Source: Candidatus Altimarinota bacterium
Lineage (GTDB): Bacteria > Patescibacteriota > Gracilibacteria > BD1-5 > UBA6164
DNA length: 64,000 nt
Direction of reading: 5' to 3'
Assembly (NCBI GenBank): GCA_013350285.1
Contig: JAAXWG010000006.1
Location: forward strand, 1 to 64,000
Below, in pieces: positions 1-64,000 of this stretch; position 1 is the first letter of the stretch; each line of letters opens with the position of its first letter. The notes under the pieces are model-generated. The model saw nothing but the letters and a program-made list of their open reading frames with translations, was not told the DNA's origin and did not search any database. The position numbers and the translations under genes are program-made.

Positions 1-56
1 GGAGTTTGAGCAATAAGCTCTTTTGGTAGGATATAATCAAAATCACTGAGTTTCAT
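1..56 (-). CDS. queA: tRNA preQ1(34) S-adenosylmethionine ribosyltransferase-isomerase, N-terminal fragment
   Basis: Only the first 18 codons lie in the window; the gene runs off the left edge. The reverse strand from the ATG at 56 reads MKLSDFDYILPKELIAQTP, the conserved amino terminus of QueA (family form: MxLSDFDYxLPxELIAQxP). QueA transfers and isomerises the ribosyl moiety of SAM onto preQ1 at the wobble base of tRNA, making epoxyqueuosine. The rest of the enzyme cannot be judged. It is transcribed leftwards, after a terminator hairpin (70-107) that separates it from the large unknown genes upstream. Identification rests on a short but distinctive motif. Confidence 0.75.
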   Translation of the reverse strand, partial: MKLSDFDYILPKELIAQT

Positions 57-69
57 AGTTTTTTCCTTA

Positions 70-107
70 AAATAAAATCTTCCCTGATTATAGGGAAGAT
101 TTTATTT
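70..107 (-). terminator. Intrinsic terminator after the large unknown gene block
   Basis: A perfect 16-bp inverted repeat (70-85 with 92-107, six-base loop gattat) with a T-rich flank on the minus strand. It sits just past the stop of the gene ending at 146 and before queA. The A/T-rich outer stem may let it work in both directions. Confidence 0.8.
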
Positions 108-145
108 AGTCAAGAGTGGGATTAAGGGGAATTTGTTTTATTCCT

Positions 146-2032
146 TTATTTTATACCAAATCTTGTAAGTAATGATACTTTTTTGGAATTAAATATAGGT
201 AATCATAAAAGTCATAAAAGCATTAATATAGCTATACCAAGATTTTCTTTTGCAATATTGTCAAAAAACTTTATTCATAATCACAAAGTACTAAAGGTTT
301 CTTTTATCGCCTTAATACTAATATTTTTTCCTATTTGTGTAAGTACTTCATTTACTTCTTTAGGCACATTAAGTTTTCCTTCTAAAAATTTTGTTCATAA
401 GGTTCATGCAAGACTTTCATCTCTCTTTAATATTAATCACATAATTCTTGTAATAAGGTAAGTTTTCTTTATTTGACTCATTTTTTCAAAATTTGTTTCC
501 CCTCAGGTTGTAATATAGAGTTCTAAAATTTCTTTTGTTGTAAGAGGAATTTTTTCTAATAGAGGTACAGTATTTTCTATTATTCTACATTTTTCTGAAA
601 TAATCGTTTTTATTATTTCTCTTCAAAAAGGAAATATTTTTGTATTTATAGTTTCTTTTTCTTCTTTACTCAGGTTATAAGTTGTTTCATTGATATTTTT
701 TTTAGTATCATCTATTTTTTTATCTTCATGTAGCATAAAAAATATTATATTTGGACTTATTTTTAATTTTGCTAACTTTTCCTTATTATCTGTAAGTCAT
801 CAGCTCATAATTATTTTTCAATCATTATCTTTTTTTACTTCAATTCATCCTCAGAGAGAATCAAGAAATCCTTGAGGATTTTGATGAAAATTTTTAATTG
901 TTTCTAACAAATCACCACCAACACTTATCTCATCATATATTCCGAGAATAAGTTCTTTTACTGTAAGATTATCAAGATTTGTTTTTCACTGTTCCTCATA
1001 TACTGTTTTTATGATTTTGTATCCGATAGAATTTTGAGCAACAAGAAGTGCTATACCATAATATACAACTTCATCAGGGATATCATTTATCCCTAAATCT
1101 TTTGCAATACCTTCTTGTTTTTGAGGAGGACGGTGAAGACTATAAATATTTTTTATTTCTGAAATAGGTCTATTTATAAAAAGATCTTTTATAAATAAAT
1201 CCTTCATTGATGCAAGAAACTTATTTTTTGAAACTTCTTGTGCTGGTGAAATCTCTTCAATAATTCAATTGTTTTTAAATTGATATCAAAAATATTTGAT
1301 AAGCATATCTGAGGCAAATACATATTTTGCTTTTTTTTCTGTTTCTTTAAGTTCTTCTCAAGACATATTTTTTTTTGCTTCAGATTCTATCTTTTTTTTC
1401 TTATCATTGAGCAATTTTTTTGTATCAACTTTAAACATACCTAAAATCATCTCAAAAAATCATAATTTAAAATCCCCAAAAAATCATCAATTTCAAGAAT
1501 CTACTTTTTCTTTGAGATTTAAAAATTTATCTATCCATCATTGTTTCCATCATTCTACTTTTTTGCCAATCCAATCAATAAACTTTCATTGAATTTTTTC
1601 TGATATATCTGGAGGGAGATTAGTTTTTATCTGTTGTGCTCATATTGCTCATGATAAAGGAATAATTATTTCTTCAACTTGTTTTCATCAAGCTAAAATG
1701 GGATTATTTTGAAATTTTTCTCTTACTATTTTTTTATTATTTTCATCAAGACTATTTTCTATAGTTTTTTTATCTTCTTGAGATAATCATTTTTTTAATT
1801 TTTCCCAAGCCTCAATGTTTTTTTTGTTTGGTAACTCACTTTGTAAAGCTGATCTTTGACTTAAAGAGTCTTGAGTTATTTCATTTTTTGTTTTCTCGTA
1901 AATTAATTCTCTGATTTTATTTGCTAACAAGATATTCTTTTTTTCCATATATTGAGCAAGTTGTTCTGGTGTTTCAATGGTAATAGGAGAAATTTGTGGA
2001 GGTATTTTTTGGGTTTCTATAGTTTGAGACAT
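146..2032 (-). CDS. Large protein of unknown function (628 aa), last gene of a three-gene block
   Basis: I do not recognise this family. The frame is open over 628 codons only when TGA is read as Gly (for example tca on the plus strand at 986-988). The protein starts MSQTIETQKIPPQISPI, is mostly charged and helical, and has one clear hydrophobic stretch near the C terminus (around 600-615, LGIAILMLLGLLGLPIF). That suggests a soluble body with a single C-terminal membrane segment; no N-terminal signal peptide is seen. It follows the 724-aa gene by 23 nt and is probably co-transcribed with it. Codon use, including TGA-Gly, matches the rest of the chromosome, so there is no sign of recent transfer. 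The CDS is certain, the function unknown. Confidence 0.85.
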
Positions 2033-2055
2033 AATTTTTAAAATTAAAAATATAT

Positions 2056-4230
2056 TTATTTATTCATTATATTAGAAAGAAGATAAGTATCTATTATTCA
2101 TAGGTAATTTAATAATGCTATTTCAGCAATACTTTTTCAAAAATTTGTATTTCATTCTTGGTCCATATTTCTTGAAATTGCTAGAGTACTTATAGCCATC
2201 ATTCTTCCAGGTCATGCCATAACGAATCATTTTATTCATCAATCTCCTTTTAGTCTATAATTTTTATTTCCAAGAAAAATTACTTTTATTAAGTCTTTCC
2301 AATTTTTTCCCATTATAGCACTAATAAGTTGTTTCATAGTTGTTGCAGGAGTTAATAGTATTCCTCCAAGAGCATCAGCTCTTTCTCACCAATTTCAACC
2401 TTTAAATTTCAATTTACTTCTACTTCCATTTTTAAATCAAGCTTTGTCTATATAATCTAAAGTATTTTTTAGATATTGTCATACAGTCATATTTCAAACT
2501 GTTTTATTAGTTGCTTGATCTATTTCTTTTAACACTTCTTTTTTATTTACTTTAAAAAATTTACTTAATATTTCATCATTATAAGTTGTTAAAAATTTAT
2601 CTAAGCCATCTTCTTTGAGCAAAATTGAACTTTTCTTATCTTTTACTTTAAAAGCACCATTTTCTACTGTTACTATATAATCGCCAATAGTTCTTTCTTT
2701 TCATTCCATAGTTTTAAATATATGAGCTTTTTTAGTTGCTATTATAAAATTGATCTTTTTTGTATCATCAACTCCTTTGATAACATTTCAAAGTTCTCTT
2801 ATATTTTTAGGTGCATAAGGTGTTCAATCATGCATTACTTTATATCATCACTTTACTTTTTCTACTTCTACTCCATCAATACTTATTTTTTCTCAAGATT
2901 TTAATTTTTTTGCTTGTTCGAGAATAAAAGTATCACCCCCTTTATTTTCATATCATACCATTCTTTTTCAAATATTTGTTGTTACATTTGCAACCTTTGA
3001 TATTTTTTCATGCTCTGAAAAAAATTTTTCTATTTGAGCTGTAATTTGTAAGAACAATTCTTGTTCTTTCGTAGTAATTATTAATTTTTGAATAATTGAA
3101 ATTTTTGAGAGTCCTTTTCATACAAGTCATACAACAGGAAGTACTCAAATTACACTTGTAATTTTATCCCATATTGTTATATTCCCCCTATAATCTTGAG
3201 GAATTACTCCTATTATTTTTAATGCTGTAACATCTAATTTCTCATTTCTAAAGAAACTATCAATAGAATCTACTGAAAAATATCATATATTTATTACCGC
3301 TCAAGCTTGAGGAGCTAAATATGATCAAAGTAAAAATGCAAGAAAGGCTATAGTTCATATATTCACTCTATTTTGTATATCTTTATCTTTTTCATTCAGA
3401 AGTTCTGTATTATTTATTTTATATATATCAAGTCCAAGATTTGATAAAAATTTTGAATCATCTGTATTTGAGATATCAAATGTATTTTGTGTACTAAAAA
3501 AACCTTCATAAAAATCTCCATCAGTACTTACCCGAGTATGAAACATTTCATTTATTTCTTCTATTTTCTTTTTTTGCTCATCTGTATATTTCTTATTTTT
3601 ATCATATTTTGTTAAAAAATAAGCACTTGGAAGAACCTTATTTGTTATATAAGAAAAATTTTGTTCTACTATTTCGTTTATAATCCATCTATTTTCTTTG
3701 AATTTATCAAGATTTCAAAATCTATCCATTTCTTCTTTTTTGAGATTTTCTATTTCTGTATTTACTTTTCCAAGTTTCATTCTTATAGCTGTTTTGATTT
3801 TTTCTTTATATTGTGGGGGAAGTCTTTGTAGATCAATTTCTATAAAGTTTTTGTATCAAGAAAGTAATTTTTCAAAATCAAGTCCAGAAAGAGTGAGATT
3901 TTTTTGTACATCATTTAAATTATTTATAGAAAAAAACTTGAGAGTATTTTGATTAAGAATTGGAGTTTGTTCTTTTCATCAGGCTTGAGTTGGTGAAGTT
4001 TTTGTTTCTTTTTTTTGATCTCATGATGATTTTTTTACCATTTCTGTAGCCAAGTGTAATATTGCACTTTTTGTTTGTGTTTCTACTCTTGTATCACTAG
4101 TAAGTTTTTTTATAAAAACACTAAGAGAATCTTTTTTTATTTCTCAGGTAAGGGTATTTATATAATTTATATAAGCAGAATCTACTTTATTTAGTGTACT
4201 TATTTGATAATCTTGTAATATTTCAGGCAT
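2056..4230 (-). CDS. Large protein of unknown function (724 aa), middle gene of the block
   Basis: No family recognised. The frame was checked line by line from the ATG at 4230 to TAA at 2056-2058 with TGA as Gly. The N-terminal 270 residues are charged and likely helical, with a low-complexity stretch near residues 75-95 (many K, T, S, Q). Two hydrophobic, Gly/Ala-containing segments follow near 295-315 (TIAFLAFLL...) and 365-385 (SVIGVLPVVGLVGKGL), then another charged region and a C-terminal hydrophobic patch. It therefore looks membrane-associated. It lies 23 nt after the 600-aa gene and 23 nt before the 628-aa gene, which implies one operon. Alternatives such as a surface protein or a secretion-linked scaffold cannot be told apart here. 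Confidence 0.85.
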
Positions 4231-4253
4231 AATATTAATTTTAAAAAGTTAAT

Positions 4254-6056
4254 TTATTTTTGAGTTTCTTTTATTTTCAATATTTCAAGAATTTCACTTA
4301 TTTTTTTATCTTGCATATCTAATTGATTTCAATTTTGTCATTTTGTAATTCCAAGTTTATTTTGAAAGCTTTTATGCTCTTGTAATCAATCTTTACTTGT
4401 TAATAAGAATTCTCAAGTTAGGTATAATCTTAATACTTTTTTAAAGTATAAGATATTCAATCAAGCTGATTCTACCTTAGTTTTTAGTTTTGCTTCTAAA
4501 TTTAATTCATTTGAAAAAATAGTTTCATTAAATTTTCCATCTCAAGGATATAAAACATCTTTTAATAAAGTATTATCAGAAAAGTTACTGTTATTAATAA
4601 AGTTAAGATAATTATTTAATCATGGATTTATTTCTTTGAAATCTCATACAAACTGAGCATTTGAAATTACTTTTTGTGTAAAATAATTTTTGGTCTCATT
4701 TCAAGTGTCTATAAGATCTATTGGAGTACTATTGCCTTCAGGTGACTGCTTAGAATTATTTCATTCTTCGTTACTATCTTTAAAAAAATCTCCTATAAAA
4801 GGTAGTTTACTAAGTAATTTTCATCCAAAATCTGTTCCCCCATCTACAACTCATAATGCTTTACCTCAAGCCCATCAAGCTATTATTCAAAACGATTCAG
4901 TTGGATTTTTGAAAATAATTCAGAGAAAAGATATAATTATTAAGAATCATCAAACAGGTCATACTTGACCTATAACTTTTCACATTTCTGCGAAAGGATT
5001 TTTCATAAAAGCACCTATTCTTTCTGGAATAGTTCTCTTATCATTGTCTATTTTTAGTTGTTCTTCCATTCATTTAGCTTTTTCTATTGCCTCATCTTTA
5101 CTATTTTTATATTCTTCTACTTTATCATAAATCATAAAATTTTCATAAGCTCATTGTTTGTATGATATTAAAAAAGATTTATCTTTTTCATCTATAAGGG
5201 TAGAATTTTTTATTTCATCTACACTCATATCAACTATATTTATATTATTATTTTTATATTTATCAGTAATAAAATTATAATAATCTTCACTACTTACATT
5301 TTCATTAAGAATTTTTCATTCAGAATCACTTCTTGCTTCTATATAAGTATCTAAATATTGAGTTTTTTCTAAAAGAGACATTTTAAACTCTTCTATATTT
5401 ACTTTTCATTCTCTTGAAGAATTAATATAGCTGTTTAATATTGCCTCAATCTCATTATTTTCTCATTTTATTCATATTTTTTCTACAATTAGTTGATTAC
5501 TTTCTACAAGAACTCTATATCCTTCTTTTTCTAATTTTCAAATAAGGAAATTTATAAGAATAATTCTATCTCTACTCTCTTTCATTTTTTCTATTTTTTC
5601 AATATATATTTTTAGTTCACTAATACTAAAAAGCTTAAGAGTGGAATCAATAATATTTTGAATATCTTGGGGTATTTTTTTATCTTCCTGAGAAGGGGTT
5701 ACAACATTTCTAAATCTCGCAAGAACTCATTTTGTTTCATTAGAAAGATTTAATTTTTCCTTAAAATAATCTATATATGCTTTCCAAGCTAAAAAAATAT
5801 TTTTTTCTTCATCTGTTAAATTTTTTTCATTACTCATGAACCAAGAAAGTATCGTATTTATATCATCATTTGTTGGTTTTATATATTCTATATTGTTAAT
5901 AATATATTTTTCGTCGAAAGTATTTTTACTTTTAGCTTCGGAAAAATAAATATTATATTTTTCAAGAAGACCAAAAATTTCCTGTTTAGATTTATCTATT
6001 CCCTTAGAGTTTAATGCTTCATTATTACCATTAGGTGTTTCATTACTGTCTGCCAT
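4254..6056 (-). CDS. Large protein of unknown function (600 aa), first gene of the block
   Basis: No family recognised. I start it at the ATG at 6056 (MADSNETPNGNN); an upstream in-frame ATG at 6131 would add 25 residues rich in K, Y and L that look like untranslated sequence. The frame was verified codon by codon to TAA at 4254-4256. The first 330 residues are charged and helical. A Gly-rich hydrophobic section around 365-410 (GPVGGFLIIISFLGIIF, then FWIIAGGLGGGKALWVV) looks like two membrane helices, followed by a Ser/Asn/Glu linker and a soluble tail. It is the first gene of the three-gene block and is divergent from ftsX, with 158 nt between the starts for both promoters. Confidence 0.85.
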
Positions 6057-6214
6057 AAAAATTAAATAAAGTAGTAAATACTCCTTTAGTCTAACACACT
6101 TGTTTTTTTTTTGCAAAAAATATACACCCATTTTACTTCAAAAATTATTTGCAAAAAAATCTTTTCGTTTTAATATTCTTTTAAATTACATTATTCTTTT
6201 TTACCTTTTTATTT

Positions 6215-7117
6215 ATGTTTTTTCGCATATTAAAATATTCTCTCAAAAATATCTTAAGAAATAAATTTTTAAGTATATCGTCTATTCTTGTTTTAAGTCT
6301 TTTGATGTTTTTTATCAATATTTTATTAGTTCTTCACAATGTGAGCTTCAAACTTATAGAATCAATAAATGCGAAATTAAGCATTTCACTCTATCTCAAA
6401 GAGGAATATGATAAAAATTCTATTGAGGTAATAGATATGATAAATGACATAAAAAAATTTTCCTCTTCTATAAAAGTTGAGTATAAAACAAAAGATGAAG
6501 TACTTGAAGAATTAAGAAAAAAAGACCCAGAACTTGTGAATATATTAGAAAGAACAAATCCTCTTCCTTCTACTATTGCTCTTTCTGATATACAATTACA
6601 AGAATATGAAAGACTGAATGCGATTATAGAAAATAAACTTTTTATTCTTATTAGTCAAAAAACGAAAGGAAAAGATTACTTTTCAAATTATACCTCTCAA
6701 TACCAAAGAATAGAAAAAGTTATCAATATTTTAAATATTCTTCAAATTGGACTGTATGCTATTATTGGAATTTTTATCATCTCTATAGCAATTATCGTTT
6801 ATTCTATAATAGGAAATTTTATTTATTATTATAAAGATGAAATATATATTACGAGATTGGTAGGAGGAAGCAATGCTTTTATATATGGACCTTTTGTTTT
6901 TCAAGGGATGATTTATAATTTTTTATCTTTTTTTATTGCAAGTGTTATCTTTGTTTTACTTCTCAAGAATTTAAATTTTCTTTTTAGCGGAACATTTTCT
7001 TTTGATACCGTATCTATAAGTTTTTATATCTTTATAATTCAGTGAATCGTTTTCACTCTTCTCTGAGCATTAAGTTGATTTTTTTCTTCAAGAAAATATA
7101 TTAGCATAGAAAAATAA
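6215..7117 (+). CDS. ftsX: Cell division protein FtsX (ABC transporter-like permease)
   Basis: FtsX is the membrane partner of the ATPase FtsE; the pair transmits divisome signals to cell-wall hydrolases outside the cell. The 300-aa product has the FtsX plan: a short basic N terminus (MFFRILKYSLKNILRNK), one membrane helix (~20-42), an extracellular domain with conserved wording (NPLPSTIALS; family form NPLPxSxxV), then three helices (~175-198, 225-250, 270-290). Three in-frame TGA codons (7043, 7064, 7076) give conserved-type glycines in the last helix, and the gene ends at TAA 7115-7117. No ftsE lies next to it, which is unusual. No Shine-Dalgarno is visible before the ATG. Confidence 0.88.
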
Positions 7118-7190
7118 GCTAAAAATAAATCATCGTATTTCTCTATTTTAAGCTAAAAATTTAGTATTTTGAAAAAACATAAAAAAATAT

Positions 7191-7218
7191 TTGCATAAAA
7201 AAAATTTTTTTATATAAT
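7191..7218 (+). promoter_or_regulatory. Promoter of the tRNA-Asp/tRNA-Ala unit
   Basis: TTGCAT (7191-7196) and TATAAT (7213-7218) are separated by 16 nt and end about 41 nt before tRNA-Asp. The 16-nt spacer matches the other clear promoters in this window. Confidence 0.6.
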
Positions 7219-7258
7219 TTGCAAGCTTTTTACTAAAGGCTTATTTTTAAAGCTTTGT

Positions 7259-7335
7259 GGGGGTGTAGCTCAGTTGGCTAGAGCGCGGCACTGTCACTGC
7301 CGAGGTCGCGGGTTCGAGCCCCGTCGCTCCCGCCA
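7259..7335 (+). tRNA. tRNA-Asp (GTC)
   Basis: A 77-nt cloverleaf with encoded CCA. The acceptor gggggtg pairs with cgctccc through two wobbles. The anticodon stem cggca/tgccg carries loop ctgtcac, giving anticodon GTC. It is first of a two-tRNA unit. Confidence 0.95.
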
Positions 7336-7358
7336 TAAAACTTTAAAAAAGTAATTAT

Positions 7359-7435
7359 GGGGCCTTAGCTCATTTGGCTAGAGCGCCTGCTTTGCACGCA
7401 GGAGGTAAAGGGTTCGACTCCCTTAGGCTCCACCA
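7359..7435 (+). tRNA. tRNA-Ala (TGC)
   Basis: A 77-nt cloverleaf with encoded CCA. The acceptor ggggcct pairs with aggctcc, and the anticodon stem cctgc/gcagg holds loop tttgcac, anticodon TGC. It lies 23 nt after tRNA-Asp in the same unit. Confidence 0.95.
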
Positions 7436-7465
7436 TTTTTTATTCTTTGACCGTTTTTCTAAAAT

Positions 7466-7678
7466 ATGTGACTTTCAAATAAAAGACCAAGAACACTTAA
7501 TTACTCTGTAAATAAAAAGTCTTCAAAAACTTGAAAAAAAATTGTAAGTGCTATTATGCACTATAAGTCACTTTTAAAGAGAGAGACTTTTGAAGGAGAA
7601 ACAAGATGGTTGCAAAATGCAAAGAAATTTGTACTTGCGAAGTTTAAAAAGTATTGAATAAATCCTAACAAAATATAG
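7466..7678 (+). CDS. Small basic protein of unknown function (70 aa)
   Basis: Not recognised. The frame runs ATG TGA ... TAG with three in-frame TGA codons (7469, 7532 and near 7655), so it is closed under the standard code and would be missed by it. The product is strongly basic (MGLSNKRPRTLNYSVNKK..., many K and R) with no membrane segment, as in RNA-binding or ribosome-associated proteins. It lies between tRNA-Ala and a 27-aa frame, upstream of tuf. The second codon is TGA (Met-Gly), also seen in rpsC of this window. It could be a lineage-specific ribosomal accessory protein, which is inference only. Confidence 0.55.
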
Positions 7679-7680
7679 TT

Positions 7681-7764
7681 ATGGCAAGACTAACTTGACA
7701 TGCACACAAGAAACTGAGAAGAGTTTTAAAAAATATTGAAAAAAAAATGAGAAAAAAAGCTTAA
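7681..7764 (+). CDS. Very small basic peptide (27 aa)
   Basis: A frame of 27 codons starts two bases after the previous stop and ends at TAA 7762-7764. The sequence starts MARLTGHAHKKLRRV and ends KKMRKKA, about half Lys and Arg. One TGA codon encodes the Gly. The tight spacing to the 70-aa gene and the hairpin straight after its stop suggest a translated unit, but a peptide this short could be chance. Confidence 0.35.
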
Positions 7765-7792
7765 TTTCAATTTGAATTAAGTTGCTTTTTCA
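7757..7792 (+). terminator. Possible terminator after the small basic genes
   Basis: Arms aagcttaatt and aattaa(gtt)gctt form an imperfect hairpin with a three-base bulge, followed by a short T run. It would separate the tRNA/small-protein unit from tuf. Confidence 0.4.
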
Positions 7793-7838
7793 ATATACTT
7801 ACTTTTACGAAATATTTTAAATTTTTAATTATTTACTT

Positions 7839-9026
7839 ATGGCTTTTGATCGTTCTAAACCCCATATTAACATAGGTACTATTGGACATGTTGATCATGG
7901 AAAAACTACTACTACTGCTGCTATTTCATCTGTTCTCCATGCAAAATATGGAACAGGAGAAATAAGAGATTTTGCTTCTATTGATAATGCTCCTGAAGAA
8001 AGAGCAAGAGGTATTACAATCAATACTTCTCATGTAGAATATGAAACAGCAAAAAGACATTATGCTCATGTGGATTGTCCAGGGCATGCTGATTATGTTA
8101 AAAATATGATTACAGGTGCTGCTCAAATGGATGCTGCTATTCTTATAGTTGCTGCTACTGACGGACCTATGGCACAAACAAGAGAACATATTCTTCTTGC
8201 AAGACAAGTAGGTGTTCCATATATTGTTGTGTTTTTGAATAAATGTGATATGGTAGATGATGAAGAAATGTTAGAATTGGTAGAAATGGAAATCAGAGAT
8301 CTTTTAAGTAAAAATGAATTTCCATGAGATGATACTCCAATAATTAGAGGATCTGGTTTACAAGCTCTTGAAAATCCAACAGATTTTGAAGGAAAAGCAA
8401 AACCTATTTTAGATCTTTTTGATGCTATTGAAGCATATGTACCACTTCCAGATAGACCAATTGATAAAGATTTCCTTATGCCTATTGAAGATGTATTTTC
8501 AATAAAAGGAAGAGGAACTGTTGTTACTGGAAAAATTGAAACTTGAATTGTAAAAGTAGGAGATACTATTGAAATTCTTGGTATTAGAGACCCAAAAACT
8601 ACTACTGTTACTGGGGTAGAAATGTTTCACAAATCTCTTGATCAAGGACAAGCATGAGATAATGCAGGTCTTCTTTTAAGAGGTATTGAAAGAGATGATG
8701 TAGAAAGAGGACAAGTTTTGGCTAAACCAAAATCTATTACTCCACATACTAAATTTGAATCTGAAGTATATATCCTTACAAAAGATGAAGGAGGAAGACA
8801 TACTCCATTCTTTAAAGGATATAAACCACAATTTTACTTCAGAACAACTGATGTAACTGGTGATGTAGAATTACCAGCTGGAGTAGAAATGGTTATGCCT
8901 TGAGATAATGTAAAAATGGTTGTTACTCTTCAAGTACCTATTGCGATGACTGAATGATTAAGATTTGCGATAAGAGAAGGAGGAAGAACTGTTGGTTCTG
9001 GTGTTGTTGCAAAAGTTTTAGCATAA
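7839..9026 (+). CDS. tuf: Elongation factor Tu
   Basis: EF-Tu delivers aminoacyl-tRNA to the ribosomal A site with GTP hydrolysis. The 395-aa product shows the full G domain: P-loop [14 protein letters not shown] (~residues 17-30), switch [28 protein letters not shown] and NKCDMVDD, followed by the two beta-barrel domains ending [15 protein letters not shown]. In-frame TGA codons sit at conserved glycines, for example 8327 in the EFPGDDTP motif. TGA is used sparingly here compared with rplC or secY. The gene stands alone between hairpins, downstream of the small basic proteins and upstream of rpsJ, and not in the usual str operon. There is no strong Shine-Dalgarno. Confidence 0.98.
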
Positions 9027-9039
9027 TATGATTTGATAT

Positions 9040-9067
9040 CTTACTCTTCCTTTAAAAGAAGAGTAAG
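9040..9067 (+). terminator. Hairpin after tuf
   Basis: A 10-bp perfect stem (cttactcttc with gaagagtaag, eight-base loop) begins 14 nt after the tuf stop. The T run downstream is weak, so it may terminate only partly or act as a 3' stabiliser between tuf and rpsJ. Confidence 0.55.
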
Positions 9068-9114
9068 AAAATGAAATTGTATTATTTTTCTTATATTACT
9101 AATAAAATAGATAG

Positions 9115-9435
9115 ATGACTACAAAAAAAACAAGCCAAAAGATTAGAATAAGTGTAAGATCTTTTGATCACAGGCTTTTAGATGAAACAGTAAAAAAAAT
9201 TGTTTTAATTGCAAAAGATTCTTGAGCTTTGGTAGTGGGACCAATACCACTTCCTACAAAAGTTGAAAAAGTAACAGTAAATAGATCTACTTTTGTAAAC
9301 AAAGATGCAAGAGAACAGTTTGAAATAAGAAGACATAAAAGACTTATAGATATACTTGAACCAACACAAAAAACATTAGAACTTCTACAGGATATAAGTA
9401 TTCCAAATGGAGTTTGAGTAGAAATAAAGGCTTAA
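9115..9435 (+). CDS. rpsJ: 30S ribosomal protein S10 (uS10)
   Basis: S10 is a core protein of the 30S head and the NusB partner in antitermination. The 106-aa product carries [22 protein letters not shown] at the start, then [19 protein letters not shown] and [10 protein letters not shown], all diagnostic. TGA-Gly occurs in the motif [14 protein letters not shown] and near the C terminus. It normally heads the S10 operon before rplC, but here it sits about 42 kb away with tuf and rpmB, so the S10 operon has been split. No Shine-Dalgarno is evident before ATG 9115. Confidence 0.96.
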
Positions 9436-9496
9436 ATTAGTGAATAATTAAAGAAAAATTCATAACTACTCACTATTAACTATTAATTAAAATTAT

Positions 9497-9694
9497 ATGT
9501 CTAGAATTTGTGAAGTAACTGGAAAAAAGACTTGAGTTGGAAACAATAGAAGCCACTCAATGAGAGCAACGAAAAGAAAATTCGTACCAAATCTTTTCTA
9601 TAAAAACATAAAAGATCCAGAAACGGGTCTTGTATATAGAATAAGAGTGTCTGCTGCAGGAATAAGAACTTTAAGAAAAAAGGGTATTATGTAA
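9497..9694 (+). CDS. rpmB: 50S ribosomal protein L28 (bL28)
   Basis: A 65-aa L28: MSRICEVTGKKTGVGNN, then RSHSMRATKRKFVPNL and a C-terminal RVSAAGIRTLRKKGIM, matching the family signature for this subunit protein near the E site. In the family the CxxxGK element is usual; here it reads CEVTGKK. Two in-frame TGA codons give Gly in GKKTG and near HSM. The 61-nt gap to rpsJ, same strand and similar upstream sequence suggest co-transcription, ending at tRNA-Leu. Confidence 0.95.
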
Positions 9695-9719
9695 AAGTAG
9701 TGTATACTACTTTTTTTAT

Positions 9720-9806
9720 GCCCAGGTGGTGGAATTGGTAGACACGCAGGACTTAAAATCCTGTTCCTTCACTGGAGTGCGGGTTCGATTCCCGCCCTGG
9801 GCACCA
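9720..9806 (+). tRNA. tRNA-Leu (TAA)
   Basis: An 87-nt class II tRNA with encoded CCA. Acceptor gcccagg pairs with cctgggc; anticodon loop cttaaaa gives TAA; the long variable arm is present. It lies 25 nt after rpmB. Confidence 0.95.
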
Positions 9807-9932
9807 AATTAAAACAATACAAATTCTAAAATATGCTTTTTAAGGAAAGAAGAAATTTTATTTGAGCAATAGTTTTAGAATTAAAGATTTAAAAAGAATT
9901 AAGAGTATTTTAATAATTTATATTAATTTTAT

Positions 9933-10172
9933 ATGTTAAAAATAAGACTTGCGAGAGCTGGAAAGAAAAATATGCCTTTCTTTAGGGTAGTACTTACTGA
10001 ACATCTTGCTGCTCCAAAAAGTGGATATAAGGAAGTTCTTTGATTTTATAATCCTTTATCAAAAGAATTTAAAATAAAAGATACAGACAAAGTAAAAGGG
10101 TATCTCTCTCATGGAGTACAACTTTCACCAAGAGTTGAGAAATTATTGAAAATGAATAATATAAGCTTATAG
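9933..10172 (+). CDS. rpsP: 30S ribosomal protein S16 (bS16)
   Basis: A 79-aa S16, a 30S assembly protein: MLKIRLARAGKKNMPFFRVV, then GYKEVLGFYNPLSKE (the Gly encoded by TGA) and a C-terminal VEKLLKMNNISL. Length is typical of the short form. It is followed by a hairpin and then the KH-domain gene; rpsP-khpA is a widespread bacterial gene pair, which supports both calls. Confidence 0.95.
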
Positions 10173-10179
10173 TTTTTTT

Positions 10180-10217
10180 GTCCTTCTTCTAAAAAAGTTT
10201 GAAGGATATTATTTTTT
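10180..10217 (+). terminator. Hairpin between rpsP and the KH gene
   Basis: Stem gtccttc/gaaggat with an A/T-rich loop, followed by tattatttttta. It probably attenuates more than fully terminates, since the KH gene follows within 25 nt. Confidence 0.5.
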
Positions 10218-10240
10218 ATTTATAATAACTTAGAATAAAT

Positions 10241-10477
10241 ATGCAAGAAGTAGAATTCCTTACATTTATCCTTGAAAATCTCGTTTCTCATAAAGAAGAT
10301 ATAAAAATAGAAAGAAAAGAAGATGAATTATGAGTACTTCTTACTCTCCAAGTAAATAAAGAAGATATGGGAGTAATTATAGGAAAAGGAGGAAATACTA
10401 TAAATGCCCTAAGAGCAATATTGAGACTTTTAGGAGTAAAAACAAATAAAAAGATTAATTTAAAAGTAGTTGATTAA
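10241..10477 (+). CDS. khpA: KH-domain RNA-binding protein (KhpA-like)
   Basis: A 78-aa single type II KH protein. The GxxG loop is clear in GVIIGKGGNTINALRAIL (~residues 47-64), followed by the KH helix and the strand KINLKVVD at the end. KhpA binds RNA, usually with KhpB/Jag, and affects cell elongation and RNA turnover in Gram-positive bacteria. Position after rpsP and length (family usually 75-80 aa) agree. One TGA-Gly lies early in the protein. No KhpB homologue is visible in the window. Confidence 0.85.
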
Positions 10478-10493
10478 AATATAATCTTAAAAT

Positions 10494-10934
10494 ATGATAT
10501 TTGAAAATGCTTATGCTTTTGATGACTCTGCATCAAGTTCAATACTTTGACAATCTTTAGAACTTTGAGATTTTATTCTCACAGCTATTTCTCTCTTTGT
10601 TTTGGTATCATGAGTTTTTTCTATTATATTTATTCTTCGGTGAGGATTACTTCTCATACTTTCTTGAGGAAAAGATGATAAAATAAAACCAGCTATTAAT
10701 ACTATTAGGTATGCAATTATAGGAATAGTTGTTACCGTTTTGACAATATTTTTCTTTCCTATACTTGGAAATTTACTTTGACTTGATGTAGAAAAATATG
10801 CACAACCAAAAAGAATTTTTGAAAAGATAGAATATATTTGAAATAAGGTATTTTGAAAAAAGAATGCAACTCTCTCTTGAGGTTCTTCTGGAACATCTAT
10901 AGATGATATGCCTTCAGACTTTTCAGATTTATAA
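10494..10934 (+). CDS. Small membrane protein, TrbC/VirB2 pilin-like architecture (146 aa)
   Basis: Not firmly assigned. The product starts MIFENAYAFDDSASSSILGQ, has a membrane helix at ~29-52, a short loop GGKDDKIKPAINTIRYA and a second helix at ~70-92 (IIGIVVTVLTIFFFPIL), then a cytoplasmic-looking, Ser/Gly-rich tail. Two close helices around a basic loop resemble TrbC/VirB2 pilins, which CPR genomes carry in several copies; a clearer VirB2-like gene lies at 62574. It follows the KH gene by 16 nt and ends inside a strong shared terminator. Several Gly codons are TGA. It could instead be an unrelated two-helix protein. Confidence 0.6.
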
Positions 10935-10978
10935 ACAAAAAATAAGTAGAAACAAAAGTTTCTGCTTATTTTTTGTTT
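10933..10978. terminator. Strong bidirectional terminator
   Basis: A 21-bp stem (10933-10953 with 10958-10978) with loop aaaa and A/T tracts on both sides. It serves the plus-strand pilin-like gene and the converging minus-strand FtsB-like gene, whose stop codon lies inside the stem. Confidence 0.85.
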
Positions 10979-11388
10979 GATTCAAAAAGGAAATATTTCC
11001 ATTTTTCATAATTTGTCATAGATTGTATTATTTTTTCTTCTGGGGAAAGAATTTTTTCATTTTCTTCTTCTCCATTTTTTTGTTTTCAATTCTCATTATT
11101 TTGAACATATTTATTGTATTTTTGTTCACTTGTAAGATAGACTACTTTTTCTCATTTATTTTTTAATCCTTGTTGTTCTTTTAAAATTTTATTTCTGTAA
11201 GCACGAGTTGTTTTATATTCCATAAGAGATTCTGCTTCATCTATTTTTAGAGATATTTCTTCATTCATAGATTTTAGATACTCTATATTTGAATTAATTT
11301 TATATTCTCTATACTTATAACTGAGGATAAGATAGATAATATAAAGAGTAATAAATAAAAGACTTAAAAATATATATTGTTTTTTCAT
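10966..11388 (-). CDS. FtsB/DivIC-like septum formation protein (140 aa)
   Basis: FtsB/DivIC proteins are bitopic divisome components that bridge FtsL and FtsQ. Here residues ~4-24 form one membrane helix (YIFLSLLFITLYIIYLIL), followed by a coiled-coil region to about residue 65 and the conserved ending motif KEQQGLKNKGEKVVYL (family form: arE.lGlvkpGE.vy). The remaining 55 residues are charged and Asn/Glu-rich, an extension beyond the usual ~105 aa. Its stop at 10966-10968 lies inside the shared terminator. It is divergent from the FecR gene, with 49 nt between starts. Sequence divergence leaves FtsB, DivIC and FtsL open as names. Confidence 0.65.
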
Positions 11389-11437
11389 TTTGTTTTTGTA
11401 AAATAACTATAAATAATTTATTCTATAATAATGAAAA

Positions 11438-12724
11438 ATGGGAAAACTTAAAAACAAATTTATACTTTTTATTGTTGGAGTAATATTTATTGTTTTATTA
11501 TTCCAATTATATCTTACTTATGCAATGAATCAAAGAGATACCAATTCATATGCTTATCTTCTTGAATGAGAAGCAACACTTAATGATCTAAATCTTATAA
11601 AAGACGAAAAAACAAAGCTAAGTAATGGAGATATTCTTTCTACAAAGGAAAAATCACTTATTGCTATAGAATGGTGAGATGGAAGTGTAACAAGAATAGG
11701 CGAAAATACTGTTTTAAAAATTCGTGAAAATTTTGTTGCTCATGATTATTCTCAAATTCGCATTTGAGCAGAAATCCTTTCATGAAAAGCTTGGTCAAAA
11801 GTGGTAAGTATGATGGGAGAAAAATCGTATTTTAAAATGTATTTTAATAATCTTGAAGCCGGAGTAAGGGGAACAAGCTTTGATATAGATTTAGATAAAG
11901 CATTTATTTATGTAAAAGATCATGAGCTAAATCTAAAAAAAGCTGATGGAAAAGAATATTTAATTGGGGAAGAGAAGCCTTTTTCTCTCAATACTTTTTC
12001 TTTTATAGAGATGCAAGAGTTTATTGATTCTTTGAGAGATGAAGCATGGCAAAATATGAACGAAACACTTGATGCAAAACGGCTAAAAGAACTTCAAAAT
12101 AAGGCAATGAAAAAGATAAATGAAACAACAATTTTTTCAAAAATAATTGAAATTTTTTCTAAAAAAGAAAAAATTATTACTCGTTTGCAAAATTGAGAAA
12201 GTTATGATGATGTAAAAAATCTTATAAATAAACTTTCCCCTGAAGAAAAAGAAAATCTTTACAAGGATATTTATTCACAGTATCAAAGTATAAATTTTGC
12301 TTCTTATAAAGATAAAGATTTATTTGATATGAAAATGAATTATAAAGATATTCTTATTTCATTGAGTCCAAATGAAGAACAAAAAGAGCTTTTTTTACAA
12401 TATAGCTTTTTTGATCTACAAGATATTGTTCAAAGTGGAGATAATTCTATGCTTGAAAAGAGTTTTGAATTTTTTAAATGACATAAAGATATTGTATCAC
12501 AAATGGATATTAATATGAGTGATTATATTGATATAGAAAATATTCCTCAATCTATGACTGCTATATTTAGTCAAAACAAAGAGTTTTTACAAGAGTTTTT
12601 TTGAAAAGGAGTGGATTGGGAAAATTTTAAATTAAAAACAAGTATAGAAGATATAAATAACAAGGCTCAAGAATGATTAGAAAAAGGAATAAATAGTATT
12701 TATAATATATTCAATAAAGAGTAA
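11438..12724 (+). CDS. FecR-domain protein, membrane anchored (428 aa)
   Basis: One N-terminal membrane helix (~residues 7-27) is followed by a FecR-like beta domain (~50-150): EGEATLNDL, LSNGDILST, RIGENTVLKI and LEAGVRGTSFDID are the usual landmarks. The remaining 280 residues are helical, rich in Asn and Lys, and match nothing I know. FecR domains in such stand-alone proteins are thought to act in extracytoplasmic sensing or scaffolding. The stop (12722-12724) is two bases before the ATG of the CHASE2-cyclase gene, so the pair is translationally coupled; FecR next to CHASE2-cyclase is a recurring arrangement in bacteria. The first ATG at 11431 is out of frame; 11438 is the start used. Confidence 0.8.
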
Positions 12725-12726
12725 AA

Positions 12727-14772
12727 ATGTTTTGAAAGTATAAAAAAAATAAGAATTTTCTCTCACTTGTCCTTTCTTTTGGAATATTTTGTATTGTATT
12801 TTTTTCAAGTAGTTTTTTTTATTCTTTTAATAAAAATATACAAAATTTTTATTATACATTGAGAGATGAGCTTTTTGAAAAAAAAGCCAATAAAAATATA
12901 GTTGTTGTAGAAATAGATGAAAAAACACTTAAAAATTTATGAAGATTTCCATTTGAAAGAACTTTTTATATTCCTGTAATAGAAAATCTCAAAAAGGCAA
13001 AAGTAGGAGTGATAGGATTTGATATTATTTTTGCAGATAAAACGGAAACCCCTATAGACAATAGTCTTGCTTTGGCATTTTCTCAAGCAGGAAATGTTGT
13101 TATAGGAAATGCAATTCTTGATAACTGACAAGTAGAAGAGCTTCTTCCTCTTTTTTCAAATAATGTTTTAAAAGAATGATTTTTTCCTCCTTTGATAGAT
13201 GTAAGAAATAATACAGTTTATTCTCTTGAGCCATTTTTTAAGAGAGCAAATAGATATTATGAACATTTTTCTCTTGCATTACTTGAAAGTTTTTATAATT
13301 ATTCAAGGGAAAAAAGAGAATATACTCCAAAGTATGATAATAAATTTTATTATTGAGGAAATAGTATCAAGATACCATTTTCACAAGAAGGGAAAAAGGA
13401 AGTTCTCATTAATTTTATAAATTCTCATAAATTTCAAAGATTTTCTTTTTATGATATGTATGATACAGAAAGTTTTAAAACCCTCCAAAAGAGTTTTGAT
13501 TTTAAGGATAAAATAGTGATTATATGAACGGCTACAAAAGGAATTAAGGATGTATTTATGACACCAAATGGAATAGAATATGGAGTATATATTCATGCAA
13601 ATTTTCTTAACACTATTTTAAATAGAGATTATCTTATTTATTTTAATAATACACTTGAATGGATTTTGATATTTTGTCTTATAATATTATCCGTTTATTT
13701 CAATTTAAGCCGTTCTTCATATATTCTTATTTGGAGTAATATTGCTATAATTGTTATTTTTCTTCTTATACTTCCTATTATCATAATATGATTTACAAAT
13801 ATTATTATAAATCATCCAAGCGAAATACTTTTTGCACTTTTTGTTTCTCTGAGTTCTTCAAATATTACTAAGTATATCATAGAAAACAAAGAAAAAATAA
13901 AGCTAAATAAAGCACTTTCTGAATATGTATCAAAAGATATTGCACAAGAAATTATTTCTTGAGAAGGTCTTGTTAATCTTGATGGAGCTGAAAAAAATAT
14001 AGCTATTCTTTTTTCAGACATTGAGGGATTTACAACAATGTCAGAAGATTTTTCACCTCAAGAACTTGTTGCTTTTTTGAGGGAATATTTACAAGTGATG
14101 TCAGATATAATTATAGAACAAAGATGATTTATAAATAAATATGAATGAGATGCTATAATGGCTCTTTGGGGATCTTTTTGATATGAAGATACAATGCTAG
14201 AAGATGCTTGTAATACTGCTCTTTTACAGATTTCTTCTCTTAAAGAATTAAATAAAATATGGCAAGAAAGAGAAATCTCTCCAGTAAATATAAGAATAGG
14301 AATCCATACAGGAAAAGCAATACTTGGGAATATTGGAGCAAAATGAAAAAAACTTGAATTTACGGCTCTTGGGGATAGTGTAAATCTCGCATCTCGTCTT
14401 GAATGAGTAAATAAATATTATGGGACAAATATATGTGTGAGCGAAGATGTTTTTGAATGAGTAAAAAATATATATGAGTTTCGTTTTCTTGATAAAATAC
14501 GAGTAAAGGGAAAGAAAATAGCTATAAATATTTATGAACTTCTTGCTAGAAAATGAGAAATATCAAAAGAAAAAAGAGAAATAATTGAAATATTTCAAAC
14601 AGGGCTTGATTTTTATTTTTCTTTTAATTTTAAAAAAGCAAAAACTATTTTTACTAGATTATTAAAACTGTGAGATAAGCCAAGTGAAGAATATGTGAAA
14701 CGATGCGATTTTTTTATAAAAAATCCTCCACCCCCTGATTGGGACAAGGTTTGGCAGATGATAAATAAATAA
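12727..14772 (+). CDS. CHASE2 sensor / class III adenylate (or guanylate) cyclase (681 aa)
   Basis: A membrane receptor cyclase making cAMP or cGMP. After an N-terminal helix (~14-34), a CHASE2 extracytoplasmic sensor spans ~40-300 (IVVVEIDEKTLKNLGRFPF..., VGVIGFDIIFAD, KIVIIGTATKGIKDVF). A cluster of helices follows (~315-395), then the cyclase domain (~425-600). Catalytic features: metal-binding Asp in FSDIEGFTTMSE (~430) and in KYEGDAIMALWG (~470), and ALGDSVNLASRLE (~547-559) with the Asn/Arg pair. A Lys before EGDA fits adenylate cyclase, but specificity is not certain. A C-terminal region of ~70 residues may be TPR-like. Many Gly are TGA. Coupled to the FecR gene just upstream. Confidence 0.9.
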
Positions 14773-14798
14773 AAAAAGGAGAACTCTCTCCTTTTTTT
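14771..14798. terminator. Bidirectional terminator between the cyclase gene and typA
   Basis: Hairpin ggaga/tctcc with four-base loop, flanked by A7 upstream and T7 downstream, so it reads as a terminator on both strands for the converging genes. Confidence 0.8.
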
Positions 14799-14801
14799 AT
14801 T

Positions 14802-16595
14802 TTATCTACTATATTTTTTTCTTTCATTTTCTGTGAGATATTTTTTTCTGAGTCTTATACTTTCAGGAGTTACTTCTACATATTCATCTGGTCCAATATA
14901 ATCAATTGCTTCTTCAAGAGTCATTATTTTTGGAGGAGTAAGTCTTAGAGCTTCATCTGTTCCAGAGGCTCTGATATTTGTAAGTTGTTTATTTTTACAA
15001 GGATTTACTGTTAAATCACCTCATTTAAGATGTTCTCCAATAATCATTCCTTCATATATTTCTGTTGCTGGATTTACAAAAATAGGTCCTCTTTCTTGAA
15101 GTTTCCAGAGGCTATATGCCATTGTTACCCCTCTTTCCCCACTTATCATTGATCCAACCTCTCTTTTTTCAATAGGTCCTTTATAAGGAGCATATTCTTC
15201 AAAAGCACTCGTGAGAATTCCTTCTCATTTTGTAAGAGTTGTAAACTCAGATTTAAAACCAAGAAGTCACCTTGTTGGAACTTTGAACTCAAGACTTGTT
15301 TGTCAATTTTCATCCATCATATTTACCATTTCTCCTTTTCTTTTTCCAAGTCTTTCTATTATTGATCAAGCAGATTCACTTGGAAGTAAAACAGAAACTC
15401 TTTCTATAGGTTCAAGTTTTTCTCCGTTTTCTTCATGCATAATAACCATTGGAGACCCAACTTGAAGTTCATACCCTTCTCTTCTCATTGTCTCTATAAG
15501 TACAGAAAGATGAAGTTCTCCTCTTCCAGAAACATTAAAATTATCTCAAGAATCAAAGTCTATTTTTAATCCAACATTTGTTTCTAACTCTCTTTCAAGC
15601 CTATCTCTTATTTGTCTACTTGTTACAAATTTCCCCTCTTTTCCAGCAAATGGAGAATTATTAACGAGAAATTCCATTTTAAGAGTTGGTTCGTCAATAT
15701 TAATAGCAGGAAGAGCTTCTATATCAATACTTTGAGCAATGGTTTCTCCTACATAAATATCAGGAATTCCCGCAAGAGTTACAATATCTCCCGCAAGAGC
15801 TTCAATTGCTTTAACTTTTTTTAATCATTCATTTGTGAGTATTTCTGCAATTTTTCATTTTCTTTTAGCTCCTTCATTAGAAGTAATAAATACTTCTTGT
15901 CCTACTTTCACTTTTCATTCAGATACTCTTCCAATAGCAAGTCTTCATAAAAAATTATCATATCCAAGATTTGCTACTTGCATTCTAAAAGGTTTTTCTG
16001 TATCATTTGTAGCCTCTTCTACTTTTTCCATTATTACATCAAAAAGAGGAGTAATATTTGTAGAAGTATCACTGAGTTCTTTTTTAGCAATTCATTCTCT
16101 TGCTATTGTATAACAAACAGAAAAATCAAGTTGTTCATCTGTTGCACCAAGCTGAACAAATAAATCAAAAAGTTGATCTATTACCCAAGAAGGTCTTGCT
16201 GTTGGTTTATCTATCTTATTAATAACTACTATTGGTTTGAGACCAAGTTGAAGAGATTTTCTCAAGACAAATTTTGTTTGAGGCATTGGTCATTCATAGG
16301 CATCTACAACGAGTAAAACACAATCTACCATACGAAGAACTCTTTCTACTTCACTTCAAAAATCAGCATGTCATGGAGTATCCACGATATTAATTTTATT
16401 TTCTTTATAAAAGATAGAAGTATTTTTTGCATAAATCGTAATACCTCTTTCTCTTTCTTGATCGTTTGAGTCCATAACTCTTTCCTCAACAGATTCATTT
16501 TCTCTAAAAGTTCCACTTTGCTTAAGCATTGCATCTACAAGAGTGGTTTTCCCATGATCAACATGGGCAATAATAGCAACATTTCTAAAAGACAT
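14802..16595 (-). CDS. typA: GTPase TypA/BipA
   Basis: TypA/BipA is an EF-G-like translational GTPase that binds ribosomes under stress and aids 50S assembly. The 597-aa length is typical. The N terminus reads [23 protein letters not shown] (P-loop ~9-18), followed by [31 protein letters not shown] and [12 protein letters not shown], all standard; the C terminus ends [23 protein letters not shown], the BipA tail. TGA-Gly lies at invariant sites including DTPGHADFG. It is a single gene with a hairpin in its leader region (16636-16654). Confidence 0.97.
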
Positions 16596-16635
16596 AAAAA
16601 TAATGTAAAATGTAAATTAAAATAAGTAATGAAAA

Positions 16636-16654
16636 CCGGACTTAAAAAGTCCGG
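16636..16654. other. G+C-rich hairpin upstream of typA
   Basis: Perfect 8-bp inverted repeat ccggactt/aagtccgg with loop aaa, 40 nt upstream of the typA start on the minus strand. On that strand it is followed by ggttttcatt. It could be a leader attenuator or a second terminator for rpsR transcripts; the sequence does not decide. Confidence 0.5.
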
Positions 16655-16711
16655 ACTTTTAAAACGAGGGAATTGTATATAAAAAAAGAAAAAAGTAAAT
16701 AGAAAAATAAT

Positions 16712-16740
16712 AAAAAAAATCTTCAACTGAAGATTTTTTT
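16712..16740 (-). terminator. Terminator after rpsR
   Basis: Stem aaaatcttca/tgaagatttt with flanking A and T runs, 11 nt beyond the rpsR stop. It ends the rpsF-ssb-rpsR transcript. Confidence 0.75.
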
Positions 16741-16750
16741 ATATCAAATA

Positions 16751-16969
16751 TTATCTATTTGGATTAAAGCTTTTTACAAAAGGAAGTAAGGCCATAATTC
16801 TTGCTCTTTTTATTGCTTGAGAGAGCCTTTTTTGATTTTTTAAACTTACTCAAGAGTAATATCTTGGAATAATTTTTCAAAATTTTGTAATGTATTTACT
16901 TAAAAGTTCAACATTTTTATAATCTATTTCAATTCCTTCTAGAGGACAAGGTTTTTTAGCTATAGCCAT
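16751..16969 (-). CDS. rpsR: 30S ribosomal protein S18 (bS18)
   Basis: The 72-aa product opens MAIAKKPCPLEGIEIDYKNV, then LLSKYITKFGKIIPRYYSG (the Gly from TGA) and ends LPFVKSFNPNR, the S18 signature. S18 binds the 30S platform with S6. It is the last gene of rpsF-ssb-rpsR on the minus strand. The usual fourth gene rplI (L9) is absent from this position. Confidence 0.96.
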
Positions 16970-17076
16970 AATTAATTTTTTAAAGGTTAAAAGTTTTAGT
17001 TTAAAAAGTATTCGGGTATAAAAGCAAATTTTTTATTTGCTAACTTTATAATTTCCTTTTAAACTTATTTAATTTT

Positions 17077-17490
17077 TTAGAATTTATCTTCAACATCAAT
17101 TTCATCATCTACTAAATCATGAGCAATTCATAAATCTTCAACTTCTCAATCAAAATCAGATCTTTTATTTAAGAAAATGAGATTAGAAACAACAACTTCT
17201 GTTTTATAGATTTTATTGTTTTCATCTTTTTCTATAACTCTTGTTCTGAGTCTTCCTTCGACATAGATAAGTTTTCATTTTAAAAGAAAGCTTTCAATTC
17301 TCTCAGCAAGATTTCCCCAAGCAACACAATTATGGAACTCTGATTCGCTTTTATTTTCTCATTCAGAAGTTTTATAATATCTATTTGTCGCAAGAGTGAA
17401 AAGAGCAATTTTTTTGTTATTTTCAGTATTTTTTATTGATGGATCTCTTGTAACATTACCAATTAAGATAACTTTGTTAACTGTTCTCAT
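17077..17490 (-). CDS. ssb: Single-stranded DNA-binding protein
   Basis: A 137-aa OB-fold protein that coats single-stranded DNA in replication and repair. It begins MRTVNKVILIGNVTRDPSI and continues FTLATNRYYKTSGENK, HNCVAWGNLAERIESFLLKGKLIYVEGRL, all family landmarks (OB fold ~1-108). The acidic C-terminal tail is short and ends VDVED-type residues then KF; it lacks the usual exact DDDIPF partner-binding tip. It lies between rpsF and rpsR as in most bacteria. Confidence 0.95.
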
Positions 17491-17514
17491 TCAAAAAAAA
17501 TTAATAAATTAAAA

Positions 17515-17802
17515 TTAAGAATCTTGTTTAACAAACATATTCCTCCATACTTTTTTTAAAAGATTTATTGTATTTGTTAATTCTTTTAGTTTAGAGCCTT
17601 CTAACTCTATTTGCAATAAAACATAAAATCATACATCTGATTTATTAATCTTATATGCAAGTTTTTTCTCTCACCAAACATCTTCTTTTTCTATACTACC
17701 AGCATTATCTGTAATAGTTTTTTTTATTGTATCCAAAGTTGAAGTTTTTTCATCATCACTGAGTTTTGGATCAAGAATAAGCATAAGTTCATATTTATTC
17801 AT
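17515..17802 (-). CDS. rpsF: 30S ribosomal protein S6 (bS6)
   Basis: A 95-aa S6: MNKYELMLILDPKLSDDEK at the start, DVWGEKKLAYKINKSDVGFYVLL in the middle and a C-terminal helix KELTNTINLLKKVWRNMFVK. It heads the rpsF-ssb-rpsR operon (gap to ssb 24 nt). S6 forms a heterodimer with S18 on the 30S platform. TGA provides Gly in VWGEKK and in DVGFY. Confidence 0.95.
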
Positions 17803-17960
17803 ATTTTCCTATGGGTTAATATCTTTATAAGTTTTTATAAAGAAGGATTTAAAATAAAAGCTTTCTGCAAAAGCTTCTGCTTATTCTAAAAAAAATTTTT
17901 TTTTTGTCAAAAGTATTTTATTTTTATAATAGGGGAAAATACTTATTTAATTATATCTTT

Positions 17961-18839
17961 ATGCAAGAAGGAGAAGAAAATTTAACACAGATAATAAAGT
18001 ATGTTGGATATGTTTGTATTATAGGGAGACCAAATACAGGAAAATCTACATTTCTCAATACTCTTTTATGAGAAAAGGTCGCAATTACTACAAATGTTCC
18101 TCAAACAACAAGAAATAAAATTTTATGAATTTATAATGATGAAGATAGTCAAATTATTTTTTTTGATACTCCTTGAATTCATAAATCTGAAAATTTTTTT
18201 AATCAAGAAATAAATTCTCAGGCTCTTTCTTCTTTGAGTGAATGAGATATAATTTTATATTTTATAGATTCTACAAGAGATGCTTGAGAAGAAGAAAAGT
18301 ATATAGAAGAAATATTGAAAAATTTAGAAAAACCAATTATAAAAGTGTATACAAAAATAGATATTTTAACAAAAAAAGATATTCCTCAATGAGAAAATAT
18401 AGTTACAATTTCGTCACTTAAAAAATTAGGATTTGATGAGCTTTTGAAAAAAATAAAGACATATCTCCCAAAATGACATCCATACTATCCAGAAGATTAT
18501 TTTACCTTTCAAACGATGGACTTCAGAATAAGTGAAATAATAAGAGAAAAAATATTTTTGCATACAAAACAAGAACTTCCTCATAGTATTTTTGTGGAAA
18601 TAGAAGAAATAGAAGAACAAGAAAATCTTATACGAATAATTTCTTATATATATACTGAAACGGAGAGTCAAAAATATATAATTATAGGAAAGGCTTGAAG
18701 CCTACTTTCTCAGATAGGAAAAGAATCTCGTCTTGATTTAGAAAATATTTTTTGAAAAAAAATATTTCTCTCTCTCAGAGTAAAAGTCTCTCCTAAATGG
18801 AGAAAAAATGAAATAATTGCAAAAAAAATATTACAATAA
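17961..18839 (+). CDS. era: GTPase Era
   Basis: Era is a Ras-like GTPase with a C-terminal KH domain that chaperones the 3' end of 16S rRNA. The 292-aa product shows G1 GRPNTGKSTFLNTLLGEKVA (~22-40), G2 TTNVPQTTRNKILG, G3 DTPGIHK (Gly by TGA) and G4 TKID, then the KH domain with IFVEIEEIEE and the ending RVKVSPKWRKNEIIAKKIL. The 16S 3' end it recognises is altered in this genome (see findings), which makes its KH domain worth comparing. It is a single gene, convergent with the thioredoxin-fold gene through a shared terminator. Confidence 0.95.
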
Positions 18840-18868
18840 AAGGAGTCTTTTTAAGACTCCTTTTATTA
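18837..18868. terminator. Bidirectional terminator between era and the thiol oxidoreductase gene
   Basis: Stem aaaggagtctt/aagactccttt with loop tt, T run downstream and A run upstream. It overlaps the era stop codon. Confidence 0.8.
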
Positions 18869-18882
18869 TTTTAATAACAAAA

Positions 18883-19896
18883 TTATTGTAATAATTTATC
18901 TATTACATCATTAAACATTTGAGTAGGAAGAGCTCAGCTTAATATTTCATATTCTCAAGTTTCGTTATTTATGATAACATTTCAAGGAGTTCCATTTATT
19001 CAAAAAGATTGAGCTCATCTCATCATTTGATTTTTCACTTTTTCAGCATATTTATGACTCTCAAGACAAGAATTAAGTTTTTCTTTTTCTACACCAAGTT
19101 TTACAGCCTCATCTACAAGAAAGCTCTGAGTAGAGTTTTCTTTTGTATAACTTTCTTTTGCAAGTGCATAAAAACTATCAGATCATGATATTTCTCCTAC
19201 ACATTCAAGTATTTCTGCTCAAACTTGAGCATTTTGATGAAAATCAAGAGGAAAGTGATTAAATATTTTATTAATTTTTTCACCATATTTTGTCATTACT
19301 TCTTCTATAGTTCCAGAATTGTGGAATTTTGCACAAAAAGGACATTCTAAGTCAGAGTATTCAAGCCAAGTAATAGAAGCTTCTTTATTTCCATTTATGT
19401 AAGAATCCTCTTTTATACTCTTAAGCACCTCTTTATCTATAAGTAAAAATCATTTATCACTTCTTTTTGCAAAAGGATCAAAACTAGAACCAACTTGGAG
19501 AGAATAAGTTTTATCTGGAAGTTCTGTAAGAAATTTTTTCATACTTCCCTCACCATCATTTATATTATTTGAAGAAAAAACAAAAACAGGAAGATATTTT
19601 ATACTATTTTTTGTTATATAATCACTTACTCATGCATCAGAAAAATCTTTTTCTATAAATTTTGCTCCTGTTAAGAAAGGAACTTGTTTTAATTGGGCAA
19701 GTATTTCAGCAGTACTACAATTTGTACATCTTTTATCTCCTATTATAGTTATTTCTAGTTTTTTTGTTCCAACTGCTCAAATTGCTCAATCTTTTCCTTT
19801 AAACATAAATAAAATAAGAGCAAGAATCACAACAACAAGTATTCCTATAATAATGTAGAGGATATTGTCACGAAGAGGGCATTTTTTTTGTGTCAT
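18883..19896 (-). CDS. DsbA-family thiol-disulfide oxidoreductase with an extra thioredoxin-like domain (337 aa)
   Basis: A single membrane helix (~13-35) anchors the protein, so its domains lie outside the membrane. The N-terminal soluble domain (~45-150) has KRCTNCSTAEILAQL, a CxxC at ~55 in a glutaredoxin-like setting. The C-terminal domain (~160-335) is DsbA/DsbG-like: TWLEYSDLECPFCAKFH with CPFC at ~184, then FHQNAQVGAEILECVGE and the cis-Pro region GINGTPGNVIINN. Such proteins form or isomerise disulfides in exported proteins; in CPR they are candidates for surface-protein maturation. Two CxxC centres in one chain suggest internal electron relay (inference). Several Gly are TGA. Confidence 0.85.
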
Positions 19897-19926
19897 AATA
19901 AAATTATTAAAAATAAGTATTTTAAA

Positions 19927-20001
19927 TGGTATCCCCAGCAGGAATCGAACCTACATCTGCCCCTTAGGAGGGGGCTGTTCTATCCATTGAACTATGAGGA
20001 C
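19927..20001 (-). tRNA. tRNA-Arg (CCT)
   Basis: A 75-nt cloverleaf on the minus strand with encoded CCA. Acceptor gtcctca pairs with tggggat through wobbles; anticodon loop ctcctaa gives CCT, reading AGG. Confidence 0.93.
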
Positions 20002-20067
20002 ACATAAAAACAAGTGTATCTTTTTTCTTTTTGAAAGCAAATTGAATACAAAAAATAAAAGAAACAC

Positions 20068-20640
20068 TTATCCTATCTTCATAAACCAAATTACTGCTGT
20101 AAGAATAAGAAGAAGAACTAAAAAAATAATCATAATGTTATTAGTATTTTTTTCATATTTTAGTTCTTTTGCAAGTTTACTTTTTTCTTTCTTAAGATTT
20201 TCAACTTCTCAAGAAAGGTATCATTTTGATTCTTCTAAAAGGAATTGAGATTTTTTAAAATCCATTAAAGAAATAGAATTTTTTGCTATTTCTTCAGCTT
20301 TTCAAAGTCTCAAAGAAAGAGTTTGTATGATATCATCTTTTTTTTGTATTTCTTGTCTTAAATCTTCATAAATAGTTGTTAATATTTTTTCACTTTGTTT
20401 TTCTTGTTGAATTGCTTTTGTTTGAATTATTTCCTCCCTGTCTTCTTTGTCTACTTTGATAGGAATAATTACTTCTTGATTCAGTCCATTATTTTTCATA
20501 CTTTCTATATCATTATTGTTTATATAAATTATCTTTCCATCCTTTTTAGATCTTAGTTTTCAAGCCTTTATATATCTGTCTACACTTCTTGTCGATATAT
20601 TTAATACATCGGCAGCCTCTTGTCTTGTAAGTTTGTACAT
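20068..20640 (-). CDS. Membrane-anchored helix-turn-helix protein with coiled coil (190 aa)
   Basis: The N terminus MYKLTRQEAADVLNISTRSVDRYIKAGKLRS is an excisionase/MerR-type helix-turn-helix (~1-50) with the beta-wing KKDGKIIYINNNDI. A long coiled coil follows (~60-160, many E, K, Q), and the last ~25 residues form a membrane helix (NIMIIFLVLLLILTAVIWF). This tail-anchored order, DNA-binding head, rod and membrane anchor, would hold DNA near the membrane. A palindrome overlapping a TATAAT lies 24 nt upstream and could be its operator. Whether it is a regulator or a DNA-segregation or anchoring factor is unknown. Confidence 0.8.
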
Positions 20641-20663
20641 TATTATGTTTTTAATGAATAAAA

Positions 20664-20680
20664 TTGTCTATAATGGACAA
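20664..20680. promoter_or_regulatory. Palindrome overlapping a -10-like box upstream of the HTH gene
   Basis: TTGTC-TATAATG-GACAA: 5-bp perfect arms, six of seven when extended, centred on TATAAT, 24 nt upstream of the HTH gene start. This is a plausible operator for autoregulation; not proven. Confidence 0.4.
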
Positions 20681-20782
20681 AGCATAAGAAAAAAATAAAA
20701 CATTTCAAATTTTTTAGAGTGAGCTTAGTAGAAAAATACTAATTTTATGTAAGAATATATTTTTATTTTTTTAGCAAAAAAA

Positions 20783-20810
20783 TTTGACTAATATTTAAAA
20801 TACTTATAAT
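20783..20810 (+). promoter_or_regulatory. Promoter of the tRNA-Glu/tRNA-fMet unit
   Basis: TTTGAC (20783-20788) and a perfect TATAAT (20805-20810) with a 16-nt spacer, ending 20 nt before tRNA-Glu. Confidence 0.6.
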
Positions 20811-20830
20811 GAGCAAGCTTTATATTTTAT

Positions 20831-20905
20831 GCGGCTATCGTCTAGTGGTTAGGACATCGGGTTTTCATCCCGGTAACCGGAGTTCAATTCTCCGTAGCCG
20901 TACCA
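20831..20905 (+). tRNA. tRNA-Glu (TTC)
   Basis: A 75-nt cloverleaf with encoded CCA. Acceptor gcggcta pairs with tagccgt; loop ttttcat gives anticodon TTC. Confidence 0.94.
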
Positions 20906-20914
20906 TTTTTATAC

Positions 20915-20989
20915 CGCGGAGTAGAGAAGTGGTATCTCGCCAGGCTCATAACCTGGAGGCCGTAGGTTCGATTCCTACCTCCGCAACCA
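20915..20989 (+). tRNA. Initiator tRNA-fMet (CAT)
   Basis: A 75-nt cloverleaf, anticodon CAT in loop ctcataa. Two initiator identity marks are present: an unpaired C1:A72 at the acceptor end (cgcggag versus ctccgca) and purine 11:pyrimidine 24 in the D stem. The usual three consecutive G:C pairs of the anticodon stem are reduced, with an A:T at 29:41. Confidence 0.9.
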
Positions 20990-21006
20990 AAAAACAATAA
21001 AACAAC

Positions 21007-21059
21007 AAAAAATGCAAAATGTAGAATAGAAAAAATTTTTATTTTGCATTTTGCATTTT
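21007..21059. terminator. A/T-rich inverted repeat between tRNA-fMet and tRNA-Met
   Basis: Arms near 21009-21021 (aaaatgcaaaatg) and 21043-21059 (ttttgcattttgcatttt) can pair. It may be a terminator or a spacer hairpin; the 3' arm carries two overlapping copies of the complement. Confidence 0.4.
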
Positions 21060-21066
21060 AATTTAT

Positions 21067-21143
21067 GTCAGTATAGCTCAGCTGGTTAGAGCGCAGGATT
21101 CATATCCCTGAGGTCGGCGGTTCAAATCCACCTACTGACACCA
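21067..21143 (+). tRNA. tRNA-Met (CAT), elongator
   Basis: A 77-nt cloverleaf with encoded CCA; acceptor gtcagta/tactgac; anticodon CAT in loop ttcatat. The last anticodon-stem pair (31:39) reads A-C, a mismatch. It resembles bacterial elongator tRNA-Met more than the lysidine-modified Ile tRNA, for which 35991-36066 is the better fit. Confidence 0.85.
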
Positions 21144-21150
21144 AAAAAGA

Positions 21151-21190
21151 AAAAATAAGCTTAGGGATTTTCTCTCAAGCTTTTTTATTT
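21151..21190 (+). terminator. Terminator after tRNA-Met
   Basis: Imperfect hairpin with arms aaaataagctta and caagcttttttattt around a G-rich loop, followed by T residues, 8 nt after the tRNA. Confidence 0.55.
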
Positions 21191-21258
21191 ACAAAAAGAA
21201 AAATATTTTTAAACTATATAATGTAAAAAGCTTTATTCTAAAAATTAATTAAAAAACT

Positions 21259-22611
21259 ATGTTTGTTGATGAGGTAAAAATAAAAGTAATTGCAGGATCA
21301 TGATGAGATGGGCTTGTTTCTTGGAGGAGAGAAAAATATATTCCAAAATGATGACCACGGTGATGAGACGGAGGAAGTGGAGGAAATATTATTTTTAAAA
21401 CAAATCCTAATTGCAATACACTTTCAGATTTTAGACACAAAAAAGTATTACAGGCTGAAAATTGAGAAAAATGAGGAACTCAGCTTATGCACTGAGCAAA
21501 TGGAGAAGATTGTATTATTGAAATACCTGTTTGAACTCTTGTAAAAGATGCTCATACTTGAGATTTGATAGTTGATTTTTCTGAACTATGACAAATTCAA
21601 GCTATTGCTTATGGGGGAAGATGAGGGTATGGAAATGCTCATTTTGTTTCTTCTACGAGACAAGCTCCTTGATTTGCAGAATTATGAGATATTGGTGAAG
21701 AGTATGAATTAGTTCTTGAACTTAAACTTGTTGCTGATATTGGAATTATAGGGATTCCATCTGCTTGAAAATCAAGTCTTATCAGTGTGATAACTTCAGT
21801 AAAACCAAAAATTTGAGATTATCCATTTACAACACTTATTCCAAATCTTTGAGTTTTGGAGCATAAAGGAAAAAGTCTTGTACTTGAAGATGTTCCTTGA
21901 CTTATTCCATGAGCAAGTGAAGGAAAATGATTAGGAATACAATTTTTGAAACATATAGAAAGGACAAGAGTACTTCTTCATCTTCTTGATATTTCTCGTC
22001 TTGATAAAATTTTTGATGATTATGAAGATATTAGAAAAGAACTTGGACTTTTTTCACAAGATTTACTAGAAAAAGAAGAATTTGTTGTTTTTTCAAAAGC
22101 TGATTTACTTGATGAAGAAATGAAAAAATACATAGTGGAAGAATTTCAAAAAAAATATAGTAATAAAAAAGTTTTTATTATAAGTTCTGCAACTTCACTT
22201 TGACTTGAACAATTAAAAAACTACCTTGTTGATAATGTGATTGAGGAAAAACAAGAAATAATTAAAGAAGAAAATAGAGTTAAAAAATATGATTTAAAAG
22301 AACAAGAAGACCCCAAAGATTATAGCATAAAATATATTTGAGATTATAAATTTCAGTTAAAATGAAAAAGAATAGAACAAATTGTAAGAATGACGGATTT
22401 TTACAATAAGGAGGCAATAATGAGGGTGTATGATGTTCTTGATAAAATAGGTGTTGTAAAGAAAATAGAAAAAGAACTTGCTAAAATTATGGAAAATGAA
22501 GAAAAAAATACTGATTTTTATTTTGAGTGAAATGATGATGAAATGATTTCTCCAAAAGTAATTATTTGACAAAGAGAAATTCCTCTTAATAGAGTAATGT
22601 ATAATTTGTAA
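21259..22611 (+). CDS. obg: GTPase Obg/CgtA
   Basis: Obg is an essential GTPase of 50S assembly and stringent control. The 450-aa product has the Gly-rich Obg fold (~1-158; VIAGSGGDGLVSWRREKYIP, GGPWGGDGGSGGN), the G domain (~159-330; GIPSAGKSSLISVIT, FTTLIPNLGVL, DVPGLIPGAS, SKADLL) and a C-terminal OCT domain ending REIPLNRVMYNL. The P-loop Gly of SAGKS and most glycines of the Obg fold are TGA, making this gene unreadable under the standard code. The last 38 nt are duplicated at 23216-23253 beyond the cupin gene. Confidence 0.97.
22571..22608 (+). repeat. Direct repeat copy 1: 3' end of obg
   Basis: Coding end of obg (KREIPLNRV-type ending). A 38-nt stretch matches 23216-23253 at 35 of 38 positions. 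Together the two copies bracket the cupin gene. Confidence 0.75.
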
Positions 22612-22695
22612 GGGATTTTTGATAAATAATTTTTATTGAATGCTAATTTTTTTAAATTATCTGAATAAAAACTTTATTATTATATTTTATAAAAT

Positions 22696-23049
22696 ATGAA
22701 AAAACCTTTTAAAAAATCATTAGATAAAATTCCTATTGAAGAAGCTCATGGAGGATCTGGCAGTCGCCAACTTCTTTTATCAAAAGCTGATTTTGTGTCA
22801 AAATATTTAGAAGCGATGACAAAGGGATATTTAAAAGCTGGTGGAAAATTTGATTGGCATTCACACGATAAAATGGATGAATTCTTTTTGGTAACAAAAG
22901 GATATGGTCTCATTGAATTTAAAAATGATGAATCATTGGAATACACGGAAGGAGATTTGATTTATATCCCATCTAATATTGAACACAGAATAACTGCATC
23001 TGATAAAGCTGATAATGAATTCTTTTTTATTCGATTGCAAGGTGAATAA
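22696..23049 (+). CDS. Cupin-domain protein (117 aa)
   Basis: A complete single-domain cupin: the metal-binding motif 1 is GGKFDWHSHDKMDEFFLVTKG (~55-75; His-His-Glu) and motif 2 lies around GDLIYIPSNIEHRI (~95-108; His). Such small cupins bind sugars or metals; a specific substrate cannot be assigned. It has about eleven Gly codons and none is TGA, whereas neighbours use TGA freely; Arg codons CGC and CGA also appear. With the flanking duplicated obg end this suggests acquisition from an organism with the standard code. Its own start has no clear Shine-Dalgarno. Confidence 0.88.
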   Translation: MKKPFKKSLDKIPIEEAHGGSGSRQLLLSKADFVSKYLEAMTKGYLKAGGKFDWHSHDKMDEFFLVTKGYGLIEFKNDESLEYTEGDLIYIPSNIEHRITASDKADNEFFFIRLQGE

Positions 23050-23255
23050 TTTTATTCATCATACAAAGAAATATTATATGAAATTAAAAATTTTTTTAGA
23101 TAGTGAAAATTTATACTTTACTTTTTTTGAATATTATAGATATGATATATCATTAAAAGTAGATAATAGAGATTCAATTTATATGAATATTTAGCATTTT
23201 GAATAATTTTCTCAGAAAGAGAAATTCCTCTCAATAGAGTTATATATAATTTGGA
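23050..23255. other. Gene-poor stretch after the cupin, ending in the obg-tail remnant
   Basis: The interval contains a doubtful 38-codon frame (ATG 23078 to TAG 23194, MKLKIFLDSENLYFTFF...) with no recognisable family, and the second copy of the obg 3' end. It looks like degraded sequence left by an insertion. Confidence 0.45.
23216..23253 (+). repeat. Direct repeat copy 2: duplicated obg 3' end
   Basis: In the obg frame this reads EREIPLNRVIYNLD then TAA, with three mismatches to the intact obg end. There is no obg body upstream of it, so it is a remnant. Confidence 0.7.
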
Positions 23256-23915
23256 TTAAGATTTTTTCTTTATTATATATTTTAAGGGAGTTAAAAAAAC
23301 TCATCATTTTATATGTGGATAGGTAATATCAAGATTTTTCATATTTGTTATAGAAAACTTTTCACGGCTTCAAAACTTTGATAAATAAAGTCATTTTCAT
23401 ATATAAATACAAAAATGGATTTTCTTATAATCTTCAATTTTTGGTGTATTAATGAGTTCTTTTTTTGTCGTTTTTTTTACTTCTTCTGACCCATCAATAA
23501 GAATTATATCGCCAACCTCTATATCATCTCCTCAATTGTAAGTATAAAAATCCCAATCTTTTTCTGAAAAATATTTATCAACTTTTTCTCAAGTAATAAA
23601 TTTGTAAAATTGGGTACATTCCATATCTTTTGAATCTATTGAAATAAGATATTCCATAATTTTTCTTTTGTAATCTTCAGGAATTTCTAAAATTTCTCAG
23701 CTAAATAATTTAATTGTGATATTGTCTATTCATTTTAAAGGAGTTTTAATATTATATAATCATCATAAAAGTTGTTCATCATAGTAAATAATTATATTAT
23801 GAGTGAGTTCTTTTGTTTTTACAATTATTCATCCTAGCATTCTATGAGCTATTCCTCAATAATCGTTGTAGTCGATTATTTGAGGAGTGATACAAAGAGT
23901 AATATTCGCCCCCAT
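23256..23915 (-). CDS. Hypothetical protein (219 aa)
   Basis: Not firmly recognised. The frame opens at ATG 23915 (MGANITLCITPQIIDYNDYGG) and closes at TAA 23256-23258 with TGA as Gly. The C-terminal half includes GDDIEVGDIILIDGS and HFCIYIGKGLYLSKFGSREKF; this strand-rich pattern with a His before IYIG resembles NlpC/P60- or CHAP-like folds, but no catalytic Cys can be confidently placed, so this is only a hint. No signal peptide or membrane helix is evident. It is convergent with the obg/cupin strand and divergent from prfA. Confidence 0.7.
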
Positions 23916-23999
23916 AATTTTCTATTATTATTTTATAGACCTTGCTATTTTAACATATTTTTATATGATAGTAAAAATTTAATTTGCTAAAAAATAATT

Positions 24000-25082
24000 A
24001 TGAAGTTTAATCTTGATAATCTTGTTGCAGAATACGAAAAATTTGAGCTTGAGCTTGGAAATCCAGAGATTTTTAAAGACCAAAAAAAGGTAAAAGAAAT
24101 TTCTCAAAAAAAGAAAAATATAGAAGAAGCAGTAAATCTATACAAGGTTTATAAAGGTCTTTTTGCTTCTCTTGATGAAGCGGTAAAAATCCTCTATGAA
24201 GAAAGTGATGAAGAAATGAGAGAACTTGCAAAAATGCAAAAAGATGAATCAGAGGCAAAAATTATTGAATTAGAAGAACAAATAAAAATAGCACTCCTTC
24301 CAAAAGATCCAAATGATGAAAAAAATATTATGGTGGAAGTGAGAGCATGAACTGGATGAGAAGAAGCATCTCTTTTTGCTTCAGAACTTGCAAAAGCCTA
24401 TATTATTTTTGCTGAGGAAGAAGGATTTAAAGTAGAAATTACTGAAAAAACAGAAAGTGAAACAGGGGGAGTAAAAGAAATTATTTTTGAAGTAAAATGA
24501 GAAGGAGCTTATTCAAGATTTAAATATGAATCGTGAGTGCATAGAGTACAAAGAATTCCAGAAACAGAAAGTAAAGGAAGAGTCCACACTTCTGCTATTA
24601 CGGTTGCTATAATGCCAGAAGTAGATGAGATAGATGTAGAAATAAAAGATGAAGATATAGAGATGACTTTTTGTAGAGCTTCTGGAGCAGGAGGACAACA
24701 TGTCAATAAGACAGATTCTGCTGTCCATCTTAAGCATATTCCAACAGGACTTTCAGTTTTTTGTCAGGAGGGAAGAAGTCAGCATAAAAATAGAGAAAAG
24801 GCTTTCCAAATATTGAGAGCAAAAATTTATACATACGAAGAAGAAAAAAGATCAAAAGAAATGGGAGAAGCAAGACTCGCTCAGGTAGGAAGTGGTGATA
24901 GAAGCGAAAAAATAAGAACTTATAATTTTCCTCAAGACAGAGTTACTGATCATAGAATTGGACAAAATTTTTCAGGAATTCCTCAAATTATGGCAGGAAG
25001 ACTCGGGCATATTATTGATGCTCTTGCTGTTGCTGATCAACAAATGCAACTAGAAAGAGCAAGTAGTGGAGCTTCAATTTAG
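24000..25082 (+). CDS. prfA: Peptide chain release factor 1
   Basis: RF1 recognises UAA and UAG and triggers peptide release. The 360-aa product has the stop-codon recognition motif as PET in [15 protein letters not shown] (~183-197; RF1 has PxT, RF2 has SPF) and the catalytic GGQ in [16 protein letters not shown] (~226-241). This fits a code with UGA reassigned: only RF1 is needed, and RF2 should be lost. Gly codons in AGTGGEEAS are partly TGA. The gene is first of a run with a PcrB-like and a HIT-family gene; prmC/hemK is not next to it. Confidence 0.97.
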
Positions 25083-25101
25083 AGTGATTTAAGAATATGT
25101 T

Positions 25102-25773
25102 ATGAAACCTATATTACTAATTGATCCGAATGATAATAACCCCAAAGAGCTTATAAAAGAGATTGGTAAATTAGATATTCAATATACCAATTTATGGTTT
25201 TGATGTTCAACTACTCCATGAAAGGAATTAGGGAATACAGTGAAAAAATTAGAAAAAAAATTTACTCTTTTCCCTTGAAGAATAGATCAAATTGAAGAAA
25301 TTTATGGCGAAGCTGAATCTATAATTATTTCACATCCATTTCCTTTTTCAAATATATCTAAAGGTCTAGCTTCAAAAGTTTATAGAATTTTAGAAAAAAA
25401 TGAATCAATAAAAAATAAGGTAAGAAATATGCTTTATATTCTTTTATCTACAAATTGTTCTGCTTCAAAAGTTTTAGAAATAAAAGAAATTCCTTCAAAT
25501 GAAGAAATTTTTCAATTTATAGAAATTAATCCAGATATAGATGATATTTATATTGAGGGATGAAGTAGAAATAGAAATTTAGATTTTGATAAAGTTTTAT
25601 CTTTATTGGAGGAATTAAAAAGAAAATATCCTCAAAGAAATCTTATTTATGGGTGATGAATAAAAGATTTAGGTTTAGCAAAAGAAATAGCAATGATAGT
25701 GGATAATATAATTTTTAGTAATATAATCCATAAAAACCCTAATATAATTAGGGAAGTAATGAGTATAATTTAA
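25102..25773 (+). CDS. PcrB/GGGP synthase-like TIM-barrel protein (223 aa)
   Basis: Likely a geranylgeranylglyceryl- or heptaprenylglyceryl-phosphate synthase-like enzyme. Landmarks in order: ILLIDPNDNNPKELIK (~4-20), WFGCSTTP (~38), FTLFPGRIDQI (~60), IYIEGGSRN (~155), LIYGGGIKDLGLAKEI (~180) and a final NIIHKNP. These are the phosphate- and prenyl-binding loops of the family, which in archaea begins ether-lipid synthesis and in Bacillus makes heptaprenylglyceryl phosphate. Length agrees (family ~230). It lies 19 nt after prfA and 15 nt before the HIT gene. The assignment rests on motif order; the substrate is unknown. Confidence 0.75.
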
Positions 25774-25788
25774 AAGTAAAATTAATCT

Positions 25789-26238
25789 ATGGTTAAAATC
25801 GGAACAAGAGAAGAATTACATAAAAAATTAGAAAAAATATGAAAAAAAATTTATGGAAAAGATGATTGTCCTTTTTGTGATATTGTCTGACAAAAAGAAC
25901 ATATTCTTTGGAAAGGGAATTTTTGGTATATTTTACATAATCTTTACTCATATTCTTGAAATGATAAACATATTATGGCCGTTCCTTATGAGCATAAAAT
26001 ATATAGTACAGATTTGATGATACAAGAAATACAAGAATTAGAAATTGTATACAAAAAAGTAAAGGAGTTTTTTTGAGAAGAAAATTATTTTTCTTTTACA
26101 AGAGAAACTATGGCAAATAGAAGTGTAGAACATTTTCATATTCATTTTCTTGTGTGAAAACTTCAAGGAAAATATTTGAGAAAAATGCTTCAAAATCAAG
26201 GATTTCCAATAGTTGAAAATCTAGATTTAAAAAAATAG
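25789..26238 (+). CDS. HIT-family nucleotide hydrolase/transferase (149 aa)
   Basis: The histidine-triad motif HFHIHFLVGKLQG (~117-129) marks the HIT superfamily (nucleoside monophosphate hydrolases or transferases). An N-terminal CPFCDI (~28-33) is a zinc-binding or structural pair seen in many bacterial HIT proteins. Beta-strand WYILHN and the loop NDKHIMAVPYEHK fit the fold. It ends in a terminator shared with pyrG and follows the PcrB-like gene closely, so prfA, the PcrB-like gene and this gene probably form one unit. Confidence 0.85.
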
Positions 26239-26268
26239 TTTCCTATATTTATAGGAAACTATTTTTTT
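26237..26268. terminator. Bidirectional terminator between the HIT gene and pyrG
   Basis: Stem agtttcctat/ataggaaact with a four-base loop and T7 on the plus side, A run on the minus side; it overlaps both stop codons. Confidence 0.85.
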
Positions 26269-27871
26269 ACTTATTTTTCAAACAAGCTGTAATGAGTCCC
26301 ATAAAAAGAGGTGCTGGATTTTCTAGACGGCTTGTAAGTTCTGGATGAGATTGAGTTCCTACAAAATAAGGATGATTTTTTTTATCAAGCTCTATAAATT
26401 GTACTATTCCTTCTTTTTCACTTATTCATGAAATATATAATCCTTTTTCATTAAGACTTTTTACAAATTCTGGATTTACTTCATATCTATGACGGAATCT
26501 TTCAGAAATACTATCATCTTTTCAAATCCTTTCTCCCGTTTTATATAAATCAAAAATTTTTCCTTTTTTTAAAATACTTCTTTGTGCTCCGAGTCTCATA
26601 GTTCCTCATTTATTTATGATATTTGCTTGAGAATCAAGAAGAGTAATGATAGGAGCTTTTGTTTTTTCATCAAATTCTTTGCTATTTGCATTTTTTACAC
26701 CAAGTACATTTCTTGTAAATTCTATAATCATAAGTTGTAATCAGAGACAAATTCAAAGACTTGGAATTTTATTTTTTCTTGTAAATTCAAGTATTCGTAT
26801 CATTTCTTCTATTCCACTTGTACCAAATCATCAAGGCACAATAATACCATCAAGAGCTTTTATTTTTTTTGTATCTATTTCTTTTCTTGCATCAAAAAAG
26901 CATATTTTTATATCTACTCAAAGCTGAAATCACGAATGTCTCAATGCCTCTACAACACTTGAATACGAATCTTCTAGCCCAGTGTATTTTCCAATTATTC
27001 CAATTATAAGACTTTTATTTTTTTCTTTTTTAATAATATCACCCCATTGTTTTAGTTTTTTATCAAATCTTTCTTTGATACCAAAATGTTTAAGCATAAG
27101 AGTATCAAAATTTTGCTTTGCAAGAATTTCAGGAATTTTATAAATATTGTCTACATCAGGAACAGAAATAATTTGATGTTTTTCAAGATTTGAAAAAAGA
27201 GCAATTTTTGCTTTGTTTTCATTTGTTAATGGAATTTCCCCTCTTACAAATACAAAATCAGGAAAAAGTCCTTTTGCATGAAGAAGATTGATACTTTGTT
27301 GAGTTGGTTTTGTTTTTTGTTCTTTTACTCATGCGGGAATAGGAGCATAAGTAAGATGAATATGAAGAAAGTCTTTTTTCTTTTCTTTTAGCCTCATTTG
27401 TCGTATTGCTTCTATAAAAAGCTCATTTTCTATATCCCCCACAGTTCCCCCTATTTCTATAATACAAATATCTGTTTTTGTATTTTTTGTTACTTCTTTT
27501 ATTTTATCTTGAATAAAATTTGTTACATGAGGAATGAGTTGAACCGTCTGTCCAAGATAGTCCCCCTGTCTTTCTCTTTCCAAGACATCTTTAAATATTT
27601 TTCCCATTGTAATGCTCTGACTTCTGTTTGAGTTTTGTCCAAGAAACCTTTCATAATGTCCAAAATCCATGTCTACTTCAGCCCCATCTTCCAGTACAAA
27701 AACTTCTCCGTGTTCTTTTGGATTCATCGTTCATGGGTCTACATTGAGATAACCATCAAGTTTTATAGGGATAATCTTATATTTTTCTGAAAGAAAAAAT
27801 CCAATACTTGCAGCACTTACTCATTTACCGATTCACGAAATAACTCCTCCTGTAATAATAATAAACTTCAT
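26267..27871 (-). CDS. pyrG: CTP synthase
   Basis: PyrG converts UTP to CTP using ATP and glutamine ammonia. The 534-aa product starts [22 protein letters not shown] (P-loop), then [40 protein letters not shown] (synthetase domain, to ~270), and ends in a class I glutamine amidotransferase domain finishing [17 protein letters not shown] codes Gly in the P-loop and elsewhere. It is a lone gene on the minus strand. Pyrimidine synthesis is patchy in CPR; only this step is visible here. Confidence 0.97.
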
Positions 27872-27894
27872 AAGTTTTTGTATTTAAAAAATAA

Positions 27895-28149
27895 TTAATG
27901 AGTTTTAAAAATAATTTTTTGCACTAAGAGCATAAACCAAAGTATTCAAGTCAAAAAAGTAAGAATTGCCGAAAAAATAAGATTAAGTGTTAAAAAAGTA
28001 TAAGACATAACAAAAAGTCCTAAAGTTGTAGGAATAGAAGTCCAAAACTCTATTAATCCTTTCTTTTTTTTAAATCCTTCAATTACTTGAGGAACCAGAG
28101 AAAGAGAAAAAATAATATTTATAGTCATAATTGCAAAGTCTTGCCACAT
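27895..28149 (-). CDS. Small three-helix membrane protein, PQ-loop/SemiSWEET-like (84 aa)
   Basis: Three membrane helices are predicted (~4-24, 37-57, 60-80). The PQ motif sits after the first helix in SLVPQVIEGFKKKKG, as in SemiSWEET half-transporters, which dimerise to move sugars. I start at ATG 28149 (MWQDFAIMTINI); an in-frame TTG at 28158 would add three residues. It ends HLVQKIIFKTH-like at TAA 27895. The match is the motif plus topology only, so another small PQ-loop protein is possible. Confidence 0.65.
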
Positions 28150-28376
28150 AGTATTCAAGGATAATAAAATATCACAACAAAATTTATAAAAAATACTTTC
28201 TTTTTAAAGAAAGATGATTTTTATTTTTTACATATTCTTTTTATAGTGTCTTGATTTTTTATTTTTTTTCAAGAGAAAGTCTACAAAATAATTCTTTTTT
28301 TTCTTAGGCTTACTTGCATTTCTGAAAAAAATATATATTCTTAGGGCGAAAAAATTTATTCTTTAAGAAAAAAATC

Positions 28377-30287
<1,911 letters not shown>

Positions 30288-30295
30288 AAAAATAA

Positions 30296-30325
30296 AAAAA
30301 GACTTTCAGAAATGAGAGTCTTTTT
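30296..30325 (+). terminator. Terminator after gyrB
   Basis: Twelve-base arms aaaaagactttc and gagagtcttttt with a six-base loop, ending in T5, nine bases after the gyrB stop. Confidence 0.8.
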
Positions 30326-30423
30326 GAAAAACAAAATTTTTTTATTTTTCTTTGAAATTTATAAAAATAAGATTATATTGAAAATAAAATTTTTGTATAA
30401 TTTGTTTATAAATAATTTTAAAA

Positions 30424-31236
30424 ATGATTAAAGAAGAATCTACACATATATTGTTTGATTGAGAAAAAATAATTATTTCACCAAATTTATGAAAAATTTT
30501 TGATTTCTTAATGAATATAGAAAGAGAAATTGAGAGTTTTATAGATTTTGAAAAACAATTACAAAAAATAAAAGAATCATACACAGAAACATTATGATTT
30601 ACTGCTTTTTTAGCTAAAAAAATTGAAGATAATAATATAGATTTTAATTACATAATATCTGAAAATCCAGAAAATATAGCTAGTAAATTTGATTTTCATT
30701 TACCAATTCGTTCGCAATTTATTGTTTTATTTGCTAGTCTTGAGACTTTATTTTGTTTATATATTACATATATTGAAAAAATAGATAATGAAGAAGATAT
30801 AAGGAAAAAGACAATGGATAAAAAAGAAACAATAAAATTTTTAAATAAATTTATATTATCAAATGAAAATGAATACTTTAATGTGAATAAAAAGATATTT
30901 TCAAAAATTTCTGCAAAACAAATAAGAGAAATTAGAAACTCATTAACCCATTTTTATTCTGTTAAATGATGAATTAATATAATTCATAACGAATTAAATG
31001 AAAAAGCAAGGAAGTTAGAATGAAAATTAAAAGAAAAATGAAATAATAATGTAATTTTTATAAGTCCAAATGATTTATTTTTACTTATAAGATGAGCTTC
31101 TAAAATTTTAATAAAAAGCTGGTCTGATGACTATTTAAGTGACCCTATAGAGTTTAGTGAAAAAATAACTTTTGTTAAATCTATAGTTGATAAAAATTCA
31201 GCAGTTTTAATTAAAAATAAAGACTTAAATATTTAA
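30424..31236 (+). CDS. HEPN-like protein of unknown role (270 aa)
   Basis: The frame is clear from ATG 30424 to TAA 31234-31236 with TGA as Gly. The central region is helical and hydrophobic-patterned (RSQFIVLFASLETLFCLYITYIEK), and a REIRNSLTHFYS motif at ~168-179 fits the HEPN R-x4-6-H catalytic motif (R-N-S-L-T-H), the RNase active site of many toxin and defence proteins. The remaining sequence has no strong family match. It sits 18 nt upstream of recQ, probably in one transcript. Motif-based assignment; it could be a non-catalytic HEPN relative. Confidence 0.65.
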
Positions 31237-31254
31237 AATTCTTAGCCATTAAAA

Positions 31255-33540
31255 ATGCCACACTTACAAAAAATATTACAAGAAAAATTTGGACTCGAAA
31301 ATTTCCATGATGGACAGAGAGAAGTTATTGAAAATGTTTTAAATTCTTCCGATACTCTCGTATTTATGCCGACTTGATGAGGAAAATCATTGACTTACCA
31401 GTTGCCGTGAGTGATTTTACCGTGACTGACGATTGTCATTTCTCCCCTTATTTCTCTTATGAAAGACCAAATTGATAAGCTTAATAGTTTAGGTTTGCGA
31501 GCAGAACAAATAAATTCTACTATTTCTACGAGTGAACAAAATATGATTTTGGCAGAGCTTGAACAGGCTTATGAAAGTGAAGATGAGCCAATAAAATTTC
31601 TCTATATTGCTCCAGAAAGACTCAATTCTTATGAATTTATACGAATAATGCAAAATATCAAGATTTCTCTTGTTGCTGTTGATGAAGCTCATTGTATCAG
31701 TCAGTGGGGGCATGATTTTCGTCCAAGTTATATGAAGATAAAATGATTTTTGGAAAAGTTGAGACAAAAACAAAATTTTCCTATCATTGCTCTTACTGCA
31801 ACAGCGACAAAAAAAGTAAGAGAAGATATTGTGGAGAGACTTGGGCTTGAAAATTATAAAGTATTTACAAAAGGATTTGATAGAAAAAATATCATTATTT
31901 TAGTGCGAGAAATAAGCAAGAGAGAAGAAAAACTTGCAAAGACTCTCGAAATTATTACAAAAACTTCAGGATCAGGAATTATTTACTGCTCAAGTAGAAA
32001 AATGGTTGATGAAGTGTATGATTTTTTAGAGACAAAACATATTTCAGTCTGAAAATATACAGGAGCTATGACAGCCGATAGGAGAGAAGATATGCAAAAT
32101 AAGTTTATGGATGGAATCTACAAAGTTATTGTTGCAACCAATGCTTTTTGAATGTGAATTGATAAAAAAGATATTCGTTTTGTTATCCATTACAATCTTC
32201 CTTGATCTATTGAAAATTATTATCAGGAAGTCGGAAGAGCCGGAAGAGACGGAAAAAATTCTTATTGAGTGGTGCTTGCAAGTTTTTGAGATACCAAAAT
32301 CCAAGAATTTTTTATAGAAAATATTTATCCAGAAAAAAAAGAAGTCTTAGAACTGTATGATTACCTGTATAAAGATTTTAAAATCTGAGAAGGAAAATGA
32401 GTAGAGATTTTGAAAACTTATGCACAGATAGCAAAAGAATCATGACTTGGAAATGATATGAAAGTGGGAAGTATTTTAAAAATTTTTGAAAAATATGGAA
32501 TTATAAATAAATGATTTGAGGGGGAAGGAATTGAATGATTTAGAGGAAAAGGAATGACAATAATTCAAGAAAAAAGAAAACATTCACAAATACTTATTGA
32601 TTGGAAAAGACAAGAATTACTTGAAAAAGAATCCTATTTTAAACTGGAACAAATAAAAAAATTGCTTTTTTACCCTCGTTGTAGAAAAAAATTTATTTTG
32701 GAATATTTTTGAGACGAAGAAGATTTAGTGAATTTATGAGAAAATTGTTGAAGTTGTGATTATTGTATAGAAAAGGATAAATTTGATAGTGGCGAAGTTG
32801 TCAATCTTGTCAATTTGTCTGTATTTGAAATCGTACTTGATGTTGTAAAAATGTTAGATAGAAAGTTTTGAGTCAATGTCATAGCAAAATTTTTGGCGGG
32901 AAATGATGACAAAAATATGTTAAAACGGGAGTTAGATAAAAATAATGAATATTGAATTTTAAAAGAATATTCGCTTGATCTTATTCTTGCTCTTCTTGAA
33001 TCACTTATACGACAAAATTTCTTGGAAAAAACAGGTGGAATGTATCCACTTATTTGATTGACAGAAAAAGGAAGAGTTGCACTTACGAGGGAATATCTCC
33101 TCAAAGAGGAAGAAAAAGAATTACAATCTTTTGTTGTGATGAAAGCAAAAAATAATGTTTTCAAAAAAGAAGCAAAAGTAAAAAGCTCAAGTTGAGCGAT
33201 AAAAAAATGAAAAAAATCACAAGAATTTGATACTTACTGAGTAACTCTTGATTTATTTAAGCAATGAAAAAATATAGAAGAAATAGCAAAAGAGAGAGAA
33301 ATGAGTTCACTTACGATAGAATGACATATTTTGAAACTCTATGAAGATGGTGATTTGAAAAAAGATGATATTTTACAATGTGCCAATTCTGATAATCTCA
33401 AACAAGTAAAAAAAATAATTGATTCTTATTTTTCTGAAAATATTGATAAACTCAAGCCAATAAAAGAAAAACTTGAAGAATTATGATGTACCAATATTTC
33501 TTATTTTGAGATAAAGGTTTGTATTTTGTTTGAGAAATAA
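31255..33540 (+). CDS. recQ: ATP-dependent DNA helicase RecQ (761 aa)
   Basis: RecQ is a 3'-5' DNA helicase of recombination and repair. Walker A is [13 protein letters not shown] (~40-52), with two of its glycines written TGA TGA; further motifs are [29 protein letters not shown] (DEAH-type box plus the RecQ aromatic loop), [49 protein letters not shown] zinc-binding and winged-helix RQC region follows (CRKKF...GENCGSCDYC, cysteines at ~480-503). The C terminus, ~590-761, lacks an obvious HRDC and has instead a helix-turn-helix-like [35 protein letters not shown], like the HTH_40 tail of some RecQ. Confidence 0.95.
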
Positions 33541-33548
33541 ATTATTTT

Positions 33549-33575
33549 AAAAGAGACAAAATGTCTCTTTTTTTG
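33549..33575 (+). terminator. Terminator after recQ
   Basis: Nine-base arms aaaagagac/gtctctttt with loop aaaat and a T run, eight bases after the recQ stop. Confidence 0.85.
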
Positions 33576-33627
33576 TAAATTAAAAATAAAAATGGTATGA
33601 TGAAGAAAATAGTAATAAATAAGGAAA

Positions 33628-35376
33628 ATGGAACAAGAAGAAATTACTGATCAGTATAATAAATTGAAAGAAATTCTTTCTCAAGATTATGATTCTATAA
33701 AAAAATTAAAAAAAGATATTTGGGAAGTTATATTAAATATTTCACAAAAAGTTTCTTCCCTTGTTAAATGAGAAGATGAGATTTCTGGTGCTCAAGCTGA
33801 AGATATATGAATTCAAGAATTAAAAAAATTAGTAAATTGAAATGAAGATATTTTAGAAATAGAAAAAATGTTGGATTTATTTTTTCAAAAAATACAAGAT
33901 ATACTTGAACAAAAGAAAAAAATTCTTCCCTTTTCTTTTTTTAAAAGTAAAAAAAATCCACTAAGTAATTGAGAAAAAAGTGAAAATTGAACAGAAAAAA
34001 TTTTTTCTACAGCTCCAAAGTATGAAGCTGTTTTAGATGTACTGAGCGATTTATGAATTGATCTTGATAAAGTAAAGATCTCAGAAGAATCTTTAGATGA
34101 AGAAAAAAATTGAGAATGAGATAATAAACCTCAAGTAAAAAAAAGAAGAAAAGTCCCATATTTGTCGATAGAAGTAAAAGATAAACAAAAAAATTTAAAT
34201 ATTATTATCCTCGTTTGTAATGAATTAGATCAAGCTACATTTATTTATGATGGGATTTTTAATTTAGATGAGCTTAAAAATAAAGAAAAAGAAGAAAAAA
34301 TAAATGGATTTAATTCTTATACTATTCCATACAATGAAAAAAATTTTTATGAAAAATTAAAAGCGAAAATTGAAATCCTTTCTTTTAAAAGATTTGAAGA
34401 AGTACAATATAAAGAAGAGCTTAAAAGTGTATGAATAGGTGAAGAAGTAATACAAGAATATAGTATTGAAATAGGAAAATTTAGGTATTTTTTTGATAAT
34501 TTTTTATGACAATGAGAGAAAAAATCTTGAATTGCAGTTGAAAATATTGATTGAAAAAATATTTTATTTGTTCCTTTTCGTTGATTTTCTCGTGATTTGA
34601 TATTGTGATGAAAAAGACTCGCATCTTCTCCATCAGAAGCCTTTAATCAAAAATATTTTAATAGGAATAAGCATACAACGAGAGATGATGTAATACAAAT
34701 GCTTGATTTTCTCGGCTATAAAATAGCAGATGATGATAAAATGAAACAAAGATGGAGAAAAATTATACAAGAAAATAAAAAGTCTTTTGAAGAAATAGGA
34801 GTATATAATAAAGAATGAGTTTGGTATTTTTGAAATATACATTGATCGCCAGAAAAATTAGTTATTGCTTGATATTATATAAATTATTTTCGTCCAAAAG
34901 ATTTTAAGGACAATACATGAAAAATGATAACAGCAGTATATGATAACAACTTAAAACTTTTTTTTGAAAGTTTGTGATTTCAAATTGCAAGTGAAGAACA
35001 AGAAAAAGCAAACTTTGTAGAAATTTTGAGAAGAGAATATAGTCTATGAGAACAAGATTTTAATAATAAATGAATTTTTTTTCATGATGAAAAATGGTAT
35101 ATTCGCTGAAAAAATACTAAGAAAAATCAAAATTCTCAAGGTGAGAATTGAGATAAAAGATGGTTAGATTTACTTGTAAATTGAAAATCTTTTAAATATT
35201 TTCCTAGTATAGGTTTTAATAAAACATATTGTATACAATCATCTAATCTTAAAACAAATGGTATTATGAAAAGTAAAAATGATTTGAAAATAATTTTAGA
35301 AGTTTTATGAGAAAAAGTTGCTACAGAAGAAGAAGAAAAAGAATTTTTCTCTCAAAAATACAAAAAGGTGACTTAA
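33628..35376 (+). CDS. Protein of unknown function with an internal repeat (582 aa)
   Basis: No family recognised. It starts at ATG 33628 after a rare visible Shine-Dalgarno-like aagga. Residues 1-180 are charged and coiled-coil-like, with Lys-rich, low-complexity stretches; no signal or membrane helix is seen. Two segments resemble each other: ~358-402 (LDFLGYKIADDDKMK...VYNKEGVWYF) and ~445-495 (FFESLGFQIASEEQEK...IFFHDEKWYI), so an internal duplication is likely. Many Gly codons are TGA. It follows recQ after a terminator and precedes the tRNA/rRNA region, so its own promoter is expected in 33575-33627. Confidence 0.8.
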
Positions 35377-35448
35377 AGGATATCTATTCTTTTTACTCCC
35401 TATAAAAATAATCTTATTTTTCTTCCATAATTTTCCTCAAAAAAAAGT

Positions 35449-35476
35449 TTGACACCAAGCGAAATATTTATAAAAT
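35449..35476 (+). promoter_or_regulatory. Promoter of the four-tRNA cluster
   Basis: TTGACA (35449-35454), 16 nt, TAAAAT (35471-35476), the same boxes and spacer as the rRNA promoter. A hairpin with arms aagcgaaa/tttcgctt follows near 35458-35491, about where transcription should begin. Confidence 0.6.
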
Positions 35477-35572
35477 TCGTTTCGCTTTAATATTTTATAG
35501 ATAATACAACAAAGTTAATAAAACCTACTTTTTACCGTATTAATCACAAAAATAAAGCAAAAATATATGTTT

Positions 35573-35647
35573 TCCTCAGTAGCTCAGCGGTAGAGTAGAT
35601 GGCTGTTAACCATTTGGTCACTGGTTCGAATCCAGTCTGGGGAGCCA
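35573..35647 (+). tRNA. tRNA-Asn (GTT)
   Basis: A 75-nt cloverleaf with encoded CCA; acceptor tcctcag/ctgggga; loop ctgttaa gives GTT. First of four tRNAs before the rRNA operon. Confidence 0.95.
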
Positions 35648-35706
35648 TTTTTGTATATAAGCATTGTTGTTCTTTAAATTTGAACATTCTTTTAAAAAAG
35701 AAATAA

Positions 35707-35794
35707 GGAGAGATGCCAGAGCGGTTGAATGGAACAGTCTTGAAAACTGTCGTGGGGCAACTCACCCAGGGTTCGAATCCCTGTCTCTCCGCCA
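35707..35794 (+). tRNA. tRNA-Ser (TGA)
   Basis: An 88-nt class II tRNA with long variable arm and encoded CCA; acceptor ggagaga/tctctcc; loop cttgaaa gives anticodon TGA, reading UCA codons. It does not read UGA. Confidence 0.94.
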
Positions 35795-35830
35795 TTTTAT
35801 GTTCTTGAAGAACTTTTGATTACATTCTTT

Positions 35831-35921
35831 GGAAGGGTGCCAGAGTGGTTGAACGGGCTCCCCTGCTAAGGGAGTAAGCTGATTTTCGGCTTCGAGGGTT
35901 CGAATCCCTTCCCTTCCGCCA
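35831..35921 (+). tRNA. tRNA-Ser (GCT)
   Basis: A 91-nt class II tRNA with encoded CCA; acceptor ggaaggg/cccttcc; loop ctgctaa gives GCT. Confidence 0.94.
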
Positions 35922-35990
35922 GTTTATAAAGTATTATAAATAGAGTAGAAGGAAATCAGAAGGGAAAAAAGAAGATAAAAATTTTTTAAA

Positions 35991-36066
35991 GGGCTTGTAG
36001 CTCAGAGGTTAGAGCAGTCGGCTCATAACCGATTGGTCGTTGGTTCAATTCCAACCAGGCCCACCA
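35991..36066 (+). tRNA. tRNA-Ile (CAT, lysidine-modified), best guess
   Basis: A 76-nt cloverleaf with encoded CCA; acceptor gggcttg/caggccc; anticodon CAT in loop ctcataa. The body (TAGCTCAG-GGTTAGAGCA, TTGGTCG) matches bacterial tRNA-Ile2, whose CAT is converted to LAU by TilS. With fMet and elongator Met at 20915 and 21067 this would be the third CAT tRNA, as expected. TilS itself is not in the window. Confidence 0.8.
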
Positions 36067-36142
36067 TATTTTTATTTTTTACTTTAAAATACAAGAAAAA
36101 ATAAGTATAAGAAATAAAGATATAAAAAAAATAAAAAATCTT

Positions 36143-36170
36143 TTGACAAAGAAGTTTAATTTTTTAAAAT
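36143..36170 (+). promoter_or_regulatory. rRNA operon promoter
   Basis: A consensus TTGACA (36143-36148) and TAAAAT (36165-36170) with a 16-nt spacer, about 100 nt before the 16S gene and downstream of tRNA-Ile2. Confidence 0.7.
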
Positions 36171-36189
36171 AACTCAGCTTTAAAAAAAC

Positions 36190-36222
36190 TGTTCTTTAAA
36201 ATAAGTGAAATATTAGGAAAAA
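36190..36222 (+). promoter_or_regulatory. boxA and 5' arm of the 16S processing stem
   Basis: TGTTCTTTAAA (36190-36200) is a boxA antitermination signal. It runs straight into the left arm (36198-36222) of a 25-nt stem whose right arm is 37777-37801, with two mismatches; this should be the RNase III site that releases pre-16S. The same layout is seen before 23S and 5S. Confidence 0.7.
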
Positions 36223-36272
36223 GAAATTAGTATTCTAGTCTAGGAAAACTTTAAAACAACAAAAAAAATTAC

Positions 36273-37749
<1,477 letters not shown>

Positions 37750-37881
37750 TTTTTTTCCTTATAGAGTAGAGTACTCTTTTTCCTAATATTTTGCTTATTT
37801 TGTTCTTTAACAAATCTGAATAAATAAAGTTAGTTGATAAGTTATTAGTTTTTAAAAATAACTAATAGTTTAGGTGGTTTT
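37750..37881 (+). other. 16S-23S spacer
   Basis: No tRNA in the spacer. It holds the right arm of the 16S stem (37777-37801), a boxA TGTTCTTTAAC (37801-37811) and the left arm of a 26-nt stem around 23S (37811-37836, pairing with 40855-40880). Confidence 0.75.
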
Positions 37882-40818
<2,937 letters not shown>

Positions 40819-40854
40819 TATCTCTACGATTAATTATTTAATAAATAATACTTT

Positions 40855-40902
40855 CAACTAACTTTACTTGTTCAGATTTGATGAACAAAATTGCTCTTTA
40901 AA
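40855..40902 (+). promoter_or_regulatory. 23S right processing arm and third boxA before 5S
   Basis: 40855-40880 pairs with 37811-37836 (24 of 26). TGCTCTTTAAA at 40892-40902 is a third boxA, placed before 5S. The stem outside 5S uses aaatttgat/atcaaattt. Confidence 0.65.
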
Positions 40903-40912
40903 TTTGATGTTA

Positions 40913-41035
<123 letters not shown>

Positions 41036-41082
41036 TGATATCAAATTTATAAAATTACCGCTTAGAGTGTAGGATATTTATT

Positions 41083-41157
41083 GCCCGAGTAGCTCAGTGG
41101 AAGAGCAGCGCCCTTCTAAGGCGAAGGTCGTAGGTTCAAATCCTGCCTCGGGTACCA
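41083..41157 (+). tRNA. tRNA-Arg (TCT)
   Basis: A 75-nt cloverleaf with encoded CCA; acceptor gcccgag/ctcgggt; loop cttctaa gives TCT, reading AGA, the dominant Arg codon here. The first anticodon-stem pair (27:43) is a G-A mismatch. Confidence 0.92.
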
Positions 41158-41178
41158 TTTTAAAAAAATGTATCATTT

Positions 41179-41255
41179 GGGTGATTAGCTCAGTTGGCGA
41201 GAGCATCTGCCTTACAAGCAGGGGGTCGTAGGTTCGAACCCTACATCACCCACCA
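41179..41255 (+). tRNA. tRNA-Val (TAC)
   Basis: A 77-nt cloverleaf with encoded CCA; acceptor gggtgat/atcaccc; loop cttacaa gives TAC. Last gene of the rRNA unit. Confidence 0.95.
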
Positions 41256-41257
41256 TT

Positions 41258-41311
41258 AAAAAACCTTTGTGTGTTAGAATTATAAGTAATTCTGATAGAC
41301 AAAGGTTTTTT
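41258..41311 (+). terminator. Terminator of the rRNA-tRNA unit
   Basis: A long hairpin with arms aaaaaacctttgt/acaaaggtttttt and a structured loop, ending in T7, three bases after tRNA-Val. Confidence 0.85.
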
Positions 41312-41352
41312 AGTCTTTTCTAAAAATATAATGTATAGGTGTTTTTTTAATA

Positions 41353-42750
41353 TTATAAAGTTAGGAAACTTTTAATTTCCAAATTTTTATTAAAGAATTC
41401 CTCGGCTATAATGAGCATCAATATTTATCTTCTCAATTCATCACATTTATTATACATTTTTTTTGCTTCATCCTGTTTATTTCAATCTACCAAATCTTCC
41501 CCTTTATTTCAGTAAAGACTACTTAATAACATCTTTTCAGTATCCATAGACCTTATGGAAGCTTTTAATGAAAAAGAATTAACTAAAAATATCGGATCAA
41601 AATTCTCTCAATATTTTTCTCAATATTCAAATTCAATTATTTTTTTAAAGCTTACTGCATCAAAATAATATTTTTTTCATCTAATATTTACTTCAAGAGC
41701 TGTGTGTGCAGGAATTTTTAATCCATTATGCTGAATTCATAATTCACTTAAAAAAGCATGTCCGAGTAAACAAAGTCCCACACAGTAAATTTCTTTATAT
41801 TTAAGAATTTTTTTTGCTTGGTATCAGTAATTATTTTTTGTTTTTTGATAAGGATATTCATAAATTCCTTCTAAAATAGCATTTGTTGCTTGTATTTCTT
41901 TTTCAGTTATTTTCTCTTCATTTCAAGTTTTTCTCACATACTCTAATTCTTTTTTGAGAGTATCAATTCCTATTTTATCCCTCAGTAATCTTACTTTTTT
42001 ATCAAGAGTATTTGTGCATTTATGTATAGCAATCAATTTATTTCATTTGCTATAATAAATTTTCCCATTTTTTTCTATTCTTTCAAAATTATTTTCCTCG
42101 CAATATTGTATTATTGCTTTTTGTTCTGCTTGAGTAATAGTTTCCATTCCAAGTCTCAGCATATTAATAGATTTTCTGAAAAAAGTAAGATCAAACTCTT
42201 CAGTAAAAATTTTTGAAAGCTCATTTGTTCCGACTTCAAAATCTTTTTTTTTCGCTTCTTTGAAATTTTTTGTTCAAGTTTTTGATTTTATGGTTTTTAT
42301 AAAATCTCTTGTTGTTTTCATATTTGTTTTTAATGAATGTGATTTTATTCTTTCTATAAAATCATTATCGAGATTATATTTTTTAGCTAATTCTTCAAAA
42401 TAGTTTTTTCATTTTTCTTTTCATTGTATTTTTAAAACAATTTCAATCATTACTTTTACTTTTGTGATTATTTCATTCATTTTTCCATATTTTTCTAAAT
42501 CAAAATTTTTATTGAGTAAATTGATTATTTGTAATTGTTCTCCTATTTCTAAATCATCTGCTAAATAGAGATTATAAAAATATCCATATTTATCGCTTCC
42601 AGTTTTTTCTAAAATTTCTCATTTCCTTCCATTGTATTCTTTTCTATTTATTTTGATAGGCTTGATATGATCAAGAACCTCTAGGATATTTTCTAAAGTT
42701 TTGAAATCCAGATTATCTCGGAATACTTTTGTATCTAAAGCATTGTTCAT
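41353..42750 (-). CDS. Transglutaminase-like protein of unknown substrate (465 aa)
   Basis: The frame runs from ATG 42750 (MNNALDTKVFRDNLDFKTLENI) to TAA 41353-41355. Residues ~1-270 are helical and match nothing known. In the C-terminal part, IYCVGLCLLGHAFLSELGI, PAHTALEVNI and GKKYYFDAV line up with the Cys-His-Asp order of a transglutaminase/papain-like fold (as in SirB1-type proteins), catalytic Cys ~323, His ~343, Asp ~358 by estimate. It could be a protease, transglutaminase or inactive relative. Monocistronic, convergent with the rRNA unit through the terminator at 41258-41311. Confidence 0.65.
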
Positions 42751-42868
42751 ACTTACAAATGAGCTTAAGGCATATTTGTATTATTTTATCCTATTTTTTG
42801 ATAATAAGCGAATATTTAGAAATATTAAGAAAGCACTAGAATTATTGTCTTCTGAAACTACAGAGTTT

Positions 42869-42902
42869 AAAAAAGAGAGGAAAATTTTTTCCTCTCTTTT
42901 TT
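42869..42902 (-). terminator. Terminator after the DEAD-box helicase gene
   Basis: Stem aaaaagagagg/cctctcttttt with an eight-base A/T loop, nine bases past the helicase stop on the minus strand. Confidence 0.8.
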
Positions 42903-42910
42903 GTAGATTT

Positions 42911-44137
42911 TTACTTCTTAAATCCTCTTCTTTTATCCGAAGAAAAATGTCTTTTTGGGGGAATTGATTTTTTGGGAGCTCATTTTGTATTGAGTAAAAG
43001 CTTTACTGCAAAAGGATGATCTTCTACAATATCTATATTTCTTCCAATAAGTTTTTGAATATCATGGAGATAATCCACTTCTTCTTGTTCGCAAAATGAA
43101 AGTGCAATACCATTGAGTCCTGCTCTTCCTGTACGACCAATACGATGCACATAGGTTTCAGATTCATTTGGAAGTTCATAATTAATTACATGAGAAAGGT
43201 CGTCTACATCGATTCAACGAGCAGCAATATCGGTTGCAATAAGCACTCTTGTTTGTTTTGTTTTGAAATTATTTAAGGCTCTTTGACGAGCATTTTGAGA
43301 TTTATTTCCGTGAATTGCTTCCGCAACGACTCCTACTTTTTCTAAATCTTTTACGACTCTATCGGCTCCGTGTTTTGTACGAGTAAAAACAAGTACTGAA
43401 GCTATTTCAGGATTTTTGAGTAAGTCAGCCAAAAGTAGTTTTTTATCATTTTTCTTTACAAAGTAGATTGATTGTTTTACGGTATCAGCTGTCGATGAAA
43501 CAGGAGCAACTTCAACTTTTATGGGATCAACGAGAATAGAATGAGCAAGACTGAGTATTTCTTTTGGCATTGTTGCAGAAAAAAACAAAGTTTGTTTTTT
43601 TTCAGGAAGTTTTGCGAGGACTTTTTTTACATCATTGATAAAACCCATATTTAGCATTCTATCAGCTTCATCCAAAATAAATATTTTTATATTTTTTAGG
43701 TTTACATAGCCTTGCTCCATGAGATCAAGGAGCCTTCACGGAGTTGCAACAAGAATATCGACTCCTATTCTTAATTTTGCTGTTTGTGCATGCTGAGAAA
43801 CTCATCAAAATATTACGGCATGACGAAGTCAAAGATTTTTTCCATAAGCAGTAAAGCTTTCTTCTATCTGTATAGCAAGTTCTCTTGTAGGAGTCAAAAT
43901 GAGTGATTTAATAGCACGAGGAGTATTTGAAATTGCTTTTTCTTGAAAAAGGAGTTGTAAGGTTGGTATAGCAAAGGCAGCAGTTTTTCCTGTTCCTGTT
44001 TGAGCCGAACCAAGGACATCTCTTCCTTGTAAGATATGGGGAATTGCTTTTTCTTGGATGGGAGTTGGGCTTTCATATCCTTCTTTTTCAAGGGCTTCTA
44101 AAATCGGACGAATTATATTGAGGTCTTTAAATAGCAT
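42911..44137 (-). CDS. DEAD-box RNA helicase (RhlE/DeaD-like)
   Basis: An ATP-dependent RNA unwinding protein of RNA turnover or ribosome assembly. The 408-aa product starts [21 protein letters not shown] and shows the Q motif ([11 protein letters not shown]), motif [46 protein letters not shown], and the C-terminal [24 protein letters not shown] and HRIGRTGR. The last ~20 residues are basic. An in-frame upstream ATG (44191) would add 18 unlikely residues rich in F and K, so 44137 is used. Several Gly are TGA. Confidence 0.95.
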
Positions 44138-44220
44138 TTTTATTTGGTGAAAAAATAATTTCTTTTTGTAAAAGAAGCTGATTATATTCAAAAAAATGCT
44201 TTTGTCATTAAATAATTTCT

Positions 44221-44397
44221 TAAGGAAGCTAAGAAAAAGTCAAATTATTCATTTTTTTAAAAGGGATTTTGCCTATTTTAAAAGATTCCTGCCTTCGCAG
44301 GAATGACAAAAACTTAGTTTTTCTAAGCTTCCTTAATATTATTGCAAAATACATTTTTCTGATTACCTCGTTCCTCGCAATGACAGGAAAAAGTAAA
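44221..44397. repeat. Composite palindromic repeat element beside the GIY-YIG gene
   Basis: The interval contains a G+C-rich palindrome attcctgccttcgcaggaat (44285-44304) followed by gac, an inverted repeat taaggaagct.aag (44221-44233) pairing with cttagtttttctaagcttcctta (44312-44336), and gattacctcgttcctcgcaatgac (44371-44394). On the minus strand the latter reads GTCATTGCGAGGAACGAGG and the palindrome reads GTCATTCCTGCGAAGGCAGG; both are, from memory, common bacterial interspersed repeats. The element abuts the stop of the nuclease gene. Confidence 0.7.
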
Positions 44398-44646
44398 TTA
44401 TTTTTTTCCTTTGATGAGTTCAAGTTTTTCTTCTCGTGAAAGTTGTTTGATTCTGTATTCTTCTTTTGATGCAAGCGAACGATTGGCAAAACTTGCAGAA
44501 TAAACAAGCTTTACGGGACGACGAATACTTGTATATCTTGCTCCGAGTTTACTTGTATTGTGTTCCTCAAGCCTTCGATCAAGATCAACAGTAATTCCAG
44601 TATACAGACTAAAATCAGCACATTCAAGAATATAGAGGTGGTACAT
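44398..44646 (-). CDS. GIY-YIG endonuclease-domain protein (UPF0213-like, 82 aa)
   Basis: A complete small nuclease-fold protein. The GIY-YIG halves are in YHLYILECADFSLYTGITVDLDRRLEEHN (~2-30), with the catalytic Arg in DRRLEEHN and a downstream RRPVKLVYSASF; the C terminus EEYRIKQLSREEKLELIKGKK is typical of this family. The family motif here has CADFS where GS is usual. None of its three Gly codons is TGA. The gene directly abuts the palindromic repeat (44221-44397), an association that may not be accidental. Confidence 0.88.
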   Translation of the reverse strand: MYHLYILECADFSLYTGITVDLDRRLEEHNTSKLGARYTSIRRPVKLVYSASFANRSLASKEEYRIKQLSREEKLELIKGKK

Positions 44647-44695
44647 AGAAAGAAAATAAGATAAGAAAAAAATTATTTTTTATAAGTTTGTAAAA

Positions 44696-46162
44696 CTACC
44701 CTTTAATATTATCCAACTCCAAATATTCATCAATTTTTATTTGCCGAACAAACTCATCCACATGCGATACAAGAATCATCGCTCACTTAAATTCATCAAG
44801 AGCAGTTGCTATCACGGGAATATGACGAAAATTGATATGATTGGTTGGCTCATCAAGGATAAGAAGCCCAGGTTTTTGAAGCACAAGTCCACAAAAAGCG
44901 ACCAGTCATTTTTGTCATTCTGATATATCTCCAACTCTTGATTTCATTAAATCTCCATTGATAAGAAATCAAGCAGCGGTTGAACGAAGCTCTTGTTCTG
45001 TTATATTTGCTCAAGCAGAACTCATAAGTTGCTCATACACCGTGCTATTAAAATCAAGATTAGAAAAATCTTGGCGGTAATATCCGACGGTTACTCCAGG
45101 AGCAATCGTTGCTCAAATCGCTCTTCCATTTGCAATACTTTCAAGAAGAGTACTTTTCCCAATTCCATTTGGTCCAGAAAGAAGCATATGATCTCCTTTT
45201 CTTAGGCTAATATCTACATTTTTGATTATTGGTTCGTGGTCAATGATTACAGAAACAGAACTGATATTGAGAAGTTCTCAAGAAAGATCTTCTTGCATAG
45301 GAATTGTAAAAGCTCGTATGGTTTTATCTTCTTTTCTTACATCCACCATTTCTTCTTCTAGTTCCGCTGCCGCTTCTCTCATTTTCTTCGCAACAAGACG
45401 AAGTTTTCATCATTTATGAGCAAATACTTCTGCTTGTTCTTTTTTTGCTTGAGCTTGTTTTGCCATTTGAGCATTTTTCATATTTTCTCTTTCGATACGA
45501 GCTTGAATTTGGTCAACTACATTGTAATAATTTCCAACATATTGTTCTACTACTTTTGTGTGAATATCAAGATACAGCACTCAATCAGTAAATGAATTTA
45601 AAAATTCTGCATCATGGGAAATAACGATAACCGTTTTTTTATATTCTTTCAAAAAATCTTCCAAGTGATAAATCCCACCTTTATCAAGATTATTTGTCGG
45701 CTCATCGAGGAGTAAAATATCAGGATTTTGGATAAGTGCAGCCGCAAGAAGCAAGCGAGCTTGTTGTCCCCCAGAAAAACTTTTTACAATTCTTTCAAGC
45801 GGAGCTTTAAGATTGACTGCATCGAGAACTTCGGCAATTTTTTTATCAATATTAAAAACCGTTTTATCTCTAAAATATTTATTGAAAAAAGCCTGAATAG
45901 TCAGTTCTTTATCTTCTGCTTGCATTACTTGAAAAGCAGTTGCAATCGTTGATTCTTTATCAATATGGATATTTCCAATTTTTGGTTTGAGATCTCAAGT
46001 AATGAGCTTAAAAATCGTACTTTTTCCTGCTCAGTTTTGTCCCATTATTGTTATTTTTGAGCCTTTTCTCACAGAAAAACTCACATCATCAAGAATCGGT
46101 TTTGTAAAAACAAAGTCAAACGACACACTGTCAAATCTAATTACTGTTTCATTTGAAGCCAT
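44696..46162 (-). CDS. ABC-F family ATPase (ribosome-associated)
   Basis: Two ABC cassettes in one chain without membrane segments, the ABC-F plan (translation factors such as EttA or resistance proteins). Cassette 1: Walker [16 protein letters not shown] (~41-55), signature [16 protein letters not shown], Walker [15 protein letters not shown] (~175). Cassette 2: Walker [16 protein letters not shown], signature DISEGQKGLVAFCGL, Walker [11 protein letters not shown], with a charged linker rich in Q, K, E between. The product is 488 aa, shorter than EttA (555). ATG 46162, stop TAG 44696-44698. Confidence 0.93.
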
Positions 46163-46407
46163 AATATATAAAGTTTTGTAATAAAATTAATGGGCAAATA
46201 ATATGAAAAAAAAGACTTTTGTAAATTCTTATTTTTAGGAAAAGCTTATTTTTTTGAAGTTTTGCAAAGATATTGGATAAAAACTTGAAAAATAAAAACT
46301 TCTCCTAGAATAAGTATAAAAGAGAATATTTTTTAAAAGTATGATTTTTCATAAATTCGGTTTTTGTTTTTGGAGGAATGGCAAATTTTATATTTAAAAA
46401 ATTTTTT

Positions 46408-47949
46408 ATGCAAGACCTAAAAATTTGGGAGGAAAAAATCAAAGAAAAAAGAAAAAGTACAGAATTTAGAGACTTTGTGAAAGAAATCTGTAGTTTTTCG
46501 CCCTTGCATATTTATAAGATAAATTGATTTTTATCAAAGTTTCCAAGTTCAGATAGGATTTATTGAGTGCAAGATTGACTTGTATTTGAAGAAAATAGAG
46601 ATACTTTAACCAATAAATGAGAAGAATATGATTTTTCTAAAAATTTCTTTTTAAATTATAAAAACCTTTTTCAATCTATTAATCTTCCAGCATTGATGAT
46701 ACAAAGTGATGTTGAAAATGCGAATTATGCCGACTCCATAAATTCCTCAAAAAATGTGTATCTTAGCTTTATTGTTGTGATGAATTGTGAAAATGTTTTG
46801 TATAGTTATTACATAAAACACAACTGAAAAAATGTTCTAAATTCCGTAATGGTATGGAATAGCTGTGAAAATATTTATTTTTGTTCTTGAATTATAAATT
46901 CGTTTAATATCTTTTATTCGAGATATATTTACCATTCTTCAAATACTTGGTTTTCAAGAAATCTTGTTTGATGTAGTGAATGTATTTTTTGCGAAAATTT
47001 GGAAAATAAATCGTATTGTATTAATAATCAGGAACTCGAAAAATCTGAGTATTTTACAAGAAAAAAGCAGATATTGAAGCAAAAAAAGGAATTTATAAAT
47101 TGGTACAAAAACTCAAATACATGATGAATGAATATGTGAAGTGAAAAAATATTATGAAATTTTGTATTATTTTCTGAAAATATTCAAAACGGATATTTTG
47201 TAAATAAAGTAAAAAATGGAAAAAATTTGATAATTTCTTGAGGAAATGAGGATTTTGAAAATATGTATGATACATTTTGTTGCTGATGAATAAGTGATTT
47301 TTATTGAGTTTTTGCTTCTTGACGACTCAATGAAAATATTTATTGTTCTTGAAATATAGAAAAATCATCAAATATATTTTATTCCTATTTCTGTAATGAT
47401 TGTTCCTTTTGCCTTGGCTGTATTTGACTCAAAAATAAATCTTTTTGTATCCTCAATAAACAATATTCCAAAGAAGAATGGCAAGAACTGTCTAATAAAA
47501 TATTTGCGACTATGGAAGAAGATTGAACTTTATGAGAATTTTTCCCTTGAGAAATCAATCCATTTTATTTTAATGATACGATGGCTTATTTTATAGATGA
47601 TAGCTTTACAAAAGAAGAAGTAGAAAAAGAAGGATTTATGTGGAGAGAGGAAAAAGTAAAAGTTGATATTCCTGAAGGAGCTGAGGTTGTGTATTCTACT
47701 CCCCCTGCTCGTTCCTCGCTTCCCCCTCAATCGAGGGGGACTCAAGGGGGATTAAATGATTATCAAGGCTTTGACTCAAGCGGAAACTGGAAAATCAATC
47801 CTGAAATATTAAAAAAAGTTATTGTTGATAAAAATGGCGATTATTATAGAATTATCAAGCAAGAATATGATTTTTTAGTAAAACACGAATTGCCATTACC
47901 TGAAATTCATTGGCTTGAAAGGATAAAACTTAGCTTAAAATTTAATTAA
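46408..47949 (+). CDS. Cys-rich repeat protein A (513 aa), palindrome inside coding region
   Basis: One of two tandem paralogues (with 47962-49539). The N terminus MQDLKIWEEKIKEKRKSTEFRDF leads to a repetitive region (~130-410) built of units like ENVLYSYYI..GKNVLNSVMVWNS and NIYFCSGIINSFNIFYSRYI, with many Cys (GCSECIFCENLENKSYCI; SYFCNDCSFCLGCIGLKNKSFCILNKQYSKEEW), suggesting a beta-helix-like solenoid with Cys clusters. CPR annotations sometimes label related proteins 'caib/baif', which I do not support. Residues ~431-448 come from a 53-bp palindromic insertion (47698-47750). The C-terminal part EIHWLERIKLSLKFN is shared with B. Many Gly are TGA, but none inside the insertion. Confidence 0.85.
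47698..47750 (+). repeat. 53-bp palindromic element inserted in frame in protein A
   Basis: Translates to TPPARSSLPPQSRGTQGG in the host frame. It contains an inner palindrome ccccctcaatcgaggggg and an outer pair ctcccc/aaggggg; high G+C in an A+T-rich genome. It differs at a single position from the copy at 49282-49334. Confidence 0.8.
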
Positions 47950-47961
47950 TTTTTACTTTTT

Positions 47962-49539
47962 ATGCAACCACTCAAAATTTGGGAAGAAAAAATAAAAAAA
48001 AAGAGATATCAAAGCTCTTTTCGTGATTTTTTACAAGATATTGCAAGTAATATCCCCTTTGTTCTTTATAAAATGCCTTTTTGAATTTCTCGTTTTCCTC
48101 CAACAGAGAGAATAAAAATTTTTAATAATTTAGAATACGAAAAAGATCGTGATACTTTGATAAAAAGAGGAAATGATTATGATTTTGAAATAAATTTTTT
48201 CCAAAATTATAAAAATTTGATAGATAAAATTTGAGTTGCTGCAACGATGCAAGACCCAAAAGGAGAAAATATTACTTATGGAGAAGCAGTTCGGTTTTCA
48301 AAAAATGTCTACCTTTCTTTTATTGTAATCAAAAGTTGTGAAAATATTTTTTATACTTTTTATTCTCAAGAAGAATGTAAAAATGTCTTTAATTCTGTAA
48401 TGGTTTGGGATCATTCAGAAATTATTTATTTTAGCACTGCTATTTTAAAATCATATAAAATATTTTATTCAAGATACATAGTTAATTCTAATAATATTTG
48501 GTTTTCAAGTAATTTAATAGGATGTAGTGAATGTATTTTTTGTGATAATCTTCATAATCAGAAGTATTGCATAAAAAATAAAGAATATAAAAAAGAAGAA
48601 TATTTTTTAAAAAAAGAAGAAATACTGAAAGAAAAGCATAATTTTCAAGATTATTATAATAGAGTAAATAAAAAAGCAGAAAATATTTCAAGTGAAAATG
48701 TAAGTGGAAATTTTTGTGTTTATAGTGAAAATGTAGAAAATTGATATTTTTGTTATCGTCTTCAAAATGCAAGAAATGCATTTTTTGTCGGACATAGTAA
48801 TGGAAGAAAAAATGTACTTGACACTATTTGTAGTGATGATCCTTGATTTTGAGATTTGTATGGATGTTCTAATATGGGAAGTGCAGAAAATTGTTATTTA
48901 TCAAATTGTTTTATAGGCTCAAACTTGTTTTATTGTTATGATTTGCTTGATTGTCATCATTGTATAGGATGTATAAGCTTAAGAAATAAATCTTTTTGTA
49001 TTCTTAATAAAGAGTACTCTAAGGAAGAATGGTATGACCTCGCTCATAAAATATTTGCTTCTATGGAAAAAGATAAAATTCTCTGAGAAGTATTTCCTGC
49101 TTCTATGAATCCACTTTATTTTAATGATACTCTTGCCCATTTATTTTGAGATTTTAAAAAGGATGAAATTGTTGAGAAGGGATTTATGTGGAGAGATGAA
49201 AAGATAAAAGTTGATATTCCTGAAGATGCTGAGGTTGTGTATGTAAAAAAAACCCCAGTCCTATCGGATATTTTAGAAAATACTCCCCCTGCTCGTTCCT
49301 CGCTTCCCCCTCAATTGAGGGGGACTCAAGGGGGAGTTCTTTTAGAATACCAAGGTTTTGACGAAAATTGAGTTTGGCAAATAAATCCAGAAATATTAAA
49401 AAAAGTAATTATTGATAAAAATGGAGATTATTATAAAATTATTTCACAAGAATATGATTTTCTTATGAAATATGGACTTCCATTACCTGAAATTCATTGG
49501 CTTGAAAGAATTAGACTTTGATTAAAAAATAATCTTTAA
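47962..49539 (+). CDS. Cys-rich repeat protein B (525 aa), palindrome inside coding region
   Basis: Tandem paralogue of the preceding gene, starting 13 nt after its stop (MQPLKIWEEKIKKKRYQSSFRDF). Same layout: a repeat region with KNVYLSFIVIKSCENIFYTFY, NNIWFSSNLIGCSECIFCDNLHNQKYCI, then YDLLDCHHCIGCISLRNKSFCILNKEYSKEEW and the conserved tail LPEIHWLERIRLGLKNN. Residues ~441-458 are encoded by the second copy of the 53-bp palindrome (49282-49334); compared with A there are also about 12 extra residues just before it (KKTPVLSDILEN). The insert lies at the same point of the alignment in both. Function unknown. Confidence 0.85.
49282..49334 (+). repeat. 53-bp palindromic element inserted in frame in protein B
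   Basis: Identical to 47698-47750 except C to T at one site, which makes the inner palindrome perfect (ccccctcaattgaggggg). Flanking sequence downstream is only about 80 percent identical between the two genes, so the element is better conserved than its host. Confidence 0.8.
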
Positions 49540-49545
49540 ACAATA

Positions 49546-49578
49546 AAAAAACTACTTGATTTATCAAGTAGTTTTTTT
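49546..49578. terminator. Bidirectional terminator between protein B and the RRM gene
   Basis: Long stem aaaaaactacttgat/atcaagtagtttttt with a short loop and T run, working for both converging genes. Confidence 0.85.
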
Positions 49579-49595
49579 ATTAATTTTTTTAAAAA

Positions 49596-49892
49596 TTATG
49601 CAACATCTTTTTTTCTTGCATAATCAATAAATACTTTTCTTCCACCAAGTTCAGCACCATTGAATTTTTCTTTTACAGTAGTTGCTGTTTCAATATCTTT
49701 AAATTCAACAAAACCACATCCTTTACTTCTATTTCTTTCTCTATCCCAAAGAACTTTAGCTGAAACAACTTCAGCATGTTCAGTAAAAGTTTGAAGAAGG
49801 TCATCACTTGTAATATCCCAAGAAAGACTTCTAATAAATAAAGTATTATTTGGTTCTGCAGGAGTAGTATCTCCCATTTTTTTATCGTACAT
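49596..49892 (-). CDS. RRM-domain RNA-binding protein (98 aa)
   Basis: A single RNA-recognition motif: RNP-2 LFIRSL (~18-23) and RNP-1 KGCGFVEF (~57-64), with the beta-alpha-beta pattern DDLLQTFTEHAEVVSAKVLWD between. Such stand-alone bacterial RRM proteins bind RNA, often in cold adaptation, as in cyanobacteria. I give the longest ATG (49892, MYDKKMGDTT); ATG 49877 is an alternative. None of its seven Gly codons that I read is TGA. Monocistronic. Confidence 0.9.
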   Translation of the reverse strand: MYDKKMGDTTPAEPNNTLFIRSLSWDITSDDLLQTFTEHAEVVSAKVLWDRERNRSKGCGFVEFKDIETATTVKEKFNGAELGGRKVFIDYARKKDVA

Positions 49893-50073
49893 AAAAACAA
49901 TAATAATAAATAAAATATGAACAAAAACCTAGGAACTTAACTTAATGAGACACTTCTCCCTGATTTCTTTGAAAATTTCGTAAAAAAGAAAACCATTAAA
50001 ATGAGCCTTTATATTTTTGTACGAGGTAAGTATACATATATATCAAAAAAAGGAAAATATTTTTTTTATTTTC

Positions 50074-51123
<1,050 letters not shown>

Positions 51124-51210
51124 TTTCTCATTATATAACAAAAATTAAGTGGAAAAATATTACTTATAAAGGTGATAAAATCAAAATTTTATTTTTAATT
51201 TATTTTTTTT

Positions 51211-51238
51211 TTGACAAAATAAATCTTTTTAATACAAT
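51211..51238 (+). promoter_or_regulatory. Promoter of the ribosomal protein operon
   Basis: Consensus TTGACA (51211-51216) and TACAAT (51233-51238), 16-nt spacer, ~127 nt before rplC and divergent from pheS. Confidence 0.75.
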
Positions 51239-51278
51239 AGCTTGGCTTTTTCAAAAATTTTTTGAAAGTTATGTATTT

Positions 51279-51337
51279 AGAGGTTAAGTTAAACTGTATT
51301 TTAAGCTAAAAATAAGTAAAATATAAGTTTAACCTCT
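51279..51337 (+). promoter_or_regulatory. Structured leader of the ribosomal protein operon
   Basis: Arms agaggttaa (51279-51287) and ttaacctct (51329-51337) can close a ~40-nt loop about 28 nt before rplC; an earlier hairpin lies at 51249-51271. This resembles an autoregulatory r-protein leader in position, but I see no match to a known L4-type leader fold. Confidence 0.45.
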
Positions 51338-51364
51338 GACTTTATTTTTAATAAAAAAAATGAT

Positions 51365-51967
51365 ATGGCTTGAATAATAGCAAAAAAACTTGAAATGACG
51401 AGAGTTATTAAGGGGGATAAATTTGTCCCTGTTACTCTTTTACAAATTCCTGAATTGATGGTTGTTTGAATGAAAACAATAGAAAGAGACTGATATTCTG
51501 CTCTTATTGTAGGTGTTTTATGAAAAGAAAAAGAATTACAAATAAAAGAAGGAAATAAAACTTTGAATAAAAGTAAATTTGAGCAAATAGAAGAATTTGA
51601 AATAAATGAATGAGAAGGACAATTTAATGTGGGAGATAAAATTACTATTGATGTACTTGATTGAATTGAAAAAGTAGAAATAGAATGAATATCAAAATGA
51701 AAATGATTTGCCTGAGCAATGAAAAGATGGAATTTTTCTTGAGGACCTTGAAGGGTTTGATCTAAATTCCATAGAGCACTTGGTTCTATTGGTAATAGAA
51801 AACCAAGAAGAACACATAAAGGAAAGAAAATGCATGGACATATGGGGTGTGAAAAAATAAATTTAAAAAAGGTTCCTCTTGAATTAGTAAATAAAGAAAT
51901 TTCTGTTATTGGGGTGAGAGGAGGAGTTCCTGGAGGAAGAAATTCTTTCGTAAATATAAGTTTTTAA
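51365..51967 (+). CDS. rplC: 50S ribosomal protein L3 (uL3)
   Basis: First gene of the operon. The start is ATG 51365 (MAGIIAKKLEMTRVIKGDKFVPVTLLQIP); the ATG at 51360 is out of frame. The central conserved patch [34 protein letters not shown] and HMGCEKINLKKV mark L3. Of its Gly codons more than half are TGA, with about nine in a 30-codon run (51690-51770). Length 200 aa. L3 lies at the base of the peptidyl-transferase centre. Confidence 0.97.
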
Positions 51968-51984
51968 TTACTAATAATTAATAG

Positions 51985-52608
51985 ATGGAAAAAGTAGTTT
52001 TAGATCAAAACGGGAAAGAAGCTGGAATGGTTGTTCTCGATGAAAACATATTTGGTGTAGAATTAAATGAAGGACTTGTTCATAGAGCACTTATGTATCA
52101 ATTATCAAATGGAAGAACAAATGTTGCTCATACAAAAACAAGAGGAGAAAGAAGAGGATCTACAAGAAAAATATACAAACAAAAATGAACAGGAAGAGCA
52201 AGAATGGGATCAAATAGATCTCCTTTAAGAAAAAAATGAGGAGTTGCATTTGGACCACTTAATGTTCAAAACTTTACTATTACTATGAATAAAAAAGAAA
52301 GAAGAAAGGCATTATTTTGTGTTTTATCTTCTAAATTAAGAGATAATAAACTTATAATAGTAGATGATATTAAATTACAGGAAATAAAAACAAAAAAAAT
52401 GTTAGAATTAATGAATAATCTTCCTATAGAAAAAACAGCACTTCTTGCTTTAGATGAAAAAAATGAGATTGTTGAAAAATCTTTGGCAAATTTAGCAAAT
52501 GTAAAATCTATCCTTGTGGATTATTTAAATATTGCTGATTTACTTAAATATAAAAGTTTGATTTTATTAAAAGCTTCTTTAGAAAAAATTAATGCTTTAG
52601 CTAAATAA
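51985..52608 (+). CDS. rplD: 50S ribosomal protein L4 (uL4)
   Basis: The 207-aa L4 has the exit-tunnel loop signature [46 protein letters not shown] (~50-95), the universal feature of this protein. TGA-Gly is used twice in that loop. It follows rplC by 17 nt. In many bacteria L4 also represses its own operon; the leader at 51279 would be its target if that holds here. Confidence 0.97.
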
Positions 52609-52625
52609 TTACTAATAATATCATT

Positions 52626-52919
52626 ATGAGAATATATAGAATATTAAAAAAACCAATCGTAACTGAAAAAACTTCAAATTTAGAAATGACAAAATCTTGT
52701 TATGTTTTTGAAGTATCTCAGGATGCAACAAAAATTGATGTTAAGAAGGCTATTTCAGAAATATACTGAGTTCAAGTTGAGTCTGTAAATATAGTACACT
52801 TAAGAGAAAAATTTAAATTTGGAAGAAAGTGAATGCAAACAAAAAGATCTGCTTTTAAAAAGGCTTATGTAACACTAAAAGATAAGACTGCAAAAATAGA
52901 TTTTTCTTTAGTAAAATAA
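52626..52919 (+). CDS. rplW: 50S ribosomal protein L23 (uL23)
   Basis: The 97-aa product begins MRIYRILKKPIVTEKTS, the L23 start, and has the loop FGRKGMQTKRSAFKKAYVTL with TGA-Gly. L23 lies at the tunnel exit and docks trigger factor and SRP. It is 17 nt after rplD; no Shine-Dalgarno is seen. Confidence 0.95.
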
Positions 52920-52944
52920 TAATTTAGTTTTTAATTAAAAGATT

Positions 52945-53793
52945 GTGGCTATCAAGAAATTTAACCCTACTACTCCAGGGAGAAGACAAATGACAGGATA
53001 TACTTTTGAAGAACTAACAACTTCAAAACCATATAGAAATTTGACAATAAAACTTCAAAAGCATGCAGGAAGAAATAATTCTGGAAGAATTACTGTAAGG
53101 CATCAATGAGGTTGAGTTGCTCAAAGATATAGATTGGTAGACTTTTACTTTCACGATAAAATTGATATAGAGGCAAAAGTTGAAACAATAGAGTATGATC
53201 CATATAGAACTGCTTATATTGCACTTGTTTGTTATAGAGATGGAGAAAGAAGATATGTTCTTGCTCATAAAGATATGAAAGTTGGAGATGTGATTGTAAC
53301 AAAAAAAGAAGCAGGTCTTGCTTCTGGAAATAGAATGGAAATAGGAAATATTCCAGTAGGGATGCAAGTGTATAATTTGGAATTAATTGTTAATTCTTGA
53401 GCAAGCTCTATTAGATCAGCAGGAACATCTGGACTTGTATTTTCTCAAGAATGAGAATATAGTCAAGTGAAAATGCCGTCAGGAGAAATTAGACTTGTAC
53501 ATAAAAAATGTTATGCAACACTTGGGCAGGTATCAAATATAGATCATAATCAAGTTGTTATAGGAAAAGCCTGAAGATCAAGACATATGGGAGTGAGACC
53601 AACAGTACTTTGAAAATCTATGAATCCTGTTGATCACCCACATGGTTGATGAGAAGGTCATTCTCCTATTGGTATGAAAGCACCAAAAACACCTTGGGGA
53701 ATGCCAGCACTTGGATATAAAACAAGAAGTAGGAAAAAAATAACAAATAAGTGGATATTAAAAACAAGAAAAGGAAAACTCCTTATTAAATAA
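52945..53793 (+). CDS. rplB: 50S ribosomal protein L2 (uL2)
   Basis: The start is GTG 52945 ([18 protein letters not shown]), one of a few non-ATG starts here. The 282-aa chain carries [49 protein letters not shown] and the catalytic-region [22 protein letters not shown], with TGA coding several of these glycines. L2 is a core peptidyl-transferase protein. Confidence 0.97.
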
Positions 53794-53814
53794 TTTAATT
53801 TATAAGTTTTGTCT

Positions 53815-54081
53815 ATGACAAGAAGTCTAAAAAAATGACCTTATATATATGAGAGATTGGTAAAAAAAGTAAATACTCTTAATGAACAAGGGAAAAAAAC
53901 AGTTATAAAAACTTGGGCAAGAGATTGTACAGTTGTTCCTGAGTTTGTTGGGCATACTTTTGGTGTTCACAATGGAAAAGCACATACTCCTGTATTTGTT
54001 ACGGAAGATATGGTGGGACATAAATTATGAGAATTTTCTCCTACTCGTATTTTTAGGGCACATCCTGGAAATAAGAAATAA
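53815..54081 (+). CDS. rpsS: 30S ribosomal protein S19 (uS19)
   Basis: An 88-aa S19: [19 protein letters not shown] (the KKGPYI glycine is TGA), then [52 protein letters not shown], the family core. It lies in the usual place between rplB and rplV; TGA also occurs in GHKLGEF. Confidence 0.97.
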
Positions 54082-54111
54082 TAAATACTTTAAAAATAAT
54101 TTAACTTAATT

Positions 54112-54438
54112 ATGAAAGCTTACGGGAAAAATATTAGAATTTCTCCAAAAAAAATGTTGGTTATTGCTGAAATAGTAAAAGGAAAGGAGGCTTCTGAAGC
54201 TTTAAAGTTTCTTAAGTTTGCTCCAAAAAAATGAGCACAAATGCTTTATAAGATTCTTTACTCAGCAGTAAAAAATGCAGAAAACAATAATAATCAAGAT
54301 GCAGCACATCTTTATATAGATTCACTTATTGTTTCAAAAGGAATTGTATACAAGAGAGGGAATCCTGTTTCAAGAGGAAGAACACACTCTATTTTAAAAA
54401 GAACTTCTAATATAAAGTTAGAATTACAAGTTAAGTAA
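54112..54438 (+). CDS. rplV: 50S ribosomal protein L22 (uL22)
   Basis: The 108-aa product has RISPKKMLVIAEIVKGKEASEALKFLKFAPKKGAQMLYKILYSAVKNAENN (the L22 core) and a C-terminal beta-hairpin KRGNPVSRGRTHSILKRTSNIKLEL that lines the exit tunnel. Macrolide-related residues lie in this hairpin. Position between rpsS and rpsC is standard. One Gly is TGA. Confidence 0.96.
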
Positions 54439-54463
54439 TAATTTAATACTAATAAATTTATCT

Positions 54464-55099
54464 ATGTGACATAAAGTTAGTCCTATAGCATTTAGAATAC
54501 CATACATAAAAACTTGGAAATCATCTTGGTTTGCTGGAAAAAGAGATTATTCAAAATATCTTGGTATTGATTTAAAGGTAAGAGAAATTCTTAAAAAACA
54601 ATTAACAGGAATTCCTCTTGGTGATATTCTTGTATCTCGTGATCAAGATACATTGAATATAGATGTTTATACTTCAAAAGCAGCTCTTATTCTTGGTAAA
54701 ACTTGAGAAAATCTTGAAAATCTTCAAGAAAATGTTTCAAAACAAACAGGATTAAAAGTTGTAATTAATGTAAAAGAAATAAGAAAGCCAGATATAAATG
54801 CAAAAATTGTAGGATATATGGTAGCAAATCAAATGGAAAAAAGAATGCCATATAAAAGAGCAATTAAGCAAGCAATAGCAAAGGCTATGGAAAAATGAGC
54901 AAAAGGAATTAAGATAAAAGTTTGAGGAAGATTGAATGGAACAGAAATTGCAAGAAAGGAGACATTTAAAGAAGGAAATATTCCTACTCAAACTATGAGA
55001 GCAGATATAGATTATTCTACAACAAGAGCAGAAACTATTTATGGTACAATAGGACTGAAGGTATGGATTTACAAAGGTGATATTTTTAAGAAAAATTAA
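54464..55099 (+). CDS. rpsC: 30S ribosomal protein S3 (uS3)
   Basis: The second codon is TGA: ATG TGA CAT AAA gives [13 protein letters not shown], the canonical MGxKxxPxxxR start, so here the standard code would stop immediately. A KH domain (~50-115) and the C-terminal [20 protein letters not shown] and [15 protein letters not shown] follow. Length 211 aa, close to the family norm. S3 forms part of the mRNA entry channel. Confidence 0.97.
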
Positions 55100-55145
55100 T
55101 TTTATCTTGACATTATAAAAATTTTTATATACTAATTTGGACACC

Positions 55146-55550
55146 ATGTTACAACCGAAGACAACTAAATATAGAAAAACCCATAGAGGAAGACTGAAAT
55201 GATTAGCAATAAGATGATCACAAATAGCTTTTTGAAGCTATGGATTAAAGACTACAACAAGATGATTTATTACATCGAGACAAATTGAATCCGCAAGAAG
55301 AGCGATGGTAAGATATATTAAAAGGGGGTGAAAAATTTGGATTAGAATATTTCCAGATAGACCTTTTACAAAAAAGCCACTTGAGGTTCCAATGGGATGA
55401 GGAAAATGATCTCTTGAGATGTTTAGAGCCCCTGTAAAACCTGGAAGAATTCTGTTTGAAATAACAGGAGTAACACCAGAAATTGCGAGGGAGGCTTTTA
55501 GACTTGCTGCTTATAAACTACCAGTAAAAACTAAAATATTAGTTGATTAA
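55146..55550 (+). CDS. rplP: 50S ribosomal protein L16 (uL16)
   Basis: The 134-aa product starts [21 protein letters not shown], then [63 protein letters not shown], all conserved; many Gly are TGA including GWIRFGLK-type sites. L16 sits near the A site and E site. It ends 10 nt before rpmC. Confidence 0.97.
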
Positions 55551-55560
55551 AAAATAATTT

Positions 55561-55785
55561 ATGAAAGAAATAAAAGATTTAAAACTAAAAGAAATGTCTA
55601 AAGTGCTTGAATTAGCTCCTGAAGAAATCATTTCTGAAATAAAATCTTCTGAAAAAAAGATGTTTGAATTAAATATGAAACTCCAAGTAAATGAATTAAA
55701 GCAAACTCATCTTTTAAAAGCTTTAAGAAGATATATAGCAAGACTAAAAACAGTTGCAGTGAATAAATGAGTTAATATTTGTTAA
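55561..55785 (+). CDS. rpmC: 50S ribosomal protein L29 (uL29)
   Basis: A helical 74-aa protein: MKEIKDLKLKEMSKVLELAPEE..., then the LRRYIARLKTVAVNKGVNIC ending with one TGA-Gly. It is longer at the N-terminus than the 60-65 aa norm but the K-rich helix pair and operon place (rplP-rpmC-rpsQ) identify it. Confidence 0.9.
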
Positions 55786-55807
55786 TTTATAAGGTAATTT
55801 TTTTTCA

Positions 55808-56038
55808 ATGAGAACAAAAAAAGGATTAGTAACAAGTTCAAAAATGGATAAGACAATAGTTGTCTCTGTTATAAGTTATAAAAATCATCCAAAGTATAAA
55901 AAGAGATTTAAGGTTACAAGTAAGTATTATGCTCACGATGAAGGGAATTCTTGTTTAGAAGGAGATATGGTTCTTATAAAAGAAGTAAGACCTCTTTCTA
56001 AAACAAAAAGATGGGAACTTGTAGAAAAATATAGTTAA
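55808..56038 (+). CDS. rpsQ: 30S ribosomal protein S17 (uS17)
   Basis: The 76-aa product MRTKKGLVTSSKMDKTIVVSVISYKNHPKYKKRFKVTSKYYAHDE has the S17 core (K-MDKTI-V), then GDMVLIKEVRPLSKTKRWELVEKYS. It contains no TGA and reads through in the standard code. Its gene sits between rpmC and rplN. Confidence 0.96.
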   Translation: MRTKKGLVTSSKMDKTIVVSVISYKNHPKYKKRFKVTSKYYAHDEGNSCLEGDMVLIKEVRPLSKTKRWELVEKYS

Positions 56039-56063
56039 TTTAATATTTAAATAATAGGAGAAT

Positions 56064-56432
56064 ATGGTACAACCAGAATCTAGATTATTTGTAACAGACA
56101 ATTCTTGAGCAAAGGAAGTATTGTGTATAAAAGTGCTTGGAGGATCAAAAAGAAGATATGCTTGAGTTGGAGATATTATTGTTTGCTCTGTTAAAAAAGC
56201 ACTTCCAGATGGAAATATAAAAAAGAAAAAAGTAGTAAAAGCTGTTATCGTAAGAACAGCAAAAGAAATAAAAAGAGCAGATGGAACTTATGTAAGATTT
56301 GATGATAATGCTTGTGTGATAATAGGTGAAGATGGAAATCCAAAGGGAACAAGAATTTTCTGACCAGTAGCAAGGGAATTAAAAAATAAATGATTCCAAA
56401 AAATAATAAGCTTGGCACCAGAAGTTTTATAA
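56064..56432 (+). CDS. rplN: 50S ribosomal protein L14 (uL14)
   Basis: The 122-aa L14: [46 protein letters not shown], then [33 protein letters not shown] clear GGAGA (56057-56061) lies four bases before ATG; this fits the altered anti-Shine-Dalgarno of this 16S (UCUCC) better than the usual GGAGG. Few genes in this window show such a site. Confidence 0.97.
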
Positions 56433-56449
56433 TTAATAACAATATTCTT

Positions 56450-56800
56450 ATGAAAATTAGGGTTTGAGACAAAGTAAAGGTTATGTCTTGAAAAAGAATT
56501 GATAAAAACAAAGAAGCAAAAGTGCTTAAAGTTTTTAAAGAAGATAATAAAATTTTACTAGAAGGAGTAAATATAGCAACAAGACATATAAAAAAATCAG
56601 GAGCAACTCCATGACAAATTGTTAAAGTTGAAAAATCAATAGATGCTTCTAGTGTAATGCTTGTTTGTCCAATAACAAATAAACCAACAAGAGTTGGATT
56701 TGTTGAAATAGAAGAAAAAGGAAAAATAAAAAAAATGAGATACTCAAAAATAGCAACAAAGATGAATGGAAAAACTCCATCAGAATGTATTATTAAGTAG
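56450..56800 (+). CDS. rplX: 50S ribosomal protein L24 (uL24)
   Basis: KIRVGDKVKVMSGKRIDKNKEAKVLKVF is the KOW motif of L24 (TGA-Gly twice). The product is 116 aa and ends at TAG 56798-56800. The C-terminal segment KIKKMRYSKIATKMNGKTPSECIIK matches the family. It starts L24 assembly of the 50S; position after rplN is standard. Confidence 0.95.
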
Positions 56801-56823
56801 TTTTATTTACTAAGTATATACCA

Positions 56824-57363
56824 ATGTACCTTAAAGAAAAATATGTAAAAGAAATTATACCGACTCTAAAAGAAAGTCTAAAATGCCAAAATATTATGGA
56901 AGTACCAAAAATTGAGAAAATAGTACTTAATATGGGAATTGGAACTTTTATAAAAACAGGAAATAAAGATTTTTCAGTTTTGAAGAACCATTTTGCTCTT
57001 ATTGCAGGTCAGGCACCAAGTGTAAGATATGCAAAAAAAGCAATATCAAACTTTAAATTGAGAGCAGGAATGCCTGTAGGACTTTCTGTGACTTTAAGAG
57101 GAGAAAGAATGTATATCTTCTTGGAAAAACTTATAAATATTGTTCTTCCAAGAGTGAGAGACTTTAGAGGGATAAATAAGAATGGTTTTGATAAAGAAGG
57201 AAATTATAATTTCTGAGTGAAAGAACATTCTATATTTCTAGAAGTTCCACAAGATGATGTAGTAAAAAATCATGGACTACAGATAACAATAAAGACAACG
57301 GCAAGAGATAAAGATTGAGGAAAGCAATTACTTACTATGATGGGATTTCCTTTTTCTAAATAA
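56824..57363 (+). CDS. rplE: 50S ribosomal protein L5 (uL5)
   Basis: The 179-aa product MYLKEKYVKEIIPTLKESLKC has the MEVPKIEKIVLNMGIGTF core, GQAPSVRYAKKAISNFKLRAGMPVGLSVTLRGERMYIFLEKLI and the ending TARDKDGGKQLLTMMGFPF. L5 anchors 5S rRNA. TGA supplies Gly near 57214 and in the end. It begins 23 nt after rplX. Confidence 0.97.
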
Positions 57364-57386
57364 ATTTAATTTTTAATAGTTTTTTA

Positions 57387-57611
57387 ATGGCTAGAAAATC
57401 AAAAATTGCTAAAGCAAAACAATTGAAGACAAAGTTTTTAAGAGCTTTAGAATCATGAAAAAAACCAAAATTTGCTACAAAAGTTTTTAATGTTTGTAGT
57501 GTATGTGGGAGAACGAGATGATATTTAGGGAACTTTGATATTTGTAGAATTTGTTTTAGAGAAAAAGCGAATGCTGGAGAATTACCTTGAGTAAGAAAAT
57601 CTAGTTGGTAG
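57387..57611 (+). CDS. rpsN: 30S ribosomal protein S14 (uS14, zinc form)
   Basis: A short 74-aa S14 with two CxxC pairs (CSVCGR...CRICFRE) for a zinc ion, the C+ form, and the family ending ARELPGVRKSSW (here ANAGELPGVRKSSW). TGA codes Gly three times including in TRGYLG. It is a little longer than the usual 61-aa zinc form because of N-terminal residues. Confidence 0.95.
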
Positions 57612-57647
57612 TATAAAATTAAGTTTAGTTTATAATTTTTTTTGGTT

Positions 57648-58040
57648 ATGATAATAGATCCTATTGGAGATTTATTAACAAGAGTAAGAAATGCCTATAT
57701 GGCAAGAATAGAATTAATAAGAATTCCTTATTCTAAGTTAAAAGCAGACATTGTTAAGATTTTGAAAAAAAATAAATATGTTTTTGATTTTGAAGTTGTA
57801 GAAGAAAACAATAAAAAATTTATTGATGTAAAATTGAATGATATAAGAATAACAAAATATATTCCTACTTTTAAGAGGATTAGTAAACCATGACAAAGAA
57901 TATATGTAGGAGCTAAAGATATTAAGAAATCAAGAAATGGAAAAGGTATTTATATTGTTTCTACTCCAAGATGAGTAGTAACTTGATATGAAGCAAGAAC
58001 TCTTAATGTTTGAGGAGAACTTATTTGTGAAATTTTTTAA
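57648..58040 (+). CDS. rpsH: 30S ribosomal protein S8 (uS8)
   Basis: MIIDPIGDLLTRVRNAYMARIELIRIPYSKLKADIVKILKKNKYV is the S8 N-domain and STPRGVVTGYEARTLNVGGELICEIF the C-domain, with four TGA-Gly in it. I use ATG 57648; a TTG two codons earlier is an alternative. It is 130 aa, the family norm, and central to 16S assembly. Confidence 0.96.
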
Positions 58041-58085
58041 TAAAATAATTTCATTATTTAATAGTAATTTTTAATTGATTATACT

Positions 58086-58625
58086 ATGTCTAGAATTGGA
58101 AAAATGCCTGTTACAATACCTGAAAAGGTTGAAGTAGATTTAAAAGGGAGTCAATTTTCAGTAAAATGACCTCTTGGAAATTTATCATTTACTTTTTCAG
58201 AAAAAGTAAAAATAAAAAAAGAAGAAAATTCTCTTATCGTTGAACCAGTTGGAGAAGATGCTTGAGCTTTATGGGGAACGACAAGAGCAGTTATAGCAAA
58301 TATGCTCGAATGAGTTTCAGAAGGATATAAAAAGACTTTAGAGCTTCAATGAGTTGGGTACAAATTTGAAGTACAAGGAAATAAAATTATAATGAGTCTT
58401 TGATTTTCTCATAAGGTTGAAATGACTCCTCCAGAAGGAATAAAAGTAACACTTGATGAAAAAGAAAAAAATACAATACATATTTTTGGTATTGATAAAC
58501 AGCTTGTTTGAGAATTTACTGCAAAAGTAAGAGCAAAAAAGAAACCAGAGCCATATAAAGGAAAATGAATTAGATATGCAGGAGAACAAGTAAGAAGAAA
58601 AGCAGGAAAAACAGGAAAAAAATAA
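58086..58625 (+). CDS. rplF: 50S ribosomal protein L6 (uL6)
   Basis: The 179-aa product starts MSRIGKMPVTIPEKVEVDL, has FSVKGPLGNLSFTF (TGA-Gly), GVGYKFEVQGNKIIMSLGFSHKVE and the diagnostic C-terminal [45 protein letters not shown]. Position in the operon between rpsH and rplR is standard. Confidence 0.97.
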
Positions 58626-58651
58626 AAATATTAATAATTAATTCTTTGTTT

Positions 58652-58996
58652 ATGTTAAAGAAAACCCTTGTAAGATTAAAGAGGAAAATAAGAGTAAGAG
58701 TAAAAATTTCTTGAACTCCATTAAGACCTCGTTTAGCAGTTTACAGAAGTAATGCAAATATTTATGCACAACTTATTGATGATACAACTGGAAATGTGCT
58801 TTGTGCTAGTTCTGATATAAAAATGAAAAAAGAAGGAAATAAGACAGAAATGGCGAAGAAAGTAGGAGAAGATATAGCAAAAGTAGCTTTAGAAAAATGA
58901 GTAAATGAAATAGTTTTTGATAGAGGAGGGTTTCTCTATCACGGAAGAGTAAAAGCTTTGGCTGAATGAGCAAGGGCTGGTTGATTAAAATTTTAA
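58652..58996 (+). CDS. rplR: 50S ribosomal protein L18 (uL18)
   Basis: The 114-aa product [32 protein letters not shown] has the L18 core, and [26 protein letters not shown] is its C-terminal signature with three TGA-Gly. L18 binds 5S rRNA beside L5. It lies 26 nt after rplF and 26 nt before rpsE. Confidence 0.97.
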
Positions 58997-59022
58997 TTAC
59001 TTACTTAATTAATAATTAATTT

Positions 59023-59508
59023 ATGGTAGCTGAAAATAAAAAAAATCCAAGGACAGAAGGAAGAGACAATAAGGAAGTAACTACTCCTGAGTTCAAAGAA
59101 GAGTTACTCAGTATTGATAGAGTTACAAGAGTTACTGCATGAGGAAGACAACTTCGTTTTAGAGCTGTTATACTTGTTGGAGATGGAAAAGGAAAAGTTT
59201 GACTTTGAACTGGAAAATCTTGGGAAGTAGTTGATGCTATAGCAAAAGCAATTTCAGATGCAAAGAAAAACTTAGTAAAAGTAAAAATAGAAGATTGAAC
59301 TGTACCATACAATACAAAAAATAAATATAAATCAGCAAGAATTATGCTTCATCCAGCTTCAAAAGGAACAGGAATTATTGCTTGAGGAGCAATAAGAAAA
59401 GTATTAATGGTTGCTTGATATAGTGACATTCTTGCAAAAAAATATGGTTCATCAAATCATATCAATAATGCAAGAGCGACAATTGAAGCACTGAGTTCTT
59501 TTAAATAG
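59023..59508 (+). CDS. rpsE: 30S ribosomal protein S5 (uS5)
   Basis: The 161-aa product has the double-stranded RNA-binding N domain RVTAGGRQLRFRAVILVGDGKGKVGLGTGKS (two-TGA in VGLGT), then KNLVKVKIEDGTVPYNTKNKYKSARIMLHPASKGTGIIAGGAIRKVLMVAGYSDILAKKYGSSNHINNARATIEAL. Right after it comes rplO: the rpmD (L30) gene normally found between them is absent. Confidence 0.97.
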
Positions 59509-59533
59509 TAATTAGTTTTTAACCGTTGAAATT

Positions 59534-59992
59534 ATGTTTTCTTTAAATAATTTAAAACCAGCTGATTGAGCAAGAAAAGCTTCAAAAAGACTTGGAAGAT
59601 GAAATGGATCAGGAAAATGAACTTTTTCTGGAAAAGGATGTAAGGGGCAAAAAGCAAGAAGTGGTTGAAATATTCCAGCTTGGTTTGAATGAGGACAAAC
59701 TCCTTTATTCAGAAGAATGCCAAAATTAAAAGGTTTTTCAAATGCTCTTTTTAAAAAAGAATATAATATTGTAAATATAAGTGATTTAGAAAAAATTTGT
59801 ACAAAATGAATTTCTACTATAGATAAACAAGTTCTTATTGATAATAATCTTATAGGAAAGAAGAATTTACCAATAAAGGTTCTTTGAGATTGAGAATTAA
59901 AATCTAAGCTTTTATTAAAAGTAGAAAGAGTTTCTCGCTCAGCAAAAGAAGCAATAGAAAAAGCTGGAGGAAGTATAGAAATTTTATCATAG
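59534..59992 (+). CDS. rplO: 50S ribosomal protein L15 (uL15)
   Basis: The 152-aa product has the Gly-rich [54 protein letters not shown] (TGA-Gly in most places) and C-terminal VERVSRSAKEAIEKAGGSIEIL. It ends at TAG 59990-59992 and is followed by a hairpin before secY. Confidence 0.96.
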
Positions 59993-60000
59993 TATAGAAT

Positions 60001-60027
60001 AACCCAAAAAGTATTTGGGTTTTTTAT
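60001..60027 (+). terminator. Hairpin between rplO and secY
   Basis: Arms acccaaa/tttgggt with a five-base loop and T6, nine bases after rplO. It may attenuate and not fully end transcription, since secY begins 20 nt on. Confidence 0.6.
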
Positions 60028-60046
60028 TATTTAAGTAAAAAGAGTT

Positions 60047-61315
60047 ATGATATTGAATCATATGAAATCTATTTTTGCCGTAAAGGATTTAAGAAAAAAA
60101 ATTATAGCAACACTTTTGCTTGTTCTTGTTTACAAGATTTTATCAGTTGTACCAGTACCTGGAGTAAATACTGCAGGACTTGAAGCAATGATATCACAAC
60201 AAAAATGACTTTCATTTTTTAGTGCATTAATGGGATGAGGACTTGAAAATTTCTCAATAATACTTATGGGACTTTCACCGTATATTAATGCCTCTATTAT
60301 TATTCAACTTTTATGAGTAATTATTCCAAAAATAGGTGATCTTCAAAAAGAAGGAGAAACAGGACAAAAGAAAATTAATAAGGCAACAAGACTTCTTGCT
60401 CTTCCACTTGCTTTCATACAAAGTTATGGAATGATATTTTTATTAAATAGTCTTGTTTGAGGAACAATTATAGATATTACAAATATGAATACTGTAATGA
60501 GTGCTATGCTTGTTGTCACTGCTGGAACTATTTTTCTTATGTGGCTTGGTGAAGTAATGACAGAATATTGAATAGGAAATGGAATTAGTATTATTATTAC
60601 TGCTTGAGTTCTTTCTTGAGTACCATGACAAATTATGACTTATATTTCTAATGGAAATTATCCTCTTTTTGCATGAATTTTTATAGCAACACTTGCTATT
60701 ATTTATGTAATTATAAAATTTACTGAGGGAAATAGAAGAATTCCTATTATATATACAAGAACATGAAGAGAAGAAAAATCATATTTCCCAATTAGAATAA
60801 ATCAAGCAGGAATGGTGCCAATCATATTTGCTGTTTCTATTGTTACCTTTCCTTCAATTCTTTGACAGATTTTTAATAATACAACTTCTGCAAAACTTTC
60901 TTCTATAGGAGATTTTTTGATAAAATATTTTAGTATGACAAATCCTTCTTGGGTATTTATCATTATTTACTTTTTACTTGTTCTCGCTTTTTCTTTTTTC
61001 TATGTATCAGTTACTTTTAATACAGAAAATGTTGCAGAAAGTATACAAAAAAGAGGAGGGTATATTCCTTGAATTAGACCATGACTAGAAACCGCTGAAT
61101 ACCTTGGAAAGGTTTCAAATCATCTTAATCTATTTGGAGGATGATTTCTTGCACTTATTGCAGTACTTCCTTATCTCCTTTGAAAAATAATGGGGCAATC
61201 TGTTGATTTTATTATTAGTGCTTCGTGACTTATAATTATCGTTTCAGTTGTTCTTGATTTAGTAAGAAAGGTTGATTCAGAAATGAAGATGTTTGATTAC
61301 AATAAATATAAATAG
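60047..61315 (+). CDS. secY: Protein translocase subunit SecY
   Basis: SecY forms the protein-conducting channel. The 422-aa product has ten predicted membrane helices, beginning KDLRKKIIATLLLVLVYKILSVVPVPGVN, then GLSPYINASIIIQLL (plug and helix 2b), RIPIIYTRT, INQAGMVPIIFAVSIVTFPSIL, and RRGGYIPGIRPGLETAEYL-type loop with TGA. An internal ATG (60062, MKSIF) is possible. It follows rplO as in all bacteria, but the usual adk and map genes do not follow; a type IV secretion-like set does. Confidence 0.96.
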
Positions 61316-61316
61316 T

Positions 61317-61353
61317 AAAAACCTCAGCTTCAATTGAAGTTGAGGTTTTTTTA
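61317..61353 (+). terminator. Terminator after secY
   Basis: Stem aaaacctcagcttcaa/ttgaagttgaggtttt with one G-U pair, then T-rich; two bases after the secY stop. It ends the ribosomal protein operon. Confidence 0.85.
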
Positions 61354-61421
61354 TTGTAAATAAATTGAAAAAAATAAAAAAATATATACTATAAGTGAGA
61401 AATTTTTTTTAAAGATACACT

Positions 61422-61838
61422 ATGCAATATAAAATACCAGTACAAATAGAAAATGAAGATCCTATATTTTTATGACTAAGTTTAAGGCAGTTAGCAATAG
61501 TTATGATAGGATCCGCTATTGCTTATTATGTTTTCAAATCTTTATCATTGAGAACATCTTCTGAAATTGCTCTTATTCCAAGTATTTTTATAATTCTTTT
61601 TACTTTAGTAATAGCTCTTTTTAAAAATTCAGAAATGACATTTGTTCCCTTTATTCTCGCTTTACTTCGCTTTAATATCAATCCAAAAGAAAGAATTTGG
61701 GCAAATACCATAGATAGTTTTCAACCAATAGATATAGGGATATTAACAAATATTGATAATAAAAAAGATGAAAAAGTGGATTTTGATGAAAAAATAGATA
61801 AAATGAAAGAGTTTTCAGAAAATATAGAAAAAATATAA
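61422..61838 (+). CDS. PrgI-family type IV secretion/conjugation protein (138 aa)
   Basis: The N terminus MQYKIPVQIENEDPIFLGLSLRQLAIVM matches the PrgI family of small T4SS membrane proteins, whose members pair with VirB4-like ATPases. Two membrane helices lie at ~24-44 and 55-75, followed by FNINPKERIWAN and an acidic Lys-Asp-rich tail. It is first in a set with a TraC-like domain protein, a VirB2-like pilin and another membrane protein; the ATPase body (VirB4) is not in the window. One Gly is TGA. Confidence 0.8.
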
Positions 61839-61854
61839 TATAATTTATTGTATC

Positions 61855-62571
61855 GTGCCAGTAAAAGAGAAAAAAAATATTCCTTGATGATCAGATGGAT
61901 CAGTCCAAAGACACCTTCCATTTTCTCAGATAAGAGAAAATATTATTATTATGAAGGATTCAAGTGCAAGAATGGTTTTGAGATGTAGTACTATAAATTT
62001 TCTTCTTAAAAGTACAGAAGAACAAGATAGTATAATTATAGGGTTTCAAAGGTTTCTCAATGCTCTTGATTTTCCGGTACAAATAATTATACGATCAACA
62101 AAGCTTGATATTAACGGTTATCTTGATAAATTAAGCAATCTTGCAGTAAAACAAAAAAATCCACTTTTACAAAACCAAACATATGAATATATTGAATATC
62201 TTCATAAACTTGTTGAGGTTGCTCAAATTATGAAAAAAGAATTTTATATAGTTATTCCTTTTGATCAGGAAGAATGAAAAAGTGTAAAAGATACAACAAT
62301 TGTTGGAATATTTAAAAATTTTTGGAAATCAATAAATGGTATGAATGATATTTCAAAAGTGAGACAACAAATAAGAGATTTTTGAAATTTAAAAAAATGA
62401 CTAAGTAACAGAGTAAATGTTATAAAAACGAGTTTAGAAAATATAGGAATTAGAGGGACTCCTCTTGAAAAAATTGAACTTGTTCGCTTTTTGACGGATT
62501 ATTATAATCCAAGTCTTGATAACATAACTCCTTTAAAATGAGAACTTTCAGATTATAATGTAATACAATAA
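61855..62571 (+). CDS. TraC/VirB4 N-terminal-like domain protein (238 aa)
   Basis: Start GTG 61855 (VPVKEKKNIPGGSDG with two TGA codons). The core LPFSQIRENIIIMKDSSARMVLRCSTINFLLKSTEEQDSIIIGFQRFLNALDFPVQIIIRSTKLDINGYL resembles the N-terminal domain of TraC/VirB4 ATPases; here it is a separate protein of 238 aa without the Walker motifs. The split domain next to PrgI is the layout in many CPR genomes. Its ATPase partner is expected elsewhere in the genome. Confidence 0.75.
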
Positions 62572-62573
62572 TT

Positions 62574-62933
62574 ATGAAAAAAATATTTTTTAGCTTTCTT
62601 GGATTTATTCTTTCTACTCAAATAAGTTTTGCTGTTGATGATGCTTGAGTTTTATCATGAATTTGAGCAAATGCTCAAACAAAAATAAGAGAAGGAAATA
62701 TACATATTGGTGATATTCCAAAAATAATAGTGGGAGCAATAGATTTTTTTATGGGTTTTGCTGCTACAATTTCTTTGATTTTTATTATTATTTGATCTTA
62801 TCAAATGCTTTTTGGTTCAGTTTTTGATCAAAAATCAAAAGGAAAAGAAACAATTATAATGGCAATTTCTTGACTTGCTCTCGCATCACTTTCTTGGTTA
62901 ATTATTAAACTTATTCTTGATAACTTTAGTTAA
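62574..62933 (+). CDS. VirB2/TrbC pilin-like protein (119 aa)
   Basis: An N-terminal signal peptide (MKKIFFSFLGFILSTQISFA, ~1-20) precedes two hydrophobic helices, ~50-75 (GAIDFFMGFAATISLIFIIIG) and ~90-112 (TIIMAISGLALASLSWLIIKLIL), with basic loop FDQKSKGKE between, the VirB2/TrbC plan. These proteins polymerise into conjugative pili or act in T4SS. It is two bases after the TraC-like gene. It resembles the 10494 gene in plan, so the genome may carry several such pilins. Confidence 0.75.
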
Positions 62934-62945
62934 TAATAAAAAAGT

Positions 62946-63407
62946 ATGGAAACAATTTTGTATACTTGGAAATTTTCAGCAAAAAAAGAAAGGTCAAAAT
63001 TATGGTATATAATAGGACTTTCTATTGTTATTTGACTTGTAATTTGGGGATTTTTGACTTCTCAGTATGGAATGAGTTTTATTATTATTCTTATTGCATG
63101 AATAAGTTATTTTCTTGAAATAAATGGGGAAGACGAAATTCTTGTTCAAGTAGAACAATTATGAATAAAAATAGGAGAATGATTTTATGATTATTGAAAA
63201 ATCCAATCTTTTACATTTATTTATGATGAAGCAAATGCTATTTTACTGAGATTAAAAACAAATAAAAAAGGGGTAGCTGTTATTGATATTGATGTTGATA
63301 ACACTATTGCTCAGCAACTTCGCCCAATATTAGCTTCTTTTTTACAAGAAGATGAAAAAGAAGATATTAGCTTTATTGATAGATTAGTAAAAATTTTAAA
63401 ACTTTAG
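62946..63407 (+). CDS. Two-helix membrane protein of the T4SS-like set (153 aa)
   Basis: Not assigned. Two helices (~21-41, 44-62; YIIGLSIVIGLVIWGFL, SFIIILIAGISYFLEI) precede a soluble domain with IGEGFYDYGKIQSFTFIYDEANAILLRLKTNKKGVAVIDIDVDNTIAQQLR, then FLQEDEKEDISFIDRLVKILKL. Co-directional and 12 nt after the pilin-like gene. It recurs, in my memory, near T4SS loci of CPR genomes but without a name. Confidence 0.6.
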
Positions 63408-63415
63408 TTTTTTTT

Positions 63416-63838
63416 ATGAAAATAATAAGTTCTATTCTTCTCAATGCCTTTATATTATTTTTGATAGCATTCCTTCTTTCTTCTAATGATGATATGGGAA
63501 TAACAAATGGAGTCGTTTTATGATGCAAAGATTGTTCTTATTTTTCTTCTGAGGCTTGGAAAACTTATATTATAGGATGAGTTATTCTTTGACTTATAAA
63601 CCTCACTATAAAACCTCTTTTGAAACTTGTGAGTCTTCCTTTTTTCTTTTTATTTTTTTGACTTACAATTTTTATTGTTAATGCAATTGTTTTAAAGCTT
63701 TTCAGTTATATTATAAATGATATTCTCTGGATTCATGAAATATCATATACTATAGAAGGCTGGGTGAATTTTGTAATTGCAGTTGCAATTTTTACTATTT
63801 TGAATATGGTTTATTCACTTTTATTTTTTAAAAAATAA
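63416..63838 (+). CDS. Phage holin family IV / YvlD-like membrane protein (140 aa)
   Basis: Four hydrophobic helices, with the motif GLINLTIKPLLKLVSLPFFFLFFGLTIFIVNAIVLKLF that is typical of the mycobacteriophage-holin-IV/YvlD family. Function is unclear; these are chromosomal membrane proteins in many bacteria, not necessarily phage. It lies between the T4SS-like set and secG, six bases before secG. Confidence 0.7.
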
Positions 63839-63843
63839 TTATA

Positions 63844-64000
63844 ATGTTAACATTTTTGAAAATTCTAGAAATAGTTGTTTCTATTTTACTTATAGCGGTT
63901 GTTTTAATACAAAATAAGAATGTAACTCTTAACCTTACAAGTATGTGAGGTGGAATGGGAGTAGTTACAAAAAGATGACCTGAAAAAGTTCTTCAAATAA
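63844..64000 (+). CDS. secG: Preprotein translocase subunit SecG, N-terminal part
   Basis: The gene runs off the right edge after 52 codons. MLTFLKILEIVVSILLIAVVLIQNKNVTL, then GGGMGVVTKRGPEKVLQI, is the SecG pattern: first helix, the Gly-rich loop GxxxGGGMG and the conserved R(R)G-EK-L. SecG aids SecYEG translocation. TGA encodes two Gly. Its place next to secY-region genes is unusual but not unknown. Confidence 0.8.

Follow-up and report, generated by a model that had tools for sequence, protein, structure and literature searches.

The ∼55-bp, G+C-rich palindrome that lies in frame in two tandem genes of the 64,000-nucleotide stretch analyzed here (the window), and that we call E1, is probably a non-autonomous, MITE-like mobile element whose likely source is a class of longer elements carrying a DUF559 nuclease and terminal palindromes, with recombination between paralogues then homogenizing its copies. 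Across the host genome and its relatives, we observed dispersal of palindromes, empty sites, matching ends at DUF559 loci, deletion derivatives in two other palindrome families and recombination between the host paralogues. The in-frame nuclease elements and their short derivatives are more surprising than the initial E1 pair, which the first-pass annotation had singled out for its resemblance to Rickettsia palindromic elements (RPEs; Ogata 2000, via the review PMC10969869), an analogy that is sound.

Both E1 copies are read in the frame of their host genes as TPPARSSLPPQ[S/L]RGTQGG, from ORFs open under genetic code 25 (TGA read as glycine), and over the 53 bp at positions 47698 to 47750 and 49282 to 49334 they differ by a single base (C/T at offset 34). 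The placement and translations of the first-pass annotation were thereby reproduced, as was its estimate that the downstream coding sequence differs at about a fifth of positions (80% identity over the 189 nt downstream of the two copies). The palindrome stands where it was placed, but its full extent is ∼55 bp rather than 53 bp once the outer repeat is included, and it reads ACTCCCCCT-GCTCGTTCCTCGCTT-CCCCCTCAATYGAGGGGG-ACTCA-AGGGGGAGT: an outer inverted repeat (ACTCCCCCT and AGGGGGAGT) encloses a spacer (GCTCGTTCCTCGCTT) and an inner hairpin (CCCCCTCAATTGAGGGGG). Its description as foreign to the genome holds for composition (∼64% G+C in E1 versus 29% in the window) but not for distribution, since E1 is dispersed in several Gracilibacteria. 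Matches to E1 are not expected by chance (mean of 0.00 in shuffles), and the hairpins of the two copies fold with −27.8 and −31.8 kcal/mol (z of −3.1 and −4.8 against shuffles); Rfam gave no match at E1, and an AlphaFold2 model of host gene 1, built on an alignment of four sequences, has a mean pLDDT of 38.6. An insertion sequence with repeated flanks (copies 1.2 kb apart) was considered and rejected, the flanks being paralogous genes of one family. Immediately before E1 copy 2 lies a remnant of a second element, E2, which is complete (NPPVLSDIPLIKGD..) at the corresponding site in C8:280703 and C5:75624. Besides the intergenic palindrome listed in Table 1, a second intergenic motif of dispersed type, GATTACCTCGTTCCTCGCAATGAC, occupies window positions 44360 to 44386 and has CTCGTTCCTCGC in common with the E1 spacer.

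Table 1. Coordinates of host genes, palindromic elements and flanks in the window
Feature	Positions	Strand	Remarks
Host gene 1, A-subfamily paralogue, 514 aa, code 25, Cys/aromatic-repeat protein	46405..47949	+	Start from paralogue alignment; ORF 46378-47949
E1 copy 1; outer repeat ACTCCCCCT/AGGGGGA, inner hairpin CCCCCTCAATCGAGGGGG, translation TPPARSSLPPQSRGTQGG	47698..47751	+	
Right flank of E1 copy 1, TTAAATGA	47752..47759	+	Also at C5:75624, with E2 there
Host gene 2, A-subfamily paralogue, 525 aa, code 25	47962..49539	+	
E2 remnant (AAAAAACCCCAGTCCTATCGGATAT..), translation KKTPVLSDILEN	49244..49281	+	Directly before E1 copy 2
E1 copy 2, translation TPPARSSLPPQLRGTQGG	49282..49336	+	
Another palindrome of dispersed type, AGATTCCTGCCTTCGCAGGAATGAC, intergenic; relative of VIPAKAGIY elements in B genes	44286..44310		Sequence; in-frame relatives

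In a whole-genome scan of the window's own genome (G000, read with code 25), the E1 core CCCCCTCAATNGAGGGGG was found at 28 sites with at most 2 mismatches, compared to 0 for the reversed control. Twenty-five of these sites are in frame, all within a single family of 34 paralogous Cys-rich genes, and three are intergenic (C1:75914, C1:226829 and C2:56594); copies that are always out of frame, which the first-pass annotation had named as contrary to its reading, are thus not what the genome holds. All 34 family genes are open under code 25 and fall into subfamilies A (8 genes, including the window pair) and B (26 genes), for which Pfam and NCBIfam gave no named family and only a weak zinc-ribbon match in one B member. 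The family (window positions 46405 to 49539 plus 32 further genes) makes up ∼5% of the 1.28-Mb genome; its Cys-rich, repeat-like proteins are variable in the middle and conserved at the ends, and it is perhaps a variable surface or zinc-binding family. The ACT CCC CCT frame is used at 8 of the 10 in-frame E1 sites judged independent (∼0.01 by our own binomial estimate), and the idea of one reading frame common to every in-frame site was dropped on account of two exceptions, the core fragments at B-site 1 and the DUF559 copy of the Gracilibacteria MAG G022.

The 40 genomes searched, own included, are MAGs; 14 contain the host family and 9 contain the E1 core with at most 1 mismatch, with 11 sites in G022 (assembly ∼90% complete), ∼22 in G008 and 7 in G016. 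A long E1 pattern scanned against the genomes of 84,980 species matched only two Gracilibacteria-type MAGs. In G022, E1 is in frame not only at the A-site, the linker that it occupies in the window, but also in MnmA, where all 53 bp match the A-site copies of the same genome, and an MtaB-like radical-SAM enzyme contains a close variant in frame; the four A paralogues of G022 that carry E1 may be conversion copies of one another. In-frame palindromic repeats thus occur in several unrelated genes (the A/B family, MnmA, the MtaB-like gene, a glycosyltransferase linker and a PBP-like gene of G020, the last with an E1-type element as well), and the RPE-like reading stands as an analogy. In G008 (∼22 sites, L155 to L172), most E1 copies lie between genes, and their flanks, A-rich on the left and T-rich on the right, resemble a two-way terminator.

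Comparison with relatives lacking the element revealed empty A-sites in five genera and in order-level relatives, including sites at G000:C4:1662 and in G004, G005, G008, G010 and G016, and alignments of MnmA and MtaB likewise include orthologues without an insert. Orthologues without E1 also lack the 18 residues that it encodes; the result that the first-pass annotation had named as refuting, the same residues by ancestry in orthologues free of the palindrome, was thus not obtained. When MnmA is aligned to solved MnmA chains, the insert lies opposite a gap. At this point the MnmA loop is short in most relatives; palindromes of different kinds are inserted in five, among them G022, and a nuclease domain is found in four. 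At the A-site, the orthologues G022:C11:50328 and G004:C2:37040, which share 89% DNA identity, bear E1 and a different, 87-bp element, respectively, at the same point. The flanks of 37 E1 copies showed no constant target-site duplication, and no clean pair of empty and filled E1 sites was found between close genomes.

Re-use of the same site by different elements bears on the two origins that the first-pass annotation had offered for the pair, that is, independent insertion at one site or an ancestral insertion kept identical by gene conversion. Such re-use is seen in orthologues, and homogenization by recombination is well supported. Four A genes of G000 display all four combinations of E1 or E2 with the right flank GTTCTTTC or TTAAATG, which requires recombination at the G-run or recurrent insertion, and the flank TTAAATGA, common to E1 and E2 carriers, appears from its sequence to be a recombination junction at this G-run. 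Trees built before and after the A-site conflict (AU test, P of 8e-6 and 6e-34), with the C-terminal part alike within genomes and the N-terminal part grouping across genomes. Third codon positions are 89 to 100% identical within the element compared to 42 to 71% in most flanks; the identity is therefore not kept by selection on the peptide, which favors homogenization or recent movement of the DNA itself.

Duplication and conversion could in principle account for the whole distribution, if E1 were an ancient linker of one ancestral gene, spread within the A/B family with no recent mobility. The confinement of 25 of the 28 G000 copies to one gene family and the homogenization of C-terminal cassettes within genomes agree with such an origin, but it leaves unaccounted for the same 53 bp in MnmA of G022 and the close variant in its MtaB-like gene, the many intergenic copies of G008, the empty sites and the different elements at one point in the 89% identical G022 and G004 loci. 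As a full account it is contradicted by these data, and we consider it improbable, although it remains part of the story within the family.

E1 is not the only palindrome at these linkers, since in G000 at least seven other types occur at linkers that also hold it. The A-site, which follows VDIPEGAEVVY, holds E1 in five of the eight A genes and E2 (NPPVLSDIPLIKGD...) in two, and is empty in one. Three linkers of the B genes contain E1 in the opposite orientation and E1 core fragments that read TGA as glycine, together with at least six other types (AAGACCGGTCTC.., AACCCCGGGGTT.., AAGTCCGGACTC.., CTTTCCCCC..GGGAGAAAG, CTCTCC..GGAGAG and ATTCCTGCGAAGGCAGGAAT). Within 375 kb of G000 picked around the gene family, a choice that biases the counts of other palindromes, 60 of 74 GC-rich hairpins lie inside the 34 family genes (17% of that DNA). 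Outside the family, LepA (C2:56637-58673, minus strand) has an in-frame palindrome of the AAGACCGGTCTC..GAGACCGGTCTT type (VGETGLRIERPVSQEK) and adjoins a free DUF559 gene (C2:56146-56475), with a copy of E1 between the two. Strong hairpins (the folding energies and z values given above), positions at module borders, recombination at the G-run, and Pro/Gly/Ser-rich products would all be expected if palindromes were selected for a function, be it as DNA or RNA hairpins in termination, pausing or protein binding, or as flexible linkers that enable cassette exchange. Selection of this kind fits poorly, however, with their patchy presence among close orthologues, with several unrelated palindromes at the same site and with MnmA and MtaB orthologues that have none, and we regard it as a very improbable explanation.

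DUF559 proteins are PD-(D/E)XK Vsr-like nucleases (PMC12907096). Our survey covered 65 DUF559 loci in 26 genomes, of which, at the thresholds used, 24 have GC-rich palindromes on both sides, 24 on one side and 17 on none; palindromes on both sides were found for 0 of 240 random control intervals in G000, whose control set included four stretches (76 kb) picked without regard to the gene family, and for 3 of 348 in relatives. A locus's own upstream end matches its inverted downstream end at 37 of 64 loci; pairing the ends of different loci gave 18 matches in 640, and shuffled ends gave 0 in 64. Twenty-three DUF559 domains occupy the middle of a large ORF and three more are N-terminal fusions, the in-frame hosts being confirmed by Pfam. 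RecG contains an embedded DUF559 domain in ten genomes, and in nine of these the domain occupies the same position, between Walker A and QVAIMAPTEILA; MnmA contains one in four genomes (G011, G012, G028 and G032), at the loop that in other species is occupied by a palindrome alone. Further hosts are LeuRS, IleRS, RecQ, PriA, TsaD, MiaB, an Elp3-like radical-SAM protein, an RsmF-like methyltransferase and RarA. The LeuRS of G000 (C3:73620-78185, outside the window, 1,522 aa) carries its DUF559 domain (E value of 2e-28) between two palindromes. In this same protein (L096:9620-14185), NUDIX, DUF559 and Ham1-like domains are all inserted in frame, and the IleRS at L333 (G032:C17) has Ser_hydrolase, DUF559 and histidine-phosphatase domains within one frame, so domain insertions seem to accumulate in the synthetases of these bacteria. 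Related DUF559 domains are found in different hosts, and the DUF559 tree, in which few branches are well supported, includes a group of 14 domains that are all embedded, in seven host genes. Elsewhere in the phylum, 14 of 28 DUF559 loci (a count that stands by itself, with no control set) have palindromes on both sides and 3 of 28 lie in ORFs longer than 300 aa. Pfam gave no sign of inteins, with no Hint or splicing domain in 20 DUF559-embedded proteins or in LeuRS; E1 itself encodes 18 residues. A full-text search, with subscription journals outside its coverage, found no literature linking DUF559 to in-frame mobile elements.

The short palindromes can be compared directly to the ends of these elements. 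The 90-bp MnmA insert of G018 corresponds to the left end (32 of 37 bp identical) and the right end (41 of 45) of the RecG-DUF559 element of the same genome, the 87-bp A-site insert of G004 to the ends of that same element (41 of 44 and 40 of 43 bp), and B-site 3 of G000 to the ends of the PriA-DUF559 element of G010 (39 of 42 and 37 of 44 bp). The short palindromes of two families, SPQPSPLEE and PPIPxPFP, thus have their ends in common with a longer coding element: they consist of the two ends, left and right, of a DUF559 element from which the nuclease has been deleted, in the manner of MITEs. For E1, compound ends of its type surround DUF559 genes in G016:C66 and G022:C14 (ACTCCCCCTTAAT-CCCCCTCACTTGAGGGGG in G022), and the match to E1 covers the compound inverted repeat only; E1 would be one complete end and the outer part of the other end of such an element. 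E1-type ends flank only 2 of the 65 DUF559 loci on both sides, and this parentage is therefore tentative. E1-type elements also occur in frame inside DUF559 genes, at L179 (G022:C14) and L360 (G020:C8), where they are a passenger rather than an end.

We infer that the nuclease is a candidate driver of movement. An unrelated enzyme, such as a Y1 (RAYT) transposase, might instead move E1 as an RPE-like palindrome, the DUF559 genes being other passengers of the same loops. Y1_Tnp matches do occur in the core carriers G000 (four), G008 (three) and G020 (one), but there are none in G016, in G004 or in G022 (assembly ∼90% complete), where different hosts contain identical E1 copies that look recent, and we rejected the Y1 transposase as the E1 driver because it was not found in these carriers. 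Against movement by an unrelated enzyme also stand the matched inverted ends at DUF559 loci, which far exceed the controls, and the two palindrome families that derive from DUF559 elements by deletions joining end to end; we consider such movement unlikely. A wider proposal is that DUF559 proteins are autonomous drivers of palindrome-bounded mobile elements, that one lineage exists only as translated, in-frame domains in conserved enzymes (RecG, MnmA, LeuRS, PriA, TsaD and others), where it re-targets the same loops in different genera, and that short coding palindromes, including E1, are its MITEs; we see the chances of this as evenly balanced.

In our model of E1 as a MITE-like derivative, elements in which matching terminal palindromes enclose a DUF559 nuclease would insert into genes, and the survivors would be insertions in frame in tolerant loops or linkers. 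Loss of the nuclease part by internal deletion would join the left end to the right end and leave a short coding palindrome, and recombination between paralogues would then spread and exchange such palindromes. Palindromes may insert and persist in loops because their open frames encode short Pro/Gly/Ser-rich linkers, and the reading of TGA as glycine would make further frames open. In the window, a single occupied site within a growing family of paralogues would have been kept alike by recombination between paralogues, with swapping of its elements.

These elements resemble several known systems without coinciding with any. Like RPEs, they are dispersed palindromic DNA of several families, found in frame in unrelated genes that gain a peptide and stay open, but they are shorter (∼55 to 110 bp compared to ∼150 bp), belong to another phylum with code 25, re-use the same loops with several families and have nuclease-bearing relatives with matching ends. 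They share with bacterial MITEs (e.g., QMITE1 and QMITE2 of Coxiella; PMC5896051) a short length, inverted-repeat ends and non-autonomy, and two families here derive by internal deletion from a longer coding element; that element, however, encodes a DUF559 nuclease rather than a known transposase, no target-site duplication was seen, and the copies in G000 are mostly in frame and intragenic. REP/BIME sequences with RAYT (Y1) transposases are likewise short, GC-rich palindromes in many copies, but E1 is mostly intragenic in G000 and the Y1 transposase was not found in some carriers. As in inteins and homing endonuclease genes, a nuclease domain lies in frame at recurrent sites of conserved DNA- and RNA-processing enzymes; unlike in inteins, there is no Hint domain by Pfam, the ends are palindromic, and the protein is expected to retain the insert.

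To our knowledge, the mechanism by which coding palindromes such as RPEs move is unexplained. A review describes coding palindromes at high frequency only from Rickettsia and regards the same process as conceivable in other prokaryotes (PMC10969869). In Gracilibacteria there is a second such system, independent of the first and in a distant phylum, where several families and empty sites occur together with a candidate driver. The elements account for many odd "PPxxPxGEG" insertions in the predicted proteins of these bacteria, and they are a source from which conserved enzymes can gain new loops and domains.
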